A stretch of DNA of 64,000 nucleotides. Origin: Chloracidobacterium sp. N. Its GTDB lineage: Bacteria; Acidobacteriota; Blastocatellia; Chloracidobacteriales; Chloracidobacteriaceae. Positions 1 through 64,000 of the stretch are shown piece by piece; the stretch's first letter is position 1; every line of letters starts with the position of its first letter. The notes under the pieces are model-generated. The model ran no database searches. It was given only the letters and a program-made list of their open reading frames with translations, and was not told where the DNA came from. The DNA is taken from positions 806,001 to 870,000 of the forward strand of contig NZ_CP072643.1 in NCBI RefSeq assembly GCF_018304765.1, written 5' to 3'. The translations under genes and the position numbers were made by a program.

Positions 1-2
1 CC

Positions 3-467
3 ATCAATCCGGCTGGCTTGCTGATGCAGGAAAGCGAAGAGCACAGCAACCAGGTCTATGCCCATCACTATGCCCGCCTGTGGTTAGCGTTCGAGCAGCA
101 GGTGGCGCTGCACAACGCCGCCGCCGTCGTCGCGCCGGTGCTGGCCGTCCGCAGCCTCTCGATGGCCCTGGCCGGAACGGATGTCTTCCACCACCTGGAC
201 TTTGCCGACGCCGCCGAGCGCTACCGCCAACCGCTCATCAAAACCCTCAACGAAGACTGGGCCTACAACTCAACGCTGGCGACGGATGAAACCTACGTTG
301 CCGATACCCGGCTTTGGACGAGTGTCCAGCCTTTTACCTACACCCCGCCGCCGCTGACGCTGGCGCTGCAACGGCAGTGGTTGGCGCTGGCCTGGCTCGG
401 TGGTTGGGTGGGTCTCTCACTGCTGGCACTCTGGCTGGCAGCGCGCGCCCTGGCCGCGACAACCTGA
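3..467 (+). CDS. ABC-2 type transporter permease, DUF3526-like (5' end outside window)
   Basis: This is the C-terminal 154 residues of a membrane protein whose start lies before the window; the open frame runs in from the first bases. The visible part begins INPAGLLMQESEEHSNQ, continues through a soluble, presumably extracytoplasmic stretch with an aromatic/charged FHHLDFADAAERYRQ segment, and ends in one strongly hydrophobic helix just before the stop. The NPAGLL...H...Y pattern and the final helix resemble DUF3526 ABC-2 permeases. The next gene, 16 bp downstream on the same strand, is a second permease of the same type, so the two probably form a heterodimeric efflux pump with an ATPase encoded upstream of the window. 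The substrate cannot be read from sequence. Confidence 0.7.
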   Translation: MNPAGLLMQESEEHSNQVYAHHYARLWLAFEQQVALHNAAAVVAPVLAVRSLSMALAGTDVFHHLDFADAAERYRQPLIKTLNEDWAYNSTLATDETYVADTRLWTSVQPFTYTPPPLTLALQRQWLALAWLGGWVGLSLLALWLAARALAATT

Positions 468-483
468 ACGGACAACCCTTTTC

Positions 484-1914
484 ATGATGCACTCAAAACT
501 CTGGCTGTCTGTCTTCCGGCACGAGTGGCGGCACCTTCTGCGGGAAAAGAGTCTGTGGCTGGTTGGGCTGGTTTTGCCCGGCCTGTGTGTCTTCGGGGCT
601 TACAACGGCCTGCGCTGGACAACCTTCCAGCAAACGGCCAGCGCCGCGTTCCAGAAGTCCGCCGATGAGCGCCTGGCTGCCTACCGTGAAACTGTGGCGG
701 GGCTGGAACAGAAGCAGGCCCCCGACCGTGAGTTTGATCCCCGCCGCCCGTTGATTGCCGGTATGTTCCGGGTCTTTCAGCCGGCCCTGCTGCCGCCTGC
801 GCCCCTGGCAACCTTTGCCATTGGCGACCGCGACCTGCGTCCCTACGCCTTTCGCATCACCATGCGCGAGGCAGCCGTACAACCCGACCCGGAAAACCCG
901 CTCCATGCGGCAACCGGGTGGTTTGACATCGCCTTTGTGGTCACCTTCCTGCTGCCGCTCATGGTTTTTGCTTTTGGTTACGATGTGCTGTCGGGCGAAC
1001 GTGAGCGGGGAACGCTGGCGCTGGTGTTGGCGCAGCCCATCACCCCCTTTGCGTTGCTGGTGACAAAGCTTGCGGCCCGGGGCGTCTGGCTGGTGGGAAC
1101 CATGTGGGGGGCAGGCCTGCTGGCCTTTTTGCTGACCGAAGGGCCATCGGGAGCGGCCCTGCTGCGGCTTGTCCTCTGGATGGGGCTGGTCGCGGTGTAT
1201 GTCTGGCTGTGGCTGGCGGTGGTGGCTGTCGTGGCGGCTGGCGGGTGGGCTTCGGCAACGAACGCCGTGGTGTTGTCAGTGGTGTGGTTGGTGTGGGGCC
1301 TTCTCATTCCGGCGGCTGGTGCGGGAGTCGCCAACGGGTTGGCTCCCGGGCCGTCCCCCATCGAACTCGTCAATGCACGGCGTTCGGCTGACCGCGCCTT
1401 TGAGGCCAACGAAAAGGAACTGACAGCCCGCTACCTTGCCGCCCAAGGTGTACCGACGGCGCTTCCGGCAGAAGACTTCTCCATGCAGGCGCTGGCGCAC
1501 CAGGCGGCCATGGAGTCTGAACTGCGTCCGTTGCGGGAAGCCGGGGAACAGGCGCGTCGCCGCCGTCACCAATGGCGTGCGCGCCTGGCATGGCTCTCGC
1601 CGACGGCCCTGATGCAGTCGCTTCTGGATGGGCTTTCCGGCGTGGATGCCGACCGCTGGCTGGCGTTTTACGACCAGGTGTTGGCTTTCCACGAGACATG
1701 GCGTGAACGGTTTGCGCGGCGTGTCCTGTCCAACGACCTCATTCGCGCTGAAGAAGTGCCAACCTGGCCGCGCTTCACCCTGCGCGAACCGCCCCTTTCG
1801 GCGTTGTATCCGCGCCTGGCCCTGGCTGGTGGTTTGTGGTTGGGTCTGGGGGGCGTCCTGCTCTGGGTGGCAGGCACGCGGACTGGGAGCGCGGGCATCC
1901 TTGCCCGCCCGTGA
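484..1914 (+). CDS. ABC-2 type transporter permease (DUF3526-like)
   Basis: A 476-residue membrane protein. The chosen ATG follows the upstream permease stop by 16 bp; a longer frame from base 400 would overlap that gene out of frame and looks unnatural. An N-terminal transmembrane helix (about residues 20-40) is followed by a roughly 100-residue soluble loop. The ABC-2 core follows, with FGYDVLSGERERGTLALVL as the typical ABC-2 coupling segment, then several more helices, a second soluble stretch rich in charged residues and a final C-terminal helix. It probably pairs with the preceding permease. The last residues (TGSAGILARP) are encoded by an interspersed hairpin repeat at 1884-1911, so the natural C-terminus has probably been replaced or extended by repeat DNA. 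Confidence 0.8.
   Translation: MMHSKLWLSVFRHEWRHLLREKSLWLVGLVLPGLCVFGAYNGLRWTTFQQTASAAFQKSADERLAAYRETVAGLEQKQAPDREFDPRRPLIAGMFRVFQPALLPPAPLATFAIGDRDLRPYAFRITMREAAVQPDPENPLHAATGWFDIAFVVTFLLPLMVFAFGYDVLSGERERGTLALVLAQPITPFALLVTKLAARGVWLVGTMWGAGLLAFLLTEGPSGAALLRLVLWMGLVAVYVWLWLAVVAVVAAGGWASATNAVVLSVVWLVWGLLIPAAGAGVANGLAPGPSPIELVNARRSADRAFEANEKELTARYLAAQGVPTALPAEDFSMQALAHQAAMESELRPLREAGEQARRRRHQWRARLAWLSPTALMQSLLDGLSGVDADRWLAFYDQVLAFHETWRERFARRVLSNDLIRAEEVPTWPRFTLREPPLSALYPRLALAGGLWLGLGGVLLWVAGTRTGSAGILARP
1884..1911 (+). repeat. Interspersed hairpin repeat, copy 1
   Basis: The sequence contains arms GCGGGCA (1891-1897) and TGCCCGC (1902-1908) around the loop TCCT, preceded by TGGGAGC. A nearly identical unit in opposite orientation lies at 63969-63992, one base shorter in the loop. 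This copy is read through by the ABC permease and supplies its last residues. Two copies in 64 kb suggest a genome-wide small palindromic repeat. Confidence 0.75.
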
Positions 1915-1944
1915 GTGTGAACGTCAGTGAACGTCAGTCAGTCA

Positions 1945-1973
1945 GTAGGGGCAGGTTCAGAACCTGCCCCTAC
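1945..1973. repeat. 29-bp perfect palindrome between permease and CobW genes
   Basis: Arms of 14 bases, GTAGGGGCAGGTTC and GAACCTGCCCCTAC, flank a single A. It is preceded by short CAGT/ACGTCAGT tandem repeats (1921-1944) and followed three bases later by the CobW ribosome-binding site. There is no T-run, so it may be a mobile REP-like element, a weak terminator or a protein-binding operator. I infer a repeat because its pattern is unlike the flanking coding DNA. Confidence 0.7.
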
Positions 1974-1992
1974 GTAAGGAGGTTCGGGGTCA

Positions 1993-3228
1993 ATGTCCAC
2001 ATCGCAGCGTTTACCCGTTACTGTGTTGTCCGGTTTCCTTGGAGCCGGAAAAACCACCCTGCTCAACCACATCCTGCAAAATCGCGAAGGAAAGCGCGTG
2101 GCTGTCATCGTCAATGACATGAGCGAGGTCAACATAGACGCACAACTCGTCGCCCAGGGTGGAGCCGCGCTCAACCGGGTCGAGGAAAAGCTCGTCGAAA
2201 TGTCGAACGGCTGCATCTGCTGTACGCTGCGGGAAGACCTGCTCGTGGAAGTCGGAAAGCTGGCGCGGGAAGGACGGTTTGATTACCTGCTCATCGAGTC
2301 CACCGGCATTTCTGAACCCCTGCCCGTGGCAGAAACTTTTACGTTTACCGATGCGTCCGGGAACAGCCTGTCGGACATCGCCCGTCTCGACACCATGGTG
2401 ACGGTCGTGGATGCCCGGAACTTTCTGCACGACTACCAGGCGGCACAAAGCCTTGCTGAACGCCAGCTTGAAGTTGGCCCGGAAGATGACCGGACCATTG
2501 CCGATCTGCTCATCGAACAGGTCGAGTTTGCCGATGTCCTGCTCATCAACAAGGCTGACCTTGTGACCCCGGAGGAACTGGCCCGGTTGCGGGGCATCCT
2601 GCGGCGTCTCAACCCGGAAGCCCGTCTGCTGGACTGCCGGTTTGGTGTCGTGCCGCTGACAGAAGTGCTTGGGACAGGACGCTTCAGCTTTGAGCGCGCC
2701 AGTCAGTCCGCCGGCTGGCTCAGGGAGTTACGTGGCGAGCATCCGCCGGAAACCGAGACCTACGGCATATCCAGCTTTGTCTATCGGCGGCGGCGTCCGT
2801 TTCATCCCGAACGGCTGTGGGCGTTTTTCCACGGCGAAACCGACGGTCAGGAGTGGCACGGGGTGTTACGGTCAAAGGGCTTTTTCTGGCTGGCCACCCG
2901 CATGGCTATGGTAGGTGTCTGGAGTCAGGCCGGCGGAGCCTGTCGGATCGAACCCGGAGGTTACTGGTGGGCCACCCAACCGGAGAGCGAATGGGGCGTG
3001 GATGATGCCATGCGTGCCGAAATCCGCTCCCTTTTCGAGGGCCTCTTCGGCGACCGACGCCAGGAACTGGTTTTCATTGGCGACCGGCGGATGAACCGGG
3101 AGGCCATTGAAGCCGCCCTTGACGCCTGTCTGCTGACCGACACCGAAGCCGAACGGGGTCTGGCCGCCTGGGCAAGGTTGCCTGATCCGTTTGGCGACTG
3201 GGAACTCACCGCTGCCGATGTCAACTAG
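1993..3228 (+). CDS. CobW/COG0523 (G3E) GTPase, putative metal chaperone
   Basis: A 411-residue cytoplasmic GTPase. The start is set by AAGGAGG at 1976-1982, ten bases upstream. Visible motifs are the P-loop GFLGAGKTT (residues 14-22), the metal-binding CICC motif within [12 protein letters not shown] (residues 74-77), IESTGISEP as switch/Walker B region (from residue 101), and NKADLV as the guanine-specificity NKxD. The C-terminal half (from about residue 270) fits a CobW_C domain. Family members insert or buffer metals, often zinc, sometimes cobalt or iron. The next gene gives no clue to the metal, and no Zur-type operator was recognised, so zinc is only the commonest precedent. The 29-bp palindrome just upstream could be regulatory. 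Confidence 0.88.
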
Positions 3229-3364
3229 TCGGCAGCCCCGGTCACATTGAGCACACAACCAGACTGGCACATTTCGGACGCCATTCTCGCTTGTAGGCGT
3301 GAGCGGTTTCCGGGGGAGTTGTTCTGCTCCCGGCCGCGCAAGTTCACCGACAAGGAGCATGGCC

Positions 3365-5674
3365 ATGCGTTGCCTCCGGGTTTTCGCGCCGCTTCCCGTT
3401 GGGAGAAGGTTTTCCCCGTGGTGGTTTTCAGTTCGTCTCGGTGTGCTGTTCACGGTTCTGTGCTTTCTCAGTCTCCACGCCGGTCAACCCGTTGCCGGTG
3501 TTACGCCACAGGACCTGCCCGCTCTGAATGAAGTCGGGCGGGCTGTTCTGAACTGGGATGGCCAGTCTCCGGTGACGCTGGCCGAGCGCATCCGGCAGCT
3601 CGTGCCCAATGTACCTGTGATTGATACCCTGCGCGCACTCAACCTGGCTCAGCAGCGGGGACAACTTGCGGAGGACGTGCGGCTCAAACGGATGCTCAAG
3701 TACCTGCCCCGTGCCCACACGCTGGCCCAGGCTGCACCGGGGGTCGGGCAACTCATCGCCGATGATCCGCTGCTCTCCGATCCAGCCTACACCTCGCTGC
3801 TGAGCCTGGCCCGCGCCGTTGAGAAAGCCACACCGGCCGAACTCGACATCCTGCTCACACAACATTTCGGCGATTACCCGGACGCCGGTTTGCAGGAACT
3901 CGGCAACCGGCTGACGGAGATGATCCTGCGGTATTCGGAGGTCGCCTACCAGGCCGAGATTGACCGCATCATCCTGGAGGAGCCGACGCCGGAACGCCGC
4001 CGGCAGGCTTTGGACCGGCTGGAAAATGATTTTCGGATCATTGAGACCAGGGGCGACCCCGGCGGCTCCTATGCCGAACATGCCCGGGCCGCCCGGCAAA
4101 CCATCGAAAAGGTGCGGCAGGCCGAAGCGGACGGCACGATAAATGCCCTGCGCCAGCAGCGCCTTGCTTTGGAAACAATCCGCCAGGCCGAAACCGGGAA
4201 AAAGAACCGTCTGAAACAGCTTCTGGAACTCACCGGACTGGGACAGGAACTGCTCAAACGGGCCGGTCAGATGCTGGACATCGGACGTATCCTCCCACCG
4301 GCCGAGGGACGCTACCGAAGCGGCACGGTTGATCTGTTGACCGAGATCGGCGCTTCGGCGCGGGCCCAAGGGCTGAAGGTGGTGGATTGTCTGGGGTCAG
4401 CGTCCATGTGGGCCGGTGTGCTGAACAGCATCACCACGGCGCAAAGCGATGTCGAACTCGTCATGGCGCTGAGCCGGACCCTCGTGGAAAACACCTTTTT
4501 CGGGATGGTCTTCCAATCGCTGTACGCCTTCAAACAGGGTGACAACGCGGCTTTTCTCCGGGCCGTGATGTATCTGCTCGTGCCTGAAACGGCGCTGCCG
4601 GCGCTGGTCGAAGCCCTCGGCGAAACGGTCATCACCCTGGGGGCACAGACGCTGTTCGACCAGCAACTCGACCGCCTCTACGCCGCCAGTCGCTTTGATG
4701 ACCAGGCACGGCTCATTGATCTGGGGGGGCTGGGTGTCGGCGGGGTGCCCGGCGCACGCCAGTTTGTGGACGCCATGTGTGACGGAGAAGCCGAAGCCGT
4801 GGCGCAGGATTTCATCCGCCGCTCAAAGGCGACGGACTTCGGTTCGGGCGCCAATCGCCTGGCCATTCTGGCGCTGGCCAAAGCCATCCAGTCCACTATC
4901 AACCAGGGGCGGCCGGGACTGTTTACCCAGGATGGCCCGCTGATGCGGGCCTGTGCGGGAACCCGCAAGGTCAATGAGGACCTCACTGACCTGAGCAAAA
5001 TTTGGGGCGTGAATCTGCCCCAGGATGCGACCACGGCGGAAGCGTGGGCGTCGTCTCTTGACCGGGGGCAGCGCCGGGCGCTCGATACCCTCTTGGCAGC
5101 CTGTGAGTCCTGGCGGCAACAGGCCCGGCAAGCCACGGCCGAAGCCATTGTGCGTACCTTTGAAGAACGCCGGGCCGCCGAGCTGGCGCTGGATACCGAC
5201 CGTGGCCGGCAGGTCGTCGAGCAATATAAACGGCTGCAAACCGTTTTCAGGGCACTGGAAATCACGGCGGAAGGGACGCGGTCGCTGGAGGCGGAAGGCG
5301 CACCCTACAGCGTCATCAAGGGGTGGCTGATGTCTGACCGGGAGAAACAGGTCGCCGCCGTCAAAGCCATCCAGAAGTTTCTTCGCGTGTACGAAGGTGT
5401 TGTGCAGGCACGGGACGCCATTGAAGGCGCCATGATCAGCCGGTTGGGCCGGGTCGTCCGACCACGGCCCCTGACGCGCTCGCTGCCGTTGACCGCCAAG
5501 CCCGAACTCGATGCCGACCTGCTCCGGCGCTACATCACCGATATAGCCAAAGCTGAGGCTTCGGTGACGCATGACCTGGAACTCATCAAGCGGGCCAAAC
5601 TCGAAGGATGGGCTTGTTTTGACCCGCAAGCCCGCGGTCATCAAAGGCCCCTACGGGTGGGAGCCGGACTCTAG
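3365..5674 (+). pseudogene. 5' part of a large exported helical protein, frameshifted and split by an IS607 element
   Basis: The open frame gives about 769 residues. ATG 3365 is preferred because AAGGAG (3352-3357) sits seven bases upstream; ATG 3359 is too close. An Arg-rich N-terminus followed by LGVLFTVLCFLSLHA looks like a signal peptide. The rest is mostly helical with long charged segments and no domain I recognise. From about base 5605 the GC-rich third-position pattern moves to the +1 frame (KDGLVLTRKPAVIKGPYGWEPDS), so the last 20-odd residues in the original frame are probably not native. A one-base change near 5600-5606 would explain this. The true reading frame continues at 7690 after removal of the 2,015-bp insertion, into the fragment ending at 8272. 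The function is unknown. Confidence 0.7.
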
Positions 5675-5675
5675 C

Positions 5676-5704
5676 TTGCCGTATAGTACGCGATAGTGTA
5701 TAAT
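5676..5704 (+). promoter_or_regulatory. Sigma70-type promoter at the left end of the IS607 element, probably giving leaderless tnpA mRNA
   Basis: TTGCCG (5676-5681) and a perfect TATAAT (5699-5704) are separated by 17 bp. The expected start of transcription, about seven bases after the -10 box, falls at 5711-5712, on the ATG at 5712. The first ATG (5706) begins only two bases after the -10 box and could not be transcribed from this promoter. The mRNA would therefore have essentially no leader. Confidence 0.6.
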
Positions 5705-5711
5705 AATGCTC

Positions 5712-6356
5712 ATGGAAAGCACTATAAGCACAGGCAAGGCGGCAAAACTCCTTGGTGTCTCGGTCAAGACGTTGCAGCGTTGGGAACGCGAAGGAAGGCT
5801 GATTCCGGTGGCCCGAACGGACAGCAACCGCCGCCTCTACACTGAGACGCAGATCCGTGAGTTCATCGGTTTGCGGCAGGCCAACCATGCGCCAACCAAG
5901 CTTGTCGCCTACTGTCGGGTATCGAGTGCGGCGCAGAAGCCGGACTTGGCGAATCAGCGCAAAGTGCTGGAAGAGTTCGTGGTGGCGAAGGGATTGGCGG
6001 GGGTCGGGTTTATCGAGGAAGTGGGCGGCGGGCTGAACTTCAGGCGCAAGCGGTTTCTGGCCCTTATGGACGAGATCGGGCGACGGGAAGTCAGGATGCT
6101 GATCCTCGCTCACCGGGACCGCCTCACCCGTTTCGGCTTTGAGTGGTTCGAACATTACGCCCAAACCCATGGCTGCGAAGTGCTGGTACTCAACCAGGAA
6201 CGGCTGTCTCCTGAACAGGAAATGGTGCAGGACTTAATGGCCATCGTGCACTGTTTTTCGTCCCGGCTGTACGGTTTGAGGAACTATCGAAAGAAGTTGG
6301 ATGAAGCGCTGAAACAGGATGTGAATGACGTCAAAAAGGTCCAACAATGCAACTGA
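5712..6356 (+). CDS. tnpA: IS607-type serine recombinase (transposase TnpA)
   Basis: A 214-residue protein from ATG 5712; an in-frame ATG at 5706 would add two residues, but the promoter position argues for 5712. The N-terminus is a MerR-like helix-turn-helix (STGKAAKLLGVSVKTLQRWE, residues 6-25) with the following wing RLIPVARTDSNRRLY. The resolvase catalytic domain begins at YCRVSSAAQK, with the nucleophilic serine in VSS and the supporting arginines in AHRDRLTRFG. This HTH-first order is diagnostic of IS607-family recombinases, which move DNA through a circular intermediate without strong target choice. The gene overlaps tnpB by ten bases, so the two are translationally linked. No lesion is visible. 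Confidence 0.93.
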   Translation: MESTISTGKAAKLLGVSVKTLQRWEREGRLIPVARTDSNRRLYTETQIREFIGLRQANHAPTKLVAYCRVSSAAQKPDLANQRKVLEEFVVAKGLAGVGFIEEVGGGLNFRRKRFLALMDEIGRREVRMLILAHRDRLTRFGFEWFEHYAQTHGCEVLVLNQERLSPEQEMVQDLMAIVHCFSSRLYGLRNYRKKLDEALKQDVNDVKKVQQCN

Positions 6357-7687
6357 CCCACAAGATCGCTCTTTGTCCGACTCCTGAGCAGGTGGACTAC
6401 TTCAAGCGCGCCTGCGGCACGGCGCGGCGTGTTTGGAACTGGGCGCTCAGTGAGTGCAACAGGCAATACGCAGCAGGCGGCAGGCCAAACGCCATGGCGC
6501 TCAAAAAACAGTTCAACGCCATCAAGTACACCGACCCGCAGTGGCTCGATGAGAACGGTCGGCCCTGGTTGCAAGACATTCACCGGGATGCCCACGCCCA
6601 GCCGTTTGCCCATCTCGCCAAAGCCTGGGAAAGATTCTTCACCGACCTCAAGGCTGGCAAAGAGGCACACGCACCGCGCTTCAAGAAAAAGGGGCGCTGC
6701 CGCGACAGCTTTTACGTAGCCAACGACAAGTTCCGTCTGGTCGGTAAGACGATCCGCCTACCCAAGATCGGCGAAGTCGCCATGACCGAGGAACTGCGAT
6801 TCAAAGGAAAGATACTGGGCGCAACGGTTTCTCGCACCGCGGATCGTTGGTTTGTGGCAATACAGGTCGAGGTGCCTGATGCGCAATTCTATCGGCGTCG
6901 CACGTCGCACGAGGTCAACGGCATCGACCTGGGCATCAAGGCTGCCGCAACGATCTCCAGCGGTGAAGTCATCGAGGCGCCAAAGCCGCTCAAAGCAGCG
7001 CTGCGCCGTCTGGAAATCCGTAGCCGACGTCTCAGCCGCAAGCTGGAAGCCGCCAGGAAGGCAGCCGGATTTGAACGCCATGCCCGCCTGCCTGAAGGAA
7101 CGCGCCTGCCGGTATCGAACAACCGGCAGAAGTCCGCTGCGATATTGGCACGGCTCTATGCCCGCATGGCCAATATCCGAGCGGATTTCACCCACAAGCT
7201 CACGACTCGACTCTGCCGCGAAAACCAAGCGTTGGTGATCGAGGATTTAAACGTCAAAGGGATGCTGCAGAACGAGAAACTCGCCCGCGCCATCTCTGAC
7301 GTGGGTTTTGGGATGTTGCGCTCGCAGTTGGAATACAAGGCCCGGCGCTACGGTACTCATCTTACCATCGCTGATCGCTGGTATCCAAGTAGCCGACTGT
7401 GCTCCATCTGTGGCTGGAAGAACGAGGCGCTGACATTGAGAGATCGATCATGGGTGTGTGCTCAATGTGGTGCGCACCATGACCGTGACCTCAATGCGGC
7501 GCTGAACCTGAAACGGCTGGCAACCGAAACTGCCCTACCCGTGGCGAGTCCGTCCAGCCATGGCGGCGCTGCGGCGGGGACCGTCCCCGCCGTAGTCGGG
7601 AAAGTCACGCCTGTCAGATACGACGGTGGTCAACAGGACGCGTCGGGGCAGGAAGAGAACCGTGCGCACTTTTGCGCACATTCTTGA
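6347..7687 (+). CDS. tnpB: TnpB RNA-guided endonuclease of the IS607 element
   Basis: A 446-residue TnpB. The N-terminal OrfB/helix-turn-helix region (KIALCPTPEQVDYFKRACGTARRVWNWAL) is followed by the RuvC-like catalytic residues: D in GIDLGIKAAA, E in LVIEDLNVKGM and D in HDRDLNAALNLKR. A four-cysteine zinc finger, CSIC...CAQC, lies between the last two. TnpB proteins use an RNA copied from the element's right end to cut DNA at the empty donor site, which favours element retention. All catalytic residues are present. The last 55 or so residues, after LNLKRL, are low-complexity and probably reflect overlap with the guide-RNA gene, not a folded domain. Confidence 0.92.
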   Translation: MQLTHKIALCPTPEQVDYFKRACGTARRVWNWALSECNRQYAAGGRPNAMALKKQFNAIKYTDPQWLDENGRPWLQDIHRDAHAQPFAHLAKAWERFFTDLKAGKEAHAPRFKKKGRCRDSFYVANDKFRLVGKTIRLPKIGEVAMTEELRFKGKILGATVSRTADRWFVAIQVEVPDAQFYRRRTSHEVNGIDLGIKAAATISSGEVIEAPKPLKAALRRLEIRSRRLSRKLEAARKAAGFERHARLPEGTRLPVSNNRQKSAAILARLYARMANIRADFTHKLTTRLCRENQALVIEDLNVKGMLQNEKLARAISDVGFGMLRSQLEYKARRYGTHLTIADRWYPSSRLCSICGWKNEALTLRDRSWVCAQCGAHHDRDLNAALNLKRLATETALPVASPSSHGGAAAGTVPAVVGKVTPVRYDGGQQDASGQEENRAHFCAHS

Positions 7688-7689
7688 TA
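7520..7689 (+). ncRNA. Predicted TnpB guide RNA (reRNA/omegaRNA) region
   Basis: By analogy with characterised TnpB loci, the guide RNA overlaps the 3' end of tnpB and extends to the element's right end. Here that end contains a hairpin, GTGCGCA (7662-7668) / TGCGCAC (7673-7679), ten bases inside the proposed border. The guide would be the first bases of the right flank, from 7690 (GCAGTGTACGCCGAATGT). The 5' boundary is a guess. Confidence 0.4.
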
Positions 7690-8272
7690 GCAGTGTACGC
7701 CGAATGTCGTCGTGCCGGCCGGGACATACACCATTGTGGACTCTGACCCGGCGACGTGGGCGCAGAACAGCGGGACTGGCGGCGCCGGGATGGCTGTGGT
7801 GAAGGGGTATCCGGCCGAAGCTGACGGTCGGACACCGCCGGCCAGTCCACCGGACAACCCACCCGGTGGCGGGAGACAGCAACCGCCGCCAACCAGCCCT
7901 CCGGTCAGTCCACTGAGTAGTCCTCCGGGTGGTGGGATGCGGCAACCTCCGCCTTCATCCCAGAAGGTAATTGAGGCCGTGTTCAAAAACGCTTCCAGTG
8001 ATCCGGTCCATCTCTGTGTTGCCGGCGAAGCCTTCGGCCCTGAAAACCGCATTGGACCGGGTGAGACCCGTCGGGTACGGGTTACGATCCCGGCGGATGC
8101 CGAGCGTAGCGGCCGCATCAAGTTTGTTGCCGGGCGCAACGGGCAAGTCATCGCTACCGGTATGTGGGATTACGATCCCTCCGCTCCGTCACGGTATCCT
8201 GTGGTGACGTTTCCTGACGAGGACAATCCCTTCGCAAAGGGCAAGTTGGTCGTCACGACGGGCCTGCGCTAG
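7690..8272 (+). pseudogene. 3' part of the exported protein gene disrupted by IS607
   Basis: The frame reads TPNVVVPAGTYTIVDSDP from just inside the right IS border. A Pro/Gly-rich linker follows (PPASPPDNPPGGG, repeated in variants), and then a beta-rich segment of about 95 residues beginning VIEAVFKNASSDPVHLC and ending KLVVTTGLR. There is no ribosome-binding site; a GTG at 7712 is an internal codon. The VPAGTYTIVDSDPATW motif is one I associate with a repeated domain of bacterial exported proteins, often seen with N rather than A after W. With the IS removed it continues the frame that ends GPYGWEPDS before 5674, supporting one ancestral gene from 3365 to 8272. Confidence 0.7.
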
Positions 8273-8456
8273 GCGCGTCATACGCTCTCCGATGAAACCT
8301 GGCGGTGGGTCGGCTTATGGGGGCTGGCTCGCCGCCAAAATTTTTTCATCCGTTGGCATGCTCGCCGCCTGTTTTGCGCTTGAAGGGGTGAGGGGAAACC
8401 ACTGCGACACGATGCCGTCATCGCCGTCCCCAAACCAGATAAAAGGAGCGCCTGCC

Positions 8457-10241
8457 ATGGCCACCGCGACGTACACTTCACCAACCGTAACCAAAATCGT
8501 TTTGCGTCATGTCAGTGGTTCGCGGGTCAACCAGATTGAGGAATTTCCGCTGGCACACCTGAACGAACTGGAGATCGGGCGTGACGCCGCCTGCCGGGTT
8601 CGCTATGACCCCGACCGGGATGATCTCGTGGGGCGGCATCACGCCAAAATCAGCATCGAGGGTGGAGAACATCCAGTCTTCACGCTGAAAGACCTGGGAA
8701 GTCGCAATGGGACGTACGTCAACCGGCAGCGAATTGCGGCGCCGGTTCGGCTCTATCCGGGCGATGTTGTGCAGCTTGGTCCGGGTGGCCCGGAGTTCAT
8801 CTTTGATGTTGAACCACGTCCACCGGAAGCGCCCCGTCCCACGCGCATTGCCGGTGAGAGCCTGGCTCCAGCGCCGCCCAAAGCAACCCGGATGGCCGAT
8901 GTTCAGCCGCCGGCTGCGATGCCGTCCGTCGCTCTGGCCTCTCCGGCAACGCCTCCGGGTGGGCTGGTTGGCGCTCCGCCGCCTGCCACCTGGCAGCCGC
9001 CAGTTGCCGTGACGCCGGTTGCAGCGGGTGGTGGGATTGGCAAGGCAACGGTCGAACGCCTGATCGGCCAGGCCAAAAGCGACAACCGGTTGACCATCGT
9101 GCTGGTGTCTTCCCTGGTGCTACTCGTTGTGGCCGGATTGGTCAGTTACCTTGGGTATCTGGGATACAAGCAACAGCAGCAGGTGAATACGAAAATTGTT
9201 GCTGCCGAGCAGGAGACCCAACGGGCCAAAAAGGACGCGGAAGTGGCACGCTCGGAAGTCGAGCGTCAGAAGTCAGATGCTCCCCTCGACCCCAGCGCCA
9301 TTGCGGCAGCCAATTCGGCTTCCGTGGTGTATCTCGAAGTCGGCTGGAAACTGATTTTCACCCCGACCGGACAACAGGTGTACCACCGCTACCAGAACGG
9401 ATTGGCGCTGTTTGTGCGCCTTGAAGACGGCACGGTTGAACCGTGGTTGACCACGGATTCAAGGGACAACCGCCCGATTGGCGGCGAACACACGGGCACG
9501 GGGTTTGTCGTGAGTGAGGATGGTTTCCTGCTCACCAACCGGCACGTCGCCGCAAGCTGGAAGTCGCGCTATGAGTTTCCAGATGCCACTGTCATGGTCT
9601 TCGATGTGGGCAGCGGCAATTGCACCTTTCTGGCGACCCTGCCGGAGTGGGTGCCCAGCGAGACGAAGCAGGCCGGAGGGAAGTTTCTCCAGGGTGGCTT
9701 CGAGGGACGCAACGACTATCTCTACGTAACCTTTGCCAACAAAACCCAGCGGATTTTGGGCCAGCTCTCCGTGGCTTCGGACCGCCACGACGTGGCCCTG
9801 GTCAAAATCGGTGTTCCGGGACGGATCAAGCCCGTCGAACTGTTTGACGGCTACGACAGCATCAAGCCCGGCGACAACGTCACCGTGCTTGGTTATCCGG
9901 GGCTGACGCCGAAGCGGTATGGCGTCATTGCATCAAAAGACGTTTTCAACCGTGAGGCGCAGACCAGAGTGGTGCCCAATGTCACCGTCAGTTCGGGCGT
10001 CATCAGTTCCCTGCTGCGCGATGACACCTCGACGACCGTCGCCGGTCGGGACCGGGTGGTGAGCGTCATGGGGGACAGCTATCAGCTCTCCATCAACTCG
10101 ACGGGTCCGGGCAACAGCGGCGGGCCGGTTTTCGATAACCGTGGGCGCGTCATTGCCGTGTTCAATGCGGGCGCCGAACGCGTCACCTACGCCGTGCCGA
10201 TTCGGTATGCCCTGGAGTTGATGAACCCGGGCAGCCGGTAG
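8457..10241 (+). CDS. FHA domain - transmembrane - trypsin-like serine protease
   Basis: A 594-residue protein; AAAGGAG at 8442-8448 sets the ATG. The N-terminal FHA domain (about 15-120) has the phosphothreonine-binding signature GR(41-42), GRHH(59-62) and GSRNGTYVN(81-89). A Pro-rich linker leads to one transmembrane helix (213-237) and a short charged helix rich in E/K. The C-terminal trypsin fold carries the full triad: His in LLTNRHVA (363), Asp in RHDVALVK (445) and Ser in GNSGGPVF (554). The expected topology is a cytoplasmic phosphopeptide reader linked to an HtrA-like protease outside the membrane. There is no PDZ domain. It is the first gene of an operon with a PP2C phosphatase and a Ser/Thr kinase, which suggests that kinase output is read by the FHA domain. 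Confidence 0.9.
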   Translation: MATATYTSPTVTKIVLRHVSGSRVNQIEEFPLAHLNELEIGRDAACRVRYDPDRDDLVGRHHAKISIEGGEHPVFTLKDLGSRNGTYVNRQRIAAPVRLYPGDVVQLGPGGPEFIFDVEPRPPEAPRPTRIAGESLAPAPPKATRMADVQPPAAMPSVALASPATPPGGLVGAPPPATWQPPVAVTPVAAGGGIGKATVERLIGQAKSDNRLTIVLVSSLVLLVVAGLVSYLGYLGYKQQQQVNTKIVAAEQETQRAKKDAEVARSEVERQKSDAPLDPSAIAAANSASVVYLEVGWKLIFTPTGQQVYHRYQNGLALFVRLEDGTVEPWLTTDSRDNRPIGGEHTGTGFVVSEDGFLLTNRHVAASWKSRYEFPDATVMVFDVGSGNCTFLATLPEWVPSETKQAGGKFLQGGFEGRNDYLYVTFANKTQRILGQLSVASDRHDVALVKIGVPGRIKPVELFDGYDSIKPGDNVTVLGYPGLTPKRYGVIASKDVFNREAQTRVVPNVTVSSGVISSLLRDDTSTTVAGRDRVVSVMGDSYQLSINSTGPGNSGGPVFDNRGRVIAVFNAGAERVTYAVPIRYALELMNPGSR

Positions 10242-10295
10242 GCGCTGCCAGAAGCCACGTGTGCCATGTGCGCCGGGCAGAAAGGAGCGACGGCC

Positions 10296-11156
10296 ATGAC
10301 GCAAGGTGTTGGAAACATCCAGCTTTCCCGATTGACGCTGGTGACGGCTCTGCTCAGTGATGTGGGTTGTCAGCGGAGCGTCAATGAAGATTTTGCACTT
10401 TCGGAAGCGCCACCGGCTGAAACGTTGGAAGCTGAGCGCAAGGGCACGCTGATGGTGGTCGCCGATGGTCTTGGCGGTCATGCGGGAGGGGAGGTGGCCA
10501 GCCGGATGGCGGCGGAAGTCATCCGCCGGGTCTATTACACCTCGCCCGCCGAACCGGCTGAAGCTCTGCGGGAGGCTTTTGTCGAAGCCAACCACCTGAT
10601 CTGGGAGACTGCCCGGCGACACCCCCTGCTGCGCGGTATGGGAACGACCTGTACGGCGCTGGCCATTCGGGGGCAGGAAGCCTTTGCGGGCCACGTCGGG
10701 GATACCCGTCTCTACCTGATTCGGGGCGGGCGTATTTATCAGATGACCGAAGATGATTCAGAGGTCATGGAGTACGTCCGCCAGGGGCGCCTGTCACGGG
10801 AAGCCGCTGCGCGGCATCCAGAAAAAAACATCCTGCTCAAGGCGCTGGGTACCAGGCCCACCATCACGCCGGGTTTCTGGGAGCGCCCCTTACGGGTATC
10901 CGTTGGGGATCAGTTTTTGCTGGTGTCGGACGGCCTGCACGACCTTGTCACCGATGAGGAAATGTACGCCGTCCTGCTCGACGCGCCGCCGGACATCGCC
11001 TGTCAACGTTTGGTTGACCTCGCCAAAGCACGTGGCGGCCACGACAACATCACGGTCGGGGTGGTGTGGGCGGCCGGTTCAGAAGGGCCGGCGCGGTCAG
11101 TCGGGGGCGTGCCTCCGCTGCTGCGCGAGACCCGGGAAGCGAGGGTCGTCTCATGA
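10296..11156 (+). CDS. PP2C-family Ser/Thr protein phosphatase
   Basis: A 286-residue cytoplasmic phosphatase. ATG 10296 is preferred over 10266 because AAAGGAG (10281-10287) lies nine bases before it. PP2C motifs are in order: RSVNEDF, VADGLGGHAGGE, MGTTCTAL, GHVGDTRLYL, LVSDGLHDLV and GGHDNITV, supplying the metal-binding aspartates. It resembles Stp/PrpC-type phosphatases that reverse Hanks-type kinase phosphorylation. The stop codon overlaps the start of the kinase gene (ATGA at 11153-11156), so kinase and phosphatase are translationally coupled and should act on the same substrates. Confidence 0.93.
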   Translation: MTQGVGNIQLSRLTLVTALLSDVGCQRSVNEDFALSEAPPAETLEAERKGTLMVVADGLGGHAGGEVASRMAAEVIRRVYYTSPAEPAEALREAFVEANHLIWETARRHPLLRGMGTTCTALAIRGQEAFAGHVGDTRLYLIRGGRIYQMTEDDSEVMEYVRQGRLSREAAARHPEKNILLKALGTRPTITPGFWERPLRVSVGDQFLLVSDGLHDLVTDEEMYAVLLDAPPDIACQRLVDLAKARGGHDNITVGVVWAAGSEGPARSVGGVPPLLRETREARVVS

Positions 11157-12586
11157 TCGGCAGTGTAATTGGCACCTATCGCGTTGAATCCTGCCTGGGA
11201 ACAGGTGGCATGGGGACGGTCTATCGCGGTGTGGATGTCATGCTTGACCGTCCGGTGGCCATCAAGGTTCTCAAGCCGGAACTCGTCAACAACCTGCAAC
11301 TCATCGAGCGGTTTCGTACCGAAGCCGTTCTGCTGGCCAAACTCAATCATCCCAACATTGCGACGCTGTATGGCTTTGTGCCGATTGGCCCGCAGCAGTT
11401 CGCCATGGTGATGGAATTCCTGCCGGGACTGTCCCTCGATGCCTGGCTGCGGCAGTACGGAGCGATGCCGCTGGGGCAGTCCGTTGTCGTGTTTTCCGGC
11501 ATCCTCGATGCCATCGGCCATGCCCACCGGCACGGCATCATTCACCGCGACATCAAGCCGTCCAACGTCATGATATTGCCGGATGGCACACCCAAGGTCA
11601 TGGATTTTGGCATTGCCCGCGCCATGGGGAGCCGCCACCAGACACGGGTCGGCGCCATCGTGGGCACGCTCGAATACATGTCGCCCGAACAAATCCAGGG
11701 CAAGGAAGCCGATGCCCGCAGCGACATCTATGCGTTGGGGATTCTGCTTTACGAAATGCTGACCGGGCGCGTGCCCTTCGTTGCCGACAGTGAGTATGCC
11801 CTGCTTCAGGCGCACATCCACAATCCCCCGCCGCCGCCACAGGTGTTGACGCCGACCATCCCGGAAACCGTCGCCCAGGTGGTCCTGCATGCCTTGGAGA
11901 AAGACCCGCTGCGGCGTTTCCAGACGGCGGAAGAATTCAAGCTGGCCCTGTCGCTGGCTGCTGCGCCGGGCCTCGCTTCAGTTCCTGCCCACCTGCGCGT
12001 GGCCGTTCAACTTCCACACGCGCCGCCGCCCGTAACACCCGTGGCGCCTGTGGCCGCACCTTTCATGCCGCCGGCCATGGCCATACCGTCTGTGGCCAAC
12101 CCCACCCTGCCACGTCCGGCGTTGAAGCCAACCGAACCGCCGTGGCGCAAGGTGCTCACCTGGGGCCTGGCCGGCTTTGCCGTCTTTGCGTTTCTGCTGG
12201 CGATGCTGGCTTATGTCTGGGTGCACCGCCACCCGGCCATGCCACCGACAGGCAGCGTGACGACACTGCCTCCGCCACCAGGCAGGGAATCAGCTTCTTC
12301 CCAAATACCTGCCGCGACATCGCCGGTATCCATCGAGGAACGGCCGACCATGGTTCCGGAAACTGATCCAGAGAACACTCAGACCTTGCCACCACCCGGA
12401 GCGCCGGTTGGCTCGACCCCGGCAACACCACCACCGGTGGTTCCGCCACCGGTGGCATCCGACCGGGCGACGGCGCCGGAAGAGTCCAGGGAAAAGCCAT
12501 CGCCGAAACGCAGGGACAAAGACCGCGCCGTGGTAAGCGAGCGTGAACGCCGCCGCCGCGAGGACCTCAAAGCCCTCGACCAGTGA
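11153..12586 (+). CDS. Membrane-anchored Hanks-type Ser/Thr protein kinase
   Basis: A 477-residue kinase. The Gly-loop GTGGMGTVY (16-24), the Lys in VAIKVLK (38), HRDIKPSN (131-138), DFG (151-153) and a bacterial-type MSPEQ motif are present, so it should be active. The kinase domain is followed by a Pro/Ala-rich linker, one transmembrane helix at about 333-357, and a Pro/Thr-rich extracytoplasmic tail ending in a strongly basic/acidic segment. The tail holds no PASTA or other sensor domain that I recognise. The gene overlaps the PP2C gene by four bases and completes an FHA-protease/phosphatase/kinase unit. A 33-bp gap separates it from the next gene, which may be cotranscribed. Confidence 0.93.
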   Translation: MIGSVIGTYRVESCLGTGGMGTVYRGVDVMLDRPVAIKVLKPELVNNLQLIERFRTEAVLLAKLNHPNIATLYGFVPIGPQQFAMVMEFLPGLSLDAWLRQYGAMPLGQSVVVFSGILDAIGHAHRHGIIHRDIKPSNVMILPDGTPKVMDFGIARAMGSRHQTRVGAIVGTLEYMSPEQIQGKEADARSDIYALGILLYEMLTGRVPFVADSEYALLQAHIHNPPPPPQVLTPTIPETVAQVVLHALEKDPLRRFQTAEEFKLALSLAAAPGLASVPAHLRVAVQLPHAPPPVTPVAPVAAPFMPPAMAIPSVANPTLPRPALKPTEPPWRKVLTWGLAGFAVFAFLLAMLAYVWVHRHPAMPPTGSVTTLPPPPGRESASSQIPAATSPVSIEERPTMVPETDPENTQTLPPPGAPVGSTPATPPPVVPPPVASDRATAPEESREKPSPKRRDKDRAVVSERERRRREDLKALDQ

Positions 12587-12619
12587 CGGCGCACTGACCG
12601 GGAGAAAGTGAGGTGGACG

Positions 12620-13645
12620 ATGAACCGCAGAGGAGGACCTTCCCGGTTGTGGACTTTCTTCGTCTTTATGATCGTTTTTCCCCTCATCCTGAGTTGGCAG
12701 TTTTCCAGCTCCGAGATGCTTCTCGTTGCGGGCCAAGCGCCCCAGGCTGCCAGACAGAAACCGGGGCGACAAACCACCGCCCGCGCCAAGCGTCCGATTC
12801 GCTTGCCCGGTTTGACACAGGCCCTCCGCATCAATGGCCTGTCAACGGCAGAGATTATCCGTGAGATTGAACGGCGCGGGGTTGATTTCGAGCTTACAGA
12901 CGAGAACGAGCAGGCATTGCTGGCCGCCGGTGCCACGCCCGAAATTATCGAGGCTGTACGCCTCAACTACCGTGGCATCCTGGCAGACCCGGTTGGCATG
13001 TACGAGAACGATACCCAGTCCAATGCCACGGCGACGAACAACAACGCATCGTCCTGGAAACAGGATGCTGAGTCGTCAGTCAACACGCCGCCGCCCCCAA
13101 CTCCAGGGCCGGACTATGATGAAATTTTCGACCAGGGGGTGGCGGCCCTGCGCAGTGAGCAGGCCGATCTGGCACTGACCCACTTCACGACGGCCGCCAG
13201 CTTGAATCCTTCCGACCCGCGTGCCTTCTCGATGCTGGGGATGACCTGTCTTTACTGGAAGCCGGACCTCGCGATGGCTGAACGCCACATGCGGCGCGCC
13301 ATCGAGTTGGGCGGCAGTGCCGCATTACGGGTAGCCCACGACCACGATGGTTTCTTCACCAGCGTTTGCTTTGGCTCCCTGTTCATCAGTTCCCAGGATG
13401 TGACCTTCCGGGCGGATGATGGCCAACATACCTTTGCCGCCACCCGCGACAGCATCAGGGAATTCAAACTCAACGCCTTCGTCGGGTCGGAATACGGCGC
13501 TTTTCACATCAAGGTGCGCACGGGTCAGAACCAGACCAAAAACTTCAACTTTGCCCCCCGGACACAGCAGCGTTCTGAATCAGAGCTGGCTATCCGGCTC
13601 TACAACGCCGCCGGACTGACGCGCCTCCCGCCCTCCAGGGACTAG
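12620..13645 (+). CDS. Exported TPR protein, paralogue 1
   Basis: A 341-residue protein with a signal peptide (hydrophobic core LWTFFVFMIVFPLILSW). GAGGTGG lies just before ATG 12620; an in-frame GTG at 12608 is less likely. Residues about 60-110 match a small helical motif common in acidobacterial proteins (STAEIIREIERRGVDFELTD...LLAAGATPEIIEAVR). A TPR pair follows (YDEIFDQGVAALRSEQADLALTHF...MLGMTCLYWKP). The C-terminal 110 residues, from HDHDGFF, form a beta-rich domain I do not recognise. That part is closely repeated in the next gene. The function is unknown; its position behind the kinase operon hints at an envelope role. Confidence 0.75.
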   Translation: MNRRGGPSRLWTFFVFMIVFPLILSWQFSSSEMLLVAGQAPQAARQKPGRQTTARAKRPIRLPGLTQALRINGLSTAEIIREIERRGVDFELTDENEQALLAAGATPEIIEAVRLNYRGILADPVGMYENDTQSNATATNNNASSWKQDAESSVNTPPPPTPGPDYDEIFDQGVAALRSEQADLALTHFTTAASLNPSDPRAFSMLGMTCLYWKPDLAMAERHMRRAIELGGSAALRVAHDHDGFFTSVCFGSLFISSQDVTFRADDGQHTFAATRDSIREFKLNAFVGSEYGAFHIKVRTGQNQTKNFNFAPRTQQRSESELAIRLYNAAGLTRLPPSRD

Positions 13646-13656
13646 CCTCCTCCAAC

Positions 13657-13690
13657 CGTGTGTGGTGAAATCAAAACATCACCACACACG
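13657..13690 (+). terminator. Hairpin after TPR paralogue 1
   Basis: A perfect 12-bp stem, CGTGTGTGGTGA (13657-13668) with TCACCACACACG (13679-13690), surrounds a ten-base loop and starts 12 bases after the stop codon. There is no T-run, so intrinsic termination is not certain. The next gene has a related hairpin in the same position. Confidence 0.55.
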
Positions 13691-13858
13691 CATTGGTCAG
13701 TCTGTCACGAGGGGACTGCCTGCCGGCAGCAGCCAAAGGGCGTCAACCCGGCAGAGGGTTCCGGCCGTGAACGTGCCATGACGGGCGCGCAAGTGCTGCT
13801 GTCAAGCCCTCAACCTGTGACTTCTGACTGACCGGGAAGAAGAGAGGTCGGGGGAGCG

Positions 13859-14704
13859 ATGAACCACAAAAAGAGGCCTTCCCGGTTGTGGGTCTGCCTT
13901 GTCTTTCTGGCTTTTCCGGCACTGACGCTGAGTGGGCAACCGTCGGTTTCCGGGAAGAACCTGGCTTCTGAACGGTTGCGCCAGACCGTCAAACAGAAAA
14001 CCAGGCGACAAACCGCCGGTATCGGACATCCCATGCGCCCGGTTGGGCGGGCAGAATGTTTTTCCCTCAACCACCCAAGCTGCAAAGGCGTTGCCCCACC
14101 CCACAACTGGAGGTCCTCCGACAACCCCCCGCAGGACCCGGCGCAGAATACGCCGCCTTCCGATGCCTGGGCGCCGCAGTATGAACCTCTCCTGAAGCAG
14201 GGCATGGAGGCCCTGTGGAGAAACGAACCGGATAAGGCAGAGCGTCTCCTGACCAAAGCGGCCGATCTGGAACCTTCCGGTCCCTACGCCTTCTCACTGT
14301 TGGGACTGTGCAGTCTCTACTGGAAGCAGGAGGTGGCGGTCGCCGAGTTTTACATGCGCGAGGCCATCAAGCTGGGGGGAAGTGCTGTGTTCCGGGTCTT
14401 CCATGACCACGACGGCCTCTTTGTGCGCATCTGTACCGGCTATCTGTATATCAGCGCCGACGGCATGGAGTTCCGGGCTGACGACGCCCAACATAGCTTT
14501 ACCGCTGACCATGGCAGCATCCGGGAGTTCCTCCCTAATGAGTTCGTCGGATCGGAGTATGCCGCCTTCCATGTCAAGCTGCGTGACAGCCAGAAAAAGA
14601 CGAAAAACTACAACTTCGCCCCCTGGACGAATCGGTATAACGAAACCGACCTTGCTCTGCGGGTCTATAGATTTGCCACGAGGATACAGCCCGCCACCCC
14701 ATAG
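13859..14704 (+). CDS. Exported TPR protein, paralogue 2
   Basis: A 281-residue paralogue of the preceding protein. The signal peptide (RLWVCLVFLAFPALTLSG), TPR pair (YEPLLKQGMEALWRNEPDKA...LLGLCSLYWKQ) and the C-terminal HDHDG...YISADGMEFRADDAQHSF...KNYNFAP domain align with it, but the STAEII/RGVDF helical motif is missing. Even the leader is similar: GACCGGGA(A)GAA before both, then a purine-rich site and ATGAACC. The whole unit, including the following hairpin, seems to have been duplicated and then diverged. The function is unknown. Confidence 0.75.
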   Translation: MNHKKRPSRLWVCLVFLAFPALTLSGQPSVSGKNLASERLRQTVKQKTRRQTAGIGHPMRPVGRAECFSLNHPSCKGVAPPHNWRSSDNPPQDPAQNTPPSDAWAPQYEPLLKQGMEALWRNEPDKAERLLTKAADLEPSGPYAFSLLGLCSLYWKQEVAVAEFYMREAIKLGGSAVFRVFHDHDGLFVRICTGYLYISADGMEFRADDAQHSFTADHGSIREFLPNEFVGSEYAAFHVKLRDSQKKTKNYNFAPWTNRYNETDLALRVYRFATRIQPATP

Positions 14705-14723
14705 CCTTGACCTCCCAAAAACT

Positions 14724-14755
14724 GTGGGTGGTGAGCTTGAGACCTCACCACCCAC
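14724..14755. terminator. Hairpin between convergent genes, related to 13657-13690
   Basis: GTGGGTGGTGAG (14724-14735) pairs perfectly with CTCACCACCCAC (14744-14755) around an eight-base loop. It lies 19 bases after the TPR paralogue stop and before the end of the convergent peptidoglycan hydrolase gene, so it may stop transcription from both sides. There is no clear T-run. Confidence 0.55.
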
Positions 14756-14788
14756 GGGATTGACTCACGTCTGCCTGTTGCCAGGAAC

Positions 14789-16780
14789 TTAGGATTGGCC
14801 GCGGGCAATCGCGTCAAACTGCGTCAAATTGTACTGCCGCATGAGGCTGTGCAGCTTGTTCGTGTATTCCGGGTCCGTGGCATACCCGGCGCGGTGAATT
14901 TCCGCTGCAAACCGGAAGGCATCGTGCGTGTGCCGCATGGCTTCAGCATAGCGCCGGTTCTGGGTGAAGAGCCGCGCATGGTCGGCAAACGATTCCTGCG
15001 GCGTATGATACCTGCGGAATTGCGCGTTCACGTAAACGTCACGCCCGTTGATGACTTCGCGCGTCCGCATCGTCACCGAGCCGGCCGGCCCCGTGCCCTT
15101 GATACCGAAAAAGTTATTTGCCTGGCGGGACAACTCTGAGCGGCCCCAGCCGCTTTCCAGAATGGCCTGGGCAATGGTGACGGAAGCTGGCACGCCGGTC
15201 TCCCGCTGGTTGCGGATGGCATCTGCCGCAATCGAATCAATGAAGGCATTGCCCGTGCGTGGAATCTGCCCGATGGGTGCACTCCCACCCACGCCGGATG
15301 GCGGCGGACCCGGATTGGGTGTGGGCGCCGGGGCCGGGCGCGGCGCTGGCGCCGGTGTCCCGGATGACGGCGGCAGGCGCAGTTCCTGACCGGGATAGAT
15401 AAGGTTCGGGTTGCGGATGTTGTTGAGCCGGACGAGTTCATCCACCGTCGTTCCGTGCCGCTGTGCAATCTGGGATAGCGTATCGCCGGGGCGTACCGTG
15501 TACGTCCGGGCCGGCAGGCGCAGTTCCTGACCGGGATAGATGAGGTTCGGGTTGCGGATGTTGTTGAGCCGGACGAGTTCATCCACGGTCGTCCCGTGCC
15601 GCTGTGCAATCTGGGACAGCGTATCGCCGGGGCGTACCGTGTAGGTGCTGCCACCACCCTGCACCCGTGCCAGGGCCTGGGTCAGTGCCTGCCGGGTCTG
15701 TGGCCCGTAAATGCCGTCCACGGTGATGCCAGCATCCCGCTGGAAGGCGCGCAGGGCGGCATCCGTCCGGGGACCGAAAACGCCAGGGCCGGTGTTGTAG
15801 GCGGCTTCGGTCATGTAGCCAAGCCGGATGAGGGATTGCTGAAGCGCGCGGACGGCTTCACCCCGGTCGCCCTGCCGCAGTGTGGCCTGTGGCAGCCCGG
15901 TGGTCGGAGGTGTCGTGCTGGGAGGTGTTGCCGGTGGCGGCGTTGGAGCTGGCGGTTGCGGGGTCGGTGTGGGGGCGGGCGATGAACCGCCGGCTGCACG
16001 TCCCCGGTCATTGACCCAGTATTCAACCGGCCGGCTTCCGAAGGTGTCGCGTACGTGGGCGTAGTTGACATTGGTCGAACCGGCCTGCGCAATGGCCGGA
16101 CCGCGCTCGTTGATGTTGCCCGGACGCACGATGGCCACGTGGCCAATCCCGCCTGGGTTCTTCCACCCGACCATCGTCGGGTGTCCCTCATTGGCCAATC
16201 GCTGGGCTTCTTCGGCGCTGACCCGCCGCCAGCCGTGCTGCGCGCCGTGCTGGCGCAGCCAGTCCATGGTGGCATTGGCGTCGAGTTCACGGCTCTGGCT
16301 GTAGTTGTAAACAGTCGTTGGCTGACCGGTCCGTTTGTCCACCCAGTGCGGAATTTCAGCCCCCATGGCGCGGGTGACATCCCAGACAAAAATGTTGCAG
16401 AACGTGTCCTTGATGCCGTCGCCGCTGGAGTCACGGATGGCGTAGCGCGGGTTGTGCGCTACGGCAAACTGGTTGATGACGTTGTTGTAGGTCTCCGGTG
16501 TCCGGTGGTTGGGATCACCTTTGAGCGGCGCATCAATCGGGCGCGCGGCATTGGTGTTCGTCGTCCCGGGTGCCGGGCGTGTGCCGTCGTAGATGAGGCC
16601 CGATGTCAGCCGCGCGCGCGTCATGGCGCCGGCGGTGGAAAGTTCTGCCCGGCGCGTGGCGGCTTCCTGGGGTGTGGCCGTGGCAGCGCTGGTCGTCTGA
16701 CGGCGTGCCGTTGTTGCCGGGCTTGTGGTTTGACGTGAGACGGGAGGTGGCGAGGAAACCTGCCGGGTACGAACAGACAT
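14789..16780 (-). CDS. Modular peptidoglycan hydrolase: CHAP-like, PG-binding, two LysM, GH73
   Basis: A 663-residue protein; ATG at 16780 follows GAGAGG by about ten bases. An N-terminal Ser/Thr/Pro-rich region lacks a normal signal peptide. A CHAP/NlpC-like amidase module follows, with the probable Cys in [11 protein letters not shown] (about residue 130) and His in GGIGHVAIV. Next come a Pro-rich linker, a PG_binding_1 domain ([17 protein letters not shown]), two almost identical LysM domains ([19 protein letters not shown], twice), another linker and a GH73/FlgJ-type glucosaminidase with the probable catalytic Glu in [13 protein letters not shown]. It should bind and cut cell-wall glycan and perhaps stem peptides. 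How it leaves the cytoplasm is unclear. It could be a prophage or autolysin type enzyme, but no phage genes surround it. Confidence 0.85.
15372..15644 (-). repeat. Two near-identical 132-bp LysM-coding direct repeats
   Basis: Bases 15372-15503 and 15513-15644 repeat with a 141-bp period and only a few silent or single-base differences. They encode the two LysM modules of the peptidoglycan hydrolase. The similarity at DNA level points to recent duplication or gene conversion. Confidence 0.85.
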
Positions 16781-17149
16781 AGCGCGAGCCTCTCTTTTCC
16801 GGGGTCGGGATTCCAGGGATTGCGGCCACATTCATGACCTTCTGACCTGGCAACCAGGTTATCGGGTGGCTTCGGCAGATGTTGCATCCATGTTGCCGAA
16901 AAACATGCTGATGTTCTCCAACAAGCCTTCGCTTCCGGCGTCGCTTTTGATGAATGCTGCTAGAAAAACCGGCGTGAGTGATGTACTTGTGAAGTGTGGT
17001 CCTCTTGAAGCTGAACGACTGACCAGGTTGTGTTGGCACTTGGGGACGGCCGGCTGGCTCCTGCTCTATGACGAAAGGAAGGCAACGGGAAGCTGCGGCC
17101 TGTGCGCGAAGTTTCGGGAATGCTACTGAAGAAACGAGGCTCCCCCTCT
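16781..17149. other. Divergent intergenic region
   Basis: These 369 bases separate the peptidoglycan hydrolase from the sigma factor gene and must hold promoters for both. I found no convincing -35/-10 pair, palindrome or RNA gene. Part of it (17102-17149) would be coding if the sigma factor starts at an earlier in-frame codon. Confidence 0.5.
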
Positions 17150-17779
17150 ATGCCGGACTCCCTTGCCTGCCTTGCCTCCACCACGACCTTCGTGGAGCGG
17201 GATGTTTCTCCACCGGACAGCAACCAGGCTGGCATCAATCAACTTGTGGAAGATGTCTATGCTGAGTTGCACCGTCTGGCGCACGCTCACATGCGGCGCG
17301 AACAGGGACTGCATACCCTGCAAACCACGGCGCTCGTTCACGAAACCTACCTGCGACTGGCCAAGTGCAAGCACCTGAACCTTTCGGACCGGCGGCTGTT
17401 TTTCGGTCTGGCCAGTCGGGTCATGCGCCACATTCTGGTGGACTACGCCCGTAGCGCCAGAGCGGCCAAGCGTGGCGCGGACTGCCGTCTGGTGTCGCTT
17501 CAGGAGATGCCGGCAGTGGCCGGACTGCCAAGCGCGGACATTCTGGCCCTGCACGAGGCCCTGCTCCGCCTCGAAGCCCACGACCCCAGATTGGGGCAGG
17601 TACTTGAACTGCATGCCTTTGGCGGGTTGACCAACCTGGAAATTGCCGAGGCGCTGGGGTTGTCGCTTCGCACCGTCAATCGGGAGCTGGCACTGGCCCG
17701 GGCCTGGTTACGGCGTTTCCTGTCCGTCAGTACGCCGGGTTCTGACGCTGAAGCCGCGGGCTGCCCGACGGCGGCCTGA
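17150..17779 (+). CDS. ECF-type RNA polymerase sigma factor (TIGR02999-like)
   Basis: About 209 residues from ATG 17150, which has GAGG ten bases upstream; in-frame ATG 17120 and GTG 17102 are alternatives. The sigma2 region reads INQLVEDVYAELHRLAHAHMRRE...TALVHETYLRLAK and FGLASRVMRHILVDYARSARAAKRG. The sigma4 helix-turn-helix is LTNLEIAEALGLSLRTVNRELALARAWL. The HxMRRE...QTTALVHEAY-like signature is that of the ECF group found in Acidobacteria and Planctomycetes beside Ser/Thr kinases. A large kinase gene follows 43 bp downstream and no anti-sigma factor is present, so kinase control of the sigma factor is a reasonable inference. Confidence 0.9.
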   Translation: MPDSLACLASTTTFVERDVSPPDSNQAGINQLVEDVYAELHRLAHAHMRREQGLHTLQTTALVHETYLRLAKCKHLNLSDRRLFFGLASRVMRHILVDYARSARAAKRGADCRLVSLQEMPAVAGLPSADILALHEALLRLEAHDPRLGQVLELHAFGGLTNLEIAEALGLSLRTVNRELALARAWLRRFLSVSTPGSDAEAAGCPTAA

Positions 17780-17822
17780 TTCGTCAGTTTTCCCAAAAAC
17801 AGAAGCAGGAGGTCATCCCCCC

Positions 17823-20726
17823 ATGGCCACCGACTTGTCTGCTGATCGCTGGGCGCAGGTCAACGAAATCCTGCGCCAAGCAATCGAACTGCCTCCGGCG
17901 GCCCGCCGTGAGTTTGTGCAAACGGCCTGTGGCGGGCATCCGAGCCTGTGCCGGGAAGTGTTGGAGTTGCTTACGGCCTACGAGGCGGATGAGGCTTCGT
18001 GGAACTTTGGCTCTTCACCGCTGGTTGACCATGCTCTCCGCGCCCTGGCCGCCAGGCAAACCACGTCGGTGCTCGAAGATAAGGTTGGTCCCTACCGCAT
18101 TCTCCACGAACTCGGCACCGGGGGCATGGGAACCGTCTATCTCGCCGTGCGGGATGACCTGGATTTTGAACAACGGGTCGCCATCAAAATCGGACACCAG
18201 TACGCCTTCAACCGCGACTTTTTGCAGCGCCGTCTGCGAACCGAACGGGCCATTCTCGCCCGCCTCGAACATCCGAACATTGCGCGCCTGCTGGACGGCG
18301 GAACAACCCGGAACGGGCTGCCCTTTTTCGTCATGGAGTACGTACCGGGCGTGCCCATTACCGCCTACTGCCAGCAGCGACAGCTCACGACGCGGCAACG
18401 GTTGGAAATGTTCCAGTCGGTGTGCCATGCCGTGCATTACGCCCATCAGAATCTGGTCATCCACCGCGATCTCAAGCCGGGCAACATCCTCGTGACGGAG
18501 GACGGCATACCGAAGCTCATTGATTTTGGCATTGCCAAGCTGCTGGACGAGCAGACCTCCACAGCCGAAGCCCACACCGTCACCCGCCAGCGGGCGATGA
18601 CCGTACCCTACGCAAGCCCCGAACAGGTGCGCGGGGAAGCCGTGACCACGGCGACGGATGTCTATGCGCTGGGCGTCCTGCTGTATGAGCTGCTCACCGG
18701 CTGCCTGCCCTTTCAGGTTGAGGATGTCCGGGAAGGAAAGCCATCGTTGGAGTACCTCATTCAACATGTCGAGCCGCCGCCGCCCAGCGTGGCGGTGCGG
18801 CAGCCGGAGAAGATGCTGAAACCGTCCGGTCCATCAGTCGATGTCCGGCCGGCGTCCAGCCGGGAACTGTCCGGCGACCTGGATGCCATCGTCATGCGGG
18901 CCATGCACAAGGACCCACCGGCGCGGTATGCCTCAGTGGAACAGTTGGCCACGGACATTGAGCACTATCTGCAGGGATGGCCCGTGCTGGCACGCGGTGC
19001 GTCAGCGCGTTACCGGCTGCGGAAATTCCTGCATCGCCACCGGGTCACAGCCGGCCTCACGCTGGTGTTCATCACCGCGCTGGCCGTCACCACCGTCATT
19101 TCACTCCGGCAGGCCCATCTGGCCGCGCTGGCCGAGGAGCGGGCCAAACGGCAGTTTCAGGAAACGTGGTCGCTGGCGCGCTCGAACATCTTTGAGCTGC
19201 ACGACGCCATCGAGCGCCTGCCCGGTTCGACTTCCGCCCGTGGGGTGCTGGTGCAGCAGACGCTGATCTACCTTGACCGGCTGGGACAACAGGCCAGTTC
19301 CGATCCGAAGTTCCAGCGCGAACTGGGACGCGCCTACATCCGCGTGGGTGAGGTTCAGGGACGCCCCTACACCGCCAACCTCGGCGACGTGCCCGGTGCG
19401 CTGAAAAGTTACGAAACCGGACGCCAGTGGCTGGAGAAAGCCTGCCAGTTGCAGGGAAATGACTTTGAGTGCCTGCGTGACCTGAGCATCAGCTATGAGC
19501 GGCTCGGTGAGCTGGTGCTGTATCGCAACCGGGACTTCACTGCCGCCCGTTTCCATCTCGACCGGGCAGCAACGCTCCGCGAGCGTTTGACCGGACTTCA
19601 CCCGGAGCATCCCGAAGTCCGCTACCTCGCGGCGACGCTGGCCATCGCCAATGGTGACTGGCACCACATGCAAGGCAACGCCACTGAAGCCCTGAAGCAC
19701 TTTGCCAAGGCTTACCACCTGCTTGAACCCGTGGCCACCGGCCCATCGGCTACGCTGTCCTGCAAGCAGAAGCTGGCCGGTGTTCTTCAGCGCAAAGTGT
19801 ATGGTCTGCTTAGCTTGGGGCGTCATCTCCGGCCATCCGGACTGTCGGATGAAGCGCAGCGCCTGTACCAGCGGGCATGGGTCCTGCATCAACGCGCACT
19901 GGCCCTGCGCCAACATCTGCTGGACTCACAACCAACGTCGGTTGAACTCCGGCGCTCGGTTCTGGACAGCCTGGTGGATGAAGCCGAGATCAACGGCCGG
20001 CTCAGGCAATTTGCTGTCTCACGAAGGCAGTTTGAGACGGTCTTCCGGCAGTTTGAGGCTTTGGCATCGGAAGACCCCACGAACCACGAACTGCTGCTGG
20101 ACATCGTTTCTCTGCTGAGCCGCTTTGCAACTATGGAAGAAGACGCGGGCAATCCGGCGGGAGCCTTTGCGCAGTGGCAGCGTATCGAGACCTATCGGCA
20201 AAAGTTGCAGGAAATCGGTTCTCTGGCACAGGAAGCCCAAGGGCTTCATAGGGAAGTGCCCTTGAACCTGGCAAGATTGGCCGTGCAGTGCCAGCCATTG
20301 GCGGTTGGCCGGCAGGCGGTTCAACGCCTTGAAGCCCTTATCCCGGACCTGCCGGATGACATCCAGCGGGTGCGCTACTGGCGCGTGCTTGCGGAAGCCT
20401 ACCGACGCCTGGGCAATCCCGGCGCGTCCCTGGCGGCCAAAGCCCGGTTGGCGCAATGGCTGGCGCAGTCTGAGACCGGAGCACCGCCGCCCGCGGTCCT
20501 TGGAACGGCGGCTGATCTGTATCTCGATACGTCGCTGGGGCTGACCAATCCCCACCGGGCGCTGACGCTGCTGCGCACTCTGGCAGCATCTGACGCACCA
20601 GGGAAAGAAAGCATCCAGCCCTTGTTCATCAAGGCCCTGGAACAGGTTGGAGATGAAGCCGGAGCCAACCGTTACCGCCAGACGTACGCAGAAATCACAC
20701 GGGCGCTGCTACAGGACACGCCCTAG
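17823..20726 (+). CDS. Ser/Thr protein kinase with C-terminal TPR region
   Basis: A 967-residue kinase; AGGAGG (17807-17812) sets ATG 17823. The first 85 residues (LSADRWAQVNEILRQAIELPPAARREF...) are the helical preface typical of acidobacterial kinases linked to ECF factors. The kinase domain has LGTGGMGTVY (about 97-106), VAIKIG, HRDLKPGN (about 214) and DFG (about 235), all intact. One transmembrane helix at about 408-428 is followed by roughly 530 residues of TPR-like helices predicted to lie outside the membrane. It forms a two-gene unit with the sigma factor. Substrate and signal are not evident. Confidence 0.92.
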   Translation: MATDLSADRWAQVNEILRQAIELPPAARREFVQTACGGHPSLCREVLELLTAYEADEASWNFGSSPLVDHALRALAARQTTSVLEDKVGPYRILHELGTGGMGTVYLAVRDDLDFEQRVAIKIGHQYAFNRDFLQRRLRTERAILARLEHPNIARLLDGGTTRNGLPFFVMEYVPGVPITAYCQQRQLTTRQRLEMFQSVCHAVHYAHQNLVIHRDLKPGNILVTEDGIPKLIDFGIAKLLDEQTSTAEAHTVTRQRAMTVPYASPEQVRGEAVTTATDVYALGVLLYELLTGCLPFQVEDVREGKPSLEYLIQHVEPPPPSVAVRQPEKMLKPSGPSVDVRPASSRELSGDLDAIVMRAMHKDPPARYASVEQLATDIEHYLQGWPVLARGASARYRLRKFLHRHRVTAGLTLVFITALAVTTVISLRQAHLAALAEERAKRQFQETWSLARSNIFELHDAIERLPGSTSARGVLVQQTLIYLDRLGQQASSDPKFQRELGRAYIRVGEVQGRPYTANLGDVPGALKSYETGRQWLEKACQLQGNDFECLRDLSISYERLGELVLYRNRDFTAARFHLDRAATLRERLTGLHPEHPEVRYLAATLAIANGDWHHMQGNATEALKHFAKAYHLLEPVATGPSATLSCKQKLAGVLQRKVYGLLSLGRHLRPSGLSDEAQRLYQRAWVLHQRALALRQHLLDSQPTSVELRRSVLDSLVDEAEINGRLRQFAVSRRQFETVFRQFEALASEDPTNHELLLDIVSLLSRFATMEEDAGNPAGAFAQWQRIETYRQKLQEIGSLAQEAQGLHREVPLNLARLAVQCQPLAVGRQAVQRLEALIPDLPDDIQRVRYWRVLAEAYRRLGNPGASLAAKARLAQWLAQSETGAPPPAVLGTAADLYLDTSLGLTNPHRALTLLRTLAASDAPGKESIQPLFIKALEQVGDEAGANRYRQTYAEITRALLQDTP

Positions 20727-20815
20727 TACGGCAATGTCCCGTTGAAGACCGCGTCGAAAACCGGAAACTGCCCGGAACACCACCCTGTGTGCTTTGTCTG
20801 GTATCACCCGCCGGT

Positions 20816-22204
20816 TCAGCCGGCAGAAACTGCTGCCCGGTGCGCCGGCAGACTGAACCCTTCGGGAGACGTGACAGCACACGCCGCCCAAACCCGCTCG
20901 GCACAGGCATGGCCGCTGGCGACGGCACTCTCGATGGTGGCCGGCAGCCCGGTATCCGTCCAGTCACCGGCCAGGTACAGCCCGGCGATACCGGTTTCGT
21001 GCGCCGGGCGGAGCCTTTCGGCCGCCGGGGTCGCCGCAAAGGTGGCGTGCTGTTCCTTGATGACCCGCGCGTGCACAAGACGTGCCTTATTGACCTTTGA
21101 CATAACTCGGTCGAGATCAAATAAAGCCAACTCAATCAACATTTTAGACGGCAATTGGGCGGTTTCGCGGGCGGCGCTGATGACGAGGGAAAGGTGATAA
21201 TGGGGCGAAACCGGCGTCGTCAGCGCCCGTTTGTCGAAGGCCCACTGCATGGTCGTGCCCAGCAAGCCGACGAAAGGCGCATCCAGTACCGGACGGTCAA
21301 ACCACAGGTTGACGGAGACAATCGGCGAACTGGTCAACTGCGCAGCGGCCGGAATGAGGGTCCCGGCGTACCGGGCGACATCGTGGTAGGGGGCCGTACT
21401 GATGCATGCATCGCCGGGTAACATTTCGCCGTTGGCCAGAATGACGCCCCGGAAGCGCCCCTGTTCAACGGCAAGGGCTTTGACGGCGGCCTGACAGCGC
21501 ACGCTGCCGCCCCGCGCCTCGATAAAGTGCTGCGCCTGCCCGGTGTAGAGTTCACTCAAGCCCACTGTCGAGACGGCCAGCTTGGCATCCTCAAAGCTCC
21601 CGCCGAAACCCTGGTAGAGCACCCGCATCAGCAGGACGGCGGCTGCCCGTTCTGGTGCTTCGTTGAGCGTGGCGATGATGAGCGGGTCCCAGAAGCGCGT
21701 CCGCATGCGCGCCGACTGCCCACAGCGGGCCAGCCATTCGGCCGCCGTGAGGTCGGCCAGTCGCGTCCGGTAGTGATGTTTGTGGCGGTGCAGGTTCCAC
21801 ACCAGCCGCAGAAGTCCGAGCTTGTCACGCAGCGACAGCCCGCCCAGGCCGAGCAACCCGCCCAGCAGGTGCAGTGGTGCCGGAAGCGGCGGACACCGAA
21901 ATGAAGCCGAGCCTTCCGGCGCGAGGAAGTCCACCTGTGGGGCGTCGAAGGTGCGTACCAGGTGGTGGCTGCCAATGCGTTCCAGAAAGCGCAGCGTTTC
22001 GTGGTAGCAGCTCATCATCAGGTGCTGCCCGTTATCCACGGTGTCGCCGGTCACTTCATCCCGGAACGAATAGGCGCGGCCGCCCAGTCGTGGGCGGCGC
22101 TCCAGTACCGTGACGCGCACGCCCCGTTCCGCCAGCGCCGTCGCGGCGCTCAATCCGGCAAAACCACCACCGATGACAATGCAGTGAAGCGGTTGCATTC
22201 CCAT
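20816..22204 (-). CDS. hpnE: Hydroxysqualene dehydroxylase-like FAD oxidoreductase (HpnE)
   Basis: A 462-residue amine-oxidase/phytoene-desaturase fold protein. The N-terminal FAD-binding motif VIGGGFAGLSAATALAERG leads into ERRPRLGGRAYSF, and the C-terminal flavin-binding motif is GLYLAGDWTDTGLPATIESAVASG. The DNGQH segment near residue 57 and the overall length match HpnE, which removes the hydroxyl from hydroxysqualene to give squalene. HpnC and HpnD are encoded 12 kb away in this window, which supports that role over a carotenoid desaturase. The second in-frame ATG (22198) is an alternative start. It is transcribed away from the terminator at 22213-22242. Confidence 0.8.
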   Translation of the reverse strand: MGMQPLHCIVIGGGFAGLSAATALAERGVRVTVLERRPRLGGRAYSFRDEVTGDTVDNGQHLMMSCYHETLRFLERIGSHHLVRTFDAPQVDFLAPEGSASFRCPPLPAPLHLLGGLLGLGGLSLRDKLGLLRLVWNLHRHKHHYRTRLADLTAAEWLARCGQSARMRTRFWDPLIIATLNEAPERAAAVLLMRVLYQGFGGSFEDAKLAVSTVGLSELYTGQAQHFIEARGGSVRCQAAVKALAVEQGRFRGVILANGEMLPGDACISTAPYHDVARYAGTLIPAAAQLTSSPIVSVNLWFDRPVLDAPFVGLLGTTMQWAFDKRALTTPVSPHYHLSLVISAARETAQLPSKMLIELALFDLDRVMSKVNKARLVHARVIKEQHATFAATPAAERLRPAHETGIAGLYLAGDWTDTGLPATIESAVASGHACAERVWAACAVTSPEGFSLPAHRAAVSAG

Positions 22205-22212
22205 GCCACAGG

Positions 22213-22242
22213 AAAAAGGCGCGCCACATTGTGGAGCGCGCC
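22213..22242 (-). terminator. Rho-independent terminator of the LysM/BON gene pair
   Basis: On the minus strand GGCGCGC and GCGCGCC (22218-22224 with 22236-22242) form a 7-bp GC stem with an inner CAC/GTG extension, followed directly by TTTTT (22213-22217). It lies 31 bases after the LysM gene stop and just before hpnE begins, separating the two units. Confidence 0.85.
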
Positions 22243-22273
22243 CTGCCCACGTTCAAGCGGTAAACGTCTCTGC

Positions 22274-22639
22274 TCAGGGAATCCGAATGACCTGTCCGGG
22301 ATAGATCAGATCGGGATTTTTGATGGTATCGCGGTTGTGCTCGTAGATGTTTTGCCAGGTCGTCCCGTACTGCGCGGCGATCCTGCTCAGCGTGTCGCCG
22401 GGCTTGACCGTGTAGGTCTGTCCGCTGCCCTGACCGTCGGCCGTGATGGCAAACACCAGATCGCCTGCACTCAGGGAGGGGTCAATGATCTGCCAGGCTT
22501 TGAGCATTTCCTGCTGGACGGCTTCGGTGGTCGAGCCGGAAAGCGTCAGGACGCCATCCTCCTCCGAAGCCGAAAAGCTGGCGACGCCGTGCCGGTGTGC
22601 CATATCAATCAGCGCGCGGTATTTTTCCGTTGCAGACAT
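22274..22639 (-). CDS. LysM domain protein (BON-LysM, YgaU-like)
   Basis: A 121-residue protein with AAGGAGG eight bases before the ATG. The first 65 residues resemble a BON-type fold (GVLTLSGSTTEAVQQEMLKAW), and the C-terminal 50 are a LysM module (YTVKPGDTLSRIAAQYGTTWQNIYEHN...LIYPGQVIRIP). It has no signal peptide. The arrangement matches YgaU/YgaU-like potassium-binding or peptidoglycan-associated proteins, though the role here is not established. It lies 20 bp after a lipoprotein gene with its own BON-like domain, so they probably work in the envelope together, and the pair ends at the terminator 22213-22242. Confidence 0.85.
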   Translation of the reverse strand: MSATEKYRALIDMAHRHGVASFSASEEDGVLTLSGSTTEAVQQEMLKAWQIIDPSLSAGDLVFAITADGQGSGQTYTVKPGDTLSRIAAQYGTTWQNIYEHNRDTIKNPDLIYPGQVIRIP

Positions 22640-22659
22640 GATGTGCCCTCCTTGATCCC

Positions 22660-23034
22660 TTACTGTTCAGTCAGCCCGTCGGAAATGACCTTTTTCGGTT
22701 TGGCCGAACCGACAGCGGCCAATGCCTGTGCCTTTTTGCCCTTTGGTACGGTGCCCTTGACCGTCGCCTCACCATTCATGACGGTGACGGTCACGCCCGT
22801 AATTTTTGCCTTTTGCAGGGCAGCCTCAATGGCGCTTTGGAGCTGGATGTCTTCGGGAGATGGTTTTGGCGGTTCTGGGGCAGGTGGTGGTGGCGCTGGG
22901 GCCTGTTGTTGGGTCGGCGGCGGCGCTTCCGGTTTCTTCTCTTCGGAAGTACAACCGCTCGATAACCCCAACCCGGCGGCAACAACCAGCCCGAGTGTGG
23001 CGGTTGCCAGTCCTGAATGGCGACGAGTAAGCAT
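22660..23034 (-). CDS. BON-like lipoprotein
   Basis: A 124-residue predicted lipoprotein; ATG 23034 is preferred over the upstream in-frame start because it precedes a proper signal sequence (RRHSGLATATLGLVVAAGLG) and lipobox LSSGC, with AGGA upstream. After the Cys comes a Pro/Gln-rich spacer, then a BON-like segment (IQLQSAIEAALQKAKITGVTVTVMNGEATVKGTVPKGKKAQALAAV). It is the first gene of a pair with the LysM protein. It is probably attached to a membrane and spans into the periplasm; the binding partner is unknown. Confidence 0.82.
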   Translation of the reverse strand: MLTRRHSGLATATLGLVVAAGLGLSSGCTSEEKKPEAPPPTQQQAPAPPPPAPEPPKPSPEDIQLQSAIEAALQKAKITGVTVTVMNGEATVKGTVPKGKKAQALAAVGSAKPKKVISDGLTEQ

Positions 23035-23152
23035 GGGTCCTGCTGGCTCCTGGGGCAGTGATGAAGTAGAGCAGGCGCACGCTAGCACGGGCTCCGGGTT
23101 TTGCCTAGCGCCGGGGAGAGAAGGTAGGGGATAGGGAATAGGGAATAGTATG

Positions 23153-23182
23153 AGGAGGGAGGGTTGCTCAACCCTCCCTCCT
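23153..23182. repeat. 14-bp-arm palindrome
   Basis: AGGAGGGAGGGTTG (23153-23166) and CAACCCTCCCTCCT (23169-23182) form a perfect stem over a two-base loop. It lacks a T-run in either direction. It may be a terminator or a small palindromic repeat like the one at 1945-1973. Confidence 0.6.
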
Positions 23183-23271
23183 TGGGCTTGCTGTGTGGAA
23201 GCTACTCAAGTCGGAACCAAAAACTCATCAAAGGCCGCCCCATTCGCATTCCCAACCCTTACCCTCCTCAC

Positions 23272-23307
23272 GCGGAGCTTCGGAGAGGTGATTCTCCACA
23301 GCTCTGC
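23272..23307 (-). terminator. Two-part hairpin downstream of ackA
   Basis: GCGGAGCT (23272-23279) pairs with AGCTCTGC (23300-23307) with one G-T pair. Inside it GGAGA (23282-23286) pairs with TCTCC (23293-23297), with a 2x2 internal loop between the stems. It starts 48 bases beyond the ackA stop. There is no T-run, so termination is only a possibility. Confidence 0.4.
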
Positions 23308-23354
23308 ATGAGGAAGTCAGTCTGGCGGAGCGGATGGCGTGTCATGACTGTGGT

Positions 23355-24599
23355 TCAGTAGGGATTCGGGACGCCCGCCACACAGCGCGCCGTGTCGCGG
23401 GCAATGAGCAACTCTTCATCGGTCGGGATGACATAGGCCGCCAGACGGCTCCCTGCGCGGCTGATGACGCCTTCCTTGCGGTTCACGAGCGCCTGGTTTT
23501 GCGCCGGGTCGAGTTCGAGACCAAACCACTCCAGCCCCTCACAGATGCGTGTGCGGACTTCAGCCGCATTTTCCCCGATGCCACCGGTGAAAACGACGGC
23601 ATCTGCGCCGCCCATCGCGGCCAAGTAGGCTCCGATGTACTTCCTGGCCCGGTAGCAGAACATCGCCACCGCCAGTTTGGCGCGGCGGTCGTCATGCTCG
23701 TGGATTTCATCGAGCAGGTCGCGCATGTCGTTGGTCAACCCGGAAACACCCAGCAACCCCGACTGTTTGTTGAGCAACGCCTCGATTTCCCGCGCCGTGA
23801 AACCTTCTTTCATTTCAAGGAAATCCACAATCGAGGGGTCAATGTCGCCGGCGCGGGTGCCCATCATCAGCCCTTCGAGCGGGGTGTAGCCCATGGACGT
23901 GTCCACCGACGCCCCGGCCCTGATGGCACAGGCCGAACACCCATTGCCCAGATGGAGCGCGACGATGTTGGTTTCCTCGCGCGATTTGCCCGTCAGTTGG
24001 CGGTAACGGAAGGCCACGTAGCGAAAGGAAGTTCCGTGGAAACCATACCGCCGCAGCCTGTGCCGCCGATAAAGCTGGTAGGGCAGGGCGTAGAGATAGG
24101 CCACTTCGTTCAGGGTTTGATGAAAGGCTGTGTCAAAGACAGCCACTTGGGGAAAGCCGGGACCGAACACTTCCGCCCCGGCCCGAATGCCCTTCAGATT
24201 GGCCGGGTTGTGCAGCGGCGCCAGATCAATGCAGGCCTCGATGCCACGGATGACCTCGTCCGTGATGAGCGTCGAGTGGGTAAAGCATTCGCCACCGTGA
24301 ACCACCCGGTGGCCGATGGCGTGGATGTCCGCAACGCTCTGGACTTCCGTAATCCCTGATTCGCCGGAACAGGCCCAGCGCAGGATTTGTTCGACGGCCT
24401 GACGATGGTCGCGGACCGGGGCGGTTTGGCGTGAAACCTTGCCGTCCACGCGGAAGGTCAGCACGGCCTCACCGCCGATGCGTTCGATGATGCCGGAAGC
24501 CAACCGGCGGTCGGCATTGTGCTCGATGGCGTCCACGTCGGTGGCAATGATTTGAAACTTGACCGACGAACTGCCGCAGTTGAGAACGAGAATGTTCAT
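23355..24599 (-). CDS. ackA: Acetate kinase
   Basis: A 414-residue ASKHA-fold kinase that interconverts acetyl phosphate plus ADP with acetate plus ATP. The N-terminal signature [21 protein letters not shown], the DLAPLHNP segment, [47 protein letters not shown] and the C-terminal [13 protein letters not shown] are all present, and the length is standard. No phosphotransacetylase gene adjoins it; it stands alone between an envelope gene pair and a TPR-ankyrin protein, so it may serve energy generation or acetyl-phosphate balance. Two in-window hairpins follow its stop codon. Confidence 0.96.
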
Positions 24600-24927
24600 A
24601 GTTCCAGGCCCTTCGGAAGGAGTCTGTCAGAAGAAGATGTCGGAACGTGCAGTATGACCGGCGCCGCCTGGCAGACTGGACGGTTGCCTTCCAAAGTCGC
24701 CGCTCTCCAACCGGGGGTGGGAACATAACGGTCGCTTTGGTACATGGCCCGTGGTGGGTGGCTTCCTGCGCGGTGTCGTTGGGGGATGCCCATGGCAACC
24801 CCTCGTTGCCATTCTGTTTTTCAAGTAGGATTGAAGGCAACGTCTGCCCGCGCAGGCACGTCCACGTGCCTGTGTGTCACCGAACGACAGTCTCGAAAGC
24901 GGCGACAAGAGACGAGGAAACCATCCC
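24600..24927. other. Divergent intergenic region
   Basis: These 328 bases separate ackA from the TPR-ankyrin gene and must hold two promoters. The only structure I see is the palindrome at 24853-24872. No RNA gene or convincing -35/-10 pair was found. Confidence 0.5.
24853..24872. repeat. 20-bp palindrome upstream of TPR-ankyrin gene
   Basis: CAGGCACGT (24853-24861) and ACGTGCCTG (24864-24872) are perfect inverted arms around CC. It may be an operator for the downstream gene or another small dispersed palindrome. Confidence 0.6.
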
Positions 24928-26766
24928 ATGCGTGCCCTGATCCTGCTTTGCATGACCCTGTGGCCTGGCGCTCCGGCCATTGCCTTCCCGGCTCTCCCCG
25001 GCGCTCAGGGGGCGGCCGCGCCCGATGCCCTTGCGGCCTACAACCAGGCCACCCAGGCGCTGTCCGCCGGGAAGTATGAAGAAGCCATCCAGTTGTACAC
25101 CCAGGCCATCGAACGAAAGGCAGATTTCCCGGAAGCGTACAACTGGCGCGGATTTGCCTACCGCGCCACCGGACGGCGCGAAGAAGCGCGCCGGGATTTC
25201 GACCGCGCCATCCAGTTACGCCCCAACTACGCCAAAGCCTATGAGCTGCGCGCCCTGACGCTCTACGAGCTTGGCCAGTACGCCGATGCCATCAGGGACT
25301 ACACCGAAGCGTTCAAACTCGATCCCAAGTCCCAGTCCAATATCGGCTACCGCGGCCTGTGCTATTTCGGGCTGGAGCAGTACGACGAGGCCATCCGTGA
25401 CTTTGATGCCGCCATCAAGGCCAGCCCTCGTGAAGCGCTCTGGTTTGTCTATCGGGGCCGGGCTTACGAGGCCAAACGCGACAGCCGGCGCGCCCTGTCG
25501 GATTATGAGCAGGCATTGCTGCTGGAGCCGAACAACATCCGGGCGCGGACGGCGCGGGGTGTGGCGCTCTATGTGCAGGGGAAGTACGAACGTGCCATCG
25601 CTGATTTCGATGTAGCCCTGCGCGCCGAACCAAACAATCAGGACATGCTGGCCTACCGCGGCCAGGCCCACATTGAACTCAAACGCTTCGACCGGGCGGT
25701 AAAGGACTTCGACGAGCTCGTGCGCCTCGATCCCAACAACGCGCGCGGCTACGTCGGACGCGGTTTTGCGCGCTACCAGGTCAAGGACTATGCGCTGGCG
25801 AAAGCGGATTTTGACCGCGCGCTGGAACTTGACCCCAACACGGGCAAGGTCTTTTGCTACCGCGCCATGACGCACCGTGAGATGGGGCAACCGGAAGCCG
25901 CTGATGCCGATTTCAGGCAGTGCTTTACGCTCGATGTCGGGCAGAAGACCGTGTACGGCAAGGCTGCCGAAGATGTGGCCGCACAGCTTGAGGCGGCCAC
26001 ACCACCGCCCCAGACCGCTCCACCACGCCGCCAACCGCCGGATGACCGCGCCGAACCGCCGGACGACTCTGCCGGGCGGCGTGGGCGTCCACGGCGGGTT
26101 GTAACCGGGATGCCTCCCGGCCAGGATACCGAGCCACTGCCGGATGACCAGCCGGCGCGTCCGGCTTCGCCGGGGCGTTCCACGCCACGCCAGGACCCTG
26201 CCCCAACTGACCCTGACCCGCTGCCCAGCGGTGGGATGACCACCGGTGGCTCCCCGTCCGGCGCGGTATCAAGCATCGGGAACACCCAGGCATTGGCTTT
26301 TCTACGGGCGATTCGGGATGGCAACGAAGTGCGCGTGCGGCAGATGCTTCAGCAGGGGATGTCGCCCAACGTGGTGGCGGCCAACGGCATGACGGCGCTG
26401 ATGATCGCGGCCGATAGTGGTTACGGGCGGATTGTCCAGGCATTGTTGCAGGCGCAGGCCGATGTCAGCGCGGTGGATAGTCAGGGACGAACGGCACTCA
26501 TGTATGCCGCGCGCACCGGCAACATCGAGTGTGTGACGGCGCTGCTCAGTCGGGGTGGCATCGGGGTTGATACCCAGGATGAAGAAGGCATGACGGCGCT
26601 GATGCACGCCGCTGACCGGGGCCACCGGGCGGCCGTACGGGCGATTCTGGCCCGGCGTCCCAACGTCAATGTGCGCAGTCGCGCCGGGATGACGGCCTAC
26701 ACGCTGGCCGTGCGCAACGGCGACATCGAAATCGTCAATGCCATCCGCGCTGCCGGCGGCCGCTGA
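24928..26766 (+). CDS. Exported TPR and ankyrin repeat protein
   Basis: A 612-residue protein. ATG 24928 begins a signal peptide (MRALILLCMTLWPGAPAIAFP); an earlier in-frame ATG at 24874 would bury it. About eight consecutive TPRs follow (for example AAYNQATQALSAGKYEEAIQLY, GRREEARRDFDRAIQLRPN, ERAIADFDVALRAEPNN). A Pro/Arg/Asp-rich linker of about 100 residues comes next, then four to five ankyrin repeats (NGMTALMIAADSGYGRIVQALL, QGRTALMYAARTGNIECVTALL, EGMTALMHAADRGHRAAVRAIL). The combination indicates a periplasmic or surface scaffold. It converges with the next minus-strand gene at a ten-base gap with no hairpin. Confidence 0.88.
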   Translation: MRALILLCMTLWPGAPAIAFPALPGAQGAAAPDALAAYNQATQALSAGKYEEAIQLYTQAIERKADFPEAYNWRGFAYRATGRREEARRDFDRAIQLRPNYAKAYELRALTLYELGQYADAIRDYTEAFKLDPKSQSNIGYRGLCYFGLEQYDEAIRDFDAAIKASPREALWFVYRGRAYEAKRDSRRALSDYEQALLLEPNNIRARTARGVALYVQGKYERAIADFDVALRAEPNNQDMLAYRGQAHIELKRFDRAVKDFDELVRLDPNNARGYVGRGFARYQVKDYALAKADFDRALELDPNTGKVFCYRAMTHREMGQPEAADADFRQCFTLDVGQKTVYGKAAEDVAAQLEAATPPPQTAPPRRQPPDDRAEPPDDSAGRRGRPRRVVTGMPPGQDTEPLPDDQPARPASPGRSTPRQDPAPTDPDPLPSGGMTTGGSPSGAVSSIGNTQALAFLRAIRDGNEVRVRQMLQQGMSPNVVAANGMTALMIAADSGYGRIVQALLQAQADVSAVDSQGRTALMYAARTGNIECVTALLSRGGIGVDTQDEEGMTALMHAADRGHRAAVRAILARRPNVNVRSRAGMTAYTLAVRNGDIEIVNAIRAAGGR

Positions 26767-26776
26767 CTGCTGCCGG

Positions 26777-27658
26777 CTACGGGGCGGCGGCGGCTTTCCG
26801 CGCCGGCTGGGCCGTCAACTCCCGCAGCAGGGCCACGACACCGGGTTTACCTTCGCCGATGAGTCGGGCGCGGCGCGCGCGGTAGTCTTCCAGTACCGCC
26901 AGCGCCCTTGTGCGCAGGTGTTTTTCCTCATCGGTTTCCGCGCTGCCCTTGGGAACTGCCCAGGTAAATCCGCCGGTAGCCCGCGTCTGGGTCGGGATGT
27001 GCCGGAAATCCCGTTCGACGAACTTGCCGGTTTCTGCCTGAGAGATTCCGGCCGTGACGAAGAAATCCACGGCGGCGTCGGGATAGCCAAAAAGATAGCC
27101 GTAGCCCCGCCAGCGGGCGGCCGGCTCCGCCTGCTCAACGGTGTGCACGACGGCCATCGGATGCGCGTTGGGCGTCAACCCGAAGAGCGCAAAATAAGCC
27201 GGATGTGACCGGATGGCCCGCTCCAGCGCCGCCCGGTTGAACACCACGCCTTCGGCATGGCGTTTCCCGTCATACACGGCCGCAAAGGTGAGCACGTCAG
27301 CATAAAAGCGGTCGCCGCACCGGAAACGGGCCAGCAGGGCGCGGGTCGTTTCAATGTCGGCCAGTTCCGGCTTGGCAACCTCGAACTGAAAGCGTATGTA
27401 GCCGCTGCTCATCGGCTTGAGATCGGCGGCAATGGTGTACAGGGCTTCGGAATCCAGCATGGCCAGAAACAAAGCCTCGGCGCGGGCGCGTTGTTCCGGC
27501 GGCAGACCGTCCAGCGAAAAACAGTCGGCCGACGCGGCGGCTTCCGGGGTGCGGGCCTGGATTCGGCTTGGCCACGCGCCGAACGACGCCAGCAGCAGCG
27601 CCAGCGTCACGCAGAACCAGGCGTGGTGTGGAACGTGGTCAGAACGGTTCAGGAGCAT
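26777..27658 (-). CDS. Hypothetical exported protein
   Basis: A 293-residue protein that I do not recognise. The N-terminus contains a hydrophobic stretch (HHAWFCVTLALLLASFGAW) consistent with a signal peptide or anchor. Two cysteines (SADCFSL and FRCGDRF) could form a disulphide. The middle has an aromatic GYGYLFGYPDAAVDFFV segment. The C-terminus is a helical Arg/Ala-rich region. It lies 27 bp downstream of the WG-repeat gene on the same strand and is probably cotranscribed with it. No strong ribosome-binding site precedes the ATG. Confidence 0.65.
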   Translation of the reverse strand: MLLNRSDHVPHHAWFCVTLALLLASFGAWPSRIQARTPEAAASADCFSLDGLPPEQRARAEALFLAMLDSEALYTIAADLKPMSSGYIRFQFEVAKPELADIETTRALLARFRCGDRFYADVLTFAAVYDGKRHAEGVVFNRAALERAIRSHPAYFALFGLTPNAHPMAVVHTVEQAEPAARWRGYGYLFGYPDAAVDFFVTAGISQAETGKFVERDFRHIPTQTRATGGFTWAVPKGSAETDEEKHLRTRALAVLEDYRARRARLIGEGKPGVVALLRELTAQPARKAAAAP

Positions 27659-27685
27659 GGAGCGGAACCAGCGGGCGAGGCCGGG

Positions 27686-28384
27686 TCAGTGTTTGTGCGG
27701 CTTTCCGCCTTCGTGGCCTTCCCTGGAGCTTTCTTTGGGACTGTCTTTCTGAACCCAGAGCACGCGCCCGGTGCGGTCAATGTAGGCCGTCCGCCTGTCC
27801 ACCACGACCTGCGCCACCCCGCCCATGAAGCGGTGCGTATGGGAAAACTGGGGCGGAATGACCATCTTGCCGGTGCGGTCAATGTAGCCGTAGAGATTGC
27901 CGACTTTGACCGCGGCCAGTCCCTCGGAAAAGTCTTCGGCATCGTCAAACTGCGGTGGAATGACCATCTTGCCGGTTTTGTCAATGTAACCGTATTTGCC
28001 GTCCTGTTTGACCCACGCCATCCCTTCCCGGAAAGCATAGGTCATATCAAAGACAGCCGGAACGACGAGCCTGCCCGTGCGGTCAATGTAGCCGTGCTTG
28101 CCGTTGATGCGTACTCCGGCCAGCCCTTCCCGGAAGCCAAAGGTGTTTTCGTACTGGACGGGAATGACGACCTTGCCGGTGTTGTCAATGTAGCCAAATT
28201 TGCCGTCTTCCCGAATCCAGTAGAGCATGTCTTCCGTGGATGACGTTGGCGCCGTTTTCTGTTCCGAAGCCGCTCTTGCAGCGGTAGCTTTGGGGGAACG
28301 GGGTTTTTCCTGTGCCGTGGCGGCCATTGCCGGCAGCCCGATGAGAATGACCGATGTCAGTACACGATGCAGGAAGTGATGCAT
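27686..28384 (-). CDS. Exported WG-repeat protein
   Basis: A 232-residue protein with a signal peptide (VLTSVILIGLPAMAATAQ) and five WG repeats of about 26-28 residues. These show the pattern GYID(R/K/N)TGK(M/V)VIPxQF followed by F(R/S)EGLAxVK, as in KYGYIDKTGKMVIPPQFDDA. WG repeats are found in many bacterial envelope proteins without an assigned activity and are thought to act as beta-rich binding surfaces. It heads a two-gene unit with the hypothetical protein downstream. The start overlaps no other gene; the divergent CofH-like gene begins about 160 bp away. Confidence 0.85.
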   Translation of the reverse strand: MHHFLHRVLTSVILIGLPAMAATAQEKPRSPKATAARAASEQKTAPTSSTEDMLYWIREDGKFGYIDNTGKVVIPVQYENTFGFREGLAGVRINGKHGYIDRTGRLVVPAVFDMTYAFREGMAWVKQDGKYGYIDKTGKMVIPPQFDDAEDFSEGLAAVKVGNLYGYIDRTGKMVIPPQFSHTHRFMGGVAQVVVDRRTAYIDRTGRVLWVQKDSPKESSREGHEGGKPHKH

Positions 28385-28542
28385 GGGACAAAGACCTCAC
28401 CAGAGACGTATGTTGGTTGTCATTCGCCGGCTGCCCACTATAAAGCGGATGTTTTTGGATGGGAAGTCACAGAAACAGGAAAGATACGAAATCCAGCCAC
28501 GCTTGTGACCCTTGGGGCAACGTGGCAGACTCCACGACCGCT

Positions 28543-29763
28543 ATGGCAAAGGTGACGGCTGTTCTGGAAAAAGCACTCCGCTTTGAGCCACTGATGCCGG
28601 CGGAAGCCCGGTTGCTTCTGGGGACGACGGATTCGGCGGCGCGGCAGGACATTTTTGCGGCCGCGCAGGCGTGCAAGCAGGCGCTTGTGGGGCCGCGCGC
28701 GACATACGTCGTCAATCTGAACCTCAACTTCACCAACATCTGCGCCCTGCACTGCACCTTCTGCGCCTTCCGCCGCGAAGCTGATGCCCGCGAAGCCTAT
28801 GCCCACAGCATGGATGCCGCCGTGGAGAAGGTCGCGCGGTATCGCCGGGAGTACGCCATTACCGAAGTGACGATTCAGGGTGGACTCAACCCGGCCCTTC
28901 CGGTCAGCTACTACTTTGACCTGCTGCGTGCGCTCAAACAGGCTTGCCCGGACGTGCACCTGCACGCCTATTCGCCGCAGGAGATTGACTTCATCCAGCA
29001 GCGGAGCGGCTGGTCGCTGAGCCGGATTTTTGATGCCCTGCGCGACGCCGGGCAGGGCACGCTCTGCGGGACGGCCGCCGAAATCCTCGTCGAACCGACG
29101 CGCCATAGAATCTGCCCGGAGAAAATCAGCGGGGCGCGCTGGCTGGAAATCGTCCGGGCGGCGCACCGGGCCGGCACCCGCACGACATCCACCATGCTGT
29201 TTGGGCACATTGAGTCGCTGGACGACCGGGTGGCGCACCTGGATACCCTGCGCCGGTTGCAGCGCGAGACCGGCGGTTTGACGGAGTTCATCCCGCTGCC
29301 GTTCATTGCCGCCAAGTCACCCCTGGGGCGCGCCGTGGGCCGCCGTGAAGTTGACGATGGGGAAGTGCTGCTCGTGCTGGCGGTGGCCCGGCTGTTCTTC
29401 GGACGCGATCTCATGCACCTGCAACTCGGATGGGTCAAACGGGGGCTGGCGCTGGCCCGGCGCAGCCTGCTCTGTGGCGCGGATGACCTGGGGGGCACGT
29501 TGCTTGAAGAGGAAATTTCCAACCGTGCCGGATCGCGTTTTGGTGCATACGTTCCGGCCGAACGCCTGGCTGCAACCATTGCTGCGCTGGGGCTGGAGCC
29601 GGTTCAGCGGACGACCACCTATGGCCGGGTCAAATCGTGGTCATCGGCCAGCACCCAGGTGTCCTTGCTGCCGCCGCCCTGCGAGGAGTTGACCACCAGC
29701 GAGCCACGGCGCAGCGCCACGCGCGTCAGTCCGCCGGGCAGCACGAAGATGTCTTCGCCGTAG
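28543..29763 (+). CDS. cofH: Radical SAM enzyme, CofH-like (CofH/MqnC/MqnE group)
   Basis: About 406 residues from ATG 28543; no good ribosome-binding site distinguishes it from GTG 28522. The radical SAM cluster motif is CALHCTFC (Cys 67, 71, 74). The later segments ICPEKISGARWLEIVRAAHR, TTSTMLFGHIES, LQRETGGLTEFIPLPFIAAKSPLG, LQLGWVKRG and DDLGGTLLEEEIS match the CofH branch better than MqnC or MqnE. CofH joins tyrosine-derived 4-hydroxybenzyl to 5-amino-6-ribitylaminouracil on the way to the F420 chromophore. No CofG partner is visible here. The domain should end near RTTTYGRV; the remaining 45 or so residues lie antisense over the convergent ATP-grasp gene and are probably an unnatural tail. 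Confidence 0.7.
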   Translation: MAKVTAVLEKALRFEPLMPAEARLLLGTTDSAARQDIFAAAQACKQALVGPRATYVVNLNLNFTNICALHCTFCAFRREADAREAYAHSMDAAVEKVARYRREYAITEVTIQGGLNPALPVSYYFDLLRALKQACPDVHLHAYSPQEIDFIQQRSGWSLSRIFDALRDAGQGTLCGTAAEILVEPTRHRICPEKISGARWLEIVRAAHRAGTRTTSTMLFGHIESLDDRVAHLDTLRRLQRETGGLTEFIPLPFIAAKSPLGRAVGRREVDDGEVLLVLAVARLFFGRDLMHLQLGWVKRGLALARRSLLCGADDLGGTLLEEEISNRAGSRFGAYVPAERLAATIAALGLEPVQRTTTYGRVKSWSSASTQVSLLPPPCEELTTSEPRRSATRVSPPGSTKMSSP

Positions 29764-31070
29764 AGGATGTACGGGCGCAGGTCCACATGGCGCCCCTCGA
29801 TGCGGTCGCCCACAATCGCGGGGACGCGCGACAGCCGCAGCGCTGGCTGGGCAATGTAGTCCTCCGGCCGCGCCAGAATGCGTTCCCGGAAGGCATCGCG
29901 CTCCAGCGCCGTCGAGGCTGGGCCGACCAGCATGCCGTACCCGCCTGAGCCGCCGGTCGTTTTGACCACAAGCTGCTCCAGATGATCGAGAACGTAAGCC
30001 CGCGCTTCCGGGTCGCGGCACAGGTAGGTCGGCACGTTTGGCAGGATCGGCGTTTCGGACAGGTAATAGCGGATGATGTCAGGAACGTAGGCGTAGATGG
30101 CTTTGTCGTCGGCGACGCCCGTACCGGGGGCATTCGCCAGTGCGACCCGGCCGGACCGATAGACCTGCATCAGGCCCGGGACGCCCAGCAGGGAATCCGG
30201 GCGGAAGGTTTCGGGATCGAGAAACGTATCGTCAATCCGGCGGTAAATGACATCCACCGGCTTGAGGCCGCGGGTCGTCCGCATCTTGACCAGACCGCCG
30301 TCCACCACGAGGTCGCGCCCTTCCACCAGTTCGACGCCCATTTGCTGCGCCAGGAAGGAATGCTCGAAGTAGGCGGAGTTCGCCACGCCCGGCGTCAGCA
30401 CGACCACGGTTGGGTCAAGGAGGTGCTCTGGCGCCAGCCGCTTGAGCGTTTCCAGCAGCTTGCTGGGATAGGTCGCCACCGGGCGAATCGTGGCCGCTTC
30501 AAAGAGCTGTGGCAGCGTGTACTTCATCACCGAGCGGTTGCCGAGCACATACGACACGCCCGACGGACAGCGCAGATTGTCTTCCAGGACGTAGATTTGC
30601 CCGTCGCGGTCGCGGACGAGATCGGTGCCCGTGATGTGGCACCAGATGTCGTGCGGTGGACGCAAGCCACGGCAGGCTTCGAGATACGCCGGATTGGTGA
30701 GAACAAGGTCAGAGGGGACGATGCCATCGCGCAGAATCCGCTGTTCACCATACACATCGGCGATGAAGGCATTGAGCGCCCGAATCCGCTGCTGGAGACC
30801 GGCTTCAATCCAGGCCCATTCACGGGCGGCAATGACACGGGGAATGAGGTCAAAAGGAAAGATTTTCTCGATGCCGTCCTGGCTACCATAGACATTGAAG
30901 GTAATGCCCAGGTGCAGCAGGGACTGCTCGGCTGTGGCCTGCCGCCGGAGGATTTCCTCATCACGTAGCAGGGACAGCGTTTGCATGAGGAAGGCTGCTT
31001 CCGGGCGCGGCACGCCCGGCATCAGAAACATCTCGTCGTAGAAGTCGCCAACGTCGTAGTCCTCGAACAT
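29619..31070 (-). CDS. Circularly permuted ATP-grasp protein (COG2308)
   Basis: A 483-residue protein; ATG 31070 begins the family-typical FEDYDVGDFYDEMFLMPG, and upstream in-frame sequence is Arg/Pro-rich and unlikely to be native. Core motifs include YVLEDNLRCPSGVSYVLGNR, VVVLTPGVANSAYFEHSFLAQQMGVELVEGRDL, YRRIDDTFLDPE, ANAPGTGVADDKAIYAYVPD, KTTGGSGGYGMLVG and the terminal SSQGGGSKDTWVL. The family is thought to make amide or peptide bonds and is normally encoded with alpha-E, transglutaminase and Anbu-type protease genes. Alpha-E and Anbu are present here but 9.4 kb away. The last residues (ADDHDLTRP) overlap the 3' end of the convergent CofH-like gene. Confidence 0.88.
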   Translation of the reverse strand: MFEDYDVGDFYDEMFLMPGVPRPEAAFLMQTLSLLRDEEILRRQATAEQSLLHLGITFNVYGSQDGIEKIFPFDLIPRVIAAREWAWIEAGLQQRIRALNAFIADVYGEQRILRDGIVPSDLVLTNPAYLEACRGLRPPHDIWCHITGTDLVRDRDGQIYVLEDNLRCPSGVSYVLGNRSVMKYTLPQLFEAATIRPVATYPSKLLETLKRLAPEHLLDPTVVVLTPGVANSAYFEHSFLAQQMGVELVEGRDLVVDGGLVKMRTTRGLKPVDVIYRRIDDTFLDPETFRPDSLLGVPGLMQVYRSGRVALANAPGTGVADDKAIYAYVPDIIRYYLSETPILPNVPTYLCRDPEARAYVLDHLEQLVVKTTGGSGGYGMLVGPASTALERDAFRERILARPEDYIAQPALRLSRVPAIVGDRIEGRHVDLRPYILYGEDIFVLPGGLTRVALRRGSLVVNSSQGGGSKDTWVLADDHDLTRP

Positions 31071-31258
31071 GACCGTGAACCTGACCGTGCCGGGCGCGCC
31101 GTCCAGGCGTGGAACAGGGCGTCCCTTGGGTCGGGGCCGGATTCTGCGCCGACGTTGGGGCTGGACGATCGCTGTGCCAAGGATTGCCGGACAACCATAG
31201 CGAACCCGCCGGTTTGTCGTCCAGTCGGGGAATGGAGCCACCAATGTGGTCTGTCCAC

Positions 31259-31999
31259 TCAGTTCAGCGGGGGTTGCTCCTGCATACGACGCCTGAGATC
31301 GTCCATCAGGTCAGGTAAATGGGCATTGACACGCTTTGTGGTCACTTCGCCGCCGAGGTCTATCAGTGTCGGAACGCAGTCGGAAAATTTCTGAAAAGCC
31401 GGAAGGCGGGAGAAAACCTTGTACTGTCTGGTTTCCTCCTCATCAAAGAGCTGAAGGTAGTTGGCATCGTTGAGTCGCTCTACGTCAGGCAGATTTTCAA
31501 GAGTACTGAACATCTTCTGTCCGGCGCTGGTGTCCACAATAGCCTTGAGCTGAAGCATTTCGTGTTCCGTAAAATTTTCAACCAGATACCGTGCCATCTC
31601 TTCGGACATAAGCGAGGCTGAAACATGCTGCTGGAAGAAGTTGCGGAAGATATCGGTATAACCACGCATTTCAGGTGTGGTACGTATTTCTTTGAGTAAA
31701 ACGCTCATCATTTTGCGTTCGCAAATGGTGGGCAACTTCGTCAGGGCGAGCAGTTCCTGCGCCAGCGGAAGATTCCTGGCACGTTGTTCCGGGGTAAGCC
31801 GTAGGGGAGATGCCGTTGGGGAGGTCGGACGGGGAGGTGTGTCCGGCTGACCGGAGGCGACCGGCGGGCGCACCCGGCGCGGACGGATTTCCTGCTGTGC
31901 AAGAGCCGGGGCGCACAGCCAAACCAGCTCAAAGCCAACCAACCACGTTACCGAGAGCAGGAAACGACAGCCGAAAACCTGAAGCGGAGGAACTGACAT
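31259..31999 (-). CDS. DUF2059-like exported protein, paralogue C
   Basis: A 246-residue exported protein with AAGGAGCC before the ATG. The signal peptide ends near APALAQQ, followed by an Arg/Pro-rich linker (PRRVRPPVASGQ). The helical domain from about residue 75 has the DUF2059-like pattern AQELLALTKLP...YLVENFTEHEMLQLKAIVDTSAGQKMF. A C-terminal half (FDEEETRQYKVFSRLPAFQKFSDCVPTLI) is shared with the next two upstream genes. It is the last of three tandem paralogues at the end of the hpnC-hpnD unit, 54 bp after paralogue B. The function is unknown. Confidence 0.75.
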   Translation of the reverse strand: MSVPPLQVFGCRFLLSVTWLVGFELVWLCAPALAQQEIRPRRVRPPVASGQPDTPPRPTSPTASPLRLTPEQRARNLPLAQELLALTKLPTICERKMMSVLLKEIRTTPEMRGYTDIFRNFFQQHVSASLMSEEMARYLVENFTEHEMLQLKAIVDTSAGQKMFSTLENLPDVERLNDANYLQLFDEEETRQYKVFSRLPAFQKFSDCVPTLIDLGGEVTTKRVNAHLPDLMDDLRRRMQEQPPLN

Positions 32000-32053
32000 A
32001 AACCGGCTCCTTGTTTTTCTGAGTAAAGGGGTGGGAAAGTCACAGGAACATAC

Positions 32054-32785
32054 CTACGGCTGTGGCGATTCTTCCTGAAGCTGGCGGACCTTTTCCATAA
32101 ACATCTCTTTTTCCTGAAGCTTGTATTGCTCGTCGAAGCTTTGTTTCCCAATCTGAAACAGCGTCGGAAGGTAGTCAGAAAACTTCTGAAAGACAGGGAG
32201 CCGGTAAAAAGTTTTGAACTGTATGGTTTCCTGCTCGTCAAAAATTTCCAGGTAACTGGCTTCCCGGAGTCGAACCGGTGCTGGCAGGGTGTCAAAACTG
32301 GTAAACATCTTGCGGCCAGCGCCGGTGTCCATGATGGCTTTGAGCTGGCGCAACTCCTGTGCATCGAATTTGTCAGCCAGATACCTGGCCATTTCTTCGG
32401 TGATGATTTGTACTGAAATGCGCTTCTGGAGAAAGTCGCGCACAAAGGAGCTTATTTCGCTCATGTCAGGCCGCTTGCGCATTTCCTTTTGCAGTCCCTT
32501 GATGATGGTCTGCTTGACAAGAGAAGGGAATCCGGTCAGGTCAAGCAGTTCATGTGCCACCGCAAGGTTGATTTCGCTTCGGGTCTGGTTTGGCGTCGCC
32601 TGACTATCAGCGGGAAGGCTGGAGGCCGGCGCTGGCGAGCCGGTTGGTTGACCGGAGGTGATCACAGAACGTGGTCTTGACGGCTGGCGGCTTTCCTGTT
32701 GGGCTGCAACCGGCAGGGACAGCCAGAACAGACCAAGGAAAACCAGACCGAGGACAGGCTTTGCCGGGGTATGTAGGGACACCAT
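32054..32785 (-). CDS. DUF2059-like exported protein, paralogue B
   Basis: A 243-residue paralogue of its neighbours; the ATG at 32785 lies four bases after the stop of paralogue A, so translation is probably coupled. It has a signal peptide (VLGLVFLGLFWLSLPVAAQQ) and a linker. The DUF2059-like core is AHELLDLTGFPSLVKQTIIKGLQKE...YLADKFDAQELRQLKAIMDTGAGRKMF, and the shared tail is IFDEQETIQFKTFYRLPVFQKFSDYLPTLF. It differs from paralogue C by a longer charged C-terminus. An in-frame upstream extension across the neighbouring gene is rejected because it would be antisense-like and out of register with that gene. Confidence 0.75.
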   Translation of the reverse strand: MVSLHTPAKPVLGLVFLGLFWLSLPVAAQQESRQPSRPRSVITSGQPTGSPAPASSLPADSQATPNQTRSEINLAVAHELLDLTGFPSLVKQTIIKGLQKEMRKRPDMSEISSFVRDFLQKRISVQIITEEMARYLADKFDAQELRQLKAIMDTGAGRKMFTSFDTLPAPVRLREASYLEIFDEQETIQFKTFYRLPVFQKFSDYLPTLFQIGKQSFDEQYKLQEKEMFMEKVRQLQEESPQP

Positions 32786-32789
32786 GGCT

Positions 32790-33557
32790 TCAGTCTCGGG
32801 ACAAAGGTTGTTCCTTTCGGTAACGGTACATCTCGTCGAGCATCTGGCGGAACAGTTCATCGCGGTTCGACTCAAGCTTTCCCGTGATGATTTCTGCGCT
32901 GATGCCAAGCAACATAGCCGACCGGACGGAAAACTTCTGAAAAGCGGGTATCCGCAGGAACGTCTCAAACTGTTTGAGTTCCTGTTCATCAAAGAGACGC
33001 AGGTAATCCGGGTCGCTAAGTCGCTCTGCCTGGGGAAGGTTATCAAAGCGATAAAATATCTTCCGCCCGGCACTGGTCTTCGCAATGGCTTTGAGCTGGA
33101 GTAATTCCTGTTCTTCAAAGTTTCGCGCCAGGTAAGCAGCGATTTCTTCGGAGAGCGCTTCATCTCCCGCACACTGTTCGATGAAGCCCATAAAAATGTC
33201 GGCTTGCACCTGATGCTTGGGCGGTTTTTTACGGAAGTACTCCTCAAAGGCATCCAGGAGCTTTCGGACACAGATGGTCGGCAATCCCGTTGCAACAACG
33301 AATTCACGGGCGGCGATGAGCCTCTTTTCGCGCTGGTCACGGCTGAGTGCGGACGGACTGGCGGCAGGTGAAGTGAAGTCCGGCTGGGAAACTGGGACTG
33401 GCTGGCTGGAAGAGACCGGCGGACGCACCCGGCGCGGCCGGGTTTCCTGCTGCGCAAGGTCCGTAGCGTACAACAGGCAGACCATCCCGGCACCAACCAG
33501 CCATGTCGCCGCTGGCTGGAAACAACGACCGGAAACCTGAAGCAGGATGGGCGGCAC
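32790..33557 (-). CDS. DUF2059-like exported protein, paralogue A
   Basis: A 255-residue protein starting at GTG 33557, chosen because AAGGAG lies seven bases upstream and the resulting N-terminus (PPILLQVSGRCF...ATWLVGAGMVCLLYATDLAQQ) aligns with the signal peptide of paralogue C. It shares the RPRRVRPPV linker and the helical core AREFVVATGLPTICVRKLLDAF...YLARNFEEQELLQLKAIAKTSAGRKIF. It shares the tail LFDEQELKQFETFLRIPAFQKFS too. The GTG lies four bases after the hpnD stop, coupling it to squalene biosynthesis genes. The role is unknown; membrane lipid-related envelope function is only suggested by position. Confidence 0.75.
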   Translation of the reverse strand: MPPILLQVSGRCFQPAATWLVGAGMVCLLYATDLAQQETRPRRVRPPVSSSQPVPVSQPDFTSPAASPSALSRDQREKRLIAAREFVVATGLPTICVRKLLDAFEEYFRKKPPKHQVQADIFMGFIEQCAGDEALSEEIAAYLARNFEEQELLQLKAIAKTSAGRKIFYRFDNLPQAERLSDPDYLRLFDEQELKQFETFLRIPAFQKFSVRSAMLLGISAEIITGKLESNRDELFRQMLDEMYRYRKEQPLSRD

Positions 33558-33561
33558 GGGG

Positions 33562-34443
33562 CTACTCCTTTCCAAAGGGCAACAGGCGCGACTTGAGCAA
33601 AAGCGTTGCCGCAATCAGCGCTTTCTGAAGCTTGGACAGACGTGGGCGATGGTGAAAAACATTAAACCGCATCGCCTCCATCTGGTCGAGCAGTTTGAAG
33701 TAAATCGTCGCCATGATTTCGGCCGCGACCATGGATGGGCGGTCTTCAGGCCGCAGCGCCACCACCGCCTGAAAGCGGAAACGGCGCGCCCGCGCCGCCT
33801 GCTGTGCCGCCAACTGGATGAATGGTTCGTCGTAAACCCCGGCCCGCAAAGCTTCTTCGGTCACGCCAAACCGGGCCATTTCATCGAGCGGCAGATAGAC
33901 CCGCCCCCGGGCCACATCTTCGGGTACGTCCCGGACGATGTTGATCAGCTGGAGCGCCTTGCCCAGATGAATGGCATAGTCGCGGGCGCTGGCGTGCCGG
34001 TAGCCGAAGATTTCAATGCACATCAGCCCGATGACCGAGGCGACGTGATAGCAATACTCATCCAGTTCCGCAAATGTCGCGTAGCGGCGGCGCACCAGGT
34101 CCATTTCCATGCCACGGATGAGCGCCAGAAAGTGCTCTTCGGGGATGGGAAAGGTCTGCAGGATGGCTTTGAGTTCGCGGGCTACCGGATGGCGGGGGGT
34201 CTGTCCGTTGAAGCAGGCATGGATTTCGCCGCGCCAGCGGTCGAGTTCCCTTTGGGGGTTGGTGGTGTCCACACTGTCGCCATCCACGATGTCGTCCACG
34301 ATGCGGCAAAACGCATAGACAGTTTCAATGGCACGCCGTTGCGCCCGGGGCAGGATGAGAAACGAGTAGAGGAAGTTAGTACGTGAACGGTGGGTGATGC
34401 CTTCCGCAACAGCCGTGACCGAAGGCTGGAGTGTATGGTCCAT
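33562..34443 (-). CDS. hpnD: Presqualene diphosphate synthase (HpnD)
   Basis: A 293-residue squalene/phytoene synthase-fold enzyme that condenses two farnesyl diphosphates. The two Asp-rich motifs are FCRIVDDIVDGD and NIVRDVPEDVARGRVYLP, and the family sequences RTNFLYSFLILP, YCYHVASVIGLMCIEIFG and LGKALQLINIV are present. Together with HpnC immediately upstream (13-bp gap) and HpnE elsewhere in the window it would complete squalene formation from farnesyl diphosphate in three steps. Phytoene synthase is the alternative, but pairing with HpnC makes HpnD more likely. The stop is four bases before a DUF2059-like gene. Confidence 0.88.
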   Translation of the reverse strand: MDHTLQPSVTAVAEGITHRSRTNFLYSFLILPRAQRRAIETVYAFCRIVDDIVDGDSVDTTNPQRELDRWRGEIHACFNGQTPRHPVARELKAILQTFPIPEEHFLALIRGMEMDLVRRRYATFAELDEYCYHVASVIGLMCIEIFGYRHASARDYAIHLGKALQLINIVRDVPEDVARGRVYLPLDEMARFGVTEEALRAGVYDEPFIQLAAQQAARARRFRFQAVVALRPEDRPSMVAAEIMATIYFKLLDQMEAMRFNVFHHRPRLSKLQKALIAATLLLKSRLLPFGKE

Positions 34444-34456
34444 TGGTGAACATCAA

Positions 34457-35395
34457 TCAGGTTGGTATCTGAAGCGTCGTCGGTGGGGTGGTGGCCGAAA
34501 ACGTTGCCCGGCGCAAGGCACCCAGAGCCAGGGCCGCTTTGGCGCGCAGGTCAAGCGTCGGTCGCCGCTCAAAAACGTTGAACTCAATGCGGCGCAGCGC
34601 CTGCAGAATATGCATACCACCCAGCCAGATAAGGCGCAGTTCAAACCCGAAGCGCCCAGGGACGAGTCCGCATAAGGGGCGGCCGCGCTCAAACAGCGCC
34701 TCGGTGCGCGCCGCCAGGCTGGACATCAGGTTCACAAAGGCCGGTGTGTGGCGGCATGCGTGCAAATCGGTTTCGCTGTATCCGTGCTGCGTCATGTCGT
34801 CCAGCGGGAGATACACCCGGTTCTGACGCAGGTCCACGGCCACATCCTGCCAGAAGTTGGTAAGCTGGAGCGCCGTGCAGATGGCATCCGACATCTCGTG
34901 CCACACCGGGTTGCGGTGGCCGAACAGCAGCAGCATGAGCCGCCCGACCGGATTGGCCGAACACCGGCTGTAGTCCAGCAGGTCCTCGAACGTCGCGTGC
35001 CGCGCGCGGCGGACATCGAGTTCAAAGGCATCCAGCAGGTCGTGGAAAAGCTGCCGTGGCAGGTCGTGGGTCTGAATGGTGTGGCCCAGGGCCAGAAACA
35101 CCGGGTGCGTGGGGCGTCCCACGGTGCAGGTTTCAAGCTGGCAGCGCCAGTCGGCCAGGTTGGCGAGCCGCTGGGCGGCCGGCGTCGTGCCTTCATCGGC
35201 AAAGTCGTCGGCGGCGCGGGCGAAAGCGTAAATGGCATAGACGTGCGGACGCACGGCCCTGGGCAGGACCAGCGAACCGACCGGGAAGTTTTCATAGTGA
35301 CCGAGAGCGACGCGCCGGCAGTACGCATAAGCGGCTTCGAGCGAAGGGGCGCCAGAGGAAGACTGGGGCGATGCAGAGGACACGATGTGAAACAA
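34457..35395 (-). CDS. hpnC: Hydroxysqualene synthase (HpnC)
   Basis: A 312-residue isoprenoid synthase. The N-terminal GHYENFPVGSLVLPRAVRP and IYAFARAADDFADEG are highly characteristic of HpnC, and the second Asp motif is NFWQDVAVDLRQNRVYLP. SANPVGRLMLLLFGHRN is the conserved middle segment. HpnC turns presqualene diphosphate into hydroxysqualene, which HpnE (20.8-22.2 kb) would dehydroxylate. It leads a minus-strand unit hpnC-hpnD-DUF2059x3, about 170 bp after a histidine kinase gene on the same strand, with a hairpin at 35442-35458 between them. Confidence 0.9.
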   Translation of the reverse strand: MFHIVSSASPQSSSGAPSLEAAYAYCRRVALGHYENFPVGSLVLPRAVRPHVYAIYAFARAADDFADEGTTPAAQRLANLADWRCQLETCTVGRPTHPVFLALGHTIQTHDLPRQLFHDLLDAFELDVRRARHATFEDLLDYSRCSANPVGRLMLLLFGHRNPVWHEMSDAICTALQLTNFWQDVAVDLRQNRVYLPLDDMTQHGYSETDLHACRHTPAFVNLMSSLAARTEALFERGRPLCGLVPGRFGFELRLIWLGGMHILQALRRIEFNVFERRPTLDLRAKAALALGALRRATFSATTPPTTLQIPT

Positions 35396-35441
35396 CCTGC
35401 CGTTGGAACAAAGCTGCGGGCACTGCCGGAGCCATGCACCA

Positions 35442-35458
35442 CACCGCCATGGGCGGTG
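35442..35458 (-). terminator. Short GC hairpin between the histidine kinase and hpnC
   Basis: CACCGCC (35442-35448) and GGCGGTG (35452-35458) form a perfect 7-bp stem with an ATG loop. There is no T-run on the minus strand, so it may be an attenuator, a pause site or incidental. Confidence 0.35.
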
Positions 35459-35563
35459 CTCCGGTTTACCGCCAGACGATATTTGTTGCGCTACCGGCCA
35501 ACGTCAAGGGCGTTTTCGCAGGTCGTTTTCGGGCGTCGGGCGCGCCCGCATTGGCGGCCACGG

Positions 35564-38329
<2,766 letters not shown>

Positions 38330-38414
38330 ACAAGCTCCGGGTCGAACTGACCCCGTTACCGGTCAATTCAGCCGTGGAATCCTGTCCGCTCCAGCCGGTT
38401 GTCAGCCAGACCTG

Positions 38415-38714
38415 TCATTCATACGGACCAGGAAAGCGTTCGCCGTTGAAATGGATAATGTGACCTGGCGCTTCTGCGACCCAAACCTCGGTCTCCCATG
38501 CGATTTCGGAGAGATACCTGGCCATCGCCCGACGGGTAGGGAAGGCGGTGACGAAGACCAGTCCATCCGAGACTCTTTTGAACAGCTCCCTGAGTTCGTG
38601 CTGACGCTTGACGTTGATGGGACCATGACTGGTGACGGCCTCGATGAGAACAAGCCAATGCTTCTCCGGCAAATGAACGATAACGTCTGGCATTTTGCCA
38701 TGCTCATCAAGCAC
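38415..38714 (-). pseudogene. C-terminal remnant of a BsuBI/PstI-type restriction endonuclease
   Basis: Only 99 residues remain from a GTG at 38714. The text KMPDVIVHL...LIEAVTSHGPINVKRQHELRELF...GLVFVTAFPTRRAMARYLSEIAWETEVWVAEAPGHIIHFNGERFPGPYE matches the C-terminal end of BsuBI/PstI endonucleases, which are about 320 residues long. The likely catalytic PD...EAVTSHGP residues are retained. The frame continues upstream for a few codons into the methylase gene's end, where the N-terminal two-thirds should be, so a deletion has fused the remnant next to the methylase. The product is unlikely to be an active endonuclease, though a partial protein could still be made. Confidence 0.8.
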
Positions 38715-38737
38715 CGCTCTCCCTGGTGTCAGCCTGC

Positions 38738-40345
38738 TCAGCCACGGTTCACCACCTCCCTCACCAGGCGGTCAACCTCCGCCTGGTCAGGAAAGGTTGT
38801 GCCGATGTGCTGGCCAATCCGCACCAATTTGTCTCTTGCCGGATAGCGCAGTGAGCGGAGGTCAGTGGCGTTGACCTGGGTATGACCGCTGAACTGGCGA
38901 AAGTAAGCATCCACAAGGGTCGAATTGAGAAATACAGCAAGCCCCCTGGCCAGGTTCACTGGCAAACCAGCGCCTCGTACGTGGTAGAAGTTCAGATGGT
39001 TCTCGAAGGCAACCTGTTCCGCTTGAGGAAGACGGAGAGGATCATAGACGCCAGCCACAACCCGACGCCGTTCTTCCTTTGCTGAAAATCGTTTGACGAG
39101 CACATAGCAGCCTTTTGGGACAAGCAGCTTCTGCGCTCCCGGGCCAAGCACAAGGGCGTTCGGCTTGCGCGCCCGGCAGCCAGGCCATTCGACAAAACCA
39201 CGTTGCAGGTGACAGGGATAGATGAGCGGCACAGTATTCGGCTCCGGCTGGAGACAGAGCAGGTGCTTGGCTCTGAAGTCCACCACCCTCCCGGTGGATA
39301 CCGCCAGGCCCAGCTCTTCCAGGGTGCATTCAAGTTCCAGCATCCGGCGGCGGACGCCCTGCCCGTCCGTGTCCGGGACAACGTGGATGAAGAGATGCGG
39401 ATCACCCGGCCGGACGAGATCAGCGTGTTTTACAGCTTGAATGTGCCGGTTGGCCTCCTTCAGGTCGGGACTGCCGGATACCACCACGTCATCCGTTCCG
39501 TCGGCGGCCTTCACAGCCCGGAAAATGATGTTTTCCTGTAAAACTGCATCGTCGGCAAAGGCGTGATCACGCCGGTCAAACACATGAATGCGGCGGAAGC
39601 GCATCGCCTTCAGGAAAAAACGGCGGAAAGGTTCAAAGTAAGGGCCATTGCAGAAACTTCTGGGCGTAATGGCCACGATTTCGCCCCCGGGCGCAAGCAG
39701 GGTCGTGGCGACGGCCAGGAAACCGGTGTACAGATTGCTTGTTTCCACGCCCATTGCGCGCAGAAGCTGGCGGTCGCGCGAGTCCGAACGAATCTTCCGG
39801 TAGGGCGGATTGAGAATCGCGCAGTCAAAGCCTTCACCCAAACCCGGCGTGAAGAGATCGCCAGTCAATGTTCGCGGCCCGGCTTCGAGGAAATTTCCCT
39901 CAACAATTCGGGCGTCGAACTGAATGCCCGCCGCGTGGCTGGCTGCCTGACAAAGATCAAGCGTCCTTTGGAGATAAGGAATGAGTTTGGAATCCATCTC
40001 AAAGGCTGTGATGGAGATAGCCTCCGGGCGTTGCTCCCGGCGAGCCATCGCGGTCACGAAGGCTGCCGAAAGGGAACCGACCCCGGCACCGGCATCCAGT
40101 ACCCGCAGTGCCGGCTGGCGCGCCTCGAAGCTTTCTGCCATGAACAGAGCGATGGCGGCCGGTGTGAAGAATTGTCCCCAGAGGGCGCGGCGCTGCCGAT
40201 CCAGGTGCTCCGAAAGATGGCGCCGCATGTTCTCCACCGTCTCCAGGAGACGCTCGTCCACCTGCTGTTCGTCTGGTTTCCAAAGTGTCGCGCTGGCCCT
40301 TTGCATCACAGCTTCATGCCTGTAGATTTGGCTTCTGACAACCAT
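38738..40345 (-). CDS. BsuBI/PstI-type DNA adenine methyltransferase, probably orphan
   Basis: A 535-residue N6-adenine methylase; an internal ATG at 40306 is an alternative start. Motif I is VLDAGAGVGSLSAAF (about residue 82) and motif IV is CAILNPPYRKIRSD (about 195). The segments VETSNLYTGFLAVATTLLAPGGEIVAITPRSFCNGPYFEPFR and FADDAVLQENII are family-typical. M.BsuBI and M.PstI methylate adenine in CTGCAG, so that site is the best guess. No lesion is visible. The partner endonuclease gene 23 bp downstream survives only as a fragment, so the enzyme now probably protects or marks DNA without restriction. Confidence 0.88.
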   Translation of the reverse strand: MVVRSQIYRHEAVMQRASATLWKPDEQQVDERLLETVENMRRHLSEHLDRQRRALWGQFFTPAAIALFMAESFEARQPALRVLDAGAGVGSLSAAFVTAMARREQRPEAISITAFEMDSKLIPYLQRTLDLCQAASHAAGIQFDARIVEGNFLEAGPRTLTGDLFTPGLGEGFDCAILNPPYRKIRSDSRDRQLLRAMGVETSNLYTGFLAVATTLLAPGGEIVAITPRSFCNGPYFEPFRRFFLKAMRFRRIHVFDRRDHAFADDAVLQENIIFRAVKAADGTDDVVVSGSPDLKEANRHIQAVKHADLVRPGDPHLFIHVVPDTDGQGVRRRMLELECTLEELGLAVSTGRVVDFRAKHLLCLQPEPNTVPLIYPCHLQRGFVEWPGCRARKPNALVLGPGAQKLLVPKGCYVLVKRFSAKEERRRVVAGVYDPLRLPQAEQVAFENHLNFYHVRGAGLPVNLARGLAVFLNSTLVDAYFRQFSGHTQVNATDLRSLRYPARDKLVRIGQHIGTTFPDQAEVDRLVREVVNRG

Positions 40346-40473
40346 CCTGCCCGACCAGTGAACTATGGCAGGTCATCCCCCTGCCACGGATGATATTCCA
40401 TGCCGTTTATTGTATCTCTGAGGTGGATTTCTGGCGGTGGTGTTGAGCCTGTCCGCCGTATTTTGCCACGTCC

Positions 40474-41421
40474 ATGCTGAGCCGGGTTGCCGATTCGATC
40501 TTCTGGATGAGCCGCTACATCGAACGGGCGGAAAACATTGCCCGCTTCGTGGATGCCACCATGACGCTGACGCTCGACCTGCCGGCCGATGACACGGCCG
40601 CCTGGGTCGAACTCGTCGCCAGTGTGGGCGACCCCGTTGACTTCGCCGCCCGCTACGGCACGCCCACCCCGGCGGCCGTACTGCGCTACCTGACCTTCGA
40701 TGAACAAAACCCCAACTCCATCCTGACCACGCTGGCACGGGCCCGGGAAAATGCCCGCTGTGTACGCGACACCATTTCCTCGGAAATGTGGGAGCAGGCC
40801 AACCGCTTCTACCTCGATGTCAAAAGCGCCGCCACCCAGGGGCGGTTCGGTGCCATGCCGCATGCCTTTTTCACCCAGGTGAAAATGTCCAGCCATCTGT
40901 TTGTTGGCGTGACGGATTCAACGATGTCCCACGGCGAAGCCTGGCACTTCAACCGGATCGGACGGCTGCTCGAACGCGCCGACAAAACGGCCTGCATTCT
41001 GGGGGTTGAGCGCTTCAACGCCACGACCCTCGCCGGCAGCTCCCTCATAGACGATCTGCACTGGTCGGGCCTGCTGCGCGCTGCCAGCGCCCTTGAGATG
41101 TATCGCAAACGCTTCGGCCGCATCGAACCACGCCGGGTTTTTGAATTCCTGTTGCTGAGCCGGGAGTTTCCACGGGCGGCGCACTACTGCCTGCTGCGCT
41201 GCGTGGAATCCGTCCATGCCATTTCCGGCACATTGCCCGGCACCTACACCAACCTGCCCGAACAACGGCTGGGACGGCTGGCGGCGCAGCTCGACTACGC
41301 CGGCGTCGAGGATATTCTTCCGCCGGAGTCGCCCCACGACGCCCGTCCGTTTCTGAACCGCTTCCGGCGTGACCTCTATGCCGCCGGCGATGCCATTGCC
41401 GCGACATTTTTTCCCAACTGA
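40474..41421 (+). CDS. Alpha-E domain protein (DUF403)
   Basis: A 315-residue, mostly helical protein. The N-terminus LSRVADSIFWMSRYIERAENIARFVD is the alpha-E signature. NPNSILTTLARARENARCVRDTISSEMWEQANRFY and THSE-like DSTMSHGEAWHFNRIGRLLERADKTACIL follow, with the C-terminal FLNRFRRDLY. Comparative genomics links it with circularly permuted ATP-grasp, transglutaminase and Anbu protease genes in a predicted peptide-tagging or amide-forming system. Here the Anbu gene follows by 12 bp, while the ATP-grasp gene is 9.4 kb away on the other strand and no transglutaminase was found. Confidence 0.9.
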   Translation: MLSRVADSIFWMSRYIERAENIARFVDATMTLTLDLPADDTAAWVELVASVGDPVDFAARYGTPTPAAVLRYLTFDEQNPNSILTTLARARENARCVRDTISSEMWEQANRFYLDVKSAATQGRFGAMPHAFFTQVKMSSHLFVGVTDSTMSHGEAWHFNRIGRLLERADKTACILGVERFNATTLAGSSLIDDLHWSGLLRAASALEMYRKRFGRIEPRRVFEFLLLSREFPRAAHYCLLRCVESVHAISGTLPGTYTNLPEQRLGRLAAQLDYAGVEDILPPESPHDARPFLNRFRRDLYAAGDAIAATFFPN

Positions 41422-41433
41422 AGGATTGTGCCT

Positions 41434-42162
41434 ATGACCTTTTGCCTCGGTATCAAGACGGTGGAAGGGCTGGTTGCCGTCGCCGACACCCGCATTACTT
41501 CCGGGACCGAGTGCCGTACCTCGCGCAAGCTGACCATCCACCGCGCGGCTGCCGCGCCGGTCTTCGTCATGACTTCGGGCCTGCGTTCCGCACGCGACAA
41601 GGTGGTGACGTATTTTGACGAGTGGCTCCGGGGCGAAACCGTCATTCACCGCCGGCTGTATGAACTCGTCAATGCCTATGGCGAGCAGGTACGGCGGGTC
41701 GTGCGTGAAGACCATGCCATGCTGGAGCGCGACGGCCTGCGTTTTGACCTCTTTTCGATTATTGGCGGACGGCTGCCCGACGACGGCGAACACCGGCTGT
41801 TTCTGGTCTATCCCCAGGCCAACTGGGTCGAAATCGGCGAGTCATCGCCCTACGCCATCATCGGCAATGCCTTCTACGGCAAGCCCATTCTCGACCGGAT
41901 GCTGGATTACGGCTGTTCTCTTGAAGCGGCCCTCAAGGCGGCGCTGCTGGCGTTCGACTGTACGTTGACGAGCGCCAGCGATGTGAGCTATCCGCTGGAT
42001 GTTGCCGTCCTGCGCGCCGGAGCTTCCGATTTCATTGAGCATCGCTTCACTGAGCCGGACATGGCAAGCTATGCCGTCTGGTGGCGTACCAACCTCCGCC
42101 GTCTCGTCGCTGACGCTCCTGGAAACTGGCTGAGCTTCCTCAACCTGGAGTCTGGCTTATGA
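41434..42162 (+). CDS. anbu: Anbu-type proteasome-like protease
   Basis: A 242-residue NTN-hydrolase of the COG3484 group. ATG 41434 (not GTG 41428) places a Thr directly after Met (MTFCLGIKTVEGLVAVADTRITSG), as needed for an N-terminal Thr nucleophile after Met removal. The Asp in ADTR and Lys in SRKLTIH agree with a proteasome-like active site. Anbu assembles as an HslV/20S-like ring or helical particle. It follows the alpha-E gene by 12 bp and overlaps the HPt gene by four bases (ATGA), so the three are likely cotranslated. Confidence 0.88.
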   Translation: MTFCLGIKTVEGLVAVADTRITSGTECRTSRKLTIHRAAAAPVFVMTSGLRSARDKVVTYFDEWLRGETVIHRRLYELVNAYGEQVRRVVREDHAMLERDGLRFDLFSIIGGRLPDDGEHRLFLVYPQANWVEIGESSPYAIIGNAFYGKPILDRMLDYGCSLEAALKAALLAFDCTLTSASDVSYPLDVAVLRAGASDFIEHRFTEPDMASYAVWWRTNLRRLVADAPGNWLSFLNLESGL

Positions 42163-42503
42163 GTTCGCTCGATCTGGACACCATCGCGGCGCTCAAAGCC
42201 CTCGATGACGGCGATGGCTTTTTTGCCGAGATGGTGAACACGTTTCTCGACAATGCCAAAGTGACCTTCGCGCAACTCCACGCCGCCCAGATCGCCAACG
42301 ACATCCGCACTCTGGAGCGGGCCGCCCATAAGTTACGTGGCGCTGCCAGCACCATTGGAGCGCAGAATCTCATGGCCATGTGCGAAGCTCTGGAAACGTC
42401 CGCCCGTGAAGGGCACATCCCGGATGTGGCCGGCGCGGTGGCCGCCATCGAAACCGAGCTTCAGCAGGTTCGCCTGGCGCTTCAGGCCGAAATGGAAAAC
42501 TGA
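42159..42503 (+). CDS. Stand-alone HPt phosphotransfer protein
   Basis: A 114-residue four-helix HPt protein with the phospho-acceptor His in RAAHKLRGAASTIGAQNL (about residue 58). It has no receiver or kinase domain, so it needs external partners. The hybrid kinase at 35.6-38.3 kb has its own HPt, making it a poor obligate partner. The start overlaps the Anbu stop (ATGA), and a short-chain dehydrogenase follows 29 bp later. Coupling of a phosphorelay protein to Anbu is unusual and hints that this peptide-modification operon is under two-component control, but that is inference. Confidence 0.88.
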   Translation: MSSLDLDTIAALKALDDGDGFFAEMVNTFLDNAKVTFAQLHAAQIANDIRTLERAAHKLRGAASTIGAQNLMAMCEALETSAREGHIPDVAGAVAAIETELQQVRLALQAEMEN

Positions 42504-42531
42504 ACCCCGCCCCACCCGCAAGGAGAATCGC

Positions 42532-43353
42532 ATGCCCCCCATTGTGGACATCGGTGAAGTGTTGCAGGGACAAGTGGCGCTTGTGACCGGCGCCAGTTCC
42601 GGTATTGGCGCCGCCGTGGCGCGTGAACTGGCCCGGGCCGGCGCGGCCGTGGCCGTCAACTACGCCGGAAACCCGGCCGGCGCACAGGCAGTCGCCGACG
42701 CCATTACGGCGGCTGGCGGTCGGGCCATGATCGTCCGCGCTGATGTCAGCGTCGAAGCCGAAGTGACGGCCATGTTTTCCGCCGTGCTGGACGCCTTCGG
42801 ACGGCTTGACATCCTCGTTGGCAACGCCGGCCTGCAACGCGATGCGCCTTTCGTGGAGATGACACTTGAAGCCTGGGAGCGCGTCATCGCCGTCAACCTG
42901 ACAGGGCAGTTTCTGTGCACCCGCGCGGCCGTCCGGCAGTTTCTCGCCCAGGAAGCGCGCCCGGAGGTGTCGTCCGCGCTGGGCAAAATCATCTGCATAT
43001 CCAGCGTTCACGATGTCATCCCCTGGGCCGGGCATGTCAACTACGCTGCCTCGAAAGGCGGTCTGTCGCTGCTCGTGAAATCGCTGGCGCAGGAAGTGGC
43101 CGGGAAGAAGATTCGCGTCAATGCCGTCTCACCCGGTGCCATTCGGACGCCCATCAACCGCGCCGCATGGGAGACACCGGAAGCCGAGGCGGCCCTGCTC
43201 AAACTCATCCCTTACGAACGGGTGGGCGAGCCGGAAGACATCGGGCGCGCAGTCGTCTGGCTGGCGTCGGATGCTTCGGACTACATCACCGGTGCGACGC
43301 TCTATGTTGATGGCGGCATGACGCTCTACCCGGAGTTTCGTGAAGGCGGCTGA
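42532..43353 (+). CDS. Short-chain dehydrogenase/reductase
   Basis: A 273-residue classical SDR with AAGGAG six bases before the ATG. The cofactor motif is TGASSGIG (about 20-27), the NAG motif is GNAG, and the catalytic Ser and YAASK are in CISSVHDVIPWAGHVNYAASK. VNYAGNP after the second strand suggests NADP binding. The pattern around VSPGAIRTPINRAAW and the YVDGGMTLYPEF ending resemble glucose 1-dehydrogenase-type SDRs, but substrate cannot be assigned. The stop codon overlaps the BluB start (TGATG). Confidence 0.9.
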   Translation: MPPIVDIGEVLQGQVALVTGASSGIGAAVARELARAGAAVAVNYAGNPAGAQAVADAITAAGGRAMIVRADVSVEAEVTAMFSAVLDAFGRLDILVGNAGLQRDAPFVEMTLEAWERVIAVNLTGQFLCTRAAVRQFLAQEARPEVSSALGKIICISSVHDVIPWAGHVNYAASKGGLSLLVKSLAQEVAGKKIRVNAVSPGAIRTPINRAAWETPEAEAALLKLIPYERVGEPEDIGRAVVWLASDASDYITGATLYVDGGMTLYPEFREGG

Positions 43354-44015
43354 TGAACGACTGGATGTTTTCAGAAGCCGAACGGGCGGCCGTCTATCGG
43401 GCCATCCACACCCGGCGGGACATTCGCTCCACCTTTCTGCCACAACCCATCCCCGATGCCATCCTGTGGCGGCTGCTCGGCGCGGCCGCTGCGGCGCCAT
43501 CCGTGGGCTTCATGCAGCCGACGGAGATCATCGTCATCCGGGATACGGAGGTGCGGCGGCAGATTCACGCGCACTTTGAAAGCGTCAACCGGGCTGCGGC
43601 TGAAGTTTATACGGACGCCGACCGCCGCGCCTATGATGCCCTCAAGCTGGCGGCCATTATCGAGACACCGCTCAACCTGTGCTTCACCTGCGACACGACG
43701 ACCCAGCGCGGGCGCGGTCTGGGACGCCAGACCATGCCCGAAACGGCCGTCTTCTCGACGGTCTGCGCCGTGCAGAACGTCTGGCTGGCAGCGCGCGCCG
43801 AAAACATCGGCGTCGGCTGGGTCAGCATCCTTGAGCCGGAAACGGTCAAAACCCGGCTCGACATTCCGGCGCACCTGACGCTGGTGGCCTACCTGTGCGT
43901 CGGGTACGTCAGCGACTTTCCCGCCCAACCCGAACTTGAAACCAAAGGCTGGGAACATGCGCGTGACCTGACCGAAATGGTGTATTTCGACCGCTACGGC
44001 GTTCGCCAACCGTGA
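43353..44015 (+). CDS. bluB: 5,6-dimethylbenzimidazole synthase (BluB)
   Basis: A 220-residue nitroreductase-fold flavoenzyme that splits FMNH2 with O2 to yield the lower ligand of vitamin B12. RRDIRSTFLPQPIPDAILWRLLGAAAAAPSVGFMQPTE, RQTMPETAVFSTVCAVQNVWLAARAENIGVGWVSILEP and LVAYLCVGYVSDFP are diagnostic. It overlaps the SDR stop by one base and ends before a long secreted protein gene. No other cobalamin genes are present in this stretch, so it may supplement a pathway encoded elsewhere or salvage incomplete corrinoids. Confidence 0.92.
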   Translation: MNDWMFSEAERAAVYRAIHTRRDIRSTFLPQPIPDAILWRLLGAAAAAPSVGFMQPTEIIVIRDTEVRRQIHAHFESVNRAAAEVYTDADRRAYDALKLAAIIETPLNLCFTCDTTTQRGRGLGRQTMPETAVFSTVCAVQNVWLAARAENIGVGWVSILEPETVKTRLDIPAHLTLVAYLCVGYVSDFPAQPELETKGWEHARDLTEMVYFDRYGVRQP

Positions 44016-44071
44016 ACCCTGACTCCCCCCACGACAACCTCTGACACTTTCTGTACAGAACACGACTGACC

Positions 44072-47000
44072 ATGAAACCAAGTTCTCATGCCAGTTCACC
44101 GGCGCGCGTCCGGTGGTGGCTCGCCCTGTGGATTGCTGCTCTGTTGACCGCAACACCGCTGGTGCGGGCGCAGCAGACGGCGGCCAAACCGTCCGCCGGT
44201 GACAAACCGGAAGCCAAAGCCGAGGCTTATACCCAACTCAAGTACCGCCTGATCGGCCCCTTTCGCGGGGGACGGGTGGATGCTGTGACCGGCGTCCCCG
44301 GACAGCCCAACCTGTACTACTTTGGCGCTACCGGCGGCGGTGTGTGGAAAACAACCGATGGTGGCGTCAACTGGCAGCCGCTTGGAGATGGCTCGTTCCG
44401 TACCGGCTCGGTCGGTGCCATTGCCGTTGCCCCCAGTGATCCGAATGTCATCTACGTCGGCATGGGCGAACACACCTGGCGCGGCAATGTCTCGCACGGC
44501 GACGGTGTTTACAAATCCACGGACGCCGGCCGGACGTGGCGGCGCGTGGGGCTGGAAAACACGCGCCACATTGCCCGGATTCGCATCCATCCGACCAACC
44601 CGGAGGTCGTCTATGCGGCTGCCATGGGACACTGTTTCGGGCCGAATCCTGAACGTGGCGTATATCGTTCGACCGACGGCGGCAAAACCTGGCAGCGCGT
44701 GCTCTTTGTCAGCGACCGCGCCGGTTGCGCCGATCTGGCCATGGACCCGACGAACCCGCGCATTCTCTACGCCGGGATGTGGGAGGCACAGCGCGGGCCG
44801 TACTTTTTCAGCAGCGGCGGTCCTGGAAGCGGCCTGTGGAAAAGCACCGACGGCGGCGAGACCTGGCAGGAACTGACCCGCAAGCCGGGGCTGCCCACGG
44901 GAGTGCTGGGAAAAATCTGTGTCACCGTTTCGCCGGCCAACCCCGACCGGCTGTGGGCCAGCGTTGAAGCTGAAGAAGGCGGTATCTTTCGCAGCGACGA
45001 CGGCGGCGCCACCTGGACGCGCACCACGGGCGACCGCAACCTGCGCCAGCGCGCCTGGTATTTTTCCCGCCTTCAGGCCGATCCAAAGGATGCCAACGTC
45101 GTCTATGTGCTCAACGTGCAGTGGCATCGTTCGAGCGACGGCGGGCGGACGTTTTCCCCCATGCCCACGACCCACGCGGATCATCACGACCTGTGGATTG
45201 CGCCCGATGAGCCAAACCGCATGATTCTGGGCAATGATGGCGGCGCGGCTGTCTCCACCGATGGCGGCCGCAGTTGGACGGAAACCGACCAGCCCACGGC
45301 CCAGTTCTACCGCGTTGCCCTCGACAACCAGTTTCCGTTTTTCATCTACGGCGCACAGCAGGACAACACCACGGTCGGCATTGCCAGCCGTGCGACCCGT
45401 GGCTTTGGCATCGGTCTGCGCGACTGGGAAGATGTCGGCGGCGGCGAGTCCGGCTGGATTGCGCCACACCCGGCCAACCCGGACATCATTGTTGCCGGCA
45501 GCTACGGCGGCCTGCTGACCCGTTACGACCGGCGTACCGGACAGGTGCGCGACATCACCGTGTATCCTGAAAATCCGATGGGTGCTGGCGCGGAAAGTAT
45601 GAAGTACCGCTTTCAGTGGAACTTTCCCGTCATCTTTTCACAGCATCCACCGCATCCGCTGTATGCCGCTGGCAACCGGTTGTTCCGCAGCGATGACGAA
45701 GGCGCAAGCTGGAAGCCTGTCTCGCCCGACCTGACGCGCAACGATCCGACGAAGATGGGGCCGTCGGGCGGCCCCATCACCAAGGACAACACCAGCGTCG
45801 AGTATTACTGCACGATTTTTGCTCTGGCCGAATCCCCGAAAACAGCCGGTCTGATATGGGTCGGAACGGATGACGGCCTCGTGCACCTGACCCGTGATGG
45901 CGGAACAACCTGGGAAAACGTCACGCCCAAAGGGCTGCCCGACTGGATTCAGATCAACGCCATCGAAGCCTCACCGCACGAGCCGGGCGCGGCGTACCTG
46001 GCGGCGACGATGTACAAGCACAACGACTTTGCGCCCTACCTCTACAAGACGACCGACTACGGCAAAACCTGGACGAAAATCGTCAACGGCATTCCGGCCG
46101 ACGCCTTTACCCGCGTCATCCGGGAAGACCCCCGGCGCAGGGGGCTGCTCTACGCCGGGACGGAAACCGGCATGTACGTTTCCTTTGACGACGGTGCGAA
46201 CTGGCGGTCACTGCAACTCAACCTGCCGGCCGTGCCGATTACCGACCTGGCCATTCAGCCGCGCGACAACGTGCTTGTGGTGGCCACCCAGGGACGTTCC
46301 TTCTGGGCGCTCGATGACCTGACCGTATTGCAGCAGTACGCCGCCCAGCCAACATCCCAGTCAACGGGCGCGGGCGTCAGGCTGTACGCGCCGGAAAAAA
46401 CCCACCGGTTGCGTGGTTTTGGCGGTTTTGCGCCGCCGCCCACGGCGACCGTCGGGGCCAACCCGCCGGTGGGGGCCGTGGTCTTTTTCGAGCTGCCCGA
46501 CAAGCCCTTGAAACAGGTGACGCTCACCTTTGAAGACGCCGCCGGCAAGCCCTTGCGCACGTTCACCGGACGGGCCAAGGCGGGAGCCGAAACGCCTCCG
46601 ACCAGGCCCGGACGCGACGAAGGGCCGACCGACACCTTCACGTATGAACCGGGCCTCAACCGCTTCGTGTGGGACTTGCGTTTGCCGGGGCCAACGCGCG
46701 TCCCGGGCATGGTGCTGTGGGCGGCTGACTTGCGCGGCCCACGGGTGCTGCCGGGAACCTATCGCGTCACGCTTCAGGCCGATGACGTACGGCAGACCCA
46801 GACCTTTGATCTCGTCGCCGACCCACGGGTGATGGTGACGCCGGCGGACCTTCAGGCGCAGTTTGACCTGCTGGTGGCCATCCGGGACAAGGTTTCAGAA
46901 ACGCATCAGGCCATTCTGAACATCCGGGATACCCGGCGGCAGGTGGAAGAGGTCGAAAGCCAGTTGCGCGGACGGGAGGATGCCAAGCCGCTGCTCGAAC

Positions 47001-47314
47001 TGGCAAAGGCCCTCAAGGAAAAGCTCACGGCTATTGAGGAAATGCTCGTGCAGACGAAGATTCAAAGCGGCCAGGACCCGCTCAACTATCCCATCCGGCT
47101 CAACAACAAGCTGGCGGCGTTGATTGGCGTGGTGGACAGCGCGGACGCGGCTCCGACCGCGCAGGCGCGGGAGGTCTTTGCCGATCTGACTGGGAAAATA
47201 GATGCCGAGCTGCAAAAGCTGCGCGAGGTCATAACGCGCGATCTGGCGGAGTTCAACGCGAAGTTTCAGACGTTGAACCTGCCGCGCATCGCGCCCCGCG
47301 CCGGTGTGCGGTAG
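44072..47314 (+). CDS. Exported BNR/Asp-box (sortilin/VPS10-like) protein
   Basis: A 1,080-residue protein with an N-terminal signal peptide (VRWWLALWIAALLTATPLVRAQQ). More than ten BNR/Asp-box repeats with the S/T-x-D-G-G-x-T/N-W pattern (for example KTTDGGVNW, KSTDAGRTW, RSTDGGKTW, KSTDGGETW, RSDDGGATW) form a large beta-propeller from about residue 50 to 760. A C-terminal region follows with a beta-sandwich (FEDAAGKPLRTF) and a charged helix bundle (RDTRRQVEEVESQLRG). Such proteins are annotated as glycosyl hydrolases but also resemble sortilin N-domains, and no catalytic residues can be assigned. It is probably surface-located. Transcription ends near the strong hairpin at 47332-47366. 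Confidence 0.88.
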   Translation: MKPSSHASSPARVRWWLALWIAALLTATPLVRAQQTAAKPSAGDKPEAKAEAYTQLKYRLIGPFRGGRVDAVTGVPGQPNLYYFGATGGGVWKTTDGGVNWQPLGDGSFRTGSVGAIAVAPSDPNVIYVGMGEHTWRGNVSHGDGVYKSTDAGRTWRRVGLENTRHIARIRIHPTNPEVVYAAAMGHCFGPNPERGVYRSTDGGKTWQRVLFVSDRAGCADLAMDPTNPRILYAGMWEAQRGPYFFSSGGPGSGLWKSTDGGETWQELTRKPGLPTGVLGKICVTVSPANPDRLWASVEAEEGGIFRSDDGGATWTRTTGDRNLRQRAWYFSRLQADPKDANVVYVLNVQWHRSSDGGRTFSPMPTTHADHHDLWIAPDEPNRMILGNDGGAAVSTDGGRSWTETDQPTAQFYRVALDNQFPFFIYGAQQDNTTVGIASRATRGFGIGLRDWEDVGGGESGWIAPHPANPDIIVAGSYGGLLTRYDRRTGQVRDITVYPENPMGAGAESMKYRFQWNFPVIFSQHPPHPLYAAGNRLFRSDDEGASWKPVSPDLTRNDPTKMGPSGGPITKDNTSVEYYCTIFALAESPKTAGLIWVGTDDGLVHLTRDGGTTWENVTPKGLPDWIQINAIEASPHEPGAAYLAATMYKHNDFAPYLYKTTDYGKTWTKIVNGIPADAFTRVIREDPRRRGLLYAGTETGMYVSFDDGANWRSLQLNLPAVPITDLAIQPRDNVLVVATQGRSFWALDDLTVLQQYAAQPTSQSTGAGVRLYAPEKTHRLRGFGGFAPPPTATVGANPPVGAVVFFELPDKPLKQVTLTFEDAAGKPLRTFTGRAKAGAETPPTRPGRDEGPTDTFTYEPGLNRFVWDLRLPGPTRVPGMVLWAADLRGPRVLPGTYRVTLQADDVRQTQTFDLVADPRVMVTPADLQAQFDLLVAIRDKVSETHQAILNIRDTRRQVEEVESQLRGREDAKPLLELAKALKEKLTAIEEMLVQTKIQSGQDPLNYPIRLNNKLAALIGVVDSADAAPTAQAREVFADLTGKIDAELQKLREVITRDLAEFNAKFQTLNLPRIAPRAGVR

Positions 47315-47331
47315 CGGCTGCCGGTTCCGGT

Positions 47332-47366
47332 GTCCCGCCCTGTCCCTTACCGGGACGGGGCGGGAC
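47332..47366. terminator. Bidirectional hairpin between convergent genes
   Basis: GTCCCGCCCTGTCCC (47332-47346) pairs with GGGACGGGGCGGGAC (47352-47366) over 15 positions with one G-T pair and a TTACC loop. It starts 18 bases after the plus-strand BNR gene and lies 24 bases from the minus-strand OmpA gene end. A short T-rich tail (GGCTTTGG) follows on the plus strand, so it probably ends both transcripts. Confidence 0.65.
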
Positions 47367-47389
47367 GGCTTTGGCGCCGGTGTCGGCCA

Positions 47390-48952
47390 TCATGACGTAG
47401 CCGTGGCGCTTTCGAGTTCGGAAGGTGGCGGCAGAATCAGCTCGACGCGCCGGTTGGCGGTCCGGCCGCGGGGCGTGGTGTTCGGCTGGCGCGGGTTGGC
47501 GTTGCCCATGGCAAACGCCTGGACGCGCTCGGTGGGAATGCCGCGCGCCGTCAGGTAGCCCAGCACGAGTTGCCCGCGCTCGCGGCAGAAGTCCTGGCGG
47601 CTTTGTTCCGTGCCGGCGTTGTCGCTGTAGGACTCGATGCGTACGGCGGCTTCGGTCAGGCGTAGAAACTCCACCAGCCGGTCGAGTTTGGCCATCGCCG
47701 CCGGCGTCAGAGCCATGGGCTGGCGGGGCATGGTGATGAAATCGCTGTCCGGCAGCACGAGCACCGAGCCGCGCGCTTCAAACCGGGCATCGCCAAAGAG
47801 ACGGGCCAGCTCTTCCCGCAGGGCCCGGATGCGCGCTTCGCGGGTCGCCGCTTGGGCACGGTCGAGTTCGCTGCGCAGGCGGCGGATTTCCTCGCGCAAA
47901 CTGGCTGTATTGGCATCCCCCTGCGTTTTGTCGGCAACCGTGCGGTTGTAGGCATCACGCAGACGCTCCCGGTCGGCCTCGACTTCGCGCCGCAGCCGCC
48001 GTTCGTTGTCAAGCTGCGCCTGCAGGGTGGGAATCTGTCCGACCCGATCCTGAAGTTCGGCAATGACATCATCCTTGGCCGCCAGTTCCTGGCGGCGGCG
48101 TTCGGCGGCGCGGCGCGCCGTGGCAATACGGCGCGCCCGCTCGGCCAGCCGGATGGCCGTATCAGCCGTTTCGGCGGCTTCATCGCGGCGTCCACGGCGG
48201 TAGAGGTCTTCGGCGGCTGCAAATGCATCGCCGGCGGCGGCCATCAGTTGGGGGGCAAGCTGATCGGCCTCGTAGTAGCGGGCAATGTCGCGGGCGCGCT
48301 GTGCCTGAAGCAGCTCCGGCGGATAGCGCGGATCGCGCCCGGCCGCCGGCGGCTCCGGGCTGACGATCCGGTTTTCCACGTCGGCATCGCCGGAGAAGTC
48401 AATTTCGTTGTCGGCAACGAAAACCTGTCCGGTACGGACTTCGGCATTGGCCGCCACGACGAGGCGCGAGGGCGACGTGACCATGTAGTGCGGCTCGGCC
48501 GTGACGATCAGGCTGAAGTTGCGGTGACGGGTCGTGGTGCTGATTTCCGAGCCGAACCAGCCGTCGAGTGTGTCGCTCTGCCGCTTGCGGTATTCGCCCA
48601 GGTTGTCGCAGATGCCTTCGGGCGTCACGGCCCACATGACGTATGTGGCGGCCATCGGCCCGACCGTGGCCGGGCGGGGCAGCCGTTTGAGCGTCAGGGA
48701 GATTTTCGTAATGCTGCTGCGCCGTTCGACGACGGCCTCGCCGCTGACATTTGCCCCGAACCGCTGGGTGCCCACCATCGGGACGCGCACTTCGCGGTCG
48801 AACGGATAGCGGATGGTGACGGTGCGAAAGGTGACATCGCTGCGCGGCACGGGCGGAAGCTGCTGCGCCGCAGCCGGGCACAGGGCAGCGAGGCTAAGGG
48901 CCGCGGCCAGGAACAGCCGGCCTATCCTGTGGTGCATGGTCGGTTCTGTCAT
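47390..48952 (-). CDS. OmpA-family exported protein with coiled coil
   Basis: A 520-residue protein. A signal peptide (LFLAAALSLAALCPAAAQQ) precedes a beta-rich domain of about 150 residues. A DUF4398-like helical region follows (AQRARDIARYYEADQLAPQLMAAAGDAFAAAEDLYRRG), then a long coiled coil (AERARRIATARRAAERRRQ...LQDRVGQIPTLQAQLDNERR). The C-terminal OmpA peptidoglycan-binding domain reads IESYSDNAGTEQSRQDFCRERGQLVLGYLTARGIPTERVQAFAMGNANP. It should tether the outer membrane or a periplasmic complex to peptidoglycan. The start overlaps the VWA gene stop (ATGA), and it is the last gene of a three-gene unit. Confidence 0.85.
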   Translation of the reverse strand: MTEPTMHHRIGRLFLAAALSLAALCPAAAQQLPPVPRSDVTFRTVTIRYPFDREVRVPMVGTQRFGANVSGEAVVERRSSITKISLTLKRLPRPATVGPMAATYVMWAVTPEGICDNLGEYRKRQSDTLDGWFGSEISTTTRHRNFSLIVTAEPHYMVTSPSRLVVAANAEVRTGQVFVADNEIDFSGDADVENRIVSPEPPAAGRDPRYPPELLQAQRARDIARYYEADQLAPQLMAAAGDAFAAAEDLYRRGRRDEAAETADTAIRLAERARRIATARRAAERRRQELAAKDDVIAELQDRVGQIPTLQAQLDNERRLRREVEADRERLRDAYNRTVADKTQGDANTASLREEIRRLRSELDRAQAATREARIRALREELARLFGDARFEARGSVLVLPDSDFITMPRQPMALTPAAMAKLDRLVEFLRLTEAAVRIESYSDNAGTEQSRQDFCRERGQLVLGYLTARGIPTERVQAFAMGNANPRQPNTTPRGRTANRRVELILPPPSELESATATS

Positions 48953-49974
48953 GGGGTGTCGTACTCGGAAGTGTATTCGGTTTGGGAAAAGACCCGCAGC
49001 CGCCGGTCACGGGGACGAATTTCCACTGTCCGCCGGGCGGCTGCGCCGGGCGGCCCCGTCGGGCGATAGACGGCAATGTACTGCCCGCTGAGATCGTCCA
49101 CGATGCGTTTGAAGCTCCGTTCCAGATCGGCTTCGTCAGTCGGGAAGAATGCCTTGCCCCCGGTGGCGGTGCAGAGCTGTTCGAGGGCGTCGCGGTCCAC
49201 GTCGCCGAACCGGAAGCGGTCGCCGAGACCGAGCGCATAGACGACAATCCCACGCCGGCGCAGACTGGCCGCCACGCGCCCCGGCGAAAGCTGGCTGGCG
49301 GTGTCGCGGCCGTCGGTCAGCACGCAAATGGCCCGGCGAATGGCGCGGCGCGTGCCGCCGCTGCCAATGACCCGCCGGGCGGTGTGTCCTTCGAGGATTT
49401 CGCGCCCGGTGATGTCCAGCGCGTCATAGAGCGCCGTGCCGAGCGGGGGTGTACCGTTGTCTTCATCGCGGAAAAGCTGTTCGCGTTCGATGCGTCCGAG
49501 GGCAGTTTTGAGCGATTTGAGGTGGCTGGTCAGTCCGTTGACGAGATGGACTTCACCGCCGAACGTCGCCAGCGCGCCGTAGTCTTTGCCGGGGCGGAAA
49601 AACGCATCGAAGAACACATCCACAGCGCGTTTTTCGGCCGGCAAAAGCGACGCCTGGCTGTCGCTGGTGTCCAGAAGGACGGCCAGCATCAGTGGCAGTT
49701 CGTTGCTTGTGCGGAAAAGGTCAATGGTCTGCCGCTGCCCGTCTTCATAAAGCTCGAAGTCAGAAGCTTGCAGGTTGGAGACGATGCGCCCGCGCTCGTC
49801 CACGACACTGAACACAACACCCCGCGAGTCGGCGACAATGGCGATTTCGTCGCCGGGGTCGGGCAGCGGCGGGGTGACGGTGCGTGGGCGTCCGCCGTCC
49901 TGGGCCAGATTGAGCAAAGGAAACAGCAACGTGACCAGAAGCGCCGGAAAGAAGCCAGGCCAGCGTAAGGACAT
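48949..49974 (-). CDS. VWFA-related exported protein
   Basis: About 341 residues from ATG 49974; TTG 49983 is an alternative. A hydrophobic N-terminus (FFPALLVTLLFPLLNLAQ) is a signal peptide. The VWA-like domain has the MIDAS-type DTSDS in LAVLLDTSDSQASLLPAEKR, GTALYDALD and CVLTDGRDTASQ. The preceding segment VFSVVDERGRIVSNLQASDFELYEDGQRQTI is the hallmark of the VWFA-related domain common in Acidobacteria (TIGR03436). It is presumably a metal-dependent adhesion or scaffolding protein in the envelope and is coupled to OmpA downstream and a hypothetical protein upstream. Confidence 0.87.
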   Translation of the reverse strand: MSLRWPGFFPALLVTLLFPLLNLAQDGGRPRTVTPPLPDPGDEIAIVADSRGVVFSVVDERGRIVSNLQASDFELYEDGQRQTIDLFRTSNELPLMLAVLLDTSDSQASLLPAEKRAVDVFFDAFFRPGKDYGALATFGGEVHLVNGLTSHLKSLKTALGRIEREQLFRDEDNGTPPLGTALYDALDITGREILEGHTARRVIGSGGTRRAIRRAICVLTDGRDTASQLSPGRVAASLRRRGIVVYALGLGDRFRFGDVDRDALEQLCTATGGKAFFPTDEADLERSFKRIVDDLSGQYIAVYRPTGPPGAAARRTVEIRPRDRRLRVFSQTEYTSEYDTP

Positions 49975-49984
49975 AGTGGGCAAC

Positions 49985-50596
49985 TCACATGATGACGCGC
50001 AGGTGACTCCACCCGCCCGTCAGGAGGTCTTCTTCGGAGAGGCCGTCTTCGGGACTGCCCGGCATGACGAAGACGGCATCGCCGAGGATCGTCTCCGGGT
50101 TGACATACAGGATGCCGTTGACGAGCGAGCGCAGGGTTTCGCGTTGCCAGTAGCACCGTTCGTCCGTGACAGCCTCGCCGGGCGGGTATGGGACGCTCAG
50201 CAGCAGCAGAATGGTTGCCGCGACGTAGTCCTTGCGGTTGGAGAGACGACGCATCTGGTCCACGTCTTCGCCGACTTCTTCATCTTCGGTCGCCGAGGAA
50301 GCCGACAGTTCCGCCGACCATTCCTCGAACATCCGCTGTCCTTCTGCGCCCGTGACATATTCCCAGTAGGTGTGGGTCCAGTAGGGTTCCTGTTCGAGCA
50401 GCAGCGCCACGATGCGCTTGAGGTAACGCTGTTTGGCGGCGACATCCTGCAGATCGCCATCCGGGTCGGCCACAACCGCAGCCAGCCGCCGGCGGAGGGT
50501 GTCTTCGCCGAAGGCGCGAATGACGAGCTGGACGCCGAAGAAGTAGAGTTCCTCATCCTTGAGGAACAGCCTGGCAAACCACGAACGGCGCGACAT
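49985..50596 (-). CDS. Hypothetical protein
   Basis: A 203-residue protein that I do not recognise. It is mostly helical and acidic, has no signal peptide, and carries Trp/Tyr-rich stretches (EQEPYWTHTYWEYVTGAEGQRMFEEW). A weak hydrophobic segment (YVAATILLLLSVPYPPG) is unlikely to be a membrane helix. GAGGAAAC precedes the ATG by about ten bases. It is the first gene in the unit leading to the VWFA and OmpA proteins; its stop is 10 bp before the VWFA ATG. A cytoplasmic accessory role for those exported proteins is possible but unproven. Confidence 0.65.
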   Translation of the reverse strand: MSRRSWFARLFLKDEELYFFGVQLVIRAFGEDTLRRRLAAVVADPDGDLQDVAAKQRYLKRIVALLLEQEPYWTHTYWEYVTGAEGQRMFEEWSAELSASSATEDEEVGEDVDQMRRLSNRKDYVAATILLLLSVPYPPGEAVTDERCYWQRETLRSLVNGILYVNPETILGDAVFVMPGSPEDGLSEEDLLTGGWSHLRVIM

Positions 50597-51006
50597 CCGT
50601 TTGTTTCCTCGTTTCCCGGTACATCAAAGATTCTGGCCCTCAAGGACCGCCCCCAGGGCGGGTAGCATATAGCATATTTCGGCCGCCCTTTGCCGTTAGC
50701 CTTCGGGGGGAGCAACCCTGTACATCGGCCCGGCCTCACAAGCTGCGGCCGGCTGGCTGTGTCGGGGTCGGTGCTCCCCGGAATGTTTCATCTCCGTATC
50801 GTGGGCGGCCGCGGGAGTTCTTCCCGTAACCTCCCGTTCATCTTTCAGCCGGGGCCTAACTATTTTTCCAGAAAAGACTTAGCCAGACGCAACACGCGCC
50901 TGACCGGGGCGATAACGTGGTGTGGAAGGCCCATGTGTGGTCCACCCGGCACCAGAGCCGTTACCTATTTTTTCATTCGCCCCTGTGGTCTTTGAAAGGT
51001 TTTGTC
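50597..51006. other. Divergent intergenic region
   Basis: These 410 bases must contain promoters for the hypothetical/VWA/OmpA unit and for the nuclease gene. A TAGCATA direct repeat occurs at about 50662-50676. I see no reliable promoter pair, RNA gene or mobile sequence. Confidence 0.5.
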
Positions 51007-52818
51007 ATGTCGCGCATCGGTAATCCCTTCGCTGCCCTCATCTCCCGTCTGCAACGTGCGCGGGTGGAAGACCAGTCCATTGCTCCCCGGACGCGCCCCC
51101 AACCGGCGCCGACCCCCTCCGAAACGACGCCGGCACGCCCGACGACGTTCAGCCCGACTTCGCTCGATGCCGCCCACACGGCCCGGGCCGGTTTCAACCA
51201 GGCCGACCGACTGCGCGCCAACCTCTTCTCGATGTTCCGCCCGGCCGCTGCGCCCACGGCTGCCACGTCTGCGGCTGCCACAGCCGGCAATACCCAGACG
51301 GTAACGGCTTCAGCCACCCCCAACGCTGCCATCCGTGACTTCCAGACAACGACTTCCACGATTGCCATCACCGAGGATTTGAAAACGACCGGCGTGCGCG
51401 TGGATGTCAACATCGCGCACAGCTACGCCAGCGATCTGGTGGTCAAGCTGCGCTCGCCCGAAGGGCGCGAAGTGCTGCTGCGCAATCGTGAGGGCGGACG
51501 CGGCACCGGTACGGTCAGCTTCACGGCGAACCCATCCGACTTCAACGGGGTTTCAACCAAAGGCAACTGGACGCTGGTGGTCGAAGACCGTGCTGGCGGC
51601 GATGTCGGTACGCTGCGCAACTGGTCGCTGGCGCTGACCGGCGCCCGGCCCGCGCCAGAGCCGCCGCCGGCGGCCGGCGGCCGTACGGTGACGCAAACGG
51701 CCACGCCGAACGCGGCCATCCGCGACCTCCAGACGACAACCTCAACGATTGCCATCAATGACGATCTGAAGACGACCGGCGTGCGCGTGGATGTCAACAT
51801 TGCCCACACCTACGCCAGCGATCTGGTGGTGAAACTGCGTTCGCCCCAGGGACAGGAAGTGACGCTGCGCAACCGTGAAGGCGGGCGGGGCAACGGTACG
51901 GTCAGCTTCACGGCCAATCCTGCCGATTTCAACGGAACGGACGCCAAAGGCGAATGGACGCTCATCGTGGAAGACCGCGAGCGGGCCGATGTGGGAACGC
52001 TGCGGAGCTGGTCGCTGTCGGTCACGGGCACGGACCGCACGCCGCCGCCGGCGCCCCCGCGCCCGACGCCGCCACCGGACAACAGCCCGCTGCTGCTGGG
52101 CAATCCCTCGAATGCCGTCCCGGATGTGCGCCAGGAAAACAACTACCTCATCGTCCGGGATCAGTTCACGGCTTCCTACAACCGGGCTGACGCCAAACCG
52201 AACTGGGTGGCCTGGCACACCGACCAGTCGCACCTCGGACGCGAAGGGCGTGGCAAGTTCGATGAAAACAGCACCGACAACCAGCTTCCCGAAGGCTGGC
52301 GGCGCGTTACGACGTTTGACTACACCGGCAGCGGCTATGACCGTGGGCACCACCTGCCGAGCGCCGACCGTACAGCTTCGCGCGCGGCCAACAACGGCAC
52401 ATTTCTGATGACGAATGTCCTTCCCCAGGCGCCGGACAACAACCAGGGGCCTTGGGAGCGGATGGAACGGTACGTCCGCGACCAGATTCGCCAGAACGAC
52501 ATGGAGGCCTACACCATCATGGGCAGCTACGGCGAAGTGGGCCGGATTCCAGGGCAGGGAGGTGACGCCAACATCGCCATTCCCGAACGGGTCTGGAAAG
52601 TGGTGGTGCTCATCCCACGGGGTGATAACGACCTGGAGCGTATCAACCGGGATACGCAGGTCATCGCGGTGGACATGCCGAACCGCCAGGGCATGCGCAA
52701 CGACAACTGGGAAAACTACCGGGTGTCGGTGGCGGACATCGAGCGTGCAACCAACACGCAGTTCTTTACGAACCTGCCGCCGGAAGTGCAGGCGGCGCTG
52801 CGCGAGAAGGGGCGTTAG
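51007..52818 (+). CDS. DNA/RNA non-specific endonuclease with two P domains
   Basis: A 603-residue protein; ATG 51007 has AAAGG nine bases upstream. An Ala/Thr/Pro-rich N-terminal 95 residues shows no clear signal peptide. Two P (proprotein convertase) domains of about 115 residues follow at about 98-215 and 228-345, closely similar (IAHSYASDLVVKLRSPEG and IAHTYASDLVVKLRSPQG; GNWTLVVEDRAGGDVGTL and GEWTLIVEDRERADVGTL). A C-terminal NUC1-type nuclease carries the catalytic DRGHHLPSADR (about 444-454) and a metal-binding Asn in LMTNVLPQAPDNNQGPW. P domains usually sit on secreted proteases and aid folding or adhesion, so pairing them with a nuclease is uncommon. Secretion is likely but the route is unknown. 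Confidence 0.87.
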   Translation: MSRIGNPFAALISRLQRARVEDQSIAPRTRPQPAPTPSETTPARPTTFSPTSLDAAHTARAGFNQADRLRANLFSMFRPAAAPTAATSAAATAGNTQTVTASATPNAAIRDFQTTTSTIAITEDLKTTGVRVDVNIAHSYASDLVVKLRSPEGREVLLRNREGGRGTGTVSFTANPSDFNGVSTKGNWTLVVEDRAGGDVGTLRNWSLALTGARPAPEPPPAAGGRTVTQTATPNAAIRDLQTTTSTIAINDDLKTTGVRVDVNIAHTYASDLVVKLRSPQGQEVTLRNREGGRGNGTVSFTANPADFNGTDAKGEWTLIVEDRERADVGTLRSWSLSVTGTDRTPPPAPPRPTPPPDNSPLLLGNPSNAVPDVRQENNYLIVRDQFTASYNRADAKPNWVAWHTDQSHLGREGRGKFDENSTDNQLPEGWRRVTTFDYTGSGYDRGHHLPSADRTASRAANNGTFLMTNVLPQAPDNNQGPWERMERYVRDQIRQNDMEAYTIMGSYGEVGRIPGQGGDANIAIPERVWKVVVLIPRGDNDLERINRDTQVIAVDMPNRQGMRNDNWENYRVSVADIERATNTQFFTNLPPEVQAALREKGR

Positions 52819-52863
52819 TCCGGTTGATTGGCCAGTCCTGATTGGCCAGTCCGCACCATTCGG

Positions 52864-52898
52864 CCGCACGGTGGTTGGCTTCCGCCGTGCGGTTTTTT
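52864..52898 (+). terminator. Rho-independent terminator after the nuclease gene
   Basis: CCGCACGG (52864-52871) pairs with CCGTGCGG (52885-52892) and is followed immediately by TTTTTT (52893-52898). It lies 46 bases after the nuclease stop. A 13-bp direct repeat (GATTGGCCAGTCC, from about 52826) precedes it. Confidence 0.88.
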
Positions 52899-52949
52899 CT
52901 GCGGGGCTGACCGGCGTCATCGCGCCGGGGACATGCCGGGCGGGCCTGT

Positions 52950-55220
52950 CTATCCTGGCCAGCCGTGACGGATTTCGTTCTCCGGCTGCCTGAGTCCGCC
53001 GCCGGCTTCAGCGAGCAGCCCCAGGTGGGCCACCACCCGCCGCAGGAGCCGTCTCATGTCGCCGGAAGGAACTCCCTGGACGGTGAAAACACGGTTTTGC
53101 TTCAAAGCATCCTTCAGCACATCGCGCAGAAGTTTTACCTCTGCCGGCGTCGCGTCGGTGAGGGCCAGCAGAACCCGGTCATCGGCTCCCTGCACAAACG
53201 ACCGGAGCGCCTGAACGTCCTCTGGTGCGATTTCAAACCTGGCTGGCAGAAGCCGCTTTGCCGGTGGTGCCTCGGCGGGTTTGTCAACCGGGATGAGCCG
53301 GTTGTGCGCTTTCGCATGTGGGCTGACCTCACAGCCGCTCAATGACGGTTCGTGGAAGGCCGCCTGCTCCTTTCTGAGGCTGTCAAGAACGGTCTGAATC
53401 GCGTGGCGGTTCGTGCCAAAGATGAACACCGTCTCCAGTGGCTGTACGGCATCCTTGAGATGCCCGAAGAGATTCGCCTCCACGTCGTTGGCGTTACAGA
53501 GCGGAAGCAGTCGCTGGCGTTTGTTTTTGATGGGTTCAATCCGCACCCCGCGCCCTACCGACTGAAGAATGAATTTCCGGGCATCCGGGCCTATGCCGAT
53601 GTTGATGTAGCCAATCACATTCGGGCGGTTGGAGTCCCAGCCCTCATAGAAGGAGCGGGAGCCCAGCAGGATGTTGATGTCTGATGCATCCCCGTTCAGA
53701 CCGGCAAACAGACTTTCATTGTCAAATCGCTCCACGATCTCATAACCCGTGAGCTTCTCTTTGAGCCAGGCGGAGATGTCGCCAATCCTGATGAGGGCAA
53801 AGGGGCGGTCAGCCGTCTTCAGTTTGAACGCCATCTCCTGACGATTGGAGGGGCGTAGCAAAACCTCAATCTCCCCGTGGCTGCTGGCGTTGAACACGCA
53901 CTGACAGAGGTCTTCCGGCAAAAGGCTGTCCCATACAGCCGGGTTGATGCGCACCTTTTCATCTTCAAAGAGAAACTCAGGTTGTTGCTCCAGTTCCCGG
54001 CGCAGCTCTTCCTTGGCTGCCTGCCACAGGTCAGGTGGTACGCCTTGCCGGGCCAGGAGCTCCAGCTCACGGAAAAACCGTTCCAGGTCGGCATCCCGGG
54101 GGTTGACCGAGTTCACCAGCAGCAGCAGCAGCGGGCGGTGGTAAAGGCCAGCCGGCTGGACCGTGCGCTCATACACTTTCCGCACATACGCCAGCATGAT
54201 CAGCATCTTCAGCACCACCTTCCGCTTTTCCGCGTCCGGGTCGTCTTCCGGTTTGTCCCGGAAGGCGCTCAGTTCCGGCTGCACCACCAGCAGGTGTTTG
54301 CCGTAGCCCCGGCGGATGTACTCCGCGAGGTTGAAGTTACAGACCGTGGTGGCGATGTCGCGTGGGTCGGTGAAGGTGGCGGAGAAGTTGAACAGGAAAC
54401 CGTTGCGCGAGAGGATCGAGTAAATGTGCTGGCGTTTGGAGTCCTCGCGGTCGCCTTTGTGGGCCTCGTCCAGCAACACAAACCATTTTCCGTCATTATC
54501 GTAGTTGCGGAAGTCTAAAATCTTTTCCTTCTGCTGGGCGCTGAGGTTGTCAGAACGGTAGTAAAAGACGGTGATCCCCTGTTCCCGGAACAGGGAAGAT
54601 CGCTCGCGCTTGACCGCGGCGTAGTCTTTCAGTTCATGCAGCACAATCGGCGTGTCACTGTGGCTTGTATTGAACTCCGCCACATGGCGCCTGAGCTGTT
54701 CGATGAGGTCGGTGCGGTGGGTGAGAAACAGAATATCGCACGGCGGCACTTCTCCGGCCTGAATCAGCCGCCCCAGCCGTTCCATGAGCTTGACAATGAC
54801 AACGGTCTTGCCGCTGCCCGTGGCCATCCAGAAGTTCAGGCGGTTGATAAAGGCTTCGTAGCTGATGTTCCCGGTTTGGGCGTGAATATAATCGGCATAG
54901 TAGTTCAGGAGCAGATCAGCCAAGGCAGGTTTCAGCTCAATGGAGAAGTCCTCTGAAAGTCCGTTGTCGCCATACCACTGCCAGAACCGCATCTTGCGCT
55001 GACGGTTGGCGTCGTCGGCAGGGTGAGGCGGGCCGTTACCAAAATCTTCGTAATACTTCCACAGGGCCTTGAGTGCGTTCTGGAGCGCCCGTTGCTGGTA
55101 ATCGAACAGGCGCTTCGTAGGGGAGAAGTGCGAAAGGTCATCCATCCACCCCTGGGGCAGACGGCTGTCGGGAATATCTTCTGCCATGTATTGCATGTGG
55201 ATGCGCGTCATTGTCGTCAC
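52950..55220 (-). CDS. Res-like DEAD/DEAH helicase, C-terminal nuclease region missing
   Basis: A 756-residue SF2 helicase resembling type III restriction Res subunits. Motif I is MATGSGKTVVIV (about 135), the DEAH-box variant is VLLDEAHKGDRE (about 250), motif III is FNFSATFTDPR and motif VI is ILQSVGRGVRIEP (about 550). The frame runs through a conserved-looking helical region and then stops abruptly after ENEIRH with GWPG. In related proteins the sequence continues past this type of motif into a PD-(D/E)xK nuclease domain, which is absent here. The DNA downstream is the unrelated terminator region of the P-domain nuclease gene. Translocase activity may remain, but cleavage by this subunit is doubtful. 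It lies 27 bp from the 212-residue protein. Confidence 0.82.
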   Translation of the reverse strand: MTTMTRIHMQYMAEDIPDSRLPQGWMDDLSHFSPTKRLFDYQQRALQNALKALWKYYEDFGNGPPHPADDANRQRKMRFWQWYGDNGLSEDFSIELKPALADLLLNYYADYIHAQTGNISYEAFINRLNFWMATGSGKTVVIVKLMERLGRLIQAGEVPPCDILFLTHRTDLIEQLRRHVAEFNTSHSDTPIVLHELKDYAAVKRERSSLFREQGITVFYYRSDNLSAQQKEKILDFRNYDNDGKWFVLLDEAHKGDREDSKRQHIYSILSRNGFLFNFSATFTDPRDIATTVCNFNLAEYIRRGYGKHLLVVQPELSAFRDKPEDDPDAEKRKVVLKMLIMLAYVRKVYERTVQPAGLYHRPLLLLLVNSVNPRDADLERFFRELELLARQGVPPDLWQAAKEELRRELEQQPEFLFEDEKVRINPAVWDSLLPEDLCQCVFNASSHGEIEVLLRPSNRQEMAFKLKTADRPFALIRIGDISAWLKEKLTGYEIVERFDNESLFAGLNGDASDINILLGSRSFYEGWDSNRPNVIGYINIGIGPDARKFILQSVGRGVRIEPIKNKRQRLLPLCNANDVEANLFGHLKDAVQPLETVFIFGTNRHAIQTVLDSLRKEQAAFHEPSLSGCEVSPHAKAHNRLIPVDKPAEAPPAKRLLPARFEIAPEDVQALRSFVQGADDRVLLALTDATPAEVKLLRDVLKDALKQNRVFTVQGVPSGDMRRLLRRVVAHLGLLAEAGGGLRQPENEIRHGWPG

Positions 55221-55247
55221 ACTGTATCGGTCAGCTCATCCGATGCC

Positions 55248-55886
55248 TTAACTTTTACCTATGCACTTCAGAAGTTTTTCGTGTGTATCTATCTCACCCT
55301 TGCGCAGCATGTTATCTGAAGGGCTAAGGAAAAAAGCAGCCGAGTGCCAGCTTTCGTCAATGTTGTACGCCTTTTTGTTATTTATCCTTAGCCTGTATTT
55401 TGATTTCAGATAACTGATGAAAGCTTCACTTTTCAGCCATTTGTTGCAGTAGGTCTTAAGCAGCAAAGGGAGTTCCGTCTTTCCGGTTGCGCCTTTCCCG
55501 CCGACATAGAAGACGTGCACGTGGGCATCACAGGTTTTCAGTTTGCCGTATTTTTCGACTTTGATTTTCTTGAGAAAAGTGGAAATTTCTTTTGGTGGTA
55601 TCCAGTGGTTCAATGTTTTCAGGCAGTTTGTCTCATACGCTTTATCAATAAAGCTGAATGCGGAAATGTAATCCAGGCCGATGTTACCTGTTATGGTGTA
55701 CCAGCGCGCTTCCTCCTCTTTCACCTGAACCAGAAATTGTGTGCCATCGGGCAATATCACTTTGGCGTCATGATATGGGGTATTGTCTTTTTGAATGTTC
55801 CATTCATGTGGAATCAGGCCGGACTTTGCTTTCCAGATGTCCAGAATGTGTGATTCTTTCCTGCTGTAGCGACTGAAGTGGTCCAC
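55248..55886 (-). CDS. Hypothetical protein with D...QxK nuclease-like motif (DUF4365-like)
   Basis: A 212-residue protein, visibly richer in A/T and in Lys/Asn/Ile than the rest of the window, which indicates recent transfer. The segment HDAKVILPDGTQFLVQVK gives D-x13-Q-x-K, a spacing seen in PD-(D/E)xK nucleases, including DUF4365-type proteins with QVK. The rest has alternating strands and helices (RWYTITGNIGLDYISAF, AHVHVFYVGGKG) and a Lys-rich C-terminus. No family is certain. It is placed between the Mod methylase (12 bp) and the Res-like helicase (27 bp), where it could provide or replace nuclease activity. This is inference from motif and position. Confidence 0.6.
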   Translation of the reverse strand: MDHFSRYSRKESHILDIWKAKSGLIPHEWNIQKDNTPYHDAKVILPDGTQFLVQVKEEEARWYTITGNIGLDYISAFSFIDKAYETNCLKTLNHWIPPKEISTFLKKIKVEKYGKLKTCDAHVHVFYVGGKGATGKTELPLLLKTYCNKWLKSEAFISYLKSKYRLRINNKKAYNIDESWHSAAFFLSPSDNMLRKGEIDTHEKLLKCIGKS

Positions 55887-55898
55887 ACGGTTTACCTC

Positions 55899-58637
55899 CT
55901 ACCACCAAATTAGTCTCTTGATCTGTCGCCAATCGAGATGCTCCAAATCCAACTGCTGACCATCCTCAAATTGCACGGATGCAGGGATGGCTGACGGCTG
56001 AAGTCCCGGTTGAATGCGTCGAACCCGCTTGCCTGTCAGATTGGAAAGTGTTTCGGGCAGGTCTATGTTCCTGTAAAGTTTGCCCAGGTTCAACTGCACC
56101 TCATCCAGCTCCGGGCTTATCTCCAGGGCATCCAGCATCTTCGGATCGCGCAGAAAAACATACTGACACGGGTCGGCCCCGGCCGGCGGTGTGAAAAGAC
56201 TGCTGTCTTCGTAGCGGGCGCGACTCAGGGTATCTTCAAACTGCTCAAGCTCATAGTACTTCACGAAGTGACTGATGCCCTTGCCATCCGTTTGCGCTCT
56301 GCCGTCTTTCCACTTGTCCGAAAAGATGACCTTCTTGATGCGGGGGATCAGCAGGGTGTAAAAGTATTCACCCATTTCGACGAGAATGTATTTTCTTTTC
56401 CGGCCATCTTCCCGGCAGAGATTCAGGCAGGCGTGCGCTGTCGTGCCTGAACCTGCGAAGAAATCCATGACCGTATCACCTGATGCTGAAGCAACCTGCA
56501 GGAGCAGGCGAACCAGGGAAACCGGCTTCGGCTTTATCCGTTGCACGTCTGTTTCAGGGAACAGTGCCGACAGTTCGCGGCTGGCATCGGCGTTGGTGCC
56601 CACCGGCACGCCATTATCCGCGAGCAGACTTTTGAGCAGATTGCCCTTGGGGTTGCCCTCAGCATCGTGGAGATAGTTTTTGATTTGTGGCTCATAAGTG
56701 CCTTTTGAGGTACGTCTGAACTGAATCAGACCCGACTGGGCATGCTTCCACATCTGTTCTCTGGAAATCAGCCAGGTGGCTTTGCCGGGCGGGGCAATAC
56801 GGATGACGGTCTCAGCCAGGTTTTCATCTTCCGTCCTCGTACGCAGATCATAGACCTCACTCCCATGCACTGCATATCGAAAGCCCACCAGTTGCAGCGT
56901 TTCGGGATGCACCAGCAGCTCATAGTTCAGGTTGGGACGTTTTTCCTTTGTCTGCTGACTTGGGCCCAGCAGTCCCATCCAGCGGTATGCACCTCTCCCG
57001 TCCACGTTGCTGAATTCATCCAGTTTTTGCTCGCTGAGGATGTTGTGATAGAGAAACGCCTCTTCGTTGCCTTGCACTAAGACATATTCGTGGTTCTCTG
57101 TCATGTCCCTTTCGGAGAAACTCCCTATCCCCCCCCGCTTTCTCCAGATGAGATTACCAAAGCGTTTGGGGAAGATACTTGAAGCAAGCATTTGTAACCG
57201 GTAGCTTTCGCCCTCCTGTGGATTCAGGTCTCCGATGCTGATAAAGATGATACCGTCGCCTGCCAGCAATGACTTGGCAACTGCAAGCCGGTTTTCCATC
57301 ATGGTCAGCCATGAGGAATGTTTGAAACTGTCAACATACAGAAATTCATCAACGCCGGTGTTGTAGGGTGGATCAATGTAGATGGCTTTCAGTTTCCCCT
57401 GCCATTTGGGCAGAAGCGTATGCAGTGCCTGGTAGTTTTCACTTCTGATGAGCCAGCCATCCAGTGCTTCATCGAGGTTTTCAAAAAGGGCGACGACGTG
57501 AAGTTCCAAATCGGGAAAATATCTGGTGTCAACCGGAAGATATTGGTAGCGCGGATGAAGGTGTCTTCCGTCTATGAGGTTTTCCTGCCAGATGTGTCCA
57601 GGCTGAAACCTGTCGTCCACCATGCCCAGATCGCGCCACTCCTGGAGCTGGCCCGGCATGCCCGGATGGCTCAGAATCTGCTGTAGTATCTCCATCCCGC
57701 CCGGTTGTCTGGCAATCCGATCCAGTGTCATCACGTAGTGGCTGTTCAGCACAAACTTCGGCTTGTTCCAGATGTTGACCAGCTCATCCTCGAAAGCCGC
57801 GATGAAATCAATCACCCGATAGGCAATGTGTTTGAGGGCCTGCAACTGTTTGAGGCGTGTTTCCGTCCACCCGACAGGTGGTGCTTCACCGGGTCGGCCC
57901 AGCAGGTACTGCCACATCCACAGGTCAAACTGCTCGCGCAGAAAGCCCCTGGCATCCTTGCAGAGAAAGTAATCCAGCTTGCTTTGGCGTTCAAAAAGAC
58001 GGAATGCCTTTTGGAGGGTCTCGGCAGAAGGGACAGCGGCTGTATAGCGGTTCAAACCCAACCCATCCCGAATGGCCAGACGGATCGTGTCAATCCTGGT
58101 CTGCCGCCCTTTCTCCGGGTAGTGAACCGTGAAGATGATCACATCATGTTCCGGTCTGTGCTCCCTGAAGGTATAGAAGAGTTCGCGTTTCTCGTTGGCA
58201 CGCTTGTGCTCCAGTTGTGAAGCATCGAAATGGAAGCGGAAGCCATCCACTTCCACGGTCATACTCTGAAACAGGTGGTCAGTTTTGACATAGTAAAGCC
58301 GGGCTGTTTTCCAAAACAGCACAACGTCATGTTCATTGGTATAGACCTGCTCGTAGATGCTCTGGTGATATGGGGTGAAAACAAAGCCAATGGAACCGCC
58401 CTCGGTAAAGTAGCGGCGGAAGAATGTGTAGAGCTTGTCGAACAGCTCCTCACGGAAATCGGGGAACGAGTTCAGTACGCTTTCGGTTTCCTGTCTCAGG
58501 TGCGGCTCCATCACGCTTTTGAAATAGTGCGACTTGATGCGCATGAGGTTGATATAGCCTGATGCTCCCTCGACTGGCGCACCGATGAACACTTCTTCCA
58601 GTCTTTCAAAGAATTTTTTTTCATTCGTGTTTTTCAT
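55899..58637 (-). CDS. Type III-like DNA methyltransferase (Mod)
   Basis: A 912-residue beta-class N6-adenine methylase. Motif IV is AIYIDPPYNTGVDEFLYVD (about 420) and motif I is DTVMDFFAGSGTTAHACLNL (about 725), in the beta order of type III Mod proteins. The region between them should hold the target-recognition domain. The first 380 or so residues form an additional N-terminal domain (FFERLEEVFIGAPVEGASGYINLMRIKSHYF...) not present in the smallest Mods. The C-terminal LDLEHLDWRQIKRLIWW is intact. Base composition is lower in GC than the neighbouring helicase. It is followed by the QxK protein and the Res-like helicase; the 1,717-residue helicase gene lies 101 bp upstream. Confidence 0.9.
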   Translation of the reverse strand: MKNTNEKKFFERLEEVFIGAPVEGASGYINLMRIKSHYFKSVMEPHLRQETESVLNSFPDFREELFDKLYTFFRRYFTEGGSIGFVFTPYHQSIYEQVYTNEHDVVLFWKTARLYYVKTDHLFQSMTVEVDGFRFHFDASQLEHKRANEKRELFYTFREHRPEHDVIIFTVHYPEKGRQTRIDTIRLAIRDGLGLNRYTAAVPSAETLQKAFRLFERQSKLDYFLCKDARGFLREQFDLWMWQYLLGRPGEAPPVGWTETRLKQLQALKHIAYRVIDFIAAFEDELVNIWNKPKFVLNSHYVMTLDRIARQPGGMEILQQILSHPGMPGQLQEWRDLGMVDDRFQPGHIWQENLIDGRHLHPRYQYLPVDTRYFPDLELHVVALFENLDEALDGWLIRSENYQALHTLLPKWQGKLKAIYIDPPYNTGVDEFLYVDSFKHSSWLTMMENRLAVAKSLLAGDGIIFISIGDLNPQEGESYRLQMLASSIFPKRFGNLIWRKRGGIGSFSERDMTENHEYVLVQGNEEAFLYHNILSEQKLDEFSNVDGRGAYRWMGLLGPSQQTKEKRPNLNYELLVHPETLQLVGFRYAVHGSEVYDLRTRTEDENLAETVIRIAPPGKATWLISREQMWKHAQSGLIQFRRTSKGTYEPQIKNYLHDAEGNPKGNLLKSLLADNGVPVGTNADASRELSALFPETDVQRIKPKPVSLVRLLLQVASASGDTVMDFFAGSGTTAHACLNLCREDGRKRKYILVEMGEYFYTLLIPRIKKVIFSDKWKDGRAQTDGKGISHFVKYYELEQFEDTLSRARYEDSSLFTPPAGADPCQYVFLRDPKMLDALEISPELDEVQLNLGKLYRNIDLPETLSNLTGKRVRRIQPGLQPSAIPASVQFEDGQQLDLEHLDWRQIKRLIWW

Positions 58638-58738
58638 GAATGCTTTTCACCCATGGGAAGCGTGCTTCGTGCACCTTCCCGAATGCCACGTGCTGCCTGC
58701 CGGGTGCCGTGTGTGTACCAGGCTCGGAAAACTCTGGC

Positions 58739-63892
<5,154 letters not shown>

Positions 63893-64000
63893 CGGCGCTA
63901 CCCTGCAAAGTCTTTTCTACGGCGACGCCCACGGCCTTGGGATGGGTCCGCCACCCCGGAAGAGACATGCGGGCAGGATGCCCGCGCTCCCAGCGGGGTC
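63893..64000. other. Upstream region of the large helicase gene, window end
   Basis: This 108-base stretch holds the leader of the helicase gene and, at 63969-63992, the second copy of the interspersed hairpin repeat. No coding sequence is recognised. Confidence 0.5.
63969..63992 (-). repeat. Interspersed hairpin repeat, copy 2
   Basis: GCGGGCA (63969-63975) and TGCCCGC (63979-63985) surround GGA and are followed by GCTCCCA. On the minus strand this reads TGGGAGC then the hairpin, matching 1884-1908 except for one loop base. Confidence 0.75.

What the first reader, a model, noticed from the sequence alone, without database searches (positions are those of the whole stretch)
52950..63892. Four-gene defence-like operon: DUF1998 helicase-nuclease, Mod, QxK protein, Res-like helicase
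All four genes run on the minus strand with gaps of 101, 12 and 27 bp. The order joins a MrfA/DruE/DrmA-like DUF1998 helicase, here with a C-terminal Vsr/DUF559-like segment, to a type III-like Mod and a Res-like helicase. I know DUF1998 helicases from DISARM and Druantia and Mod/Res pairs from type III restriction, but not this combination. The lower GC of the Mod and QxK genes suggests transfer as a block. Whether the large helicase is a true partner or only a neighbour is open.
Basis: partly seen in the sequence, partly recalled or inferred. Interest (0 to 1): 0.78.

Follow-up and report, generated by a model that had tools for sequence, protein, structure and literature searches.

The report
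ARMADA helicase beside truncated type III restriction
The four genes look like two known kinds of bacterial anti-virus system lying side by side, the second probably added later and missing its DNA-cutting part, rather than one new four-gene system.

Summary
The four genes are real and at the stated places, but they are not one system. The 1,717-aa helicase is ArmC of an ARMADA type I operon; its partners, a SNF2 helicase (ArmA) and a PglX/DrmMI-like methylase (ArmB), lie just past the window edge. Of 28 other ArmC loci examined, 22 have both ArmA and ArmB, 3 have one, and none has this Mod or Res; none of 45 Mod or Res loci has ArmC. A same-genus genome (G001) has ARMADA with 94% identical ArmC at this site but no trio; another (G004) has neither here. 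So Mod/QxK/Res is a separate block, most simply a later insertion. Res is 756 aa, against 977-1,124 aa in 33 unbroken relatives; the missing C-terminus carries a nuclease-like motif and fold, so the module probably methylates but cannot cut, unless QxK cuts in trans. The Mod-Res gap exceeds 200 bp in 24 of 39 relatives and, in the 10 gaps scanned, holds other genes, often of defence (CBASS, SIR2-PIWI, HepT), so QxK is best read as cargo; no relative of it was found. Verdict: known kinds, chance neighbours, low to moderate interest.

The parts
58739..63892 (-). ArmC: YprA/DUF1998-type helicase with a C-terminal Vsr/DUF559-like segment; last gene of an ARMADA type I operon whose ArmB and ArmA lie beyond the window (G000:C2:874325-883017)
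   Evidence: Pfam DEAD, Helicase_C, MZB; neighbours ArmA/ArmB; tree
55899..58637 (-). Mod: type III-like DNA methyltransferase; IDPPYNTG precedes DFFAGSGTT in the sequence
   Evidence: PADLOC MTase_III 684 bits full length; Pfam N6_N4_Mtase; motifs read from the translation
55248..55886 (-). QxK: 212-aa protein with no family and no relative found; possible PD-(D/E)xK-like pattern E11, D40, Q54-V-K56 (by eye); probably cargo between Mod and Res
   Evidence: no family; no relative; model not usable, pLDDT 36
52950..55220 (-). Res helicase, C-terminally truncated: aligns with relatives to residue 752 of 756; the C-terminal region with the nuclease-like domain is absent
52937..58756 (.). Block (Mod-QxK-Res, and the last 18 bases of ArmC that do not align) absent from the colinear genome G001, where 46 bp lie instead
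   Evidence: blastn against G001
50917..52818 (+). Left flank: P-domain plus DNA/RNA non-specific endonuclease gene, matched in 6 of 6 other genomes of the genus (in pieces in two); not part of the defence genes

Best explanation
Two independent defence modules abut. (1) The helicase is ArmC of an ARMADA type I operon, in the order ArmA - ArmB - four Rpn-like genes - ArmC. By inference from the families and from published work on an E. coli type II ARMADA (direct, non-abortive protection; each gene needed), these proteins act on incoming phage DNA: SNF2 and DUF1998 helicases move on it, a PglX-like methylase is needed, and the ArmC Vsr-like domain is the likely nuclease. (2) Next to it sits a type III-like Mod-Res module with a small extra gene (QxK) between Mod and Res. 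Mod and the Res helicase domain look intact, but Res stops before the C-terminal region in which its relatives carry a PD-(D/E)xK-like nuclease. Most likely Mod methylates its site and the module cannot restrict. Shown: gene content, neighbourhoods, the G001 site without the trio, the truncation. Inferred: insertion rather than deletion in G001, and every biochemical step.
For: ArmA (962 aa) and ArmB (1935 aa) lie on the same strand upstream. ArmA and ArmB are both in the fetched stretch around ArmC in 22 of 28 loci, one of them in 3, neither in 3 (ArmC incomplete or at a contig end); this Mod or Res in 0 of 28. Tree: window ArmC sister to G001, inside a 25-row clade (SH-aLRT 99) and apart from E. 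coli DruE and ArmC type II. G001 is colinear on both sides of the trio but lacks it and has no Mod at E 1e-10. G004: the flank gene lies about 216 bp from sequence that is beyond ArmA in the window's genome, so ARMADA and trio are both absent at this site. Res: own-genome search with a 998-aa relative finds only its residues 2-750; 33 unbroken relatives are 977-1,124 aa; the lost part has invariant SE, PD and DPKG in 7 of 7 sequences and a fold nearest to the Bax1 endonuclease (Z 8.7, rmsd 2.6 over 101 residues). PMC12458937 (abstract, passages, section on new classes) describes this gene set.
Against: Within the phylum sample ArmC-like and Mod matches share 4 of 297 genomes where 0.67 is expected (P 0.002; 0.013 without the window's genome), though in the other three they are on different contigs or about 1.9 Mb apart, and genome size and relatedness are uncorrected. 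The four genes run in one direction with short gaps, so co-transcription is possible. The E. coli reference rows have long branches; three loci of the window's clade (L072, L097, L098) also hold an ArmD-like gene, so type I versus II is not cleanly settled here. Deletion of the trio in G001 is not excluded. Twelve of the 25 genomes with ArmC-like matches were not examined for neighbours.
Confidence: 0.85

Rival explanations
1. Split restriction enzyme: the small QxK protein is a PD-(D/E)xK-type nuclease that works in trans with the truncated Res helicase and Mod, as the R- and N-proteins do in CglI/NgoAVII.
For: Res lacks its own nuclease region; QxK shows E11, D40 and Q54-V-K56, spaced like a QxK nuclease core (by eye from the translation); precedent CglI/NgoAVII, where a separate helicase/ATPase is needed for cleavage by the R-protein (PMC4267653 abstract).
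Against: Mod-Res pairs of relatives are compact and have no gene between (e.g. L006, L007, L008). Res stops about 28 bp from the block edge, and its last four codons match neither the Res relatives nor G001, which looks like accidental loss. QxK has no detectable nuclease family and its model is not usable.
Confidence: 0.12
2. A true four-gene system: ArmC, Mod, QxK and Res act together as a new defence system.
For: Same strand, gaps of 101, 12 and 27 bp; excess of genomes that hold both kinds of gene.
Against: No second instance in 28 ArmC loci or 45 Mod or Res loci; close relative G001 keeps ArmC with ArmA and ArmB (its ArmB ORF broken) without the trio.
Confidence: 0.03
3. The trio is ancestral at this site and was deleted in G001; the window genome then lost the Res 3' end separately.
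For: One genome comparison cannot give the direction on its own; 46 bp in G001 align with neither flank.
Against: Lower GC of Mod and QxK than of ArmA, ArmB and ArmC; among the 6 other genus genomes only a 161-residue partial Mod match in one.
Confidence: 0.15

Closest known systems
ARMADA type I (Bell et al. 2025 preprint, PMC12458937)
   Same: YprA/DUF1998 helicase with C-terminal Vsr-like segment, BrxHII/DrmD/DpdE-like SNF2 helicase and PglX/DrmMI-like methylase; the ArmA-ArmB-ArmC order is described there for type I in many archaea and cyanobacteria
   Different: Four tandem Rpn-like genes sit between ArmB and ArmC; ArmB carries many short repeats; a type III-like module sits directly behind ArmC
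Type III restriction-modification (Mod/Res)
   Same: Mod is a full-length PADLOC MTase_III match; Res has the ResIII helicase
   Different: Res lacks the C-terminal nuclease region; a 212-aa gene of no known family sits between Mod and Res
Druantia (DruE)
   Same: ArmC's best PADLOC 2.0.0 hits are DruE models (284 and 281 bits); no ARMADA model is among the hits shown
   Different: No DruH-like neighbour; ArmA/ArmB neighbours instead; E. coli DruE is on a distant branch
CglI/NgoAVII R-M (PMC4267653, abstract seen)
   Same: Three genes: methylase, a separate helicase/ATPase and a separate restriction protein
   Different: Likeness of layout only; QxK is not shown to be a nuclease

Membership tests
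ARMADA type I | YprA-like helicase with DEAD, Helicase_C and DUF1998-type zinc domain | tested here: met
ARMADA type I | C-terminal Vsr-type nuclease on the YprA homologue | tested here: inconclusive
   DUF559 only E 0.056; window protein has SELERR, ADFFY and DGSVH where most relatives have SELER, PDF and DGxxH; Chlorohelix, Hydrogenimonas, Acidithiobacillus and Paracoccus rows lack these; not folded
ARMADA type I | BrxHII/RapA-like SNF2 helicase gene in the operon | tested here: met
   L002:12130-15018: Pfam SNF2-rel_dom and Helicase_C; PADLOC DpdE 616, DrmD 313, BrxHI/BrxHII 219 bits
ARMADA type I | PglX-like methyltransferase gene in the operon | tested here: met
   L002:6326-12133: Pfam Eco57I, N6_Mtase; PADLOC DrmMI 227 bits, PglX 54 bits
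ARMADA type I | No GajB-like ArmD (its presence marks type II in the preprint) | tested here: met
   E. coli ArmD query hits no window or L002 ORF; it does hit L072, L097 and L098, which fall in the same tree clade, so this does not separate the types cleanly here
ARMADA type I | Placement with ARMADA type I in a tree of YprA homologues | tested here: inconclusive
   groups with loci that carry ArmA and ArmB (25 rows, SH-aLRT 99) and apart from E. coli ArmC type II and DruE; quick search, long outgroup branches; the preprint's type I reference was not at hand
Type III restriction-modification | Mod with DPPY before the SAM motif (beta class; label recalled) | tested here: met
   motif order read; PADLOC MTase_III 684 bits; N6_N4_Mtase
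Type III restriction-modification | Res with SF2 helicase domain | tested here: met
   ResIII E 1.5e-16
Type III restriction-modification | Res with C-terminal endonuclease domain | tested here: not met
   absent from the window Res and not found elsewhere in the genome at E 0.01
Druantia type III | DruH next to DruE | tested here: not met
   E. coli DruH query hits only the E. coli reference locus
DISARM | DUF1998 part encoded by a gene separate from the helicase (DrmB beside DrmA) | tested here: not met
   DEAD, Helicase_C and MZB are in one protein

The most novel reading that the evidence does not exclude
The truncated Res and the small QxK protein form a split restriction machine: a type III-like Mod and motor helicase with its nuclease supplied by a separate QxK protein taken up in the Mod-Res gap, a site that in relatives is repeatedly filled by other defence genes (CBASS, SIR2-PIWI, HepT).
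Probability: 0.12. Interest if true: 0.55.

Novelty: new member of a known kind. Interest (0 to 1): 0.33.

Why it matters
It removes a false new system and shows how such a reading arises: the window edge cut off ArmC's own partners and a separate module came to lie beside it. It gives a close genome pair that differs by one defence block next to an ARMADA operon. The wider point is that the gap between Mod and Res in this type III-like family often holds unrelated defence or toxin-antitoxin genes, which makes it a place to look for uncharacterised ones such as QxK.

Tried and rejected
Rejected: the four-gene system. Rejected: filing the helicase as Druantia on the strength of PADLOC's best hits; gene neighbourhood and tree favour ARMADA. 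Rejected: Res shortened by a frameshift or sequencing slip, because sequence shared with G001 begins about 28 bp after the last residue that aligns with relatives, and no C-terminal remnant was found elsewhere in the genome.

Led nowhere: relatives of QxK in viral contigs (none), 39 near genomes (own only), plasmids at E 0.01 (none), phages at E up to 1 (four records at E 0.3-0.4, in capsid genes where annotated), 396 phylum genomes (besides the own one a single hit at E 0.005 inside a 773-aa ORF that looks like an outer-membrane receptor by eye, judged chance). QxK model pLDDT 36, so not searched. PDB sequence search for Res (none) and QxK (best E 0.33). ArmC in viral contigs (none). Foldseek alone on the Res C-terminus gave no E below 0.001 (best 3.8e-03, Bax1 complex). 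Literature searches for defence genes between mod and res and for a split or truncated Res listed no paper I recognised as reporting it; only listings were seen. Genome contigs was scanned once, with Mod, so QxK was not searched there.

Limits of counts: of 25 genomes with ArmC-like matches I fetched wide neighbourhoods of 12 besides the window's; the 12 with weaker matches were not examined. Of 81 plasmid records I fetched 16 (15 counted, one E. coli kept as a type II reference). Of 24 Mod-Res gaps over 200 bp I scanned genes from 10 against Pfam, picked by eye and not always all genes of a gap; the other 14 were not scanned. Loci are often cut by contig ends or by the stretch I fetched.

Full report
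What is there. Four minus-strand ORFs lie at the stated coordinates with gaps of 101, 12 and 27 bp. Along the plus strand the order is Res, QxK, Mod, helicase, and the helicase's start codon lies 108 bp from the window end.

The helicase fits ARMADA. Reading past the window shows, on the same strand upstream of the helicase, four tandem Rpn-like ORFs (my label, by recalled resemblance; PADLOC gives one of them only a weak 'putative invertase' hit), a 1935-aa methylase and a 962-aa SNF2 helicase (Pfam; PADLOC DrmMI 227 bits for the methylase; DpdE 616, DrmD 313 and BrxHI/BrxHII 219 bits for the helicase). A 2025 preprint, of which I read the abstract, passages and one section (PMC12458937), names this set ARMADA: a YprA/DUF1998 helicase with C-terminal Vsr-type nuclease (ArmC), a BrxHII-like helicase (ArmA) and a PglX-like methylase (ArmB). 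Type II adds a GajB-like ArmD; the ArmA-ArmB-ArmC order is reported for type I in many archaea and cyanobacteria. The best PADLOC 2.0.0 hit of the helicase is DruE (284 bits).

Neighbourhood counts. Around 28 other ArmC loci (13 from 12 genomes of the phylum search, 15 plasmid records), both ArmA and ArmB were found in 22, one in 3 (G092, G201, Thermus L076; the rest lies outside the stretch held), neither in 3 (G010, G074, G016, where ArmC is incomplete or at a contig end). The window's Mod or Res was found in none. Around 45 Mod or Res loci (33, two plasmids, seven, three viral contigs), ArmC was found in none. Within 297 phylum genomes, ArmC-like matches (E 1e-30) occur in 25 and Mod (E 1e-40) in 8, both in 4 (G000, G016, G097, G209), against 0.67 expected (P 0.002; 0.013 without G000). 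In the other three genomes they lie on different contigs or about 1.9 Mb apart. This excess is told against my reading; size and relatedness of genomes are uncorrected.

Tree. A quick maximum-likelihood tree of 31 helicases puts the window protein as sister of G001 (94% identity), inside a 25-row clade (SH-aLRT 99) that holds the plasmid ARMADA-like rows; E. coli DruE, E. coli ArmC type II and four weaker phylum matches fall outside, several on long branches. Three loci in the clade (L072, L097, L098) also have an ArmD-like gene, so the type I label rests on the window operon's own gene content.

The trio is separate. G001 matches the window at 50855-52936 and from 58757 on past the window end, and between them has 46 bp where the window has 5.8 kb. 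It has no Mod at E 1e-10. In G004 the left-flank gene is followed after about 216 bp by sequence that lies beyond ArmA in the window's genome, so at this site the whole 25-kb ARMADA-plus-trio stretch is missing. In G005 and G006 the flank gene has other neighbours. The simplest order is ARMADA first, trio later; deletion in G001 is possible. Mod and QxK are lower in GC (52.5% and 43.7%) than ArmA, ArmB and ArmC (66.6%, 62.4%, 63.4%); Res is 58.4%.

Res is truncated. Alignment with relatives stops at residue 752 of 756. In 39 loci holding both Mod and Res (of 45 given), 33 have Res ORFs of 977-1,124 aa; the other six are split by an insertion sequence (L005), at or near a contig end (L009, L011, L012) or broken (L020, L029). 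The lost stretch has invariant SE, PD and DPKG residues in seven of seven aligned sequences. A model of it (mean pLDDT 67; its second half mostly 70-90) has the Bax1 endonuclease as best match (Z 8.7, rmsd 2.6, 101 residues), with Can2, McrC, PfoI and MunI, which I recall as PD-(D/E)xK nucleases, at Z 5-7 below it; the tool warns that Z under 8 may mean only a common arrangement, and Foldseek alone gave no E under 0.001. A full-length relative finds no second copy of the region in the genome.

QxK and the Mod-Res gap. QxK has no family and no relative in the collections searched (one hit at E 0.005 judged chance). It shows E11, D40 and Q54-V-K56, like a QxK nuclease core, read by eye and not tested; its model is unusable (pLDDT 36). 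In relatives the Mod-Res gap exceeds 200 bp in 24 of 39 loci (some, such as L020, L029 and L034, are partly explained by broken genes). Genes from 10 of these gaps, picked by eye, were scanned with Pfam: a CD-NTase (SMODS) plus Cap15 (L004), PIWI plus SIR2 (L111), DUF6119 (L110), DUF559 (L009), AAA_21 (L013), AAA_15 (L033), a PHP/AAA protein (L030), a Schlafen AlbA_2 protein (L012) and HepT (L031, L114). MNT-like (L014, L018) and VapBC-like (L023, L027) genes are judged from sequence only. In 13 of 39 loci the two genes lie within 20 bp or overlap, and no matched control of other operon gaps was run. QxK is therefore best read as one more cargo gene.

Mechanism and verdict. I commit to two neighbouring modules: an ARMADA type I operon, and a type III-like module whose Mod is probably active and whose Res probably cannot cut. 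The rival of most interest is a split enzyme with QxK as nuclease (CglI/NgoAVII as layout precedent; PMC4267653 abstract), at about 0.12. Novelty: new member of a known kind.

Noticed in passing
Mod-Res gap in L004, L009, L012, L013, L030, L031, L033, L110, L111, L114: The gap between Mod and Res of this type III-like family often holds other defence or toxin-antitoxin genes, including a CBASS-type pair and a SIR2-PIWI pair; 24 of 39 loci have a gap over 200 bp, 10 of them scanned. No matched control of other operon gaps was run.
   Followed up: partly
L038:6805-15965, L115:5632-15100, L117:4429-13432: A DrmD-like SNF2 helicase (PADLOC PDLC02619, 518-676 bits) lies directly before Mod and Res in three loci (one Segatella, two genomes of this phylum), a compact three-gene set.
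   Followed up: partly
ArmB, L002:6326-12133 (-), beyond the window; G001 L062:4719-10369: ArmB is full of 7-bp and 36-bp GC-rich repeats. In G001 the reading frame is broken near a repeat where the two genomes differ by 7 bp, which might mean phase variation of the methylase or a sequencing slip.
   Followed up: partly
ArmB of G000 versus G001: The two genes diverge sharply in a few short stretches (around nt 3300-3630, 4080-4250 and 4820-4860) between otherwise similar parts, as if recognition segments had been exchanged.
   Followed up: no
L002:9997-10371 (-): A 124-aa four-helix-bundle-like ORF overlaps ArmB on the same strand in another frame, also in G001; four-helix-bundle genes are annotated between the ArmA- and ArmB-like genes in L077 and L078.
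   Followed up: partly
L002:2083-6258 (-): Four tandem copies of an Rpn-like gene between ArmB and ArmC; G001 has one at the same place.
   Followed up: no
L122:4444-9808: A phage-like contig (IMG/VR, with portal-like and primase-like ORFs, judged by eye) carries a compact Mod-Res pair with full-length Res.
   Followed up: no
L093, L097, L098: Some ARMADA-like operons also hold extra genes between or beside their parts: VapBC between ArmA and ArmB, an NYN gene, a 3'-5' exonuclease/ArmD-like gene.
   Followed up: no
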